39,325 bases of DNA from an uncultured Acidimicrobiales bacterium. GTDB taxonomy: Bacteria > Actinomycetota > Acidimicrobiia > Acidimicrobiales > SZUA-35. Position numbers and translations under genes: made by a program. Numbering within the stretch: position 1 is the first letter of the stretch; each line of letters opens with the position of its first letter. Positions 1 through 39,325 of the stretch are shown piece by piece. The stretch spans positions 1 through 39,325 of the forward strand of contig CAKZXA010000094.1 in assembly GCA_937922045.1 (NCBI GenBank), given 5' to 3'. The notes beneath the pieces are model-generated. The model saw nothing but the letters and a program-made list of their open reading frames with translations, was not told the origin of the DNA and did not search any database.

Positions 1-918
1 AGCGATGAGGCTGCAGGGGAAACCTTCAGCGCTGAAACCGTCGACGATTTCGTTCCCTCGACGTCGATCGACTACACCCCCCTTCTGCTCGTGCCGACCG
101 ACAACGGCGTCGTCGAGGCAGGCCCCGGTTCGTCGGCCGCAACCGAAGGCCTCGTCGACCGTCGCCCCGTGGCTGTCTACGACGACTTGGTCGGTGGCCT
201 CGTGGTCGAGGAGTCAACCGTGGGCGTTACCTACCTGCCCGCCCAAGGGGAACCGCAGCTCATCGACGAATCGGGTAGCGCACTACTCGACGTCGGCTAC
301 TGGGACGGAGCGCCGAGAGCCTTTCTCCAGGTCGATGGTCGCCGCATCGATCGCGTGCAACTCGTCGCTGAACAGGCCGGCGACGAGAGAGAAAGGCGCG
401 AGCACATTCAGCTCGCCGACGATGAGACGCTCGTCGACTTCTCCGCCAGCCGCGGCATCCAAGCCCTGATCGTGCAGGACGCAGAATGTGGCGACCTCCG
501 CTTCTACGGCGCTGATGGCAACCCGCTCGACATAGCCAGCCCACCTCTTCCCGAATGCACCTTCCCCGGGCGCCCCTCGTTTGGCGCGGTGGCCATCAGC
601 CGTGACGGTGAAGCGGTTGCCTACACAACCGTTACCTACCGCGGCGACGGCACCGAAGCTGGCACCGATCTCGTCGTTCGCGAGCTCGCATCCAGCCAAC
701 CCTTCTTCCCGTATCGCATCGGCGAGAACCTCGATCGCATCACCTCGATCACCTTCGACGGCTCTCGAATCGCGTATGCCAAAGAATCGGCTGGAGGCTC
801 CACCGTGACGATCATCGATGTGACCGGCACCGACGAACGACCGGTCAACACCCTGGGCGGAACCTTGCTCGGCACGGTCTCCTTCGCTCGCAACCCCATC
901 CTGCTCGGCAGCGAATAG
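1..918 (+). CDS. C-terminal part of a hypothetical beta-propeller-like protein
   Basis: The frame is open from the first base of the window, so this is the 3' part (305 residues) of a longer gene whose start lies outside. The product is made of repeated short beta-like segments rich in Val, Gly, Asp and Ser, for example stretches ending in AISRDGEAVAYTTVTY and ITSITFDGSRIAYAKES. This alternation of a strand, an S-x-DG turn and another strand is typical of WD40/TolB-like propeller blades. No catalytic motif is visible and no membrane segment lies in the visible part. It sits just upstream of a small acidic ORF and a PfkB kinase on the same strand. The function is unknown; the propeller call is an inference from pattern only. 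Confidence 0.7.
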   Translation, partial: SDEAAGETFSAETVDDFVPSTSIDYTPLLLVPTDNGVVEAGPGSSAATEGLVDRRPVAVYDDLVGGLVVEESTVGVTYLPAQGEPQLIDESGSALLDVGYWDGAPRAFLQVDGRRIDRVQLVAEQAGDERERREHIQLADDETLVDFSASRGIQALIVQDAECGDLRFYGADGNPLDIASPPLPECTFPGRPSFGAVAISRDGEAVAYTTVTYRGDGTEAGTDLVVRELASSQPFFPYRIGENLDRITSITFDGSRIAYAKESAGGSTVTIIDVTGTDERPVNTLGGTLLGTVSFARNPILLGSE

Positions 919-921
919 AGT
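916..921 (+). promoter_or_regulatory. Candidate leaderless -10 box TAGAGT
   Basis: TAGAGT overlaps the stop codon of the upstream gene and ends 6 nt before the GTG at 928. No Shine-Dalgarno sequence precedes that GTG. The spacing fits transcription starting at, or next to, the start codon, as at several other genes in this window. No convincing -35 box was identified. Confidence 0.4.
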
Positions 922-927
922 CGAAGC

Positions 928-1233
928 GTGGCCAACGTCGAACCTGAACAGCCCGAGTCGTACTCCCCGCCAGCTCCGGTCGTCGAGCCCGGACCGGTCG
1001 ACGACACAGAGACCGCTGAGACCGCAGATACCGACATCTCGGAAACCGCCGATCCCGGGTTCACTGAATCCGAGTCCACTGAATCCGAGGTCGGTCCGAG
1101 TGTTGATGCTGAAGCGGTGCGACAGTTGAGCATGACCGATCCCGATCTTCCTACCATGGCCGATCTCGATGGGCTCTCCGCCGAGTTGGACGAGATCGAC
1201 GCCACGCTCTCGCAGCTCGATCAGAGCCGCTAG
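928..1233 (+). CDS. Small acidic hypothetical protein
   Basis: This 101-residue protein starts at GTG 928, 9 nt after the preceding stop. It is very rich in Glu, Asp, Ser, Thr and Pro. The first ~70 residues contain repeated acidic T/S-E-x-x-D patterns and look disordered; the last ~30 residues (DLDGLSAELDEIDATLSQLD) form a likely amphipathic helix. There is no signal peptide or membrane segment. The pfkB-like gene starts 6 nt after its stop, so the two are probably cotranscribed. I do not recognise a family. The low-complexity acidic composition could mean a binding or adaptor role, but nothing in the sequence proves this. Confidence 0.6.
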   Translation: MANVEPEQPESYSPPAPVVEPGPVDDTETAETADTDISETADPGFTESESTESEVGPSVDAEAVRQLSMTDPDLPTMADLDGLSAELDEIDATLSQLDQSR

Positions 1234-1239
1234 TCGACG

Positions 1240-2184
1240 ATGAGCACTGATCCGCTCGTCACCCTCACGCTAAACCCGACACTCGACGTGTCGTGGTCGG
1301 CCGACGTCGTGGGCCCCACCCACAAGGTCCGGGTCGAGCCCGAACGAAGCGAGCCGGGTGGTGGAGGCGTCAACGTAAGCCGCGTTTGCCATCGCATGAG
1401 TCAACCGACCGTGGCCGTCGTCGCCCTTGGAGGCCTCATCGGACAACAGGTCGCCGACCTGCTCAAAGCAGCCGACCTCCCGTTTCGTCCCGTCCCGATC
1501 GCTGGCGACACCCGCCAGAGCGTGACGGTGCTCGAAGGTTCAACCGGCGCCCAGTACCGGTTCGTCCTTCCCGGCCCCGCCGTAGCCCAAGCCGAGCTCG
1601 ACACGGCTCGCGAAACGGTCGTGGCCGAGGCCGGCGACAAGGGCTGGGTCGTGGTTTCCGGCAGCATGCCGCCCGGTGTCGACCCCTCCTTCCTTAACGA
1701 CCTTGCCAGCGCGGTCGGTGGGCATCGCATGATCGTCGACACCTCAGGGCCGGCTTTGGCTGCCGCCTTCGACGCCGGCGTGTTCTTGGTGAAACCGAGC
1801 GTCCGCGAGCTAGCCGCCGTCGTCGGGCGCGAGCTCGAAACCGAAGCCGACGTCATCCAAGCCGCCGACGAGGTCGTAGCCGACGGCACGATGGAAGTTC
1901 TTGTCGCCTCGATTGGAGCCGGTGGAGCCTACCTCGCCTGCCGCGACGGCTCCCGCTACCGTCTACGAGCCCCATCCGTGCGGGTTCGGAGTGCAGTAGG
2001 AGCGGGCGACTCGATGGTCGCCGGTCTGGCCATGGCTCTACAACAGGGAGCGTCGATCGCTGAAGCGGCTCGTCGGGCCACCGCCGCCGGCTCGGCCGCC
2101 GTAATGACCGCTGGCACCGAACTCTGCCTACCAGCCGACGTCGACCGCCTGCTCGACCTGGTTGGCCTCGAAGAGCTGGCCTAA
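1240..2184 (+). CDS. PfkB-family sugar kinase, probable phosphofructokinase
   Basis: The 314-residue product has the ribokinase/PfkB fold signatures. The N-terminal TLTLNPTLD segment is shared with 1-phosphofructokinase and E. coli Pfk-2, the first substrate loop is GGGGVNVSR at residues 40-48, VVSGSMPPGV is at about 138-147, and the C-terminal GAGDS anion-hole motif at 254-258 carries the catalytic base Asp257. Length matches the family (about 310). It should phosphorylate a sugar phosphate such as fructose-6-phosphate, fructose-1-phosphate or tagatose-6-phosphate in the cytoplasm, using ATP. Substrate choice cannot be settled from motifs, and no fructose PTS gene is nearby. The ATG follows the acidic ORF by 6 nt without a clear SD. 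The gene converges on the metallopeptidase gene and probably ends at the hairpin at 2203-2228. Confidence 0.9.
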   Translation: MSTDPLVTLTLNPTLDVSWSADVVGPTHKVRVEPERSEPGGGGVNVSRVCHRMSQPTVAVVALGGLIGQQVADLLKAADLPFRPVPIAGDTRQSVTVLEGSTGAQYRFVLPGPAVAQAELDTARETVVAEAGDKGWVVVSGSMPPGVDPSFLNDLASAVGGHRMIVDTSGPALAAAFDAGVFLVKPSVRELAAVVGRELETEADVIQAADEVVADGTMEVLVASIGAGGAYLACRDGSRYRLRAPSVRVRSAVGAGDSMVAGLAMALQQGASIAEAARRATAAGSAAVMTAGTELCLPADVDRLLDLVGLEELA

Positions 2185-2194
2185 CCGAACGCTC

Positions 2195-2716
2195 CTAGGC
2201 GCCTATCTCATCGCGGGCGATGAGATAGCCGCGAGCCCGCTCAGCCTTCGGATAGACATCCACCAGCTCGTAGAAACGAGGGCCGTGATCGGCCACCACG
2301 AGATGTGCGAGTTCGTGCACGATCACATAGTCGATGACCCACGAAGGGAACCCGGCCATCCGATTCGACAATCGAATGGTGGCATCGACCGGCGTGCACG
2401 ATCCCCATTGACGGTTCTGGTTGGTCGCCCACCGGATCGAGGCCGGCTCCGGCAGGCCATAGCGTTTCGCTAGGACAGCGGCCCGTTTCGGCAGATCGAC
2501 CAGCGATGCCGAACGCGTTCGTTCAAAGCGCTTTACGAAATAGTCGACAAACTCGGATTCCTCGGCCGTGGTCGACCGAGCCGGTATGCGTACCTCGACC
2601 GTGTTGCCGATGAGTTTGGCTTGGGCCGTCTTCTTGCGCCGAGCGCTACGAATGACCTCGACGGTCAGCGGTGGAATCTCAGGCCCGGTTGCTTCGTCCA
2701 CCGGTACGCATCTCAT
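2195..2716 (-). CDS. YgjP/SprT-like (DUF45) zinc metallopeptidase
   Basis: This 173-residue protein carries HELAH at residues 134-138 with a third ligand His144 in the following DHGPRFYE segment, and the conserved NRQWGSC signature at 101-107. This combination defines the YgjP-type DUF45 family, a minimal gluzincin-like metallohydrolase that is usually cytoplasmic. The N-terminal ~90 residues match the family's beta/helix region before the catalytic helix. The start used overlaps the 3' end of the upstream histidine phosphatase gene by 38 nt, so translation is probably coupled; a slightly later start is possible. The last codons lie inside the perfect inverted repeat at 2203-2228. Physiological substrates of this family are not established. 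Confidence 0.85.
   Translation of the reverse strand: MRCVPVDEATGPEIPPLTVEVIRSARRKKTAQAKLIGNTVEVRIPARSTTAEESEFVDYFVKRFERTRSASLVDLPKRAAVLAKRYGLPEPASIRWATNQNRQWGSCTPVDATIRLSNRMAGFPSWVIDYVIVHELAHLVVADHGPRFYELVDVYPKAERARGYLIARDEIGA
2203..2228. terminator. Perfect hairpin between convergent genes, overlapping a 3' coding end
   Basis: CTATCTCATCGC at 2203-2214 and its exact complement at 2217-2228 form a perfect inverted repeat (11 pairs plus a CGGG loop). It lies just past the stop of the pfkB-like gene and within the last ten codons of the convergent metallopeptidase gene. There is no T-run. A bidirectional transcription terminator is the simplest reading. Confidence 0.6.
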
Positions 2717-3287
2717 CAGGGAGCAGGCTCAAACGTTCGCCAGCTACCAACCCCGATCCGTTGGCTACCACCACACGGCCGTGAAGATTGGGGACTCGGG
2801 CCTCGCTCGCACCAAGGTACTTCTCGACGTTGATGATCACGCCGCCATGAGCCACCACCAGCACGGTGCCGCCACCATACTGAGCGTGGATCTCGCCTAA
2901 TGCCTTGACCACCCTGGCCTCGACGGCGATGTCATACTCCCAGCCGTCAGGCCGTCGGTCACTGTCGATCCAGCCCGGGTACTGGTCGTGGATCTCCTGG
3001 TGGGTCAATCCCGACCACGGCCCAACACTTCGTTCGCGGAGATCGTCGTGGGTGACCACCGGGCCGATCCCGATCGATTCGCTGATAATGGACGCGGTGC
3101 CAAAAGCCCGTAGCTGGGGTGAGGACATGACGAGGTCGACCTGGCCGACCTTCGTCGCAGCGACCGCCGCCTGTTGCTCGCCGAACTCCGAGAGTGGAGG
3201 ATCTGCTTGTCCTTGCCATCGCCCCTGCTCGTTCCAGGTCGATTGGCCATGACGGACCAAAAGCAGCTCTGTCTTGTTGGCGTCCAT
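2679..3287 (-). CDS. Histidine phosphatase (phosphoglycerate mutase-like) family protein
   Basis: The 202-residue product starts with the branch-1 histidine phosphatase signature: LLVRHGQSTWNEQGRWQG near residues 9-26 holds the phospho-accepting His in RHG. A conserved LRER follows in the middle, and the second catalytic His is in VVAHGGV. Family members remove phosphate from sugar phosphates, phosphoglycerate or nucleotides in the cytoplasm. Position alone does not identify the substrate, and a cofactor-dependent PGM is unlikely because the protein is short. It is the first gene of a two-gene minus-strand unit with the YgjP-like peptidase. The ATG is preceded by an AGGA-type ribosome binding site about 7 nt away. 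Confidence 0.88.
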   Translation of the reverse strand: MDANKTELLLVRHGQSTWNEQGRWQGQADPPLSEFGEQQAAVAATKVGQVDLVMSSPQLRAFGTASIISESIGIGPVVTHDDLRERSVGPWSGLTHQEIHDQYPGWIDSDRRPDGWEYDIAVEARVVKALGEIHAQYGGGTVLVVAHGGVIINVEKYLGASEARVPNLHGRVVVANGSGLVAGERLSLLPDEMRTGGRSNRA

Positions 3288-3387
3288 CCCAATTCCTAAC
3301 GATGTGGGTCCGTACCGGTCGGCGCCAGTCTATCGAAGAGATGTGACCTAGGGCATATCACCCAAGCCGGATCGTGGTCTGTCGATC

Positions 3388-4860
3388 CTAGCCAGCCGAC
3401 CCGAAACGGTCGGCGAGGATGGTTTCGGCCGCCAACAGACCGCCCATACCGTGGACGCCGCCGCCAGGTGTGGCGCTGGCCGAGCCGAGGTAGTAGCGGC
3501 CGGAGAGATGATGGGGTCGTCTCGACGGCCAGGGCCGGAAGAGTGCCTGCGCGCCGGTGTAGGAACCACCGCCAACGTCGCCGCCAACGAGATTGGCGTT
3601 CATGGCCTCAAGCTCAGGCGTCATCGTCACCCGCCGAGCCCGGATGGTGGCACCGAAGCCAGGGGCAAAGCGCTCGATCTGATCATCGATGGCGGCGCTC
3701 ACGTCGAGCGTCGAACCATTGGGAACGTGGCAGTAGGCCCACACGGTGTGGAGCGGAGCCTCGGTGGTGGCGGGCCCGGGGGAGCGGCTTGGATCGAACA
3801 AGCTGTGCTGGGCTAGCAGCGTGAAGGGCCGCTCGGCATGGTGCCCAGCCGCCACCTCCGCCTCGGCCTCAGCCACCTGCTCGAGGGTTCCGCCCAGATG
3901 CACGGTGCCAGCCTTGCCAACGTCGGGGTTTGTCCAGGGAATCGGGCCGTCGACGAGGTAGTCGACCTTGCACAGTCCCGGGCCGTAGCGAAAGCCTCCG
4001 AGTCTGGAACCCACCGAAGACGGCACATCATTGCCAACGATGCTGGCGACTTGCCGGGGGGTGAGTGCGAAGAGCACAGCGTCCGCTGGGGGGAGATCTA
4101 CCAGTTGCTCGATGGGGTGCCCGGTCTGAATCGTGCCACCGGCCTCAATCAGTGTTTCGGCCAAGACCCGCGTGATTTCACCGGCGCCGCCTGCTGGAAA
4201 CGGCCACCCAACAGCGTGGGCGGCCGTGCCGAGCAGCAGGCCAAAGCCAGCGGTGAACGGATGGTTGAGCGGTGCGACCGAGTGAGCGGCGTGGCCGGCG
4301 AACAAGGCCCGACCTTCGTCGGTTGAGAAGCGACGAGCGAGCACGGTGGCTGGAAGGGCGAGCTGTGGGCCCAAGCCGATGCCCAGCTTCGGTTGCTTCA
4401 CGACTGAACGGGCGACGCCGGTCGGGGGCTGCATTACGAACGACACGACGTCGTCGAAGCGTTTGACAAGCGGACCAAACATGGATCGATAGGCCCCGGC
4501 GTCAGCGCCTAGTCCGTCGGCGGCGCGGTCGAGGTCGTTCCAGGCCACCGCCGCTCGGCCATCGTCGAGCGGATGGGCGACGGCGGCCGGCGGCGTGACC
4601 CAACGTAAGCCCTTGCCTGCCCAATCGATCGTGCGCATAAACGGGGACGCTACGGCTAAGGGATGGATCGATGAACCAATGTCGTGCACGTAGCCAGGCA
4701 AGGTCAGTTCTGCCGAGCGGCAGGCGCCGCCGATCTCGTCGGCTGCTTCCAGCACGATGACCGACCGACCAGCCCGTGCGAGCGTGATAGCGGCCGCAAG
4801 GCCGTTGGGGCCGGAACCAACGACGACGACATCAACCTTGCTCTTCTGAACATTGCTCAC
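3388..4860 (-). CDS. CrtI/PYROXD2-like FAD-dependent oxidoreductase
   Basis: The N-terminus contains the dinucleotide-binding fingerprint [21 protein letters not shown] followed by [14 protein letters not shown], and the C-terminus has [10 protein letters not shown], both hallmarks of the phytoene desaturase / PYROXD2-like amine-oxidase-fold flavoproteins. With GTG at 4860 as start the protein is about 490 residues, normal for the group; an upstream start at 4887 would add nine poorly conserved residues and crowd the divergent moaD start. It is probably a cytoplasmic FAD-dependent dehydrogenase or isomerase acting on a hydrophobic or polyene-like substrate. No phytoene synthase or other carotenoid gene is in the window, so a carotenoid role is not supported. 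It is divergent from moaD with only 37 nt between starts. Confidence 0.85.
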
Positions 4861-4897
4861 CCGCCCATCCTGCCAGATTCCCGGCACAATAGGAGAG

Positions 4898-5134
4898 GTG
4901 GCTACGCTCCGTTTGTTTGCTCAGGCCCGTGAATCGGCCGGTACAGGGTCTGTCGAGGTCTCTGGCGAGACGGTCGGCGACGTGCTCGACGAGGCTGTTC
5001 ATCGCTTCGGCGAGCCCTTCGCTCAGATTCTCGCCAGCTCCAAAGTGTGGCTCAATGGCGACATGGCTGACCGGGCCAGTTCCGTTGGCGAACGCGACGA
5101 AGTGGCCGTACTCCCACCGGTTTCAGGAGGCTGA
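4898..5134 (+). CDS. MoaD/ThiS-family sulfur carrier protein
   Basis: This 78-residue protein has the ubiquitin-like MoaD layout: an N-terminal strand ATLRLFAQARESAG, a central VWLNGD segment, the acidic DEVAVLPPVSGG tail, and the terminal Gly-Gly that is adenylated and thiocarboxylated in this family. It likely supplies sulfur for molybdopterin or a related cofactor. GTG 4898 is chosen because AGGAGAG lies directly before it; the longer reading from 4853 adds an unconserved N-terminus. No other moa gene is in the window, so the partner E1 and synthase subunits must be elsewhere. Its last codons contain the AGGAGG ribosome binding site for the next gene, which indicates coupling. Confidence 0.85.
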   Translation: MATLRLFAQARESAGTGSVEVSGETVGDVLDEAVHRFGEPFAQILASSKVWLNGDMADRASSVGERDEVAVLPPVSGG

Positions 5135-5136
5135 TC

Positions 5137-6597
5137 TTGGCTGACGTCACCGATCCCAACGATCCGCTACGCGACCTGGTCGACATGTTTGAGGATCCCA
5201 CCCCAGCGGTGCCTGCGGATCCCACCGCCGCATTGCCGGCCGAGCTGGGCTTGAAGCCTGGCATGCCGCCTATGCCTCCGACGGCCCCTGCCCCTGCGCA
5301 GCGTTCGGTACCGGTACAAAGCGATCTACCTCCGCAGCCAGCTCCGACGCGGCGCCCGCCGCCCGCCCCGGTGCAACCCCAAACGCCACCCACCGCCGCT
5401 CAACCGGCTTCCCGGTCCGATCGGCCCCTGTTCGATCAGCAGCCGACCACTGTTTCACGATCCTCGTTCTTTGAGGAGCAGGCGCAACCGGTTCGGGACC
5501 AGGCCCCTATGCCTGCGCCAGCCCCCGCCCCTGCTCACTATCCGCCACCTCCAGCGCAGCGGCCTGTTCAGCAGCAAGCGCCGACCCAGATGTACCCGCC
5601 GGGAACGACTGAAATCGGGCCGGGCCCTCAAGCTCCGCCCCGAGGATACGACCCTCTTCCTGAAACCGAGGTCGCGCCGCGGGCGCCGCAGGCCCCGCAG
5701 CCTCGCGGTCGCCGCCAACGGAACGCAGGCTCTGGTGCCCAGGCCGGTGGGCCAAGCAAGCAGGCGAGGAGGGCCGCTGCTCGCGAGGCCCGCTGGCGTG
5801 CCAATCGTTACGCAGTTCCCTACTGGACCGATGGCCCGAAGGTGATGCTTGGTATCGGCTGGTTCATTCTGTTGGCCGGTTCGGCTGTGCTGGGCTACTA
5901 CTTCTCATCACCGGTGGCGGCATCAGCAGGACTGGCCCTCATCGGTGCTGGAATTGCCGGTCTCGCCGGGTTGCAGGCCGGGTTCGCCTGGCTGCCCAAG
6001 ACGTCGGCCACGAGGAGCTGGACTGCAGGGGTTGCTGCCGTTGTCGCAGTCGCTGGGTTCTTGGGCCCGTGGGGTGTCATCATCGGCTTGGTGGTGGGAC
6101 TCATCGCCGTTTCGTTGTACGTCGTGCTCTACCGCGGCCATCGCCGTCCGACGCCCGAACTCTTCGATGTGCTCTTCCGCTCGGCTGTGCCGGCTGGTGT
6201 CGCCATGGCGTCGCTGGCTGCACTTGCCCAGATTGAGCCGGGCGGCTTGAACGCGGCGATGACGCTCATCTTGATGGTGAGCGCCTACGAGGTTGGCGAT
6301 TTCATGGTCGGCAGTGGGGCGTCGAACGCTTTCGAGGGCCCGCTGGCTGGGGTAGTCGCCCTCGGCGTCGTAGCCTTCTTCCTGTTCCTGCTCACCCCCG
6401 AGCCGTTCAGCACATCATCGGCCCTGCTGTTCTCGTCGATCGCGGCGCTGTGCTGCCCTCTCGGCCAGATCGCTGCGTCGGCGCTCCTTCCGCGGGGCAC
6501 GGCGTGGGCGCCTGCCTTGCGTCGCATCGACTCCTATCTCGTGGTCGCGCCGTTGTGGCTCTTGTTGCTGGCATTGAGCCCTGGGTTGGCTACCTAA
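5137..6597 (+). CDS. Proline-rich membrane protein with degenerate CdsA-like domain
   Basis: TTG 5137 is supported by AGGAGG at 5125-5130. Residues 1-220 are a disordered Pro/Ala/Gln-rich region ending in a basic stretch (KQARRAAAREARWRANR). Residues ~235-486 hold about seven or eight hydrophobic segments. The last part follows the order of phosphatidate cytidylyltransferase (CdsA): SAYEVGDFMVGSG at 382-394, EGPLAG at 400-405, ALCCPLGQIA at 438-447 and RRIDSYLVVAPL at 462-473. These match the D-GAY-GK, K-EG-GG, L-GDL-ES and LDRIDSL blocks of CdsA. The lysine/aspartate-rich catalytic loop between the last two blocks is deleted and the DR aspartate is lost. I infer a catalytically dead CdsA relative. 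It follows moaD with a 2-nt gap. Confidence 0.7.
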   Translation: MADVTDPNDPLRDLVDMFEDPTPAVPADPTAALPAELGLKPGMPPMPPTAPAPAQRSVPVQSDLPPQPAPTRRPPPAPVQPQTPPTAAQPASRSDRPLFDQQPTTVSRSSFFEEQAQPVRDQAPMPAPAPAPAHYPPPPAQRPVQQQAPTQMYPPGTTEIGPGPQAPPRGYDPLPETEVAPRAPQAPQPRGRRQRNAGSGAQAGGPSKQARRAAAREARWRANRYAVPYWTDGPKVMLGIGWFILLAGSAVLGYYFSSPVAASAGLALIGAGIAGLAGLQAGFAWLPKTSATRSWTAGVAAVVAVAGFLGPWGVIIGLVVGLIAVSLYVVLYRGHRRPTPELFDVLFRSAVPAGVAMASLAALAQIEPGGLNAAMTLILMVSAYEVGDFMVGSGASNAFEGPLAGVVALGVVAFFLFLLTPEPFSTSSALLFSSIAALCCPLGQIAASALLPRGTAWAPALRRIDSYLVVAPLWLLLLALSPGLAT

Positions 6598-6627
6598 GCC
6601 ATCATCGGCTCGATGAACCGGGTCTTG

Positions 6628-6633
6628 TATTGT
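6628..6633 (+). promoter_or_regulatory. Candidate -10 box TATTGT for the RsiG-like gene
   Basis: TATTGT ends 8 nt before ATG 6642. The intervening bases include GAGGGG, which could also act as a very close ribosome binding site, so leaderless and leadered readings are both possible. Confidence 0.3.
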
Positions 6634-6641
6634 GAGGGGCT

Positions 6642-7196
6642 ATGCACGCCGATCTGCACCGCCTCTTGTCCGACCAGATGCTTGTCGAGTTACAGTCCAA
6701 GCCGATCGAACGGCTTCGCCAGCTTCGTACCGAAGCCTCGACCGCTGAGGGCGATGTTTCTTTCGTCCGTCGGATGGCCCAAGGCCGTTTTGACATCGTC
6801 GGCCATGAGCGCAGCCGCCGGTCTGGCGCAGCTGAGGATGCCTCGATCGACGTCTCCGGCCTGCTCTTCGACATGCCTGACATTCTGAAAGATGATGACA
6901 ATGGTGGCGAGGGCGGCAGTCGCAGCGGCCGGCATGTGGAGGTTCTGGAGCCGGGCAAGATAGCGCTCGAACTTGGCGACCAACTCGATGCCGTCGTTTC
7001 CCCGAGCGCTTTGGCTGCGGTCGAGCGACTGAGCGAGGCCGACCTGGCCGACCTGCTCGATCAGCTCCGCGAGTTTGAGGTGGGTTTGTCGCAGGCCCGG
7101 CGGCAGTTGCACGACCGGATCGACATGCTTCAAGATGAGATCGCTCGTCGATATCGCGATGGTGAGGTAACGGTCGATTCGGTTCTGGAATCCTGA
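6642..7196 (+). CDS. rsiG: RsiG-type cyclic-di-GMP-binding anti-sigma factor homologue
   Basis: The 184-residue protein contains two copies of the E-x3-S-x2-R-x3-Q-x3-D signature that binds c-di-GMP in Streptomyces RsiG. Copy 1 is exact: Glu36, Ser40, Arg43, Gln47, Asp51. Copy 2 is Glu146, Ser150, Arg153, His157, Asp161, with His for Gln. Each lies in a predicted helix (residues ~16-60 and ~130-175), as in the antiparallel coiled coil of RsiG, and DEIARRYRDGE follows the second as in actinobacterial homologues. In Streptomyces, RsiG bound to c-di-GMP sequesters the sporulation sigma factor WhiG; homologues are often named aerial mycelium formation protein. Linker residues 65-100 are acidic and disordered. 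No sigma factor gene is in this window. An XRE regulator follows 58 nt downstream. Confidence 0.85.
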   Translation: MHADLHRLLSDQMLVELQSKPIERLRQLRTEASTAEGDVSFVRRMAQGRFDIVGHERSRRSGAAEDASIDVSGLLFDMPDILKDDDNGGEGGSRSGRHVEVLEPGKIALELGDQLDAVVSPSALAAVERLSEADLADLLDQLREFEVGLSQARRQLHDRIDMLQDEIARRYRDGEVTVDSVLES

Positions 7197-7242
7197 GGTT
7201 TCGTTGGATGTGTTCGGTCGGTCGTCGGAGACCGGCCGCGGC

Positions 7243-7248
7243 TAGACT
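7243..7248 (+). promoter_or_regulatory. Candidate leaderless -10 box TAGACT
   Basis: TAGACT ends 6 nt before GTG 7255 and no SD sequence lies between. This suggests that the XRE regulator has its own promoter and a leaderless mRNA, independent of the rsiG-like gene upstream. Confidence 0.5.
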
Positions 7249-7254
7249 GATCCG

Positions 7255-7632
7255 GTGAGTGACCGAGAACAGGACGATGACACCGCGCAAAATCGGGAGC
7301 CTGACATCGGCGCCTTCATCAAGCAGCAGCGGGAGCTGGCCGAGTTGTCGATGCGTCGCCTGGCGGAGATCGCTGGCGTGTCGAATCCGTATCTGAGCCA
7401 GATCGAGCGCGGCTTGCGACGCCCATCGGCGACCATTCTTCAGCAGCTAGCTCGAGCTTTAGAAGTGTCGGCCGAGACGATGTATGTGCAGGCGGGCATC
7501 CTCGACGAAGACGCCGCTCCTCAAAACACCTCCTTGGAGGCGGCGATCCGCCGAGCCTCCGAGCTCACTGAGGATCAGCGCAAAGCGTTGCTCTCGGTCT
7601 ATCGCTCCTACGTCTCCGCCAACGCGGTGTAG
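7255..7632 (+). CDS. XRE-family helix-turn-helix transcriptional regulator
   Basis: This 125-residue cytoplasmic protein has a clear Cro/CI-type HTH at residues ~20-75: FIKQQRELAELSMRRLAEIAG, then VSNPYLSQIERGLRRPS, the recognition helix region, and LQQLARALEVS. The N-terminal 18 residues are acidic and probably disordered. The C-terminal region (residues ~85-120, LEAAIRRASELTEDQRKALLSVYRSY) is a helical tail found in many actinobacterial XRE proteins and may mediate dimerisation. GTG 7255 is the likely start, with a TANNNT box 6 nt upstream. It directly follows the RsiG-like gene. The target genes are unknown. Confidence 0.88.
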   Translation: MSDREQDDDTAQNREPDIGAFIKQQRELAELSMRRLAEIAGVSNPYLSQIERGLRRPSATILQQLARALEVSAETMYVQAGILDEDAAPQNTSLEAAIRRASELTEDQRKALLSVYRSYVSANAV

Positions 7633-7681
7633 CGGATCCCGCCAACGTGGCGGTCGGTTTCTTTCCCTTGCTTTGGAGCTA

Positions 7682-7707
7682 TTAATCGTTTATCGTCGAT
7701 TAACGAT
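7682..7707. promoter_or_regulatory. Palindromic operator upstream of arsR
   Basis: TTAATCG at 7682-7688 pairs with CGATTAA at 7697-7703, and an overlapping ATCGTT at 7685-7690 pairs with AACGAT at 7702-7707. This AT-rich island stands out from the GC-rich surroundings and lies 25-50 bp before the ArsR start. Its size fits the 12-2-12-like operators of ArsR/SmtB repressors, so autoregulation is likely. Confidence 0.65.
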
Positions 7708-7731
7708 CAAAAGAAAAGCGAGCGAACCGTC

Positions 7732-8046
7732 ATGACCAAACTCGATGCAGCCCAAGCCGAAGATTATGCCAGCTGGTTTCGCTGCCTGTCCGACGGCACG
7801 CGGGTGAGGATCCTGAACCTGGTGGCCAACGCCGAGGAACCCGTCACGGTTGGGGAGATCGTGGAACATATTGGCAAGAGCCAGTCGACGGTGTCCCGCC
7901 ACCTCCAACTCCTGGCCGATGACAGGTTTGTCTTCACGGAGACCGACGGCGTTCGAACCCTCGTCACGGTGAACCGAAGATGCATGACCGCCCTGCCCGA
8001 GGCCGCCGCCGCCATCATGGGTGTCAACTCGAACCAGCCAGGCTGA
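7732..8046 (+). CDS. ArsR/SmtB-family metalloregulator
   Basis: The 104-residue protein has the winged-helix ArsR fold: LSDGTRVRILNLVANAEEPVTVGEIVEHIG, the recognition helix KSQSTVSRHLQLLADDRFV, and the wing FTETDGVRTLVTVN. Cys18 precedes the first helix and Cys84 sits in the NRRCMTALPEAA tail. In related actinobacterial ArsR proteins a cysteine at this tail position is linked to arsenic or metal sensing. Family members leave DNA when metal or metalloid binds. An imperfect palindrome lies just upstream, and the permease gene overlaps the stop codon (TGATG), so repressor and exporter form one unit. Confidence 0.88.
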   Translation: MTKLDAAQAEDYASWFRCLSDGTRVRILNLVANAEEPVTVGEIVEHIGKSQSTVSRHLQLLADDRFVFTETDGVRTLVTVNRRCMTALPEAAAAIMGVNSNQPG

Positions 8047-8987
8047 TGGGGAGGCTGCCGGGCGGCGCATTGGTAGATGCCATCGTGTTGGTGGTCGAGC
8101 TCGCCGTACTCTTCTTCGGGGTCACCTTCGTGATCCAGCTCCTCCAACGTAGAGTCGGCGCCGACCGGCTCAGCGCCTGGATGGGTGGACGGCCGGTGGT
8201 GTCGGCATTGAAAGGAATTGGTCTGGGGTTCATCACGCCGTTCTGTACGTTCTCCGCCATTCCCCTGCTTGTCGGGTTGCGTCAAGCCGGGGTGCCACCC
8301 GCCGGCTACGTTGCCTTCCTCTCGGCGGCGCCCGTGCTCGACCCCGTACTGTTTGGGGCCCTGATCATCATCGTCGGGCCCGAGGCAGCGGCCCTCTACG
8401 CTGCCATCGCTTTCGTGGGCGCGATGACATTGGCGTTGACGGCTCAAGGATTCGGTATCGAGGGCCAGCTGAAGAGCGCCGATCTCGTCCCGGCCTCGTG
8501 CGAATCAACGATGCATGCCAGCGGTGGTTGCGCCGAGGCTGAAACACCGGTCGATGCCGCCTGGGCCGGAGCTCGAGTCGAGGTTGGAGCGGCCGCTACC
8601 GCCGCCTCGGCCCTGCTGCGATCGGTCAGGCTGCTGTTGCTCGCTGGGGTAGGTGTTGGCCTACTCATCGAAGCCTTCGTGCGTCCCGAGCACGTTGCTG
8701 CGTTGGCTGTCGACCGGGGGAGTTGGGCGATTCCGCTTGCCGCTGCCCTGGGGACCCCGCTCTATGTGCAGACCAGTCTCTTTGTGCCCATCGCTAACTC
8801 GCTCGGCAACGCCGGCGTTGCCATCGGAGCGATAGTGGCCCTCACCATCTCCGGCGCCGGTGCCAACATCCCCGAATTCCTGCTTCTCAGCCGGCTGGCG
8901 AGCGTGCGCCTGATCCTGATCTTCTTTGGCTACGTCTTCTCGGTGGCGGTGCTCGGTGGGTTGCTGGCACAGGTTCTGTTGAGCTAG
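8046..8987 (+). CDS. ArsP_1/DUF318-type permease (YraQ family)
   Basis: Starting at the ATG that overlaps the arsR stop gives 313 residues with about eight hydrophobic segments in two halves. The first half has the family signature GFITPFCTFSAIPLLVGL (residues ~61-78) followed by AFLSAAPVLDPVLF; the second half repeats a related pattern (LGTPLYVQTSLFVPIANSL). This matches the DUF318/ArsP permeases that export organic arsenicals or metals. The central cytoplasmic loop holds Cys152, His157 and Cys162, a possible metal-binding site. A longer reading from 7980 would overlap most of the arsR tail and is not supported. Substrate inferred from the ArsR partner: arsenic compound or heavy metal; not proven. 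Confidence 0.82.
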   Translation: MGRLPGGALVDAIVLVVELAVLFFGVTFVIQLLQRRVGADRLSAWMGGRPVVSALKGIGLGFITPFCTFSAIPLLVGLRQAGVPPAGYVAFLSAAPVLDPVLFGALIIIVGPEAAALYAAIAFVGAMTLALTAQGFGIEGQLKSADLVPASCESTMHASGGCAEAETPVDAAWAGARVEVGAAATAASALLRSVRLLLLAGVGVGLLIEAFVRPEHVAALAVDRGSWAIPLAAALGTPLYVQTSLFVPIANSLGNAGVAIGAIVALTISGAGANIPEFLLLSRLASVRLILIFFGYVFSVAVLGGLLAQVLLS

Positions 8988-9004
8988 CTGACCCGACCGC
9001 TGCC

Positions 9005-9040
9005 GGAGTAGCTGGAGGAGTAGCTGCAAGAGTAGATGAG
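9005..9040 (+). repeat. Three 12-bp tandem repeats
   Basis: GGAGTAGCTGGA, GGAGTAGCTGCA and AGAGTAGATGAG follow one another without gaps just before the mshA start. No ORF uses them. They could be a slippage product or a regulatory site. Confidence 0.6.
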
Positions 9041-9048
9041 TGAACCCC

Positions 9049-9054
9049 TAAGCT
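9049..9054 (+). promoter_or_regulatory. Candidate leaderless -10 box TAAGCT for mshA
   Basis: TAAGCT ends 7 nt before GTG 9062. A GGAGA sequence sits too close to the GTG to be a normal SD, so a leaderless mRNA is a good alternative. Confidence 0.4.
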
Positions 9055-9061
9055 GGAGACA

Positions 9062-10273
9062 GTGGTACGTCGAGCTGCGATCCTGTCGCTTCACACCTCA
9101 CCCCTGGCCCAGCCGGGATCGGGTGACGGTGGCGGCATGAACGTTTATGTACGCGAGCTAGCTTCTTCGCTCGCTCAGGCGGGCGTGATCTGTCGCGTCT
9201 ACGTGCGACGTTGGACCGACGATCTGCCAAAGATGGTGGCGGTCGAACCCGGCTTCGAGGTCGTTCACATCTCGGCTGGCCCTACATCGCTGGCCAAAGA
9301 AGACCTGATCGACCATGTACAAGAGTTCGCCGATGGTGTCGCCGACGACGCCATCGAATTCAAGCCCGACGTCATCCATGCCAACTACTGGCTGTCGGGG
9401 CTCGCCGGTCGCATCTTGAAGCAGCGCCTCGAACTACCCCTGCTCACAACCTTCCACACCCTGGCCCGGGTGAAGGCGGTAGCAGGCGACTTCGAGCCCG
9501 AATCTCGGGCTCGAGCCGAGATTGAGGTAATCAGCTGTGCCGACACGGTGCTGGCCAACGCCACCGCCGAAGCGGAACAACTCATCGAGTACTACGACGC
9601 CGACCCCGAGCGCATAGAGATCGTGCCTCCCGGCGTTGATCACGCCTTGTTCTCCGTCGGTTCTCAAGCCGGCGCGCGCTGGGCGCTCGGTACGGGCGAC
9701 GAACCGATTCTGCTCTTCATCGGGCGGATCCAACCGCTCAAAGGCGTTGATGTTGCCGTCGAGACGCTGGCTCGCCTTGAGCGTCGCGATGCTCGCCTGT
9801 GGATTGTTGGCGGCGCCAGCGGCATGGAAGGCAACACCGAAGTTCAGCGGGTGTACGACTTGATCGAGAGCCACAACCTGACCGACCGGGTCGAGTTCAT
9901 CGCCCCCCAACCCCACCATCTTCTGTCAACCTTCTATCGGGCCGCCGATATCTGCCTGGTGCCAAGCCGATCAGAGTCGTTCGGACTGGTTGCGTTGGAG
10001 GCAGCAGCCTGTGGGGTGCCGACCATCGCCTCGGCGGTTGGCGGATTGCTGACCCTGGTCGAACACGGTCACACGGGCTACCTGGTCGACAGCCGCGATC
10101 CTGAGGAGTACGCGACATGGGCCAACAACATCCTGGCCGACCCCGTTCTGGCTCGACGCCTTTCGATATCGGCTGCGGCCCGAGCCCGCACCTACACCTG
10201 GTCAACATCGGCGGCACGGCTGCGGCGTCTGTACGAGGATCTGGCCTCGAGGACGTTGGCTCCCTGTGACTAG
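9062..10273 (+). CDS. mshA: D-inositol-3-phosphate glycosyltransferase (mycothiol synthesis)
   Basis: The 403-residue protein is a GT4 family GT-B glycosyltransferase. The N-terminal HTSPLAQPGSGDGGGMNVYV (residues 11-30) is the diagnostic UDP-GlcNAc/inositol phosphate loop of MshA. GRIQPLKG at 221-228 and the E-x7-E motif ESFGLVALE at 305-313 complete the nucleotide-sugar site. MshA joins N-acetylglucosamine from UDP-GlcNAc to 1L-myo-inositol-1-phosphate, the first step of mycothiol synthesis in the cytoplasm. The next gene is a YbjN-like protein overlapping by 8 nt, the same pair as Rv0486-Rv0487 in mycobacteria, which strengthens the call. GTG is the start. mshB, mshC and mshD are not in the window. 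Confidence 0.93.
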   Translation: MVRRAAILSLHTSPLAQPGSGDGGGMNVYVRELASSLAQAGVICRVYVRRWTDDLPKMVAVEPGFEVVHISAGPTSLAKEDLIDHVQEFADGVADDAIEFKPDVIHANYWLSGLAGRILKQRLELPLLTTFHTLARVKAVAGDFEPESRARAEIEVISCADTVLANATAEAEQLIEYYDADPERIEIVPPGVDHALFSVGSQAGARWALGTGDEPILLFIGRIQPLKGVDVAVETLARLERRDARLWIVGGASGMEGNTEVQRVYDLIESHNLTDRVEFIAPQPHHLLSTFYRAADICLVPSRSESFGLVALEAAACGVPTIASAVGGLLTLVEHGHTGYLVDSRDPEEYATWANNILADPVLARRLSISAAARARTYTWSTSAARLRRLYEDLASRTLAPCD

Positions 10274-10784
10274 TTCGGTCGAACCCACCGCCTCGGTGCC
10301 GAGCCAGCGTCCACCGAACGATGACGAGCTGGACCGCTACGAGACTCGTATCGACGCCTGGCTGGTCGATCAGCACGAAACGAATCAACTCGTCGATGCT
10401 GTCGAGCGTGATTCGAGCGCTCCGCGGCGCTGGTTTGTGAGGTTGTTGAGCGAGGAGAAGGGTCCGTTCACGATCCGCTTCCATCTCGATCAACGCACAC
10501 TGCGCTACGAGACCTACTTCAGTCCTGCCCCGGAGGAAAACGAGGCAGAGTTCTACCGGCATCTGCTGGTGCGAAACATGAAGATGTACGGTGCAGCATT
10601 CTGCGTTGGTGAGGAGAATGCGGTGTTCATCCGAGGCCAACTCGGTCTTACCCATGCCCAACTGGTGAGCGACGAGGCCGTCGACGCCGAGCTCGACCGG
10701 GTGCTCGGTTCGATCTATGTGTGGACCGAGCAGTTCTTCCGTGCGGCGATGCGGATCGGTTTTGCCTCTCGGTTCAAGGGCTAG
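10266..10784 (+). CDS. YbjN-domain protein (mshA neighbour)
   Basis: This 172-residue protein matches the YbjN/sensory-transduction-regulator-like fold common next to mshA. The middle shows RWFVRLLSEEKGPFTIRFHL, the strand RTLRYETYFSP, and the helix EENEAEFYRHLLVRNMKMYG, then GEENAVFIRGQLGL and a C-terminal helix. Residues 1-20 are poorly conserved. GTG 10266 overlaps the end of mshA, so the two are translationally coupled. The fold resembles class I type III secretion chaperones, but the role of this actinobacterial group is not established. Synteny with mshA is conserved, which hints at a link to mycothiol or to the expression of MshA. Confidence 0.8.
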   Translation: MTSSVEPTASVPSQRPPNDDELDRYETRIDAWLVDQHETNQLVDAVERDSSAPRRWFVRLLSEEKGPFTIRFHLDQRTLRYETYFSPAPEENEAEFYRHLLVRNMKMYGAAFCVGEENAVFIRGQLGLTHAQLVSDEAVDAELDRVLGSIYVWTEQFFRAAMRIGFASRFKG

Positions 10785-10794
10785 CGAACACAGC

Positions 10795-10800
10795 TAGGGT
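10795..10800 (+). promoter_or_regulatory. Candidate leaderless -10 box TAGGGT for proC
   Basis: TAGGGT ends 7 nt before ATG 10808 and no SD is seen. The position fits a leaderless proC transcript and supports ATG 10808 over the upstream in-frame start at 10721. Confidence 0.45.
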
Positions 10801-10807
10801 TGGCGCC

Positions 10808-11590
10808 ATGGTCAAGCTGCAAGTTATCGGCGCAGGCAGGATGGGTCAGGCTCTCATCGGGGGTCTCCTCGGTGCAGGGTGGGCAGAGGCCGACGAGATC
10901 GTCTTCGTCGAACCCAACGTAGCCACCGAGGCCCACGTGATCGAGACCTATGGCGTTCAGTCGCTCGACGCTCCAGCCGCCGGGGTCGACACCCTGGTGG
11001 CGGTGAAGCCTCAGTACGTTGTGCCCGTGTGCGAAAACCTGGAACGGCCGACCCGTATCCTTTCGATCGCGGCCGGCATTACGATCGAGGCCATCGAGAC
11101 GGCTATGATTGCCGAGGCGCCCGTCATCCGGGTCATGCCAAACACGCCAGCGCTGGTTGGCGCTGCCGCAGCTGGCGTTGCCGGCGGCACCCACGCTGGC
11201 GACGACGACGTTGCTTGGGCGGTCGGTATTCTTGACGCGGTCGGTGATGCGGTCGTGGTGCCCGAACATCTGCTTGACGCGGTGACCGGCCTGTGCGGAT
11301 CCGGTCCGGCGTATGTTTTTCTGATGGCCGAAGCCTTGACCGATGCCGGGGTGGCCATGGGCCTCACCCGAGCCGACGCCGATGCTCTCGCTCGTCAGAC
11401 GATCTACGGCGCGGGCAAGCTGATGGTCGAATCCGATTCGAGCCCGGTCGACCTCCGCGCCGGGGTGACCACACCGGCTGGTACGACCGCCGCCGGCCTC
11501 GGCGCTTTGGAAGAGGCTGGGTTTCGAGCCGCTATGGCCAAAGCCGTCAGAGCCGCGACCGAGCGCTCCATCGAGCTCGGCAAGAGCTAG
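10808..11590 (+). CDS. proC: Pyrroline-5-carboxylate reductase
   Basis: From ATG 10808 the protein is 260 residues, typical for ProC. It has the Rossmann motif VIGAGRMG (6-13), the RVMPNTP segment at 108-114, and the substrate and dimer signature with GSGPAY at 164-169 and RAGVTTPAGTT at 217-227. The enzyme reduces 1-pyrroline-5-carboxylate to proline with NAD(P)H, the last step of proline synthesis. An in-frame start at 10721 would add 29 residues that overlap the YbjN gene and lack conservation before VKLQVIGAG. proC lies near mshA in mycobacteria as well. Confidence 0.95.
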   Translation: MVKLQVIGAGRMGQALIGGLLGAGWAEADEIVFVEPNVATEAHVIETYGVQSLDAPAAGVDTLVAVKPQYVVPVCENLERPTRILSIAAGITIEAIETAMIAEAPVIRVMPNTPALVGAAAAGVAGGTHAGDDDVAWAVGILDAVGDAVVVPEHLLDAVTGLCGSGPAYVFLMAEALTDAGVAMGLTRADADALARQTIYGAGKLMVESDSSPVDLRAGVTTPAGTTAAGLGALEEAGFRAAMAKAVRAATERSIELGKS

Positions 11591-11611
11591 AGAACCGGGA
11601 GTCGGCTAGCC

Positions 11612-12559
11612 GTGCGTTTCAACACGATCAGTTTCCTGTCCGACTATGGACGGGCCGACGAGTTCGTTGGCATCGTCCATTCAGTGGTGCGCTCGCTCGC
11701 CCCTGAGGTTCGGGTAATCGACCTCACGCACGACATCGGCCCCCACGATGTACGGGCCGGGGGCCTAGCCCTAGCTCGTTCGGTGAACCATATGGCACCG
11801 GGTGTCGTGCTGGGTGTCGTCGACCCTGGCGTCGGCACCGACCGCAAGCCAGTAGCGATCGAGGTAGCCGACGGGCAAGCGTTTCTCGTCGGTCCCGACA
11901 ATGGCCTGCTCGCTCCGGCTGTGGCCATGGTGGGGGGAGCGACCGATGCCGTCGTGCTCGACAACGTTGAGTACCACCTGGGCGGTGATGCCACCACCTT
12001 CGACGGGCGCGACGTGTTTGCGCCAGTAGCCGCTCACCTGTGCAACGGTGTGGCTTTGCACGATCTCGGAACACCTATCAATCCGGCACTTCTCACTCCC
12101 GGCCTTCTGCCTATCAGCGAGGTTGGACCGGAGGGGCAGATGCATGCCGAGGTGCTGTGGATCGATCGCTTCGGCAACGTGCAGCTCAACGTCGATCCCG
12201 ACGACCTCGCGTCCTGGCCCGACGCCATCACCGTCGAGGGTGGCCGCTTGAAGCGCACCGCCCAGCGAGTCTCGGCCTTCTCCGATATCCCGACCGGGGG
12301 CGTGGGGTACCTGGTCGACGCCTATGGGTTGGTCACCCTGGCCGTGAACCGCAGCTCGCTGGCGATGGAGCTCCAACTTTCCGAGGGCGATGACGTCACC
12401 TTGTGGCCAGCAGAGGTTGATCCTCGGGCCGGGTCGGTGGTCTCGGCGGTCTCGCTTTCATCGAAACCCGGGCCGGGCTCTCACCCAGCTGCTGGTCCGG
12501 GCTCCTCAACGACGCCGTCTACCGAACGACCGGAGGACCCATCATGCGGCCATCCATAG
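11612..12559 (+). CDS. SAM hydroxide adenosyltransferase (DUF62) family protein
   Basis: The 315-residue protein carries the DUF62 hallmarks FLSDYG (8-13), VDPGVGTDR (70-78), VGPDNGLL (93-100) and DRFGNVQLN near 185. Family members split S-adenosylmethionine to adenosine and methionine using an activated water. Of the Asp-Arg-His triad described for the family, Asp71 and Arg78 are present. The His that normally sits in TFHGRD is Asp131 here (TFDGRD), which may alter activity. The last ~40 residues after the C-terminal barrel are a Ser/Pro/Gly-rich tail. Starts with GTG, 21 nt after proC. A 29-codon ORF overlaps its 3' end. Confidence 0.88.
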   Translation: MRFNTISFLSDYGRADEFVGIVHSVVRSLAPEVRVIDLTHDIGPHDVRAGGLALARSVNHMAPGVVLGVVDPGVGTDRKPVAIEVADGQAFLVGPDNGLLAPAVAMVGGATDAVVLDNVEYHLGGDATTFDGRDVFAPVAAHLCNGVALHDLGTPINPALLTPGLLPISEVGPEGQMHAEVLWIDRFGNVQLNVDPDDLASWPDAITVEGGRLKRTAQRVSAFSDIPTGGVGYLVDAYGLVTLAVNRSSLAMELQLSEGDDVTLWPAEVDPRAGSVVSAVSLSSKPGPGSHPAAGPGSSTTPSTERPEDPSCGHP

Positions 12560-12633
12560 TGCTCACACTGTCCTTGCTCCTACTGCTGATCCTGGGCGCT
12601 GGCGTGCTCCAGCTGTTCATTCTGGCCCGTTAG
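12544..12633 (+). CDS. 29-residue single-pass membrane peptide
   Basis: The ORF starts at ATG 12544 with GGAGGA at 12532-12537, an almost ideal Shine-Dalgarno at 6-nt spacing, which is uncommon in this window. It overlaps the 3' end of the DUF62 gene by 16 nt in another frame. The peptide is a short basic start (MRPS) followed by about 22 hydrophobic residues (IVLTLSLLLLLILGAGVLQ...) and ends in Ala-Arg. It looks like a small transmembrane protein coupled to the upstream gene. Its role is unknown; it is short enough that chance cannot be excluded. Confidence 0.5.
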   Translation: MRPSIVLTLSLLLLLILGAGVLQLFILAR

Positions 12634-12697
12634 CCGTCGTTCAATGCCACGGGCGCAGCCGTTGCCTGCATCCCTACGGTTACTCCACCTCCGTCGC

Positions 12698-13024
12698 CTA
12701 CCGTGACGGGAACGGGGACAGGTGATCATCGAGGCCTTCTGTCGACCGGCTGATCGTGACGGTCCGTTGGCCAATTTGGCGCCATCTCTGGTCGAAGAGC
12801 TGTTCGATGTATGTGCCCGCCGGACAGTTCCAAGCCGTCGGCCTACTTAGTTCGTGGGTGTCGTAGATCGCGCAGACAACCAGTCCGCGGTGGTTCTTGA
12901 TTTCCATGTGGGTTGCGCTGTGTCCAGCTGTATGGACGCCACTAGCCGATGCCGGCTCAGCAGCTCCAACCAGGCCAAGGGCGAAGAAGCCAAGGGCTAT
13001 GAGGGCGACCAGGTTCATTTTCAC
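12698..13024 (-). CDS. Small secreted hypothetical protein
   Basis: The 108-residue product begins with a typical Sec signal peptide: MKMNLVALIALGFFALGLVG, then AAEPASA as the probable cleavage region near residue 27. The mature part of about 80 residues has a His-rich start (HTAGHSATHMEIKNH) and two cysteines that could form a disulfide. No known domain is recognised. The start is GTG 13024 or ATG 13018; the reading frame is the only one in this stretch with a plausible protein-like composition. Three near-identical direct repeats lie about 90-140 bp upstream. Function unknown. Confidence 0.7.
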   Translation of the reverse strand: MKMNLVALIALGFFALGLVGAAEPASASGVHTAGHSATHMEIKNHRGLVVCAIYDTHELSRPTAWNCPAGTYIEQLFDQRWRQIGQRTVTISRSTEGLDDHLSPFPSR

Positions 13025-13111
13025 GGCGATCTTCTTTCGTTATCTGTTCCGATACCGCTGAATGTAGAACTGGCTCCGCACCGAGCTCGCACCGACTGCT
13101 CTTCGCAGCTC

Positions 13112-13161
13112 GCTGAATGGGATATCTGGCTGAATGGATATCTGGCTGAATGGGATATCTG
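13112..13161. repeat. Triple direct repeat with GATATC core
   Basis: Three consecutive copies of GCTGAATGGGATATCTG occur at 13112-13128, 13129-13144 (one G missing) and 13145-13161. Each contains the palindrome GATATC. They sit between the divergent small secreted protein gene (start 13024) and the CxxC protein gene (start 13305). A cluster of regulator sites is possible; a slippage expansion is the alternative. Confidence 0.75.
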
Positions 13162-13304
13162 GTGGAACGCTCCGGAGCCGACGATCGACGCAAACTGTTC
13201 GTGCGAGTTCGGATGCTCGTCGTGCGAGGTTGGTGCGAAGCGCATTCTAGATTCAGAGAAAACGCACTCCGGCCTCGGTCGGAGCCACAGACGAAAGCGA
13301 TCTC

Positions 13305-13622
13305 GTGATGAAGCAAACCGCAGGCTCGACTCATTTCCGTGACGACGTCAGCACCGGCTCAGCGATAATTGAGGACGGGCTCCGCATCCATTGTCGTAGA
13401 TGTGCTGCCCATTACCTCGTTCCAAAAGCGCGCATTGAATCGATGGATCAATCTACGGAGAGACTGGTTGGGTATGTCCGCTGCACTGCAGGACATTTGG
13501 TCATCCACCAGTTCACCGAGGCCTACCCCAAACGGGAGACCCCGGCGTCCACCGCAGCGTTTCGCTCTCAGCTGGCTGCTGCAGAACGGATGGCGAGTGA
13601 ATGGGTGTCAGGGCGCCACTAA
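13305..13622 (+). CDS. Hypothetical protein with C-x2-C...C-x3-H putative zinc-binding motif
   Basis: The 105-residue protein has IHCRRCAAHYLVPKARI followed about 25 residues later by VRCTAGHLVIHQF. The Cys-x2-Cys and Cys-x3-His spacing resembles a zinc-ribbon-like knuckle. The N-terminal 25 residues and the C-terminal helix (RSQLAAAERMASEW) flank it. Both a GTG at 13305 and an ATG at 13308 can start it, and no strong SD is present. No signal peptide is present, so it is cytoplasmic. The family is not recognised. A competing frame at 13369-13803 has a less protein-like composition and is rejected. Confidence 0.6.
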   Translation: MMKQTAGSTHFRDDVSTGSAIIEDGLRIHCRRCAAHYLVPKARIESMDQSTERLVGYVRCTAGHLVIHQFTEAYPKRETPASTAAFRSQLAAAERMASEWVSGRH

Positions 13623-13728
13623 CAACCACCGGCTAGGGATTTGGATGCAGTCGCAGCTCAAACGTGGACCGGGAGCGCACCCGGTGGTGGGATACGGATG
13701 CGCCCTAGTCTGCGTGGAGCCACCAGAG

Positions 13729-13750
13729 TTTCGTGCGACTTTCGTGCGAC
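13729..13750 (+). repeat. Perfect 11-bp tandem duplication
   Basis: TTTCGTGCGAC occurs twice in direct succession, 58 bp before the CBM6-like secreted gene. One unit is close to one helical turn, so a regulator could contact both copies on the same face; a simple slippage duplication is equally possible. Confidence 0.7.
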
Positions 13751-13807
13751 CAGAGGGCTACTGTCCAACCGACACCAAATTGAGTGAGGGTAACTGTGGG
13801 TAAATGG

Positions 13808-14752
13808 ATGGCGATGGGAACAAGAATGTCGGAGCGAAACCTTGCGCGGGGCTTATTCGCGGTCGTAATTGCGACCCTTTTGACGTTTACTGGACTCGCT
13901 CCAGCTGACGCGGGAATCACTATTATGCAAAATCCCCGAGTGTGGTTTGTTCCCGGCGAGATCACGGCAACCGGGTGGGCGTCGTCGCTCGACATCGAGA
14001 ACGAACCGACCGGCGCAGCCGAGGACGAGGCGGTTGTCGGATCGATACATGACGGTGATTGGACCCAATACGTCGTTCTCGACGATGGCGATATGGCTGC
14101 ATCCCGTCGCTATGTGGTATCGGCTCGCGTCGCAAGCGCAACGAGTGGCGGCATCATCAGCATTTCCTTTGATGGCATGCACGTTGGCTCGATTGAGGTG
14201 AGCGGCACTGGTGGCTGGCAGAACTGGACCACGGTGAACACAACCATCGAACTCCCTCTCGATACTAATTCGATGATTCTGACCTACAACGGTGACGGCG
14301 ACGGTGAACTGCTTAAACTCAGTTCGCTTACTTTCGAACGAGCGCCGGAACGCCCACTGCGCGAAGAGGCGGTTGATGATTTTGTTGAGGCGTTGGAGTC
14401 TTATGGAGACGAGCACGGTACCTACAGGGTTCATGGTGGTGGGCACCGCGGCAAGGGCAATGCGTGGGCGTTCTATGAGGGCAAGTCGTATCCGAAGTCA
14501 ACGGCGAACGTTCTGATCGAAGGTGGCCATCTGAGTCCAGAACCGGTAAGGGATGAGTTGTGGACAGATCACACCTCCATCATTGGTGATGTGCTCGTCT
14601 ATACCTGTAAAGACCGGGTTGCGGTGTTTACCCGTGAGGGTAATGGCCAGCCATCGGTAGAGGACCGAGCTTGGTGGGATGCCAATGGTTGCCTTCGGTA
14701 TCCGATCGACCGGCTAGGGGTCAGCTACTTCGCCCTTTCATCGCGGCTGTAG
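13808..14752 (+). CDS. Secreted protein with CBM6-like carbohydrate-binding domain
   Basis: After a signal peptide (RNLARGLFAVVIATLLTFTG, then APADA as likely cleavage site) the mature protein has two parts. The first, about 130 residues, follows the CBM6/CBM35 jelly-roll pattern: an early AEDEAVVGSIHDGDWTQY, the strand RRYVVSARVAS, SFDGMHVGSIEV, GGWQNWTTV and a final strand ILTYNGDGDGELLKLSSLTF. The second, about 110 residues, has no recognised family. Several starts are in frame (GTG 13796, ATG 13808, 13814, 13826); no clear SD decides between them. It is probably exported and binds a polysaccharide. It converges on the AfsR-like gene with a strong hairpin between. Confidence 0.75.
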   Translation: MAMGTRMSERNLARGLFAVVIATLLTFTGLAPADAGITIMQNPRVWFVPGEITATGWASSLDIENEPTGAAEDEAVVGSIHDGDWTQYVVLDDGDMAASRRYVVSARVASATSGGIISISFDGMHVGSIEVSGTGGWQNWTTVNTTIELPLDTNSMILTYNGDGDGELLKLSSLTFERAPERPLREEAVDDFVEALESYGDEHGTYRVHGGGHRGKGNAWAFYEGKSYPKSTANVLIEGGHLSPEPVRDELWTDHTSIIGDVLVYTCKDRVAVFTREGNGQPSVEDRAWWDANGCLRYPIDRLGVSYFALSSRL

Positions 14753-14794
14753 CTGCGTCCTCGGTTTCCCCAAGAGCTTGATGAGCGCCTGACG

Positions 14795-14824
14795 GCCTGC
14801 GCTTTCACAACAGAAAGCGCAGGC
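14795..14824. terminator. Perfect 12-bp hairpin between convergent genes
   Basis: GCCTGCGCTTTC at 14795-14806 and GAAAGCGCAGGC at 14813-14824 form a perfect 12-bp stem with a 6-nt ACAACA loop. It lies between the ends of the secreted CBM6-like gene and the AfsR-like gene. There is no T-run on either side. It is a good bidirectional terminator candidate. Confidence 0.75.
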
Positions 14825-14850
14825 TCGCAGGTGAACTTGATAGCTTTCGC

Positions 14851-17784
14851 TCAGCGTGCGGAGAGGAGCTGGAGCGCCCGTTCGGCCACTTCGTCGAGCG
14901 CAGCTTCATCACTATCAGTCGCTGATTCCAGATCGGCCTCCGGAGCGAAGTCGAAGAGATCGAGCAGCGTCTTCAACGCCTTGTCCCGGGCGTCCTGGTC
15001 TGCGGCTGAGTGGCGAAGCGTCAGCAATAAGAGCTCCTTCGCCTGGGAACTTGAGGAGTGGCTGGCGACTCCCACACGGCAGCTCACGACGGCGGCCCAC
15101 ATCAAGTACCGCCCCGCTCCAGTCTTGAGTGCCAGCCGAATCCCGGCCTTGAGATCGTCGATGGCGCCGGCGGTCTCCTTGCGAAGCAATCGAGCCTCGG
15201 CCCTACCGACATGATTCGCACACACCGTCGTCAGTTGGTCGACGTTGGTTGCTGCCTCGATTCCGTCCGTGAAGCATTGCTCAGCCGCCTCCGCGTCGTC
15301 CAGTTTGAGATGAGCCAAGCCTAATATCGAAGGGAAGTAGATCGCGAGGCTGTCAAGAGAGGCCTCCTTTGCGATGGCCCAACCTTCGTTGAGTAACACG
15401 ATGGCACGCTCCGGGTCGGACTCGACCTCGATATCTGCGAGGATGAGGTAGGACGTTGTCATCACCGACTGGTCGTTAGCCGCCCTGCCTGCCTGCAGGG
15501 CCAGACGTGCCGCGCTCGCAGCCTGATCTCTGTCCCCGCGATAGTGGTGTGCTTGTGCGAGGTCGTACTGAAGTGACGCTGTCAGTGTGGACGGATCGTG
15601 AGAGATGAGGGCTAGGCCCGCCGTAAAATTGGCGGTGGCCTCATCAATTTCGCCGGTGTTGAGCTGTAAAACACCAAGTGATCGCAGTGCCTGTGCTCGG
15701 GCGTGGGAATCATCTCCCGAGCTCAGAGCGAGGGCCTCCTCGAGTCGCGCACGCGCCTGGATCGTCTCGCCTGAGAGCACTTCGAACCAACCGAGTGCTT
15801 CAAGGATTTCTGCCAAAAGACCCTGGGGAGGATTGGGATCAGACTTCAAAGCATCGGCGACGGCCGCAAAGAGAGTTCTGCCCTCGCTGACCCGACCCGA
15901 CTTGGTGAAGAACTGACGCAGGGCTCCCAGCGTCACGCGATGCAGTTCCCACAATTGGTTTTGGGCATCCCATAGCCATGCGGACGTGAAATTGGAAACC
16001 TCGGCGTCAAACCCCTGTGGGTGGGCGTTGGTCGAGTTGGTTGGTGTCGCCGTTGTGAAGCCCTGGCACCAGTCGCTCAGAACCTGACGGTATTCGGCAT
16101 GGAGTTGAGGGCGTTGTTCCAGTTCGGACTGGGCGTAGCTTGCGATCAACGGGTGCAGCGTGATGCGACCCTCGACGTGCAGCCTGGCCAATGAGTGCTG
16201 CACTAATCGGCCAATCGATCTGATCGAAAGCTGCCGCAGCTTGAGCGCCTCCTTGGTGAGACAACCACCGGGGAAGGTTGCGAGCAACATCAGGGTGTTC
16301 TGATCGGCTTCGTCCAACATCGACCACGTTTGGTTGAGCACTGCCTCCACGGAGCGAAGATCGCTGTCCATTGGTGTGCCGAGGAGTTCGTTGTCCACCG
16401 ACAGTGCGTCGAGGATCTCCGTTGGCGAGAGGATCTGTACCCAACCTCCCGCGATCTCCAACGCCAGCGGATTTCCACCGACTCTGCGGCAGACATCGTG
16501 AATGGCGGCCCGGCTCGAGCCGCTCAGCCGATTGTCGCTAACCCCAGCGCGACGAGCCGACGACACAAAGAGTTGTTCTGCCGGCGAATCGGGTTCGTGG
16601 TCTGAGGTTCTGAGGCCGGTGAGCCGGACCAGCGACTCCGGAGCCACCTTCAGCGGGACGCGGCTCGTGATGAGAACCCGAAGAGCCGCATTGGTCTGAA
16701 CGAGTTCAGCGGCGACTGCTGCGGAACCCAAAACCTGCTCGAAATTGTCTAGTACAAGCAGGACCGGCTCATCGTCGGGGAGCTGGTTAGCGAGCGAAGC
16801 GACGCTGTCGAATCTTTGGCCCAACGAGGTTGCGATCGCCGGAGCGACAAGATCTTGATCGAGGACGTCTTGTAGGTTGACCCAATACCGGTGTGGAAAG
16901 TCTTCTTCAGCCGCCGAGCTGTTGAAGAACTCGGTGACCAAGCGAGTCTTTCCGCTGCCGCCGAGCCCAACAACCGTCGTCAGCCTTTGCGAGGCGACCG
17001 ATGAAGCGATGGCCTCGAGTTCTTCCTTGCAGCCGAAGAGCGGCGTTGCTCCGCTAGGGGCTGGAGCCTCAGAGTTGCTTGGCGCAGTGAGGGGCGCTTT
17101 GTGGTCCTGTGACTCTGCGATTGGATCCAGCGCCAGTGGCTCGACCGCCGGTAGCGAGATGCCGAACTCTTCGGCCATCGAGCGCACAGCATTCGCACCC
17201 GGCCTCGCAGCGGATGCCAGGATCTGGTGGTACACCTCGAAGTAGTCTGGCGATGGGAACCCATCGCGGATCGCTATCTCCCACGCCCGTTCGACAGCAG
17301 TCGCCGCGGCTCGATGCTCGCCAGCATCAAAGAGTTCCCGGCCTCGCTGAAGTAAAGCCAACTCGACCATCGCCGCCAGCGTCGTTCGCTCAGTGAGCAC
17401 CCATTCCTCGAACTCTGCGCTCTGCCGTCGGAGCTTGAGGTTGCCCAGAAACGGGGCACCATAAAGCTGAGCCACCGACTCGAAGTCGGAGCGATCGATT
17501 GCATCGCGCAGATCGGCGACGTCGGATGGCAGCTCCGTCCCGACGAGGGAGTTCCCTCGGATCCAAACGCCGCCCGGTACCTCGGCACGAATGCGGTTGA
17601 GGGTCGTCGACAGACTGTTCAGCCCATTCTTGCTGTTGTGCCAGAACAAGGCCGCGAGATGGTCTCGATCTCGCGGTCCTCCCACGGCCAGATATGCCAG
17701 CACGGCCACAGGTAGTGGTTGTAGTGCAACCTCTTCACCATCGCCCCGGACTACATGCGGCTGCCCAAACGTTGTAAGCCTCAC
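14851..17784 (-). CDS. AfsR/SARP-like regulator: BTAD, STAND NTPase and TPR domains
   Basis: The 977-residue protein begins with a winged-helix-like domain (residues 1-90, MRLTTFGQPHVVRGDGEEVAL) and a bacterial transcriptional activation domain of TPR type (95-240). A STAND/NB-ARC NTPase follows, with Walker A GLGGSGKT at 273-280, Walker B VLLVLDNFEQ at 341-350, ITSR near 372 and GNPLALEIAG at 437-446. Residues ~600-970 are TPR-like helical repeats. This is the AfsR/SARP architecture, in which ligand or partner binding to the TPR region gates ATP-driven activation of transcription. GTG 17784 is the start, with TACCAT 8 nt upstream as a possible -10. It stands alone; its targets are unknown, but neighbouring secreted-protein genes are candidates. 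Confidence 0.88.
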   Translation of the reverse strand: MRLTTFGQPHVVRGDGEEVALQPLPVAVLAYLAVGGPRDRDHLAALFWHNSKNGLNSLSTTLNRIRAEVPGGVWIRGNSLVGTELPSDVADLRDAIDRSDFESVAQLYGAPFLGNLKLRRQSAEFEEWVLTERTTLAAMVELALLQRGRELFDAGEHRAAATAVERAWEIAIRDGFPSPDYFEVYHQILASAARPGANAVRSMAEEFGISLPAVEPLALDPIAESQDHKAPLTAPSNSEAPAPSGATPLFGCKEELEAIASSVASQRLTTVVGLGGSGKTRLVTEFFNSSAAEEDFPHRYWVNLQDVLDQDLVAPAIATSLGQRFDSVASLANQLPDDEPVLLVLDNFEQVLGSAAVAAELVQTNAALRVLITSRVPLKVAPESLVRLTGLRTSDHEPDSPAEQLFVSSARRAGVSDNRLSGSSRAAIHDVCRRVGGNPLALEIAGGWVQILSPTEILDALSVDNELLGTPMDSDLRSVEAVLNQTWSMLDEADQNTLMLLATFPGGCLTKEALKLRQLSIRSIGRLVQHSLARLHVEGRITLHPLIASYAQSELEQRPQLHAEYRQVLSDWCQGFTTATPTNSTNAHPQGFDAEVSNFTSAWLWDAQNQLWELHRVTLGALRQFFTKSGRVSEGRTLFAAVADALKSDPNPPQGLLAEILEALGWFEVLSGETIQARARLEEALALSSGDDSHARAQALRSLGVLQLNTGEIDEATANFTAGLALISHDPSTLTASLQYDLAQAHHYRGDRDQAASAARLALQAGRAANDQSVMTTSYLILADIEVESDPERAIVLLNEGWAIAKEASLDSLAIYFPSILGLAHLKLDDAEAAEQCFTDGIEAATNVDQLTTVCANHVGRAEARLLRKETAGAIDDLKAGIRLALKTGAGRYLMWAAVVSCRVGVASHSSSSQAKELLLLTLRHSAADQDARDKALKTLLDLFDFAPEADLESATDSDEAALDEVAERALQLLSAR

Positions 17785-17916
17785 GGTTAACTATGGTAGG
17801 TGCATTCGGCACCCGTGCGACTTCACGATCATGCTGCACTCGCCGAGCTCGGGCTTTGTGGCCACGGTCGATTTGGGGCGGGGATGGTAGCTCGGCGGCT
17901 CATACACCGATCGGTC

Positions 17917-17922
17917 TATGCT
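17917..17922 (+). promoter_or_regulatory. Candidate -10 box TATGCT for the acyl-CoA ligase gene
   Basis: TATGCT lies 41 nt before ATG 17964. It would give a leader of about 35 nt that includes GAGGA at 17956-17960, a plausible SD 3 nt before the ATG. No good -35 box is seen. Confidence 0.3.
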
Positions 17923-17963
17923 GAAGCTGCTTATCAGCAGATGAAGTCACAGAACGAGGACCT

Positions 17964-19781
17964 ATGTCGACAATTCTTCAAACGCAGGAAGTCGGTTCGA
18001 TCGCCAAGCTGCTGCGATTGCGGGCCGAGGCTACGCCGAACGCTACCGCTTTTCGGTTTCCGCGGGCCACGGGCAGTGGGTTGGATTCGATTACCTGGAG
18101 CGAGCTGAACGCCAAGGCCTGTGGACTCGCGGCCGGCTTGCGGTCCTTGGGCGTGCAGCCGCAGGATCGGGTCGCTCTGCTCTGTTCCACGAGGGTTGAA
18201 TGGGTAATCGCTGATCTCGGTATCTTGTGTGCCGGCGCAGCAACAACCACGATCTATCCGTCGAACACGGCGGCCGAATGTGCCTTCATCATCGATGATT
18301 CGGGGAGCACGCTGGCCATCGTCGAAGACTCCACGCAGCAGGCGAAGATTGCCGAGATCGCGGCGGAACTGCCGGGGCTACGAAACGTTGTCGTCCTCGA
18401 CGCCGGCGACGGTCTAGACCCCAAGAGTGGCGCGCTCAGCGTTGATGATCTGATTGCGCAGGGTGCTGATCGGCTCGATGAAATCGACGGCGTGGTCAAC
18501 GGTCTTGCACCCGATGACCTAGCCACGCTCATCTACACTTCGGGCACCACCGGCCTCCCAAAGGGCGTCGAGCTTGTGAACGATAACTGGCTCTACGCTG
18601 CTCAGGCATCGGGTGAGCTTGGCATCCTTCGCTCCGATGACGTGCACTACCTTTGGTTGCCTCTTTCCCACTCGATGGGCAAGGTGCTTGAGATTCTCAT
18701 GATCGACGCCGGAATCGAAACCGTCATCGACGGCCGGGTCGACAAGATCGTCGAAAACCTTTCTACCATCCGCCCCACACTCATGGCCGCCGCCCCTCGG
18801 ATCTTCGAGAAGGTTCACAACGTGGTCGAGGCCGGGGTGCAGGCCGAGGGTGGAGCCAAGGAGAAGATTTTCAACTGGGCAACAAAGGTTGGCACCGAGG
18901 CAGCCAAGCAGCGTCGAGCCGGTCAGACACTGGGGAAGGCTTTGGAGGTTCAGGCCAAGCTGGCCGACAAGCTTGTCTTCTCCAAGATCCGCGCCCGATT
19001 CGGTGGCCGAATCCGCTACTTTATTTCGGGCTCTGCGCCGCTGGCCATCGAGCTGTGCGAATTCTTTGATGCCGCTGGCCTCACCGTGCTCGAAGGATAT
19101 GGGTTGACCGAGTCGTCGGCGTCCACCTTCATCAACCGGCCGGAGAAGCCGAAGTTCGGCACGGTCGGCCCGGCTCTGCCTGGCACCGAGGTCAAGATCG
19201 CCGAAGACGGCGAGGTTCTGATCAAGGGCCGCGGCATCATGCGGGGCTATCACGGTCTGGCGGAGGAAACGGCAGCGACCCTCAAGGACGGGTGGCTCTA
19301 CACCGGCGACCTTGGTCAGCTCGATGACGACGGCTACCTCACGATCACCGGCCGCAAGAAGGAACTGATCAAGACGTCTGGCGGCAAGTATGTGGCGCCG
19401 ACCAAGATCGAAGGCTTGATCAAGGCAGCATCACCGTATGTTTCGAATGCTGTCGTGCACGGCGATCGACGAAAGTACTGTGTGGCTCTTGTTACGCTCG
19501 ACCCCGACACCGTGGCCACCTGGGCCGCCGACAATGAGCTGGGAGCGGTAGCGATCGACGATCTTGAATCCATCGCCAAGATGCCGGCGATGCTGAAGGA
19601 GATCGAGTCGGCGGTCGATGAGGTCAACGCCGGTTTGGCTTCGTATGAAACAATCAAGAAGGTTTCGATCTTGCCGGCCGAGTTCGCCATCGAAAGCGGT
19701 GAACTCACACCTTCGATGAAGGTGAAGCGCAAGGTGGTTGAGGAGCGAAACCAAGCCGTGCTCGACGCCATGTTCGACTGA
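17964..19781 (+). CDS. Long-chain fatty-acid-CoA ligase (FadD15-like)
   Basis: The 605-residue protein has the full set of ANL-superfamily motifs: phosphate-binding YTSGTTGLPKG at 191-201, GYGLTES at 378-384, YTGDLG at 446-451, and the hinge and C-terminal lysine region GRKKELIKTSGGKYVAP at 463-479. The size and the N-terminal GSIAKLLRLRAEATPNATAF are typical of the FadD15/AMP-dependent long-chain acyl-CoA synthetases of actinobacteria. It activates fatty acids with ATP and CoA for beta-oxidation or lipid synthesis, at the inner membrane face or in the cytoplasm. GAGGA precedes the ATG. Chain-length specificity cannot be read from the sequence. No further beta-oxidation gene adjoins it. Confidence 0.93.
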   Translation: MSTILQTQEVGSIAKLLRLRAEATPNATAFRFPRATGSGLDSITWSELNAKACGLAAGLRSLGVQPQDRVALLCSTRVEWVIADLGILCAGAATTTIYPSNTAAECAFIIDDSGSTLAIVEDSTQQAKIAEIAAELPGLRNVVVLDAGDGLDPKSGALSVDDLIAQGADRLDEIDGVVNGLAPDDLATLIYTSGTTGLPKGVELVNDNWLYAAQASGELGILRSDDVHYLWLPLSHSMGKVLEILMIDAGIETVIDGRVDKIVENLSTIRPTLMAAAPRIFEKVHNVVEAGVQAEGGAKEKIFNWATKVGTEAAKQRRAGQTLGKALEVQAKLADKLVFSKIRARFGGRIRYFISGSAPLAIELCEFFDAAGLTVLEGYGLTESSASTFINRPEKPKFGTVGPALPGTEVKIAEDGEVLIKGRGIMRGYHGLAEETAATLKDGWLYTGDLGQLDDDGYLTITGRKKELIKTSGGKYVAPTKIEGLIKAASPYVSNAVVHGDRRKYCVALVTLDPDTVATWAADNELGAVAIDDLESIAKMPAMLKEIESAVDEVNAGLASYETIKKVSILPAEFAIESGELTPSMKVKRKVVEERNQAVLDAMFD

Positions 19782-19799
19782 GCTGCACAACCCAACTGG

Positions 19800-20426
19800 A
19801 TGCCTGTTCTCCGCTACATCACGCACCCGGAGGTCGCCATTGACCCCACTACGCCGCCCCACCAATGGGGCTTGAGCCGTCGCGGGGTCCAACGAGCGGT
19901 GGCAATGTTGGATCAGCCGTGGGTGGCAACAATTGAGCGGGTGATTTCGAGTCCGGAACCGAAAGCGATGCAGACCGCTGATCTGCTAGCCGAGAGGCTT
20001 GGCCGGTCTGTCGACGTTCGAGCCGATACGGGTGAGAACGATCGAACGGCAACCGGCTTCGTGCCACCGGAGCAGTTCGAAAAGCTCGCGGATGCCTTCT
20101 TTGCTGATCCGACGGTTTCAATCGAGGGTTGGGAGACGGCGGCCGATGCCCAACGCCGGATTGTTGGCGCCCTGCAGAATGTGTTCGAGTCATCTGAAGG
20201 CAGCGTTGCTGTCATCGGGCACGGAGCGGTAGGCACGTTGTTGCGGTGCCATCTGATGGGGGTGCCGATAGACCGCATCTATGACCAGCCAGGTCAGGGC
20301 CACTACTACACGGTCGAATGTGACGCACTCGACTTCGGTGTGCTTAGCTCGTCTCAAAGCCAGGGGGAGCGCTCCTTCCATGGCTGGACGCCGATCGATC
20401 GACCCGAACTCGACCATATGGCTTAG
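19800..20426 (+). CDS. Histidine phosphatase family protein, atypical N-terminal motif
   Basis: The 208-residue protein follows the phosphoglycerate-mutase-like layout: an N-terminal histidine motif in RYITHPEVAIDP, WGLSRRGVQRA, ISSPEPKAMQTADLLAERLG, a middle Glu, and the second His in VAVIGHGAVGTLLRCHLMG. The usual RHG is ITHPE, so the Arg next to the nucleophilic His is Thr. The loss may reflect a subfamily with other chemistry, since many HPE-type variants exist. It lies 18 nt after the acyl-CoA ligase gene and may share its transcript. The substrate is unknown. Confidence 0.82.
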   Translation: MPVLRYITHPEVAIDPTTPPHQWGLSRRGVQRAVAMLDQPWVATIERVISSPEPKAMQTADLLAERLGRSVDVRADTGENDRTATGFVPPEQFEKLADAFFADPTVSIEGWETAADAQRRIVGALQNVFESSEGSVAVIGHGAVGTLLRCHLMGVPIDRIYDQPGQGHYYTVECDALDFGVLSSSQSQGERSFHGWTPIDRPELDHMA

Positions 20427-20440
20427 GTATTGAACTAACC

Positions 20441-20480
20441 CCAATTGATATTGGATCGCGATCGCCACTCTTCGTAACGT
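20441..20480 (+). promoter_or_regulatory. Promoter with overlapping palindromes before the M19 operon
   Basis: TTGGAT at 20451-20456 and TAACGT at 20475-20480 are an 18-bp-spaced -35/-10 pair. Two palindromes overlap the -35: CCAAT-TGAT-ATTGG at 20441-20454 and the perfect 10-mer GATCGCGATC at 20454-20463. A repressor or activator site here would control the small ORF and the M19/unknown/DUF3726 genes. The start of transcription would be near 20487. Confidence 0.5.
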
Positions 20481-20513
20481 AGGGTGTCTCCATCTGGCTT
20501 GAGGAGCTTTGTC

Positions 20514-20624
20514 ATGGTGCACGAAACTACGTCGATGGACAGCGGCGGGCGGGTGTCGGTGAGCGTTCCTACATCGCCGCTGGTGTACCGATCGAGGGAG
20601 GCAGACGCCCATGTATCGAATTGA
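20514..20624 (+). CDS. Possible 36-residue leader or small peptide gene
   Basis: ATG 20514 has GAGGAG at 20501-20506, an excellent SD at 7-nt spacing, and lies about 27 nt after the predicted transcription start. The peptide is 36 residues with no Cys and no hydrophobic segment; it contains MDSGGRVSVSVPTSPLVY. Its stop overlaps the start of the M19 gene by 14 nt in another frame, which would couple translation. It may be a leader peptide, a small partner protein or a peptide substrate. The coding call rests on the SD, promoter and overlap, not on homology. Confidence 0.45.
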   Translation: MVHETTSMDSGGRVSVSVPTSPLVYRSREADAHVSN

Positions 20625-21600
20625 CTGTCTCCAGTTCGCAAACTGGTCCGAGTCGATCTTTCGCGAGATGCGCAAGGGAAGGGTCGACGCCGTTCATGTC
20701 ACGATCGCCTACCACGAGACGTTCCGCGAGACCGTGGCCCAGATCTCACGCTGGAAGCGATGGTTCGATCAGTTCGACGATTTGATTCTGCACGGTCTCA
20801 CCGCGGCCGACATCGATCGGGCCCGGGAAACCGATCGAACCGCAATCTTCTTCGGGTTCCAGAATCCATCCCCGATCGAGGCCGATATCGACCTGGTCGG
20901 CATCTTGCATACACTTGGCGCTCGGTTCATGCAGCTCAGCTACAACAACCAATCCTTGCTGGCGACCGGATGCTATGAGGCTGAAGATCCTGGCCTCACC
21001 CGCATGGGGCGCGAAGTCATCAAGGAGATGAACCGGGTTGGGCTCGTCATCGACATGAGTCATTCGGCCGACCGATCCACCATCGAAGCCGCCGAGTACT
21101 CCGACCGTCCGATCGCCATCACCCATGCCAACCCAAGCGCATGGCACCCTGCGCTCCGCAACAAGAGCGACGAGGTCATCAGGGCGGTCGTCGACAATGG
21201 CGGCATGATGGGATTCTCCTTGTATCCCCATCACCTCAAAGACAAGAGCGACTGCACGCTCGAGAGCTTCTGCCAGATGGTGGCCGACTCGGTCGAAACG
21301 TACGGGATTGATCATTTCGGGATCGGAAGCGATCTCTGCCAAGACCAGCCGGACAGTGTGGTCGAATGGATGAGGGTCGGTCGTTGGACCAAGGGCATCG
21401 ATTTGGGTGAAGGCTCAGCCGCGATGCCCGGGTTCCCACCCCAGCCCACATGGTTTGCAGGCAACGGAGACTTTGGCACAATTGAAGCTGGTCTTCGCAC
21501 CATCGGATTCGATGACAACGAGGTGGAATCGCTCATGGGTAACAACTGGTACCGGTTCTTCGCCGAAAGTTTCGAGCCGCTCTGTTCCAGCGGCTCGTGA
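20611..21600 (+). CDS. M19 (renal dipeptidase-like) family protein with altered metal site
   Basis: The 329-residue protein aligns over its length with membrane dipeptidases: LGARFMQLSYNNQSLLATG, GLTRMGREVIKEMNRVGLVIDMSH and PIAITHANPSAW, then FGIGSDLCQD and a C-terminal NNWYRFF. The two late ligand histidines (His151 and His172) are kept. The first pair (His-x-Asp in DGHND) is replaced by DCLQF at residues 5-9, and the bridging Glu of the EGG motif is Gln84 (GFQNP). The canonical binuclear zinc site is therefore unlikely to form as usual, and the reaction may differ from dipeptide cleavage. No signal peptide is seen, so it is cytoplasmic. It is part of the operon with the next two genes. A GGGAGG precedes the ATG by 9 nt. 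Confidence 0.85.
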   Translation: MYRIDCLQFANWSESIFREMRKGRVDAVHVTIAYHETFRETVAQISRWKRWFDQFDDLILHGLTAADIDRARETDRTAIFFGFQNPSPIEADIDLVGILHTLGARFMQLSYNNQSLLATGCYEAEDPGLTRMGREVIKEMNRVGLVIDMSHSADRSTIEAAEYSDRPIAITHANPSAWHPALRNKSDEVIRAVVDNGGMMGFSLYPHHLKDKSDCTLESFCQMVADSVETYGIDHFGIGSDLCQDQPDSVVEWMRVGRWTKGIDLGEGSAAMPGFPPQPTWFAGNGDFGTIEAGLRTIGFDDNEVESLMGNNWYRFFAESFEPLCSSGS

Positions 21601-21610
21601 GCGCCAACCG

Positions 21611-23329
21611 GTGAGCGAACCTCAGGGCCAGGACGCGGCGAGGTTAGACGAGATCAACCTCCGCCCGCCCGGGCTCGTCATGCGCCTCGATCGACTCGGT
21701 TCTTTTCATCAGAGTCGGTTGTCGTTCATGCGCATCTTGCTGCGCCGGATGAAACGAGAAGAGTGGACGTTCACGAGACCCCGGTTCGCTATCGATGCCG
21801 ATGGTGTTGGCACCGCTCTCTACACCGCCACCACCCCTGAACGTACCTACACGCTTGTGGCCTTCGCCCACGATCTGCCACCCGAGATGCGCTCGGACCG
21901 TGTGATCGCCACGGCGTGGGACGCAACCTTTACTCTCCACGATGGGGTGCCAAGCGAGGCCGACATCGAACGGCTGCGCGCCAATGTTCCGCTGCAGGAA
22001 GCGGGGCGAGTATCGGCCAGCGAACTCACGCTGTCTCGGGCCAACCGCTCGGTGCGCCTCTGGTCGGCCGTCGTTGCGGCTCTGGCTGCCGGTCGCCAAC
22101 CCGAGGTCGAACTCATCGAGAGCGTTGGCTATCTCATGAGGACGACAGCCGTCTATGGCAGCGGAAAGTTTGGAGCGGCCGACCGGCAAGCGATCGAAGA
22201 CCGCGACGAGCTCCAGGCCCCCTTCCAAGTCGAGATGCTCACGGTCTATCTGATTCGCGCCTTCGTGCTCGACCTGGTCGAACACATGGCTTCCACCATC
22301 TCGCCCGAGGCAACCCGGCTCGAACCGGCGCTGCGACGGCGACTCGGCATCGGCAACTCAACCGGCCTCGGCATGGCGCCGTTCCTGCTTACCCACCCGA
22401 AGCTGGTCAACAACTGGATCGCCGCCCGCGAACAGGCACTCGGCCGGGTACGCCGTGTCGAAAAGGCCAGCCATGAAGAAATTGAACAGTTCCGCTCCTT
22501 CGTCCGTCGCTCGCGCCGTCAGGTGTCAACCTGGCGTTCTGAACACCCGGCCCAGCAACAAAAACTGGTAGCGCTCAAGGACGACCTCGACCAGCTCGAC
22601 AGCTACCTCGCTTCCACCCAAACGGTGGCTCTGCTCGAGGGTGCTTATCCTTGGGATGCTCTCATCGATTGGGCCCACCAGACGCTGACACTCGAAGGTC
22701 AAGAGCTGCTCGTATCGTTAGTTTTGGAGCCGTACGGTCACCTCGTCGACGATCTCACGTCCACGATGCACGCCGATGAATCTTCGCCGACCCTCATCGA
22801 TGGGTCCCTGTCGGTCGCCGAGGTCCGCCGCCGGTTGACGTCGAACTACGGCTGGTGTCTCGACACCGACTGGTCGGCGCCCGAAGCTGATGCCCGAGTG
22901 TGGTACGTGTCGGAAGAGAAGCTCGAACCCCGCCTCGGCGAGCGCTACGAGGAACCGATTAGCGACTTTGAGCAGCCGTTACAGCCCGCCCGCGACGCTG
23001 CTCGTTTCCACGCCGAACTTGTGGGCTGGGACGATGACGTAACGCTCGGCGAGGTCCTCCGGTGCCGCCCCGAGCATCGGCATACGGCCCGCCGTTTGAT
23101 GGTGGTAAACGAGGCTCCCTACGCCGAGATTTGTGACAACACAATCCACGCTGAGATGCTGCCGATCGATCTGTTGCGAGCCAAGCTGAGCTTCTTCGGT
23201 GCCACCCATTTCGACCCGCGTTCAGACCGATGGGTGCGGATCAACATGTTTCGTGGTGCGCCCCTACCCGAGGAACTGCACAGCGCCGATCCGGATGGCT
23301 GGGTCTATCCCGCCGACACGCCACCATGA
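21611..23329 (+). CDS. Large conserved-looking protein of unknown family
   Basis: Starting at GTG 21611, 10 nt after the M19 stop, the product has 572 residues; the upstream open frame overlaps the M19 gene and is not protein-like. No domain is recognised. Visible features are an N-terminal RLGSFHQSRLSFMRILLRRM segment, a helical middle (residues ~250-400) with a charged coil around VEKASHEEIEQFRSFVRRSRRQ, a Trp/Tyr/Glu-rich part around VWYVSEEKLEPRLGERYEEP, and a C-terminal EICDNTIHAEMLPIDLLRAKLSFFGATHF region. There is no signal peptide or membrane segment. It is locked between the M19 homologue and the DUF3726 gene (ATGA overlap), so the three probably act together. The function cannot be stated. 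Confidence 0.85.
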   Translation: MSEPQGQDAARLDEINLRPPGLVMRLDRLGSFHQSRLSFMRILLRRMKREEWTFTRPRFAIDADGVGTALYTATTPERTYTLVAFAHDLPPEMRSDRVIATAWDATFTLHDGVPSEADIERLRANVPLQEAGRVSASELTLSRANRSVRLWSAVVAALAAGRQPEVELIESVGYLMRTTAVYGSGKFGAADRQAIEDRDELQAPFQVEMLTVYLIRAFVLDLVEHMASTISPEATRLEPALRRRLGIGNSTGLGMAPFLLTHPKLVNNWIAAREQALGRVRRVEKASHEEIEQFRSFVRRSRRQVSTWRSEHPAQQQKLVALKDDLDQLDSYLASTQTVALLEGAYPWDALIDWAHQTLTLEGQELLVSLVLEPYGHLVDDLTSTMHADESSPTLIDGSLSVAEVRRRLTSNYGWCLDTDWSAPEADARVWYVSEEKLEPRLGERYEEPISDFEQPLQPARDAARFHAELVGWDDDVTLGEVLRCRPEHRHTARRLMVVNEAPYAEICDNTIHAEMLPIDLLRAKLSFFGATHFDPRSDRWVRINMFRGAPLPEELHSADPDGWVYPADTPP

Positions 23330-23952
23330 TCGATCTCTCGCTCGGCGAGTTCCGAGCCCTTGCGGCGAAGGCACTGAGAGGCGCAGGTTACAGCTGGGGG
23401 CTGGCCGACGACGGGGCCTTTGCCGCCAAACGACTGGCCGAATACGGCCTGCCCAGTGGTGCGATGCTGGCGCGGTTGCTGCATCTGGCTGACCGGCACG
23501 AGGCATCCGAGCTGACCCCCGATGCGTCATGGCGAGCATCGGGCACTGCAGTCCTTTGTCCCGTGCGGTTGGGTTGTGCTCTGGCTGATGCCGGTGGCTG
23601 GGATCACCTCGACCTGGGAGCAACGATGGAGCCATACTTCCTCGGCCCCTTGCTCATCGCCTCGTTGGGGGGCGACGAGGCGAAGGCCTACCGCGTCGAG
23701 TGGGACGGAGGCGGCTACGCGATCGGCGCTGTGGGGTTGGCGAGTTCCGGCTCGTTGCCGATGAGCGCTGTCCCCATCACCATCGAGCGCTGTGAGATGC
23801 CTACGAGCACTCCGGCGATAGCGGCGTCGCGAGTTGTGCTCGCCCCCTCTGTGCTGAACGAGCTGGAGAGGTTCGCCCATCGGACGTATGCACCATCGAC
23901 CGAAGCGAGCCGGGCTACAGGAGCCGGAGCTGGTCTTGTCGACAGCGATTGA
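23326..23952 (+). CDS. DUF3726-family protein
   Basis: The 208-residue protein begins with LSLGEFRALAAKALRGAGYSWGLADDGAFAAKRLAEYGLPSGAMLARLL, the characteristic start of DUF3726 (an Ala-rich helix with GAGYSWGLA). The rest alternates strands and Gly/Ala-rich turns, with a few cysteines (VLCPVRLGCALAD). The ATG overlaps the stop of the upstream gene (ATGA), showing translational coupling. It is cytoplasmic. No biochemical role is known for DUF3726; the operon with a modified M19 protein suggests small-molecule metabolism. An upstream start at 23230 would extend it into the previous gene without conservation. Confidence 0.85.
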   Translation: MIDLSLGEFRALAAKALRGAGYSWGLADDGAFAAKRLAEYGLPSGAMLARLLHLADRHEASELTPDASWRASGTAVLCPVRLGCALADAGGWDHLDLGATMEPYFLGPLLIASLGGDEAKAYRVEWDGGGYAIGAVGLASSGSLPMSAVPITIERCEMPTSTPAIAASRVVLAPSVLNELERFAHRTYAPSTEASRATGAGAGLVDSD

Positions 23953-23960
23953 CGCCACAG

Positions 23961-23986
23961 GAGCGTGATCGCCGCGATCAGCGCTC
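23961..23986. terminator. Hairpin between convergent genes, overlapping a 3' coding end
   Basis: GAGCG and TGATCG (23961-23971) pair with CGATCA (23975-23980) and CGCTC (23982-23986), with a CCG loop and one bulged G. It separates the DUF3726 gene from the convergent M6 protease gene and includes that gene's last codons. It looks like a bidirectional terminator without a T-run. Confidence 0.5.
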
Positions 23987-26323
23987 GCCCCTGCCCCTGC
24001 CCTGACCGCCGCTCTTGCCGTTGCCATCAGCCGGTCCGACCTGGACCTGCATGAAATTGCCTCGGGCGCTTAGCGACTTGACCCTGATTTGGGTGCCGGT
24101 CGTTGGGTTGATCACACCAGCGGTCGGTGTCGCCGGGTTGTAGTACTGCTTCGTGTCGTCGAACACGGGTACAGCGGGCAAGCTTGGATGAGACGACGGC
24201 TGACTGAGCCAATGCAGCGTCAAGGCATCGGTCGCCTCCAGCCCAAACGTTGAATCGTAGGACTGGATACGAGGTCGCCACGGCTCGCCATCGGCGCGGT
24301 ACATCGTGTCGGGATGAGCATCGATCGGGAGAATCAGACCCTCGCCCGGATGAGCGCTGGTCGAGTTGTCGGTGTGGGAGGAATCCCAGTAGCTGATCAA
24401 CAACCCGTCCTGATAGCTGAATCGCTCCACCCGGTTGCCGAGCAGCGGGTTGTCTTGGAAGCCGAAGTTGTAGGGACCGGTACGCAGGGCGTCGTCGTAA
24501 CCCCGGTAGACACGATTCTCCGCTATGTAGGCGTTGAAGTAGGCGGCTTCGTTGGTGCCCGTCGTGGCGCTAAAGCCTTTCAAGGTCCAGCCGTCGTCGC
24601 CCTCGGCGCCGAAGGTTTCGCCACCGATCGTGATGTCGTCGACCATGAACCCAGGTTCGATTGCGGCCACATCGGTCCAATAGCGGAAACCGACCAAGGT
24701 CGGGCCGGTGTAGCCGGAGAGATCAGCGACGAGATCAACCCAACCATCGGAGGCGCCGGTGATGCCGTTGCCGAAGTTCTGGCCGTTGGGGTTGGTGCCC
24801 GTCGACAGATTTGTGGGCACCGGGTTCCAGGTGGTGCCTCCATCGGTAGAGGCCACGGCATAGGCGTAGTCCCAGTCGGCTTCAATCTGGTAGTTGGCCT
24901 TCGCCGTCATGGTGGCGCCAGCGGCCAGGTCAAACGCTCGATACATCATGTTGTCGAGATCGTTGCCCTGGCCAGAGTAGTAGAACTGCTCACCGGTGAA
25001 GGGTGTACCGGTGACCTCGGTGACCATCTTGTCGGGCAGCGTCACGATCAAGGCTTGAGCTTGCTTGGTGTTGGCAGAAGCGGGACCGAGCTTATGCTCC
25101 GAACGCTCGCCCGCCTCGGCGGTTTCATAGTTGAGCCAGCCGAGTTGCAGCTTCTCCCACGCGCCCATATGGGTGGGCTTGGTGCCGATATCGATGGTGC
25201 CGTCGTTGCCATAGGAACCCGAAGACATGAGCGTCCACCAGGCCGTGGAGTTCTCACAAGCAGAACCGCAGGTGTTGGCTGAGGTGTCGTAGAGATCGGG
25301 GAGGCCGAGATCGTGAGCGTATTCGTGGGCGAACACGCCAACCGCTCCGTTTTCGGGCTCGACCGTGTAGTCGCCGATCCAGTACTTCGAACCGCCGACT
25401 TGCGTGCCGCCGAAGGGCACGACGGATCCGTCATCCAACGTCGGGCCGCCGCCACCCAACGGTGTCAGCTGCACATACCAGCGGTGCGACCAGATGGCAT
25501 CGGCGCCGTAGGCACCACCACCGGTTTCTTGCCCGGCGCCGGCGTGGACAGCCTGGAAGTGGTCGATGTAGCCGTCGGCCTCGTCAAAGTTGCCGTCGCC
25601 GTCGTGATCGTAGCGGTCCCAGACGTCGTACTGGGAGAGGTAGGCGTCGATCTCAGCCGCCGACCTACCGGCGTCGAGCTCGTTTTGATACCAGGTATCG
25701 ACCGAGTCACGCACGAACCACCAGGTGGTGCTGCACACGACGCTTCCGCACCAGTCACGGCCGTAGTGGGCGGCCCGGAACGGAACCTCGGACCAATCGG
25801 TCACATCACCGTCGACGGCGTACCGCCCGCTGGAGTTCTCGATATAGAAGTTACGCATCGAGTTGGCGCCGGCTGCATTGGAGAAGAGCAGTTCTTCGTA
25901 GTGGGCTTCGTTGAAGTCGGGCTCCCAGATGGTCGAGTTGTCGACCGCACGGTCGGGCTCGGGAATCTGGTTGTGGAGCGGACCTTCGGCGCCGCCTTGA
26001 AGGATGCCAAACGGAGACTCGGCATCGCCGAACTCACCGAGCACGGTCCAAATCAGGTCTTCGTCCTCGCGGGCTAGTTCGACAAACTGGCCTTTGGCCA
26101 CCTCGACTACAGGGCCCTCAGCCTTACCCTTGACGACCATTTCCATGGCCTGGCGGCGTAGTGAGCGTTGTTTCTGGCCGAGTTCGTGGGGTACATCGTC
26201 GGTGTTGTAGCCGACGGCATCCGGAAGCGTGCTGTCGCCGCTTGCGGCGGAAACGGGAGGTGTCGGGAGAAGGGCGGCGGTCATCGCCAGCAGTGCAGCG
26301 ATCGTCAGAGCGAGCTTTCTCAA
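23978..26323 (-). CDS. Secreted M6-family metalloprotease (immune inhibitor A-like)
   Basis: TTG 26323 is chosen because AGGAGG (26331-26336 on this strand) lies 7 nt upstream; the longer frame from 26362 has no such site. The 781-residue protein begins with a Sec signal peptide (LRKLALTIAALLAMTAALL...VSA). A pro-region of about 110 residues precedes the catalytic domain, which carries HEYAH at 333-337 in VFAHEYAHDLGLPDLYD, the M6 zinc signature. A DxDGDGNF calcium-type loop lies about 85 residues before it. The C-terminal half has a beta-sandwich segment and a Ser/Gly-rich basic tail. It probably degrades extracellular proteins. A second secreted protease follows on the same strand. Confidence 0.93.
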   Translation of the reverse strand: MRKLALTIAALLAMTAALLPTPPVSAASGDSTLPDAVGYNTDDVPHELGQKQRSLRRQAMEMVVKGKAEGPVVEVAKGQFVELAREDEDLIWTVLGEFGDAESPFGILQGGAEGPLHNQIPEPDRAVDNSTIWEPDFNEAHYEELLFSNAAGANSMRNFYIENSSGRYAVDGDVTDWSEVPFRAAHYGRDWCGSVVCSTTWWFVRDSVDTWYQNELDAGRSAAEIDAYLSQYDVWDRYDHDGDGNFDEADGYIDHFQAVHAGAGQETGGGAYGADAIWSHRWYVQLTPLGGGGPTLDDGSVVPFGGTQVGGSKYWIGDYTVEPENGAVGVFAHEYAHDLGLPDLYDTSANTCGSACENSTAWWTLMSSGSYGNDGTIDIGTKPTHMGAWEKLQLGWLNYETAEAGERSEHKLGPASANTKQAQALIVTLPDKMVTEVTGTPFTGEQFYYSGQGNDLDNMMYRAFDLAAGATMTAKANYQIEADWDYAYAVASTDGGTTWNPVPTNLSTGTNPNGQNFGNGITGASDGWVDLVADLSGYTGPTLVGFRYWTDVAAIEPGFMVDDITIGGETFGAEGDDGWTLKGFSATTGTNEAAYFNAYIAENRVYRGYDDALRTGPYNFGFQDNPLLGNRVERFSYQDGLLISYWDSSHTDNSTSAHPGEGLILPIDAHPDTMYRADGEPWRPRIQSYDSTFGLEATDALTLHWLSQPSSHPSLPAVPVFDDTKQYYNPATPTAGVINPTTGTQIRVKSLSARGNFMQVQVGPADGNGKSGGQGRGRGER

Positions 26324-26634
26324 GGAAGTTCCTCCTAGGTGTCCGGATCGACGTCCGAACATACGGGTAATGCACCGCAGGCCCCTGTGAGGGGAAACTC
26401 AACGCAGGAAACGTGTCGGGCCAGCCGACCGCAAAGGGCCTTGCACGCCTCAATAATCGTAGCAGTTGGTGTTGCTTGGATCATCGTGACCACGGCCCTA
26501 GAGGCGGTATTGGGTTGCATCACCCAAGGCGGGCCGCAGGCGCGACGAAGGCGGCCTCAGATGTGAATCCGAGACCGCCTTCAGCCTAATTTCTCACGGT
26601 GTGGAGAGCTCGCCGTTTCGCGGCGAACCGTGGT
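26324..26634. other. Intergenic region between two secreted protease genes
   Basis: This 311-bp stretch holds the SD of the M6 gene (26331-26336) and two inverted repeats: TTGGGT-TGCATC-ACCCAA at 26510-26527 and the longer hairpin at 26548-26581. The promoter of the M6 gene must lie here, but no clear -35/-10 pair was identified. No gene is supported. Confidence 0.6.
26548..26581 (-). terminator. Hairpin downstream of the subtilase gene
   Basis: AAGGCGG (26548-26554) pairs with CCGCCTT (26575-26581), with a further CTC/GAG pair inside and a loop of about 12 nt. It begins about 54 nt after the S8 protease stop on the minus strand. No T-run follows. A rho-independent-like terminator is likely. 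Confidence 0.5.
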
Positions 26635-28155
26635 TTACCAGGTGACCGTCACCGTGTCCGAGCAGGTGGTGGTGCCGCTCACGCAGACGTAGTAGGTGGC
26701 GGTTCCGCCGCCCTTACGGCCAAGATTGTCGGTGTAGGGCGAGGCGGAAGTGGTAGCGATGAGGCTTCCGTCGCGATAGATGTCAACATCGCCAGACGCT
26801 CCCGACCAGCTGATGTCGGCATGCTGCACACCCTTTACCTTGTAACCCGACGCGGCAGCGGTCAGATCACCAGGGGGTGGCGGCGGGGCGTTGGTATCGA
26901 CCAAGGTCGGTACAAAGGCGCTGCTTGAAATATCGAGTAGCGGTTCGAGGATGCCGTCGCCGGACTCATCGGTCCAGTTGTAGTTGCCAGTCCCGGTGAC
27001 CTGGTTGTAGAGACCGTACACGTCACCCGAGTTCGACGGGTTGTTGTTGCTGGCCAGCAACGCCAAGGCACCGGCGACATGAGGTGATGCCATCGACGTC
27101 CCAGAGATTGTGCCGTAGCCGCCTTCTTCCAACGGGTAGGTGGATGTGATGCATACACCGGGAGCAGCGATGTCGACGTCTGCGCCGAAGTTGGAGAAGT
27201 TGGCCAACGTGTCGTCTTCATCGGCGCGGCAGGTGGCTGCTCCGTTGCCGCCCGGGGCGCCATCAAAGTCGGCGAGGGCTGAAACGGTGAGCGCATTGTC
27301 GAACGAGGCCGGACTGTAGCCCGAAGCATCCTGGGAATCGTTGCCAGCGGCGACGGCGAACGCCACGCCAGCGTTGACTGCACCCTGGATGGCGTCGTAT
27401 TCGGCCTGGCTGTATCCGGCGCCACCAAGGCTCATGTTGGCCACCTCGATTGTGCTCGCGTTGGCCGCGACCCAGTCGATGCCGGCTACCACCATCGATT
27501 CGCTGCCGCTGCCGTTGCTGTCGAGAACCTTGACGGCCCAGATGCGGGCGCCCGGTGCAACCCCGACGACACCGAGGTCGTTGTCGAGAGCGCCGATCGT
27601 TCCAGCAACGTGGGTGCCATGATAATGATCGTCATCTCCGCCAGCCGAGCACGTAGCGTTGCCGAAACGGCGTTTGGACTTACAGGAGACACCGCCGACC
27701 ACGTTCAGATCGGGGTGGTCGTAGTCGACACCGGTGTCGATAACAGCCACATCAACGTCGACCCGCTTGTCGTCGGTCTGGTCGATGTCGAGCGCAGCTT
27801 CATCGGCGAAGATTCGTGGGAGACCCGATGGCGTGTCCTGGGCGGCGAGTTGGATCGTTCGATCCATCTCGACATAGGCGACCTTTGGGTTGCGGGCCAA
27901 GGCGGCTGCGGCCTGGGCCGACATTGTCATCGAGTAACCCTTGAGGGCATGTTCATAGACGAAGCCGACGGTGCCACCATTTGCGTTGGCGGCTTGCCGT
28001 GCTTCGGCTGCAGCGTTGGCTTGGGCGTCGTTCAAGACGACGATATAGGACCCCACTTGTCCGTTGTCGGCCGCAGCGGAGACCGCTGTTGGGGCTACGA
28101 GCAAGCTTGCGAGCAGGGTTAAGACCGCGACAAACGCGGCGTGTTGTCGAACCAT
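26635..28155 (-). CDS. Secreted S8 subtilisin-like serine protease with I9 prodomain
   Basis: The 506-residue protein has a signal peptide ([23 protein letters not shown]), then an inhibitor-I9 propeptide ([12 protein letters not shown]...VAYVEMDRT, to ~100). The catalytic triad is Asp140 in VIDTGVD, His179 in HGTHVAGT and Ser354 in GTSMASPH; Asn272 of AAGND is the oxyanion-hole residue. A C-terminal domain of about 80 residues after a PPPPP linker resembles a small beta-sandwich ([20 protein letters not shown]) and may bind substrate or the surface. The ATG is preceded by AAAGGAG. The enzyme should act on extracellular proteins. Together with the M6 protease it indicates scavenging of peptides. 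Confidence 0.96.
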
Positions 28156-28403
28156 GACTGAAACTCCTTTAGGGGTGGTTGAACGGCGGGTCGCAATTCA
28201 AGAGTTCATTTTTTGCTCTACATCTGGAAGATAGAGAGAGCTGTCACCCACGACAGAAATAACAGTAGAACAGCTCGAGCAGAAAAGCTAACGCAGTTAG
28301 GTTGTTCAGATTCCAATTGGTTGTTTAGATTCCAATTTGATGGAAACATCCCAACGTCACGTTGAGCTCGGTCGTTGCGGCATGGTTGCTTAGAGACGGC
28401 GCA
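28156..28403. other. Intergenic region with palindrome and 19-bp direct repeats
   Basis: Between the S8 protease (start 28155) and the 3' end of the EspG-like gene, this AT-richer stretch contains CTAAC-GCA-GTTAG at 28288-28300. Directly next to it are two 19-bp direct repeats, TTGTTCAGATTCCAATTGG at 28302-28320 and TTGTTTAGATTCCAATTTG at 28321-28339. The spacing of two helical turns is typical of a regulator-binding array. These would act on the protease promoter. No ORF is supported here. Confidence 0.6.
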
Positions 28404-29357
28404 TCAGACAGCGGCCGGCTTGAGCGGTGTGCCGATCCACATCTTCGGCAAGATCGAACGAAGCGAACGCATCACGTCGCCATGTCCCTGAGGCGAGAAG
28501 GTAATCTGGCCCCGGTCATCCTCGGTCGACCCCGTCATCGCCAGCAACCACTGGCCCTCCGTGTCGGCATCGATGCCGCGGAGCTCCCGCTCATCTTGCC
28601 CATCCTCGGTCGACCATGCTGAGGCGATCTTCCATCGGCGCACCTGGTTACTCTCGAAACGGTTGACAATGCGGGCTTGTTCATCCGAAAGGCCAGCATC
28701 GATGAGTGTGGTGGTCGCTGCCTCTGGGTCGCCGTCGCCGAGATGTCGTTCGGCCCGAGCCACCGCCTCGGTTGAGATCGAGATCGGCGAGGCGCCAACG
28801 TAGCGTGGTGAACGAGCCAGCAAGAGTTGGCTGAGTACCGTCGGCAGTTGGGCGACGTCGGTGGGCTGCAGCTCTACGACGCCTTCGTCGATGTCGTTGG
28901 AGACGACGGCGGCTCGTGGGGTGGCCCAAATGGTGCGGTGCGAGGCGTCTGCTCCATAGCGGAGATCGATGGTGATCATCAGGCTGGCCTGATTGACGAT
29001 GTACAGGAGCTCGGCAGCGAGGGGGTCAAAGGTGCCGTCGATGAGAATCGAGCGCTCCTCGAGCAGGCGCACGACGTCGTCGTCGACGTTGGCAACGCTG
29101 TCGAGCGAGGTGTCGGCGAAGCTCAGGTTATTGGCGATTCGCAGTGTTTCGGCCACGATATCGGAGCGGAGCCTGAGTCTGGCCTGGCTGCGATCGAGTC
29201 GTACATCGCGTCCGGTTGGCGCGGGATCGGGGATGACCGTCAACGAGTCATCGGAGGCCTTGGACGCTAGACCGGCACGGTTGGGGCCGTCGGTGGTGGT
29301 CGTTGTCGTATCATCGGTCGAACGGCCGCTGGTCGAGCTTCGATCACTCTTCGTCAT
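28404..29357 (-). CDS. EspG-like (ESX secretion-associated) protein
   Basis: ATG 29357 gives a 317-residue protein; the longer frame upstream lacks protein-like composition. The first ~45 residues are a Ser/Thr/Asp-rich disordered stretch. The remainder follows the EspG fold pattern: VVRLLEERSILIDGTFDPLAAELLYIV, the strand MITIDLRYGA, ATPRAAVVSNDIDEGVVELQPTDVAQLPTVLSQLL, and a C-terminal repeat of the theme with RELRGIDADTEGQWLLAM and ITFSPQGHGDVMRSLRSIL. EspG proteins are cytosolic chaperones for PE/PPE substrates of type VII secretion. No ESX gene, WXG100 or PPE protein is in the window, so the call is by pattern only. It is divergent from the methyltransferase gene. Confidence 0.6.
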   Translation of the reverse strand: MTKSDRSSTSGRSTDDTTTTTTDGPNRAGLASKASDDSLTVIPDPAPTGRDVRLDRSQARLRLRSDIVAETLRIANNLSFADTSLDSVANVDDDVVRLLEERSILIDGTFDPLAAELLYIVNQASLMITIDLRYGADASHRTIWATPRAAVVSNDIDEGVVELQPTDVAQLPTVLSQLLLARSPRYVGASPISISTEAVARAERHLGDGDPEAATTTLIDAGLSDEQARIVNRFESNQVRRWKIASAWSTEDGQDERELRGIDADTEGQWLLAMTGSTEDDRGQITFSPQGHGDVMRSLRSILPKMWIGTPLKPAAV

Positions 29358-29503
29358 CTCGCCAAACCCTTTCGCGCTCTGTCTTGCAGACTGTTCAGTC
29401 ACGATTCCCGGTACCCGCCTTCCCGTAACGCCCTCTCGACACTTCATGGAGGTCCGAGAGAGTCTAGCGCAAGCTCTCGAAACTCTTCCGGGCGTACGCC
29501 CGC

Positions 29504-29535
29504 TTGACGTCGGTGTCACCGGCTGCGCCTATGCT
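29504..29535 (+). promoter_or_regulatory. Promoter of the DNA methyltransferase gene
   Basis: TTGACG at 29504-29509 and TATGCT at 29530-29535 look like -35 and -10 boxes, with a long 20-nt spacer. TATGCT ends 8 nt before ATG 29544, consistent with a leaderless mRNA. The 186-bp region also has to hold the divergent promoter of the EspG-like gene. Confidence 0.35.
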
Positions 29536-29543
29536 GGTTGGCG

Positions 29544-31037
29544 ATGGGGAAACGCAGCACCAGTACGTCGGCTTTCGGGTCCGGGCGGCGAGAAGGCCAT
29601 GACGCGTCTGCGTTTTACCAACGGTTCGCTGCGCCGGAGCTCTCCGACGACGATGACGTCAACCGACCGGATGCCTTGCTCGACAAGCTGGGCGATGGCC
29701 AGGTTTTTGTTGGCAATGGAGCCGATATGTCTGAGCTTGCCGACAACTCGGTGGCCCTCGTCGTCACCTCACCCCCCTATTTTGTCGGGAAAGATTACGA
29801 GCTGGCGGTCGGCCACGGCACCTCGGGTACGGGCCGGGGCGAGATTCCTTCGACCTATGTCGAGTTTCTCGAGATGCTGCGTTCAGTTTTCGCTGAATGT
29901 CGTCGAGTGCTCGAACCGGGTGGGCGAATCGCGGTCAATGTGGCCAACCTCGGTCGCAAGCCCTACCGAAGTTTGAGCGCTGACGTCATCACCATCCTCC
30001 AGGACGACCTTGGACTGCTGTTGCGAGGCGAGGTCATCTGGGAGAAGTCGGCGACGTCGTCCGGTTCGTGCGCGTGGGGCTCGTTCGCCAAGGCGTCGAA
30101 TCCTGTCCTTCGAGACATGACCGAGCGGGTAATCATCGCATCCAAAGGGCGGTTTCAGCGGGCTCGTACCGTTCCCCAGCGCCGCAAGGAAGGGCTCCCT
30201 CATGTCTCGACACTCACCAACGACGAGTTTGTCGACGTAACCCGAGACGTCTGGCGGATCGATGCCGAATCGGCCACCCGAGTCGGGCACCCGGCGCCGT
30301 TCCCGATCGATCTTCCCCGGCGACTCATCGACCTCTACACCTACGTCGACGATATTGTCGTCGACCCCTTCGTCGGCTCGGGTACCACGCTGGTGGCGGC
30401 TGCTCGTGCAGGCCGTATCGGCGTCGGGTACGACACCGATGCCGAGTACGCCACCCTCGCTGAGGACCGACTCGCCGCCGAGCTAGATCGGCGGCGACGG
30501 CTCGAAACGGTAGACCAGGAGTCATCGGAGCTCTCGACGCTCCAAGGCGACGAACGCCAAGATCTTTTTCATGCTCGCGCCGTCGCTGAGGGTCGCCGGG
30601 TCCACGACATGGCTCGACGCGTTCTGGAAGACGCTGGTTTCGAGATCGACGACAAGGCCAAGCATCCAGCCGGTGTCGTAGATTTCGATTTTCTCGTCAC
30701 CGGCGCCAGCGGCTCATTCTGGGTTGAGGTCGCTGGCGGTTTCACCGCTTCTAAACCGGGGCTCCAGCGGATCGAATCGGTGTGGCGTCTACTCGGTCGC
30801 CTACACACCGTGGTCGGTCCAAGCGCAGACGGGATCCCGGTCATCGTGCTCACGTCGAGCTTGCCTAAGAAAAACTCATCGGTAGGCAAGGCGCTTCGGG
30901 CCCCGGGGAGCAAGGCAATCTTCGACGTGATCGAGATCTACGATCCGGAGGCGCTCAAACGCCTCGTCCACTACGCCAGCTCGAAGGCAAAACGAGTGAA
31001 GCCGCAACCCGGTTTCTGGTCGGAGCCGGATCTCTAA
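29544..31037 (+). CDS. Beta-class DNA methyltransferase (SPPY type) with extra C-terminal domain
   Basis: The ~497-residue protein has motif IV TSPPY at 75-79 before motif I DPFVGSGTT at 274-282, the permuted order of beta-class amino-methyltransferases; SPPY is usual for cytosine-N4 enzymes. The region between holds the target-recognition segment. Residues ~350-497 form an additional domain with VDFDF at 379-383 and FWVEVAG at 392-398, which resembles the D...E-x-K core of PD-(D/E)XK nucleases, but Ala stands where Lys is expected; a Lys eight residues further on (Lys404) could substitute. It may be a restriction-type fusion or a DNA-binding domain. No separate endonuclease gene adjoins. It meets the CMD gene tail to tail with a 4-nt stop overlap (CTAA). 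Confidence 0.8.
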   Translation: MGKRSTSTSAFGSGRREGHDASAFYQRFAAPELSDDDDVNRPDALLDKLGDGQVFVGNGADMSELADNSVALVVTSPPYFVGKDYELAVGHGTSGTGRGEIPSTYVEFLEMLRSVFAECRRVLEPGGRIAVNVANLGRKPYRSLSADVITILQDDLGLLLRGEVIWEKSATSSGSCAWGSFAKASNPVLRDMTERVIIASKGRFQRARTVPQRRKEGLPHVSTLTNDEFVDVTRDVWRIDAESATRVGHPAPFPIDLPRRLIDLYTYVDDIVVDPFVGSGTTLVAAARAGRIGVGYDTDAEYATLAEDRLAAELDRRRRLETVDQESSELSTLQGDERQDLFHARAVAEGRRVHDMARRVLEDAGFEIDDKAKHPAGVVDFDFLVTGASGSFWVEVAGGFTASKPGLQRIESVWRLLGRLHTVVGPSADGIPVIVLTSSLPKKNSSVGKALRAPGSKAIFDVIEIYDPEALKRLVHYASSKAKRVKPQPGFWSEPDL

Positions 31038-31639
31038 GCTTCACCGCTGAAGGTTGGCGAAGCACCGTCGGGTAGCGGGACTTGATGGGCTCGCATCATG
31101 AGGCTCAGCATCGAGTAGTAGCCAACGGTGGCGGTGATCTCGACGGCTGCGTCCATCCCTAAGGTGGCCACGGCCTGATCCCACGTTGCTGATGGCACGC
31201 CATCGGCGGCGACTGTTGCGACGGCCAGAGCGTAGGCCGCGGCTTCGCCGTCATCATCGAAGTGGGTGTCGTCCGCGCTGCGTTCAGCGATTGCGTCGAG
31301 CAAGGCATCAGGACGATCGAGTCCGCTGGCGATGGCCCGGTGAGCATACCATTCGAATTCGTCGCGATGATGGGCCGCCACCGCCAGGATGACGGTCTCG
31401 CGGGTGGCGTCATCGAGAGACGTTTCGTATCGGATCGCCTCGCCGAGCCTCGATAGCGCTGCCCCTACTTGCGGCTGATGGACCATTGCGTTGAACGGTC
31501 CGTGCAACACGCCGTCGTCGTCGGCTAGGGCGAAGAGGCGAGGACCTCGTGCTCTTTTTCCGCTGGTGATGCCGTCATAGACGCGGCGCTGCTCAGCGTT
31601 GAGGTCCGACGGCTTGTGTCGGGGAAGACGGTAGGTCAT
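31034..31639 (-). CDS. Carboxymuconolactone decarboxylase (AhpD-like) family protein
   Basis: The 201-residue protein has the CMD helical core: ETSLDDATRETVILAVAAHHRDEFEWYAHRAIASGLD (residues ~73-109). The Glu, Trp and His of E-F-E-W-Y-A-H replace the redox Cys-x-x-Cys of true AhpD, as in many actinobacterial members that are not peroxidase partners. A second helical half (DDTHFDDDGEAAAYALAVA...) and the motif GMDAAVEITATVGYYSMLSLMMRA complete it. It is probably cytoplasmic. The reaction is unknown. It overlaps the methyltransferase stop by 4 nt, convergently. Confidence 0.82.
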   Translation of the reverse strand: MTYRLPRHKPSDLNAEQRRVYDGITSGKRARGPRLFALADDDGVLHGPFNAMVHQPQVGAALSRLGEAIRYETSLDDATRETVILAVAAHHRDEFEWYAHRAIASGLDRPDALLDAIAERSADDTHFDDDGEAAAYALAVATVAADGVPSATWDQAVATLGMDAAVEITATVGYYSMLSLMMRAHQVPLPDGASPTFSGEA

Positions 31640-31714
31640 GGCCTGAACGTTGCCCTGGGATGTGCTGCTCGGTCAAGCCCGCCAGAACCGGCGTCGGAAT
31701 CTAGCCGGTGGAGC

Positions 31715-31758
31715 AAAAACGAAAGATGCAGCATTCGTTGCGGAACGCTGCATCTTTC
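31715..31758 (-). terminator. Strong hairpin with T-run, terminator of the TRM11-like gene
   Basis: GAAAGATGCAGC at 31721-31732 and GCTGCATCTTTC at 31747-31758 are perfectly complementary, and TTC/GAA inside extends the stem past one mismatch. Read on the minus strand the stem is followed by GTTTTTG at 31714-31720, a short T-run. It lies about 180 nt after the stop of the TRM11-like gene and about 80 nt before the CMD start, so it insulates the two minus-strand genes. The rest of 31640-31934 shows no supported gene. Confidence 0.75.
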
Positions 31759-31934
31759 AAGCCCGCGCCAAGCCTTACCCAGGCGCTCTTTTATGATCGG
31801 TCATACTCGACCAAACCGTAGAACTTCATCGATGTTATTCGCGCCCGAAGGAATTTCCCACACCGGACGTGTGACAATCCGGACCGAGGTTCGAGGTTGA
31901 ACGAGGTTCCTGATTGGGGCAGCCAGCAGCGGCG

Positions 31935-32993
31935 TTAGAGCCGAGCGACGATGATGTCACGCTCGATCGAATTGTCGACTCGGTGGGCAAAGCCTGCACC
32001 GGCGTTGACGGCAACTCTGGTGAAGCCAAGCTTGGTGAGGGCGTCGCCGACCTCGTCGGTACCTGCTCGCTTTGTGTTCCAGGCCAGAGCGATTGCACCG
32101 CAGGGCCGAAGCCACTTTTTCCAGGCTGGAGCGAGTCGCTCGAGGAGAGCCACGGTGTCGGTTGGGTCCCATTTGGCCTTGTTGCGAGCAGACCCGCCTG
32201 GCTGCCTGCTGGCATGGTGAATACCGTACGGCAGGTCGGTGACGATGACGTCGACCGAGTCGCGTTTGATCGGCAGGTTGGTGTCCCCACCGTCTGCGCA
32301 GAAGGTCTGCAGGGTCTGGCCGAGCCCCTCCTTGAGCTCATCACGATCCGGCGCCACGGTGAAGGTGCTATGCCTGCGTTCTGCGTTGGCCGGGCGATAA
32401 TCTTGCACCAAATGAGGCAGGCGTTGTCGTTTGGCCCACTGGCCGATGAAGATCGCCTGCTGATCCAATGCGTTGCGATCGGGTTCGATGCCGATGGCGT
32501 TGAGCCCAAAGGCCAGCGCCCAGTTCAGGGTTGTCCCCCGTCCGCACATGGGATCGCACAGGGTGATGGGGCGAGCCTGGTGATCGGGGTTTGAGAGATC
32601 GATGCCAGCTGCTGCCATCGCTACGGTCACCATCGCTCGGGTGAAACGCTCGTTGGTCTTGCCCTTGTAGCGCTGAGTCGTCACCAGCTCGGAGCCAAAA
32701 CGGAGCTGTTCACCCATGGCCGTCGTCCGGAAGTTCTCGCCATCTTGTTCAAACAGCGCAAGTGATGCTGAGAGTTGTCCGGCGAGAGGGCCAAGTTCCT
32801 CGGGGGCTAGATCACAATCGAACGATAAGCGTGTCGATCGGCCTTCGGTGATGACATCGATCGTTCCAAGCGTGGCTGGATGGAGCGCATCCAGAACTAG
32901 TGAGAGCTCAGCGGCGGCTATGTCACCCAAGGAGGTTGAGTAGACACGATTCAGGTCGGTCTCAAGAAACAGGGCGTAATTGTGCTTGTGCAT
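31935..32993 (-). CDS. TRM11/UPF0020-like RNA or DNA methylase
   Basis: The 352-residue protein has an N-terminal THUMP-like region (1-110) and a C-terminal Rossmann methyltransferase with motif I PITLCDPMCGRGTTLNWAL (near 142-160), acidic IGIEPD, and the active-site TDLPYG (near 253) of the N6/N2 amino-methyltransferase group. PF01170 members such as TRM11 and RlmL methylate guanine N2 in tRNA or rRNA. It should bind SAM and an RNA in the cytoplasm. It is divergent from rex by 41 nt. The exact nucleotide modified cannot be inferred. Confidence 0.82.
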   Translation of the reverse strand: MHKHNYALFLETDLNRVYSTSLGDIAAAELSLVLDALHPATLGTIDVITEGRSTRLSFDCDLAPEELGPLAGQLSASLALFEQDGENFRTTAMGEQLRFGSELVTTQRYKGKTNERFTRAMVTVAMAAAGIDLSNPDHQARPITLCDPMCGRGTTLNWALAFGLNAIGIEPDRNALDQQAIFIGQWAKRQRLPHLVQDYRPANAERRHSTFTVAPDRDELKEGLGQTLQTFCADGGDTNLPIKRDSVDVIVTDLPYGIHHASRQPGGSARNKAKWDPTDTVALLERLAPAWKKWLRPCGAIALAWNTKRAGTDEVGDALTKLGFTRVAVNAGAGFAHRVDNSIERDIIVARL

Positions 32994-33000
32994 TTGTGAA
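32994..33000. promoter_or_regulatory. Possible Rex-operator half-site TTGTGAA
   Basis: TTGTGAA sits in the 41-nt gap between the divergent starts of the TRM11-like gene and rex. It equals one arm of the known Rex consensus TTGTGAA-N4-TTCACAA, but the second arm (TTTTTCTGCG) is poor. Redox autoregulation of rex is possible. Confidence 0.3.
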
Positions 33001-33034
33001 ATCGGCGTTTTTCTGCGTAACCTGACAACACTCT

Positions 33035-33709
33035 ATGGGCGAGATTTTGATCTCTTCAGCCACGGTTGGACGTTTGCCGCGCTATTTGCGGGTGGCGGCT
33101 GATATGGCGGCGGAAGATGTGTCCACGGTGTCGTCAGACCACTTGGCCGAGCAGGTTGGTGTCAACCCGGCCACGTTGAGGCGAGACCTGGCGACGCTTG
33201 ACATCGCTGGCACGAGGGGTGTCGGCTACGACGTCAAAGGTCTTGTCTACGCGATCAGTGTGGCACTTGGGGTGAACCAAGACTGGCCAGTGGTTGTGGT
33301 GGGGGCGGGTAATTTGGGTCGGGCATTGGCCAACTATGGCGGGTTGGCAGAGCGAGGCTTTCCTGTGCGGGCTATTTGTGACAACGATGATGAGAAGGTT
33401 GGCACCACGGTTGGCGCCCTCACCATCGAACACAGTGACAATCTAGCCGCAATGATCGACAAGCACGGGATAACTATCGGAGTTATCGCCACACCGGCCG
33501 ACGAGGCTCAATCGGTGGCCGAAGCATTGGTCGTGGCCGGCGTCCACTCACTGCTCAATTTTACGGCCTATCCGGTCGACGCGCCTGACGGGGTTGTGGC
33601 TCGCCGCGTCGACCTCGCCACCGAACTTCAAATTCTGAGCTTCTATCATCAGCAGGGAGTGCGGCTCGCCGGCGGAACCGGCGTGCCGCTCACCCCGCCT
33701 GCGAGCTGA
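33035..33709 (+). CDS. rex: Redox-sensing transcriptional repressor Rex
   Basis: The 224-residue protein has the Rex layout: an N-terminal winged helix (RLPRYLRVAADMAAEDVSTVSSDHLAEQVGVNPATLRRDL) and the NADH-binding Rossmann domain with VVVGAGNLGRAL near residue 90. The C-terminal helix (LQILSFYHQQ) swaps in the dimer. Rex releases DNA when the NADH/NAD ratio rises and controls respiratory and heme genes in actinobacteria, where rex often precedes hemA and hemC. hemA is missing here; the next gene is maoC on the other strand, then hemC. Length is normal. Confidence 0.95.
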   Translation: MGEILISSATVGRLPRYLRVAADMAAEDVSTVSSDHLAEQVGVNPATLRRDLATLDIAGTRGVGYDVKGLVYAISVALGVNQDWPVVVVGAGNLGRALANYGGLAERGFPVRAICDNDDEKVGTTVGALTIEHSDNLAAMIDKHGITIGVIATPADEAQSVAEALVVAGVHSLLNFTAYPVDAPDGVVARRVDLATELQILSFYHQQGVRLAGGTGVPLTPPAS

Positions 33710-33735
33710 AGCACGTCGGTGCCTAGGATCTACAG

Positions 33736-34209
33736 CTAGGCGTAAACGGTCCTCGTGATCCATTCGGCGACCAGGGCAGGCTTGTCTTCGCCCTCGATCT
33801 CGACGGTGAACTCCTGAATCTGATCCACGGCGTTGCCCTTGAGCGTCACGTCGATGACTTTCGAGTGGGCCCGGATTTGCTTACCTACCCGTACCGGGTT
33901 GATGAACCGAACCTTGTTCATGCCATAGTTCACGCCCATAAGGACGCCCTCTAGAGGCGGTCCTTCACGCTTGATCGACGTCGACAGGTGCACCAGTAGT
34001 GACAGGGTCAAAAACCCATGGGCAACGGTGCCGCCGAACGGTGTGGCCGCCGCTGCCTCCTCATCGAGATGGATGAATTGATGATCGAGCGTTGCGTCGG
34101 CGAAGTCATTGACCCGCTCTTGGGTTATCTCCATCCAATCGCTAGCGATTGGGTCCTGGTCGATCTGTGCCTTGACCGCTTCATAGGCTTTCTGGGCGTT
34201 CTCGCTCAT
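33736..34209 (-). CDS. MaoC-like dehydratase (R-specific enoyl-CoA hydratase type)
   Basis: ATG 34209 has GAGGAG 5 nt upstream and gives 157 residues; the longer frame reaches into the hemC promoter and is rejected. The hydratase-2 signature is present: DFADATLDHQFIHLDEEAA (residues 35-53) with the catalytic Asp42 and His47, then FGGTVAHGFLTLSLL. Gln44 stands where Asn is common. The family hydrates (R)-enoyl-CoA in beta-oxidation or fatty-acid-like pathways. It is a hot-dog-fold cytoplasmic enzyme. It lies reversed between rex and hemC, unlike the usual rex-hemA-hemC order. Confidence 0.85.
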   Translation of the reverse strand: MSENAQKAYEAVKAQIDQDPIASDWMEITQERVNDFADATLDHQFIHLDEEAAAATPFGGTVAHGFLTLSLLVHLSTSIKREGPPLEGVLMGVNYGMNKVRFINPVRVGKQIRAHSKVIDVTLKGNAVDQIQEFTVEIEGEDKPALVAEWITRTVYA

Positions 34210-34295
34210 GGTTCTCCTCGGAGATGCTTCGGGGGTTTTTGTGAGATGTCCGTCACGGTTGGTGGACCTTGGTCTAGGCCGGGTCCACTTGACGT

Positions 34296-34301
34296 TAGGC
34301 T
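34296..34301 (+). promoter_or_regulatory. Candidate leaderless -10 box TAGGCT for hemC
   Basis: TAGGCT ends exactly 6 nt before the ACG at 34308 that is proposed to start hemC. The spacing equals that of other leaderless-type genes in this window. Its TAG is also the in-frame stop that limits the hemC frame upstream. Confidence 0.45.
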
Positions 34302-34307
34302 GAGGGT

Positions 34308-35213
34308 ACGGAACTACGGATCGCAACACGAAACAGTCCGCTTGCCCTCTGGCAAGCAAATCACGTTGCCGCAGCATTGTGCCAAGTCGAGCACGAACTT
34401 CAGGTAACGCTTGTCTCGACGGCAACCTTTGCTGACCGTCGTCTGGGCACCCCCATCTCCAAACTCGGAGGTAAGGGAGCGTTCAGTAAAGAGATTCAGC
34501 AGCTTGTGATGTCTGGCGATGCCGATCTTGCTGTTCACTCGGCGAAAGATCTCCAGGCGACCACGCCGGAGGGCCTGCTGATCGCAGCCTTCCCCGAGCG
34601 CGGAGACGCCCGAGACGCTCTCATCGGCTCAACCCTCACCGACCTCGCCGCCGGTGCAAATGTAGCTACCGGCTCGAATCGACGACGCGCCCTGCTCAAT
34701 GACCTGTGCTCCGACCTCACGTTCCATGAGTTGAGGGGCAACATCGCCACCCGTGTGGCCAAGGCTGAAGGCTACGACGCAATCGTGATGGCAGCGGCCG
34801 CGATCGAACGGCTCGGTATCAATCTGCCCATCGTCGACATTCTGGATCCGGTTGCCTTCGTGCCCCAGGTAGGCCAGGGCGCATTGGCCGTCGAAGTTCG
34901 CGATCCCAACACCGATGCAGGGAACGACCGCTCGATCGCCGAGCTCGTAGCCCAACTCAACCATCGACCAACGGAGCTTGAGGTCACGGCTGAACGACAC
35001 TTCCTGGTCGAACTGGGAGGCGACTGCACCCTGCCAGCAGGCGCTCATGCTCGCGTCGACCCGGTGACCGAACAGATCAGTATCGATGGAGTGCTCGCCG
35101 ACGAAAACGGTGAACACCTCCAGAGGCTGACCGTCGACGGTAACCCGAAATCGGAACCTGGCCGAGAGCTGGCCCGACGCCTACGCAAGGCGCTCGAAGC
35201 AACGGTCGCATGA
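34308..35213 (+). CDS. hemC: Hydroxymethylbilane synthase, probable ACG start
   Basis: HemC joins four porphobilinogen units into hydroxymethylbilane. Reading upstream of the first in-frame TTG (34377) in the same frame gives T-ELRIATRNSPLALWQANHVAA, the diagnostic N-terminus of HemC (ATRGSPLALWQ with Asn for Gly). Any start downstream would remove it. Between the in-frame TAG at 34296 and this block there is no ATG, GTG or TTG; ACG 34308 is at the right place for Met1. The rest is typical: GKGAFSKEIQ, DLAVHSAKDLQATTPEGL, FVPQVGQGALAVEVR, and the dipyrromethane cofactor Cys in GGDCTLPAGA. About 301 residues. Non-standard ACG initiation, a recent start-codon mutation or a sequence error are the options. 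Confidence 0.9.
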   Translation, partial: TELRIATRNSPLALWQANHVAAALCQVEHELQVTLVSTATFADRRLGTPISKLGGKGAFSKEIQQLVMSGDADLAVHSAKDLQATTPEGLLIAAFPERGDARDALIGSTLTDLAAGANVATGSNRRRALLNDLCSDLTFHELRGNIATRVAKAEGYDAIVMAAAAIERLGINLPIVDILDPVAFVPQVGQGALAVEVRDPNTDAGNDRSIAELVAQLNHRPTELEVTAERHFLVELGGDCTLPAGAHARVDPVTEQISIDGVLADENGEHLQRLTVDGNPKSEPGRELARRLRKALEATVA

Positions 35214-36001
35214 GTGGCTGGCGACCTGGCCAGGCTCAACAGCCGCTGGCGGGTCGCACCGTTGTCCTCACGCGATCGACTGATGACAACCGATTTCTGG
35301 CATCGCGCCTAACCGCCCTCGGCGCCGATGTAAAGCAGATACCGCTGAACGTGGTACTGCCCGCTCCTGATGGGGGAGTGGCGCTAAGCAAGGCCTTGGA
35401 GCGTCTCGCCGACTACGAGTGGTTGGTGCTTACATCCGCAAACGGGGTTCGCGCCGTTGTCGATCAGCGCGGCGCAGTGCCATGGCCTGAGGGCGTCCAT
35501 GTGGCCGTCGTTGGCGACACCACAGCTCGCGTGGCCGACGCGGCCGGACTTCCCGTGAACTTCATTCCCTCCGAAGCTTCTGCCGCCCGTTTGGTGGCCG
35601 AGTTCCCGACGGCACTGGTCAATGCCGCGCCGGTTCGAGTTCTTGCCCCACTGGCCGAGTTGGCGTCGTCGACGGTCTACGACGGTCTGTCCGACAAGGG
35701 TTACGACGTTGACCGGGTCACCGCCTACCGCACGGGCGCGCCGAAGATCGATCAGGTGTTGGAGCCCGTGCAGCGGAGCTTGGCCGAAGGCGCAGATGTT
35801 GTGGTCTTCGCGGCTCCATCGGCAGTGGTCCGATTCGCCGATCGCTTTGGTTCAACGAGTGCAGCCGTTGTCTGCATCGGTCCGTCCACTGCTAAGCGAG
35901 CCCAGAACCTCGGCTTTGTCGTCGCCGCGGTGGCGACGCCACACGACGACGATGGCATCTATGAGGCGGTTCAAGGGGTGCTGACTTCCGGCGTTGGCTA
36001 G
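35210..36001 (+). CDS. hemD: Uroporphyrinogen-III synthase
   Basis: The 263-residue protein follows hemC with an ATGA overlap, the normal arrangement. HemD is weakly conserved in sequence, but the two-domain pattern is visible: GRTVVLTRSTDDNRFLASRLTALGADVKQIPL at the start, WLVLTSANGVRAVVD (the TSxNGV segment) near residue 75, VAVVGDTTARVADAAG, and in the second half VVVFAAPSAVVRFADRFG and VVCIGPSTAKRAQNLG. It closes hydroxymethylbilane to uroporphyrinogen III in the cytoplasm. Length is normal. The gene is in operon with hemC; hemB follows after 72 nt. Confidence 0.92.
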   Translation: MSGWRPGQAQQPLAGRTVVLTRSTDDNRFLASRLTALGADVKQIPLNVVLPAPDGGVALSKALERLADYEWLVLTSANGVRAVVDQRGAVPWPEGVHVAVVGDTTARVADAAGLPVNFIPSEASAARLVAEFPTALVNAAPVRVLAPLAELASSTVYDGLSDKGYDVDRVTAYRTGAPKIDQVLEPVQRSLAEGADVVVFAAPSAVVRFADRFGSTSAAVVCIGPSTAKRAQNLGFVVAAVATPHDDDGIYEAVQGVLTSGVG

Positions 36002-36060
36002 CTTCTGCGCCAGTCTTTAACGAACCGCGCTCGGAGCGAACCCTCGAACCACGGTGGCGA

Positions 36061-36066
36061 TAACGT
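36061..36066 (+). promoter_or_regulatory. Candidate leaderless -10 box TAACGT for hemB
   Basis: TAACGT ends 7 nt before ATG 36074, the hemB start that matches the family N-terminus. This suggests hemB has its own promoter inside the hem cluster. Confidence 0.45.
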
Positions 36067-36073
36067 GAAGTTG

Positions 36074-37066
36074 ATGTTTCCTCAGCGTCGTCTTCGCCGG
36101 CTCCGGACCACACCCGCCCTGCGGCGAATGGTGGCTGAAACGAGAATCTCGGCTGATGACCTTGTCGCCCCACTTTTCGTGCGGGAAGGAATCGACGAGC
36201 CGGTGCCGATCGACTCACTTCCTGGGGTTGTCCAGCACTCCCAGGGATCGTTGCGAGCCGAGGTGGAACGATTGGCCGGTCTCGGTGTGCCCGGCATCAT
36301 CCTCTTCGGGATCCCTGAACACAAGGATGATGAGGGCAGCGAAGCCTGGAATCCCGATGGTGTTGTACAGGTAGCTCTACGGAACCTTCGAGCCGACCTC
36401 GGTGATGACGTCGTGCTCATGGCCGATCTCTGTGTTGATGAATACACCAGCCACGGGCACTGCGGGATCGTGGGCGACGATGGTCGTGTCGACAACGACG
36501 CCACCCTCGACCTCTACGCCCAGGCTGCTGTGGCCCAAGCCGCTGCCGGTGCTCATATCACTGCGCCGTCGGGAATGATGGACGGGCAGGTCTTTGCCAT
36601 CCGTGAGGCGCTCGATGAGGAAGAGTTCGTCGACGTCTCGATACTTGCCTACGCGGCCAAGTATGCGAGTTCGTTCTACGGGCCCTTCCGTGATGCGGTA
36701 GATGTCACCATCGCTGATGGTGGAAATCGAAACGGTTACCAGCAAGATTGGCGCAACGCGCGCGAGGCCATGGAGGAAATTCGCTTCGACCTCTCCGAAG
36801 GGGCCGACATGATCATGGTCAAACCGGCCGTTGCCTACCTCGACATCCTCACCCGAGCCCGCATGGAAGTCGATGTTCCTCTGGCCGCCTATCACGTGAG
36901 CGGTGAATATGCCATGCTCAAGGCCGCGGCCCAGAACGGCTGGATCGACGGCGACGTTGCCGCCATTGAGACACTCACGGCGATCAAGCGGGCTGGCGCA
37001 GACTTTATCCTCACCTACCTCGCAGGCGAGGTCGCTGAGCGACTGAAGTCGGGCGGCGCTCTCTAA
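36074..37066 (+). CDS. hemB: Porphobilinogen synthase (5-aminolevulinate dehydratase)
   Basis: HemB condenses two 5-aminolevulinate molecules to porphobilinogen. ATG 36074 gives MFPQRRLRRLR, the usual family start, and has TAACGT 7 nt upstream; the GTG at 36065 is nine bases earlier and less likely. Schiff-base lysines are seen in YAAKYASSFYGPFRDA and MIMVKPAVAYLDI. The metal segment is DLCVDEYTSHGHCG: Cys, Asp, Cys in the positions where zinc enzymes have three Cys and Mg-only enzymes have Ala, Asp, Asp, a mixed type seen in actinobacteria. 330 residues, normal. It ends the hem gene run here. Confidence 0.95.
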   Translation: MFPQRRLRRLRTTPALRRMVAETRISADDLVAPLFVREGIDEPVPIDSLPGVVQHSQGSLRAEVERLAGLGVPGIILFGIPEHKDDEGSEAWNPDGVVQVALRNLRADLGDDVVLMADLCVDEYTSHGHCGIVGDDGRVDNDATLDLYAQAAVAQAAAGAHITAPSGMMDGQVFAIREALDEEEFVDVSILAYAAKYASSFYGPFRDAVDVTIADGGNRNGYQQDWRNAREAMEEIRFDLSEGADMIMVKPAVAYLDILTRARMEVDVPLAAYHVSGEYAMLKAAAQNGWIDGDVAAIETLTAIKRAGADFILTYLAGEVAERLKSGGAL

Positions 37067-37090
37067 GCCGTGGTCGCCAAGGACTGAGAC

Positions 37091-37645
37091 GTGAAGGCCC
37101 AGAAACTGGCCGAGCGTGACGGCTGGTCGTGCTGGCTCTGTGGCGGTGAGATCAACCCTGATGCGCCGGTTGGTTCGCCGTCCTCGCCCTCTATCGACCA
37201 TGTCGTGCCTAAGAGCAGGGGCGGCAAAACGGAGATGAGTAACCTGCGGCTCGCTCACCGGCGTTGCAATGGTCATCGGGGGAACCACCTGCCCGAGCTG
37301 CGCTGGCCCGCCGAGTTCGCCTTGCTCGATGCGCCGTCGCTCTGGCAGTCCCTTCGCCGCATCGTGACCCGCGCCCAGCGCAGCCCAAACGGTCACTCGC
37401 TCGGGCATCGCAAAGACAATCCCGAGGCCAAGGCCGATGTGGTGGCGCTCGCACCCAGCGCAGATCTGGCTCGGGAGGCGGCGGCGTGGGCGGAAGCAAC
37501 AGCCGAACGATTCTTAGGTGGCTCCTGGCGAGCCGAGGTGGACGCAGTAGGAGCGGGAGACGCTCACGCCATTCGCCTTTCGGTGGCTGGCCCCGTCGCC
37601 GATCCAGGACGTCCGTTTAGCGCGGACAAGGAGCGACGACGCTAG
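37091..37645 (+). CDS. HNH endonuclease domain protein
   Basis: The 184-residue protein starts at GTG 37091, 24 nt after hemB, without a clear SD. The N-terminal ~65 residues are an HNH domain with zinc cysteines in CWLCGG (14-17), Asp-His at 36-37 in SIDHVVPKSRGG, Asn51 in SNLRLAHRRCN and a fourth Cys59. This is a complete ββα-metal site, so nuclease activity is plausible. The rest is Ala/Glu-rich and of unknown role (SADLAREAAAWAEATAERFLGG). No restriction methyltransferase adjoins it. It could act in DNA repair or defence. It converges on the Thr-rich protein gene. Confidence 0.8.
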   Translation: MKAQKLAERDGWSCWLCGGEINPDAPVGSPSSPSIDHVVPKSRGGKTEMSNLRLAHRRCNGHRGNHLPELRWPAEFALLDAPSLWQSLRRIVTRAQRSPNGHSLGHRKDNPEAKADVVALAPSADLAREAAAWAEATAERFLGGSWRAEVDAVGAGDAHAIRLSVAGPVADPGRPFSADKERRR

Positions 37646-37649
37646 TCGA

Positions 37650-38399
37650 TCACTCAGGAATGGCCACTCGGGCGTTACTGCTGCAGCCCGGGCTCGGAAC
37701 GCCAGGCCGGAACGGTTCAGCGCAGTAGACGTACTGGCGACCGGCCACGATGTCGAAGTCGAGGTACTCGGTAGACCCCCCGACGCCTTGCCACGCCAGC
37801 CTGGCGAGGAGGGCGCGGTTTCGATAGATGAGGATCTCGGTCGGTTGGAGAGCATCGTTCGGGTAGGCGACCACGACGGACACCGCTTCCTCGTCCTGTA
37901 TGTAATCGGCACGGATCTGAGCCCGGTCCAGTTCGACGACACTGGTGGTTGTTGTGGTGTCTTCGGTTGTTGTGGTGGTTTCTTCCTGGGTGGTTGTTGT
38001 GGTCTCTTCGGTTGTTGTGGTGGTTTCTTCCCGGGTGGTTGTTGTGGTCTCTTCGGCCGTTGTGGTGGTTTCTTCCCGGGTGGTTGTTGTGGTCTCTTCG
38101 GCCGTTGTGGTGGTTTCTTCCTGGGTCGTCGTTGCCTCGGCCGTTGTTGCCGGGGTCGACGTCGTCGCTGCCTCGGTGGTGGTCGTCGAGGATGACGGGG
38201 CTGAGCTTGATGATGAGGTCGATGTCGAGGCCACCAGAGTGGTCGACGAATCACCAGCCTCGGTGGGCAGCGTGATCGCCGGGGGAAGCGTCGCCTGCTG
38301 ATCAGATCGACTGATCACAAAAGCAGCGGCGGCGACGGCCATAGCAGCCACCACCAAAAACATGCCGCCCCAGAGTTGTTCCGTTCGAACGCGCCGCAT
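37650..38399 (-). CDS. Membrane-anchored Thr/Glu-rich stalk protein
   Basis: The 249-residue protein has one N-terminal membrane anchor (GGMFLVVAAMAVAAAAFVIS). A long Ser/Thr-rich region of about 110 residues follows, dominated by repeats of type EETTTTTREETTTTA (15 residues, from the 45-bp DNA repeats). The C-terminal ~100 residues form a globular domain with strands AVSVVVAYPN, EILIYRNRALLARLAWQG, EYLDFDIVAGRQYVYCAEPF and two cysteines. The stalk is probably extended and possibly O-glycosylated, placing the C-terminal domain outside the membrane. Such TTTTE linkers are common in Acidimicrobiia. The ligand is unknown. Confidence 0.8.
   Translation of the reverse strand: MRRVRTEQLWGGMFLVVAAMAVAAAAFVISRSDQQATLPPAITLPTEAGDSSTTLVASTSTSSSSSAPSSSTTTTEAATTSTPATTAEATTTQEETTTTAEETTTTTREETTTTAEETTTTTREETTTTTEETTTTTQEETTTTTEDTTTTTSVVELDRAQIRADYIQDEEAVSVVVAYPNDALQPTEILIYRNRALLARLAWQGVGGSTEYLDFDIVAGRQYVYCAEPFRPGVPSPGCSSNARVAIPE
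37947..38126 (-). repeat. Four tandem 45-bp coding repeats
   Basis: Near-identical units start at 37947, 37992, 38037 and 38082. Each encodes 15 residues of the Thr/Glu stalk on the minus strand. Because the unit is a multiple of three, copy-number change would only alter stalk length. Confidence 0.85.
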
Positions 38400-38480
38400 C
38401 TCTCTCCACCCTGTATCAGCCTGTCATGGTAACAGAAGAGCGCACCATCGTTGGACAGCCGTGTCGGTCAACCTAGCGGC

Positions 38481-39325
38481 TTAGGTCAAACGGCTATCTT
38501 CGTCGGCGATCGCGTTCAACGTCCAGAGTCCGCAACGGTGAAGGGCAGGGTGTGCGGCCCCGTTGGCGACCACTGCCGCGGCGACGCTGAGCGCCCAGCC
38601 GGAAGCCCGTAGCCAGGAGGCATCGTCTGGTTTGGCGCCGACGATGCGGGTCTGTTGCCTGAGGCGTGTTCTCAAGGTGGTAGGCAGCGTCCACCATGCT
38701 ATGGCTAGGTCGGTGGCAGGATCGCCGGCGGCGATGTCGCCGAAGTCGATGACTGCGGCGAGCCGACCGTTGTCGACGAGCAGATTGAACGGGTGGAGGT
38801 CACCGTGAAGCCAGATGGCTGGGCCCGACCAAGCCGGTGCCGATCGCGCCTCGTCCCATCGACGACGAAGCACGGCCAGAATGCTCTGGCCAAGGTTGTT
38901 TGCGAGCGGTCCTGTTGGGGTGAGCAAGGGGTCTGTTCGGTCGCTGCGTTCGCCGAGCGGTATCCCGCGCAGAGGATTGATTGGCGCTTGCCGTGGCGCT
39001 GGTTGATGCAGAGCGCTAAGCAGCTGAGCCAGGTCATCGGCCAGGCCGGTGAGCTGGGACTCGGTGGGATGAACGGTGCCTAGAGGCAAACCGTCGAGCC
39101 AGGGCACGATCGACCACGGCCAGCCGAAGTCGTCGCTCGGCTTGGCGCATAGTGCCGGAACGGGTGTTGGGAAGGGAAGCCGGCCCGCCAGCTCAGGCAA
39201 CCAACGCTGTTCGTTCTCCAGGAGCGGCACAGCCATCGCCCGACGCGGCAACCGGGCCAGGTACCGATCGCCGAGGCGGTACAAAACATTGTCCCAACCG
39301 CTGGCGAACGCTTCGACGGGCCCGT
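38481..39325 (-). CDS. APH-family phosphotransferase, N-terminus outside the window
   Basis: The frame stays open to the window edge and the residues before the first in-window TTG read G-P-V-E-A-F-A-S-GWDNVLYRLGDRYLARLPRR. GWDN-x-x-Y-R-L-G is the usual early part of aminoglycoside phosphotransferase-like kinases, so the true start lies beyond 39325. The catalytic loop WLHGDLHPFNLLVD and the metal motif VIDFGDIAAGDPATDLA are complete, so the enzyme is probably active. About 281 residues are visible. Substrates of this large family include antibiotics, homoserine-like amino alcohols and sugars; a resistance role is not implied. Confidence 0.85.
   Translation of the reverse strand, partial: GPVEAFASGWDNVLYRLGDRYLARLPRRAMAVPLLENEQRWLPELAGRLPFPTPVPALCAKPSDDFGWPWSIVPWLDGLPLGTVHPTESQLTGLADDLAQLLSALHQPAPRQAPINPLRGIPLGERSDRTDPLLTPTGPLANNLGQSILAVLRRRWDEARSAPAWSGPAIWLHGDLHPFNLLVDNGRLAAVIDFGDIAAGDPATDLAIAWWTLPTTLRTRLRQQTRIVGAKPDDASWLRASGWALSVAAAVVANGAAHPALHRCGLWTLNAIADEDSRLT

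Follow-up and report, generated by a model that had tools for sequence, protein, structure and literature searches.

A conserved three-gene unit of an uncultured Acidimicrobiales bacterium as the probable catalytic core for degradation of a cyclic N-methylated betaine

The window analysed here is the whole stretch of 39,325 nucleotides from an uncultured Acidimicrobiales bacterium, and it carries three coupled genes that form one inherited unit. Judged by sequence, this trio is probably the catalytic core of a pathway by which a cyclic N-methylated betaine is imported and degraded, homarine (N-methylpicolinate) being the most likely substrate. The three genes, preceded by a small frame which the original prediction had counted as part of the operon, are the following:

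20514..20624, plus strand: small reading frame, 36 aa, 14-nt overlap with the M19-like gene, non-conserved
20611..21600, plus strand: M19-like protein, 329 aa, PF01244 at E 5e-71
21611..23329, plus strand: P572 (572-aa protein), GTG start, without a family match, signature gene of the module
23326..23952, plus strand: DUF3726 protein, 208 aa, PF12525 at E 4e-13

The reading frames of the trio were verified, as were the predicted gap of 10 nt between the stop of the M19-like gene and the start of P572 and the 4 nt (ATGA) that the P572 stop and the DUF3726 start have in common. An identical 4-nt P572/DUF3726 overlap was found in 62 of 78 measured relatives (from the best 80 of at least 586 loci, 2 not being measurable), and the coupling of these two genes is therefore beyond chance. 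The small frame and its 14-nt overlap are present as well, but its upstream conservation was not confirmed: none of 13 other loci of the order has a similar frame upstream of M19, a comparison in which two pairs of loci belong to the same genome and one locus (L123), matched to a distant M19, is uninformative. Dissimilar frames of 27-58 codons stop at the equal +14 position in L051, L030 and L047; this stop recurs because it is contained in the first M19 codons themselves. A leader or peptide was ruled out, since the sequence is not kept in other loci of the order, and the frame is probably not a gene. The dedicated promoter with two palindromes that had been proposed for this region fared no better. 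A scan covering the sigma-70-like type only gave no such promoter in 20380-20640, inverted repeats with exact arms of at least 6 and loops of at most 12 were absent from 20427-20610, and the CGATCG palindrome of the upstream region is common, with 58 copies across the whole window. As the small frame, the promoter and the palindromes are without support, the unit consists of three genes.

All three genes are present in 76 of the 80 nearest P572 loci (the best 80 of at least 586), which is the opposite of a trio rarely occurring together. Because these 80 are the closest of at least 586 loci, the counts are biased toward the P572 type of the window, and several loci end at contig edges. Among these best 80 the hosts are mostly Alphaproteobacteria, and the usual gene order is LysR / ALDH-M19-[BCCT]-P572-DUF3726-Ldh. 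M19 was counted in 77 of the 80 loci by tblastn and in 69 by ORF clustering, which undercounts and whose labels were assigned by eye. It is missing beside P572 and DUF3726 in three of them (L116, L120 and L122), and a search of the whole L116 genome found no M19. For DUF3726, the gene of L056 had no tblastn match and was found by ORF clustering, and that of L116, missed in the 80-locus search, appeared as a relative at E 3e-9 in a second search. Annotated operons combine LysR, ALDH, M19, P572, DUF3726 and Ldh with BCCT or a betaine ABC transporter; in Ruegeria sp. TM1040 the cluster runs from WP_011536995 to WP_044026458. There are three diverged cluster types differing in transporters, the rhizobial type C clusters having a different transporter kind. 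Sarcosine-oxidase-like genes are located near the cluster in 5 of the best 80 of at least 586 loci (labels by eye); alpha and gamma subunits of such an enzyme are annotated beside it in TM1040 and Phaeobacter, and the TM1040 alpha subunit was also recovered by profile. In the Acidimicrobiales loci nearest to the window, the trio mostly occurs without adjoining ALDH, Ldh or transporter. The core of the window is of the type common to Alphaproteobacteria and not of the second type carried by other genomes of the order. Gene transfer is the likely reading of the tree (midpoint root, long branches), though not the sole one.

Across 198 genomes of the window's order, P572 is present in 23. At the initial thresholds, M19 was found in 25 genomes, comprising all 23 with P572 and two more, and Ldh_2 in 23, comprising 22 of those with P572 and one more. 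At the stricter thresholds of 1e-60 and 1e-75, picked after the lists were inspected, M19 and Ldh_2 are found in 22 genomes each, all among the 23 with P572. Both track P572 almost perfectly, even when unlinked, with a Fisher p of at most 6e-27 for every comparison of either one with P572 (the test ignores relatedness). Within the window's family, Ldh_2 occurs in 4 of 4 genomes with P572 and in 0 of 3 without it (p 0.03, relatedness again being ignored), and the genomes with a DUF3726 match, 8 of 198, are precisely those that have the window's P572 type. Together with the gene order kept across phyla, these profiles lend good support to the predicted single pathway acting on a small molecule. 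The link between P572 and the ProX orthologue is loose: at E<=1e-75 ProX is found in 12 of 198 genomes, of which 5 carry P572 and 7 lack it, and at E<=1e-150 in 6 genomes, among them two (G056 and G159) without P572.

The window's own genome contains homologues of the main partners, on contigs other than that of the trio. Compared with the P572-linked genes of another genome (G016), they show identities of 69% (ProV), 59% (ProW), 80% (ProX), 62% (Ldh_2) and 76% (ALDH). Sarcosine-oxidase-like alpha, beta and gamma subunits, recognized by profile, are encoded on contig C34, unlinked to the trio, and in the genome G165 a gene of this kind lies one gene away from Ldh_2. The label used here covers both N-methylglutamate dehydrogenase (Mgd) and sarcosine oxidase; the enzyme could serve sarcosine instead. 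By similarity only, the closest solved relative of the co-inherited Ldh_2 is delta1-piperideine-2-carboxylate reductase DpkA (1wtj), with 188.5 bits for the own-genome protein (encoded on contig C63) against 131.0 for the next structure (a lead of 57 bits) and likewise a lead of 48 bits for the TM1040 protein. The own ALDH is nearest to betaine-aldehyde dehydrogenase models and the TM1040 ALDH to 2,5-dioxovalerate dehydrogenase, each below the cut-off. Because of these different nearest models and an identity of about 35% between them, the two may act at different steps.

In the pathway proposed here, the betaine would be imported through a BCCT or ProVWX-type transporter, and the ring would be opened or cleaved by P572, the DUF3726 protein and the M19-like protein. 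An aldehyde dehydrogenase would oxidize the semialdehyde, Ldh_2 would reduce an N-methyl imine and so yield an N-methyl amino acid (with homarine as substrate, N-methylglutamate), and an oxidase would demethylate the latter, yielding glutamate. A balance made by hand, homarine + 4 H2O -> N-methylglutamate + formic acid + 2[H], means that the ring-opening part must also explain one lost carbon. Homarine and other betaines are osmolytes of plankton, and their degraders bear on the return of carbon and nitrogen to the water. If the proposal is true, the trio and Ldh_2 would provide a clean genomic marker of the trait outside Alphaproteobacteria, even with scattered genes, and P572 and the M19-like protein would be two named proteins with chemistry to explain.

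The transporters are of the general betaine type, the closest solved Ldh_2 relative works on a cyclic imine, and the existence of three diverged cluster types, whose transporters differ, suggests that there is more than one substrate. These observations would also suit the same kind of pathway with trigonelline, proline or hydroxyproline betaine, N-methylproline or pipecolate betaine as substrate, the core then supplying a cyclic or N-methyl imine for Ldh_2. We consider such a substrate rather unlikely: the routes known for trigonelline and proline betaine rely on other enzymes, and homarine is favoured by a six-gene fit. The genes of homarine catabolism are reportedly homABCDER, and the six recurring genes LysR, ALDH, M19, P572, DUF3726 and Ldh presumably fit these six letters. 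The literature searched gave no match for homABCDER, for homarine together with N-methylglutamate dehydrogenase or for the gene set of the module. The bacterial pathway in question is that of Ferrer-Gonzalez et al. (2026, Nat Microbiol), as cited in the available part of PMC13390433, and the same part assigns to Mgd a role in homarine catabolism, which likewise favours homarine. An Mgd-type enzyme and the six-gene fit may be what the published pathway shares with our module; the window differs in that its trio stands alone with the partners on other contigs, in a comparison where the published gene content is represented by the citation only. Of the claim of an undescribed system, the part concerning P572 stands, as this protein has zero matches in the libraries searched. 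The cluster as a whole, however, recurs with betaine transporters in Alphaproteobacteria and, given the six-gene fit, is most likely the published homarine pathway, as far as that citation goes. The dimethylglycine dehydrogenase genes dgcAB of Vibrio natriegens and Pseudomonas aeruginosa are preceded by genes for a predicted dipeptidase and for a hypothetical protein (available part of PMC12093977), an arrangement that fits a role of the M19-like protein in N-methyl-amine catabolism. The two clusters are alike in having a predicted dipeptidase beside such catabolism and differ in that P572 and DUF3726 are not named in that part of the source.

The M19-like protein matches PF01244 with 239.8 bits (cut-off 26). 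Its closest solved structure is 2i5g (PA5396), which we take to be the dipeptidase beside dgcAB; no mention of PA5396 or DUF3726 was found in the literature searched. Alignments were made with solved relatives and with 104 rows from the fetched loci, the numbering in the latter being 4 higher. In M19 dipeptidases, the H-x-D near the N-terminus provides metal ligands, and a bridging Glu, two His and a later Asp are residues of the metal site. At the H-x-D position, which was placed by eye, the PF01244 match beginning downstream of the motif, the His is replaced by Leu (98), Val (2), Cys (1) or Asn (1) and the Asp by Tyr (71), Ile (16), Phe (13) or Cys (2), in 102 letters each. The bridging-Glu position, aligned to the Glu of 3id7, is Gln in 102 of 102 letters, and H151, H172 and D241 are retained in 103 of 103. 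Q84, N85, C121 and E123 are invariant within the 2i5g subfamily; Cys121 is absent from the aligned 3id7 and GliJ rows, and Glu123 stands opposite Glu in 3id7 and Val in GliJ. On sequence grounds, the protein is classed as a member of the 2i5g subfamily with a predicted altered metal site: it shares with the M19 membrane dipeptidase family the profile match, two metal-site His and one Asp, whereas it has L-x-[YIF] for H-x-D and Gln for the bridging Glu.

Membership in PF01244 would agree with the processing of peptides or cyclic dipeptides by an M19 dipeptidase and accessory proteins. This is hardly credible, as every row with a residue at these positions (102 of 104) lacks the bridging Glu and both the His and the Asp of H-x-D, and among the gene clusters of the best 80 of at least 586 loci the 40 largest include no prominent peptide transporter or synthetase; the earlier idea of a peptide modification thus found no support. 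The altered active site could also belong to a repair or detoxification of reactive imines or N-methyl compounds from betaine metabolism, instead of a main catabolic route, and RidA, an imine-handling family, was found by ORF clustering in 6 of the 80 loci (label by eye; best 80 of at least 586) and is annotated in one type C cluster. Such a role seems very unlikely, since LysR and betaine transporters occur in the same annotated operons and therefore point to substrate-driven catabolism.

For P572 a confident structural model was predicted. Its comparison with the PDB gave a best E of 0.31 in Foldseek and a best Z of 4.9 in VIA-align (rmsd 3.3 over 86 residues), and no listed family stands out in these comparisons of the whole-protein model. 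Apparent fusions of P572 in G319 (1111 aa) and G339 (1152 aa) were rejected, the extra part being upstream read-through over a BCCT gene. A bold and so far doubtful extension of the betaine pathway is that P572, the altered M19-like protein and the DUF3726 protein represent a new kind of enzyme, one that would open an aromatic N-methylpyridinium ring and in which neither a flavin nor an oxygenase component is recognisable. The M19 fold would then have been turned from a dinuclear hydrolase to other chemistry, P572 would have a new fold and, given three diverged forms with different transporters, the machine would serve several betaines.

The DUF3726 protein matches PF12525 with 49.4 bits (curated cut-off 22.1); a fold model, a single-sequence prediction with a pLDDT of 37, was set aside. 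Its derivation from the N-terminal domain of Ldh_2 was not adopted either, the hhalign probability of 37% amounting to a hint. No cross match was seen between four Ldh_2 and two DUF3726 proteins, and a small rhizobial protein reached Ldh_2 at E 0.09 only. One Ldh_2 (G139) passes the PF12525 cut-off by a margin of 0.7 bits.

The genome of this uncultured Acidimicrobiales bacterium is a 4.9-Mb draft (97% complete), of which the window forms contig C94. At 20611-23952 three genes follow each other on one strand, with a gap of 10 nt and then a 4-nt ATGA overlap between them:

20611-21600 (+): M19-like protein
21611-23329 (+): P572, a protein of 572 aa
23326-23952 (+): DUF3726 protein

The original prediction assigned this trio to one pathway, which is borne out, the genes being conserved together as a unit. 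Two further elements were proposed upstream. For a promoter with palindromes a search gave no support, and a small ORF (20514-20624, +, 36 aa) has no counterpart of similar sequence at 13 further loci in the order (of these, one is uninformative and two pairs each come from a single genome).

A scan of one genome per species (84,980 species) delivered at least 586 confirmed P572 relatives. Among the best 80 of these at least 586 loci, all three genes were detected by tblastn in 76; M19 is missing at L120 and L122, DUF3726 at L056 and both at L116, the DUF3726 genes of L056 and L116 nonetheless being found by other searches. Within the same best 80, M19 and P572 share a strand in 76 of 77 cases and lie at most 200 bases apart in 62 of 77, and the 4-nt overlap between P572 and DUF3726 recurs at 62 of the 78 loci measured. 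At L116, L120 and L122 the P572-DUF3726 pair adjoins, as labelled by eye, an AMP-binding-like enzyme and cytochrome bc1-like genes, with no M19 alongside; searching the whole genomes for M19 gave no match for L116 and one at another place for L120. The L122 contig, filed as Flavobacteriales, has the gene order of Rhodobacteraceae MED-G08 (L116) with similar proteins and is probably mis-binned.

Neighbours of the best 80 of the at least 586 loci were counted by ORF clustering of up to 10 kb on each side and labelled by eye. Most frequent are aldehyde dehydrogenase (ALDH, 54), LysR (42) and Ldh_2 (28), followed by BCCT transporters (21 loci, in two clusters of 15 and 7 with L076 in both), a ProV-like ATPase (16), RidA (6), sarcosine-oxidase-like genes (5) and an MttB-like methyltransferase (3). 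In the annotation of Ruegeria sp. TM1040 and Phaeobacter inhibens, LysR points away from a run of genes for ALDH, membrane dipeptidase, BCCT, a hypothetical protein (P572), DUF3726 and Ldh, adjoined by genes for the alpha and gamma subunits of sarcosine oxidase; Pararhizobium and Aminobacter sp. MDW-2 are annotated with the same order and a glycine betaine ABC transporter instead of BCCT. In Actinomycetota there is a second type, in which P572 is followed by M19 and then a small protein. Clustering of its 13 wide loci showed Ldh_2 in 7, an OpuAC-type binding protein in 3, ALDH in 3 and the small protein near P572 in 8; a Pfam search with two members of this small-protein cluster gave no meaningful match. 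Outside the order, ALDH adjoins the second type at one locus and BCCT at two. In a third type (Sinorhizobium meliloti and Aminobacter aminovorans) P572, small protein and M19 are accompanied by another ABC transporter.

The conserved core is ringed by transporters for betaines, an enzyme resembling imine reductases, an ALDH and an oxidase of N-methyl amino acids, which together indicate a cyclic N-methyl betaine as substrate. The trio is thus fairly likely to be the core of uptake and breakdown of such a compound, most likely homarine. According to PMC13390433, Mgd is involved in the catabolism of homarine. We take homABCDER to be the name of the homarine cluster, its six letters fitting the six recurring genes. 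The order of the steps, and the roles that P572, the M19-like protein and DUF3726 would play in them, are those we infer. The pathway is probably already in print, here occurring in an actinobacterium with scattered genes.

P572 is present in 23 of 198 genomes of the order. M19 was detected at E<=1e-30 in 25, namely all 23 and, as weaker partial matches, G049 and G148. Ldh_2, searched in the same 198 genomes with the second-type enzyme of G016, was found at E<=1e-60 in 23, comprising 22 of the 23 P572 genomes and G102 (9e-67, 43% identity); the P572 genome missed is G138 (74% complete). At stricter thresholds, picked after the lists had been seen, both M19 (E<=1e-60, G156 being lost) and Ldh_2 (E<=1e-75) are found in 22 genomes, every one with P572. 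At either threshold Fisher's test of M19 and Ldh_2 against P572 gives p of 6e-27 or less, a value overstating independence as genomes of the same family are related. In the window's own family, Ldh_2 separates four genomes with P572 from three without (p 0.03). Many Ldh_2 genes are not on the P572 contig, so linkage does not account for the shared pattern. The ProX orthologue is looser (E<=1e-75 in 12 of 198 genomes, 5 with P572; p 0.006). PF12525 occurs in 8 of the 198 genomes, exactly the 8 with window-type P572 (at least 49% identity). In G107, M19 and P572 lie on different contigs, and at L015 and L026 (G113, G171) the M19 match contains one TGA and may extend past the true stop. In a phylum-wide sample P572 was found in 5 of 396 genomes, the 3 outside the order having an adjoining M19. 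At L170 (G139:C10, 8626-9609) the Ldh_2 N-terminus scores 0.7 bits above the cut-off of the DUF3726 profile, so that the N-terminal domain of Ldh_2 may be the origin of DUF3726.

Partner homologues in the window's own genome (identity to G016)
ProV: end of contig C17, 69%
ProW: end of contig C17, 59%
ProX: start probably at the end of C17, C63 beginning inside the gene, 80%
Ldh_2: contig C63, after ProX, 62%
ALDH: contig C9, 76%
Sarcosine-oxidase-like alpha, beta and gamma genes: contig C34, together with a short ORF labelled delta-like by eye

The main partners thus have unlinked homologues here, and a break in the assembly between C17 and C63 seems to cut the ProX-like gene in two. A tree built from 52 P572 proteins places the window's copy in a 34-row group that includes Alphaproteobacteria (100/100); the second type (16 rows, 97/94) lies separately. 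This suggests a transferred core that would now work with native transporter and reductase.

By profile and sequence searches P572 has no match in Pfam, NCBIfam or PDB; a single Pfam hit (E 0.44) lies under the cut-off and was rejected as chance. Its predicted model is good (pLDDT 84, pTM 0.86). Compared as a whole protein with solved structures, it gave a best Foldseek E of 0.31, not significant, and weak VIA-align matches (best Z 4.9, rmsd 3.3, 86 residues). The H-x-D motif and bridging Glu, which serve the metal site of M19 dipeptidases, are replaced in the M19-like proteins. Over 104 aligned rows two His and one Asp are retained invariantly, as are Gln84, Asn85, Cys121 and Glu123; read from this alignment, the site is under constraint, yet not a usual dinuclear dipeptidase site. 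The protein belongs to the subfamily of its best solved relative, 2i5g, presumably PA5396 of Pseudomonas aeruginosa. According to PMC12093977, a predicted dipeptidase adjoins dgcAB in this species. Among solved structures, delta1-piperideine-2-carboxylate reductase (DpkA, 1wtj) is the best relative of both the TM1040 Ldh_2 and that of the own genome. DpkA of Pseudomonas also makes N-methyl amino acids. The ALDH of TM1040 is closest to 2,5-dioxovalerate dehydrogenase models and that of the own genome to betaine-aldehyde dehydrogenase models, both under the cut-off.

Elsewhere in the window, three proteins were labelled by eye, the two proteases on the strand facing the trio:

14851-17784 (-): AfsR/SARP-type regulator-like protein of 977 aa
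23978-26362 (-): M6-like, secreted-looking protease
26635-28155 (-): subtilisin-like, secreted-looking protease

Over its whole length the window contains 58 copies of CGATCG, with 31.4 expected from dinucleotide shuffles.
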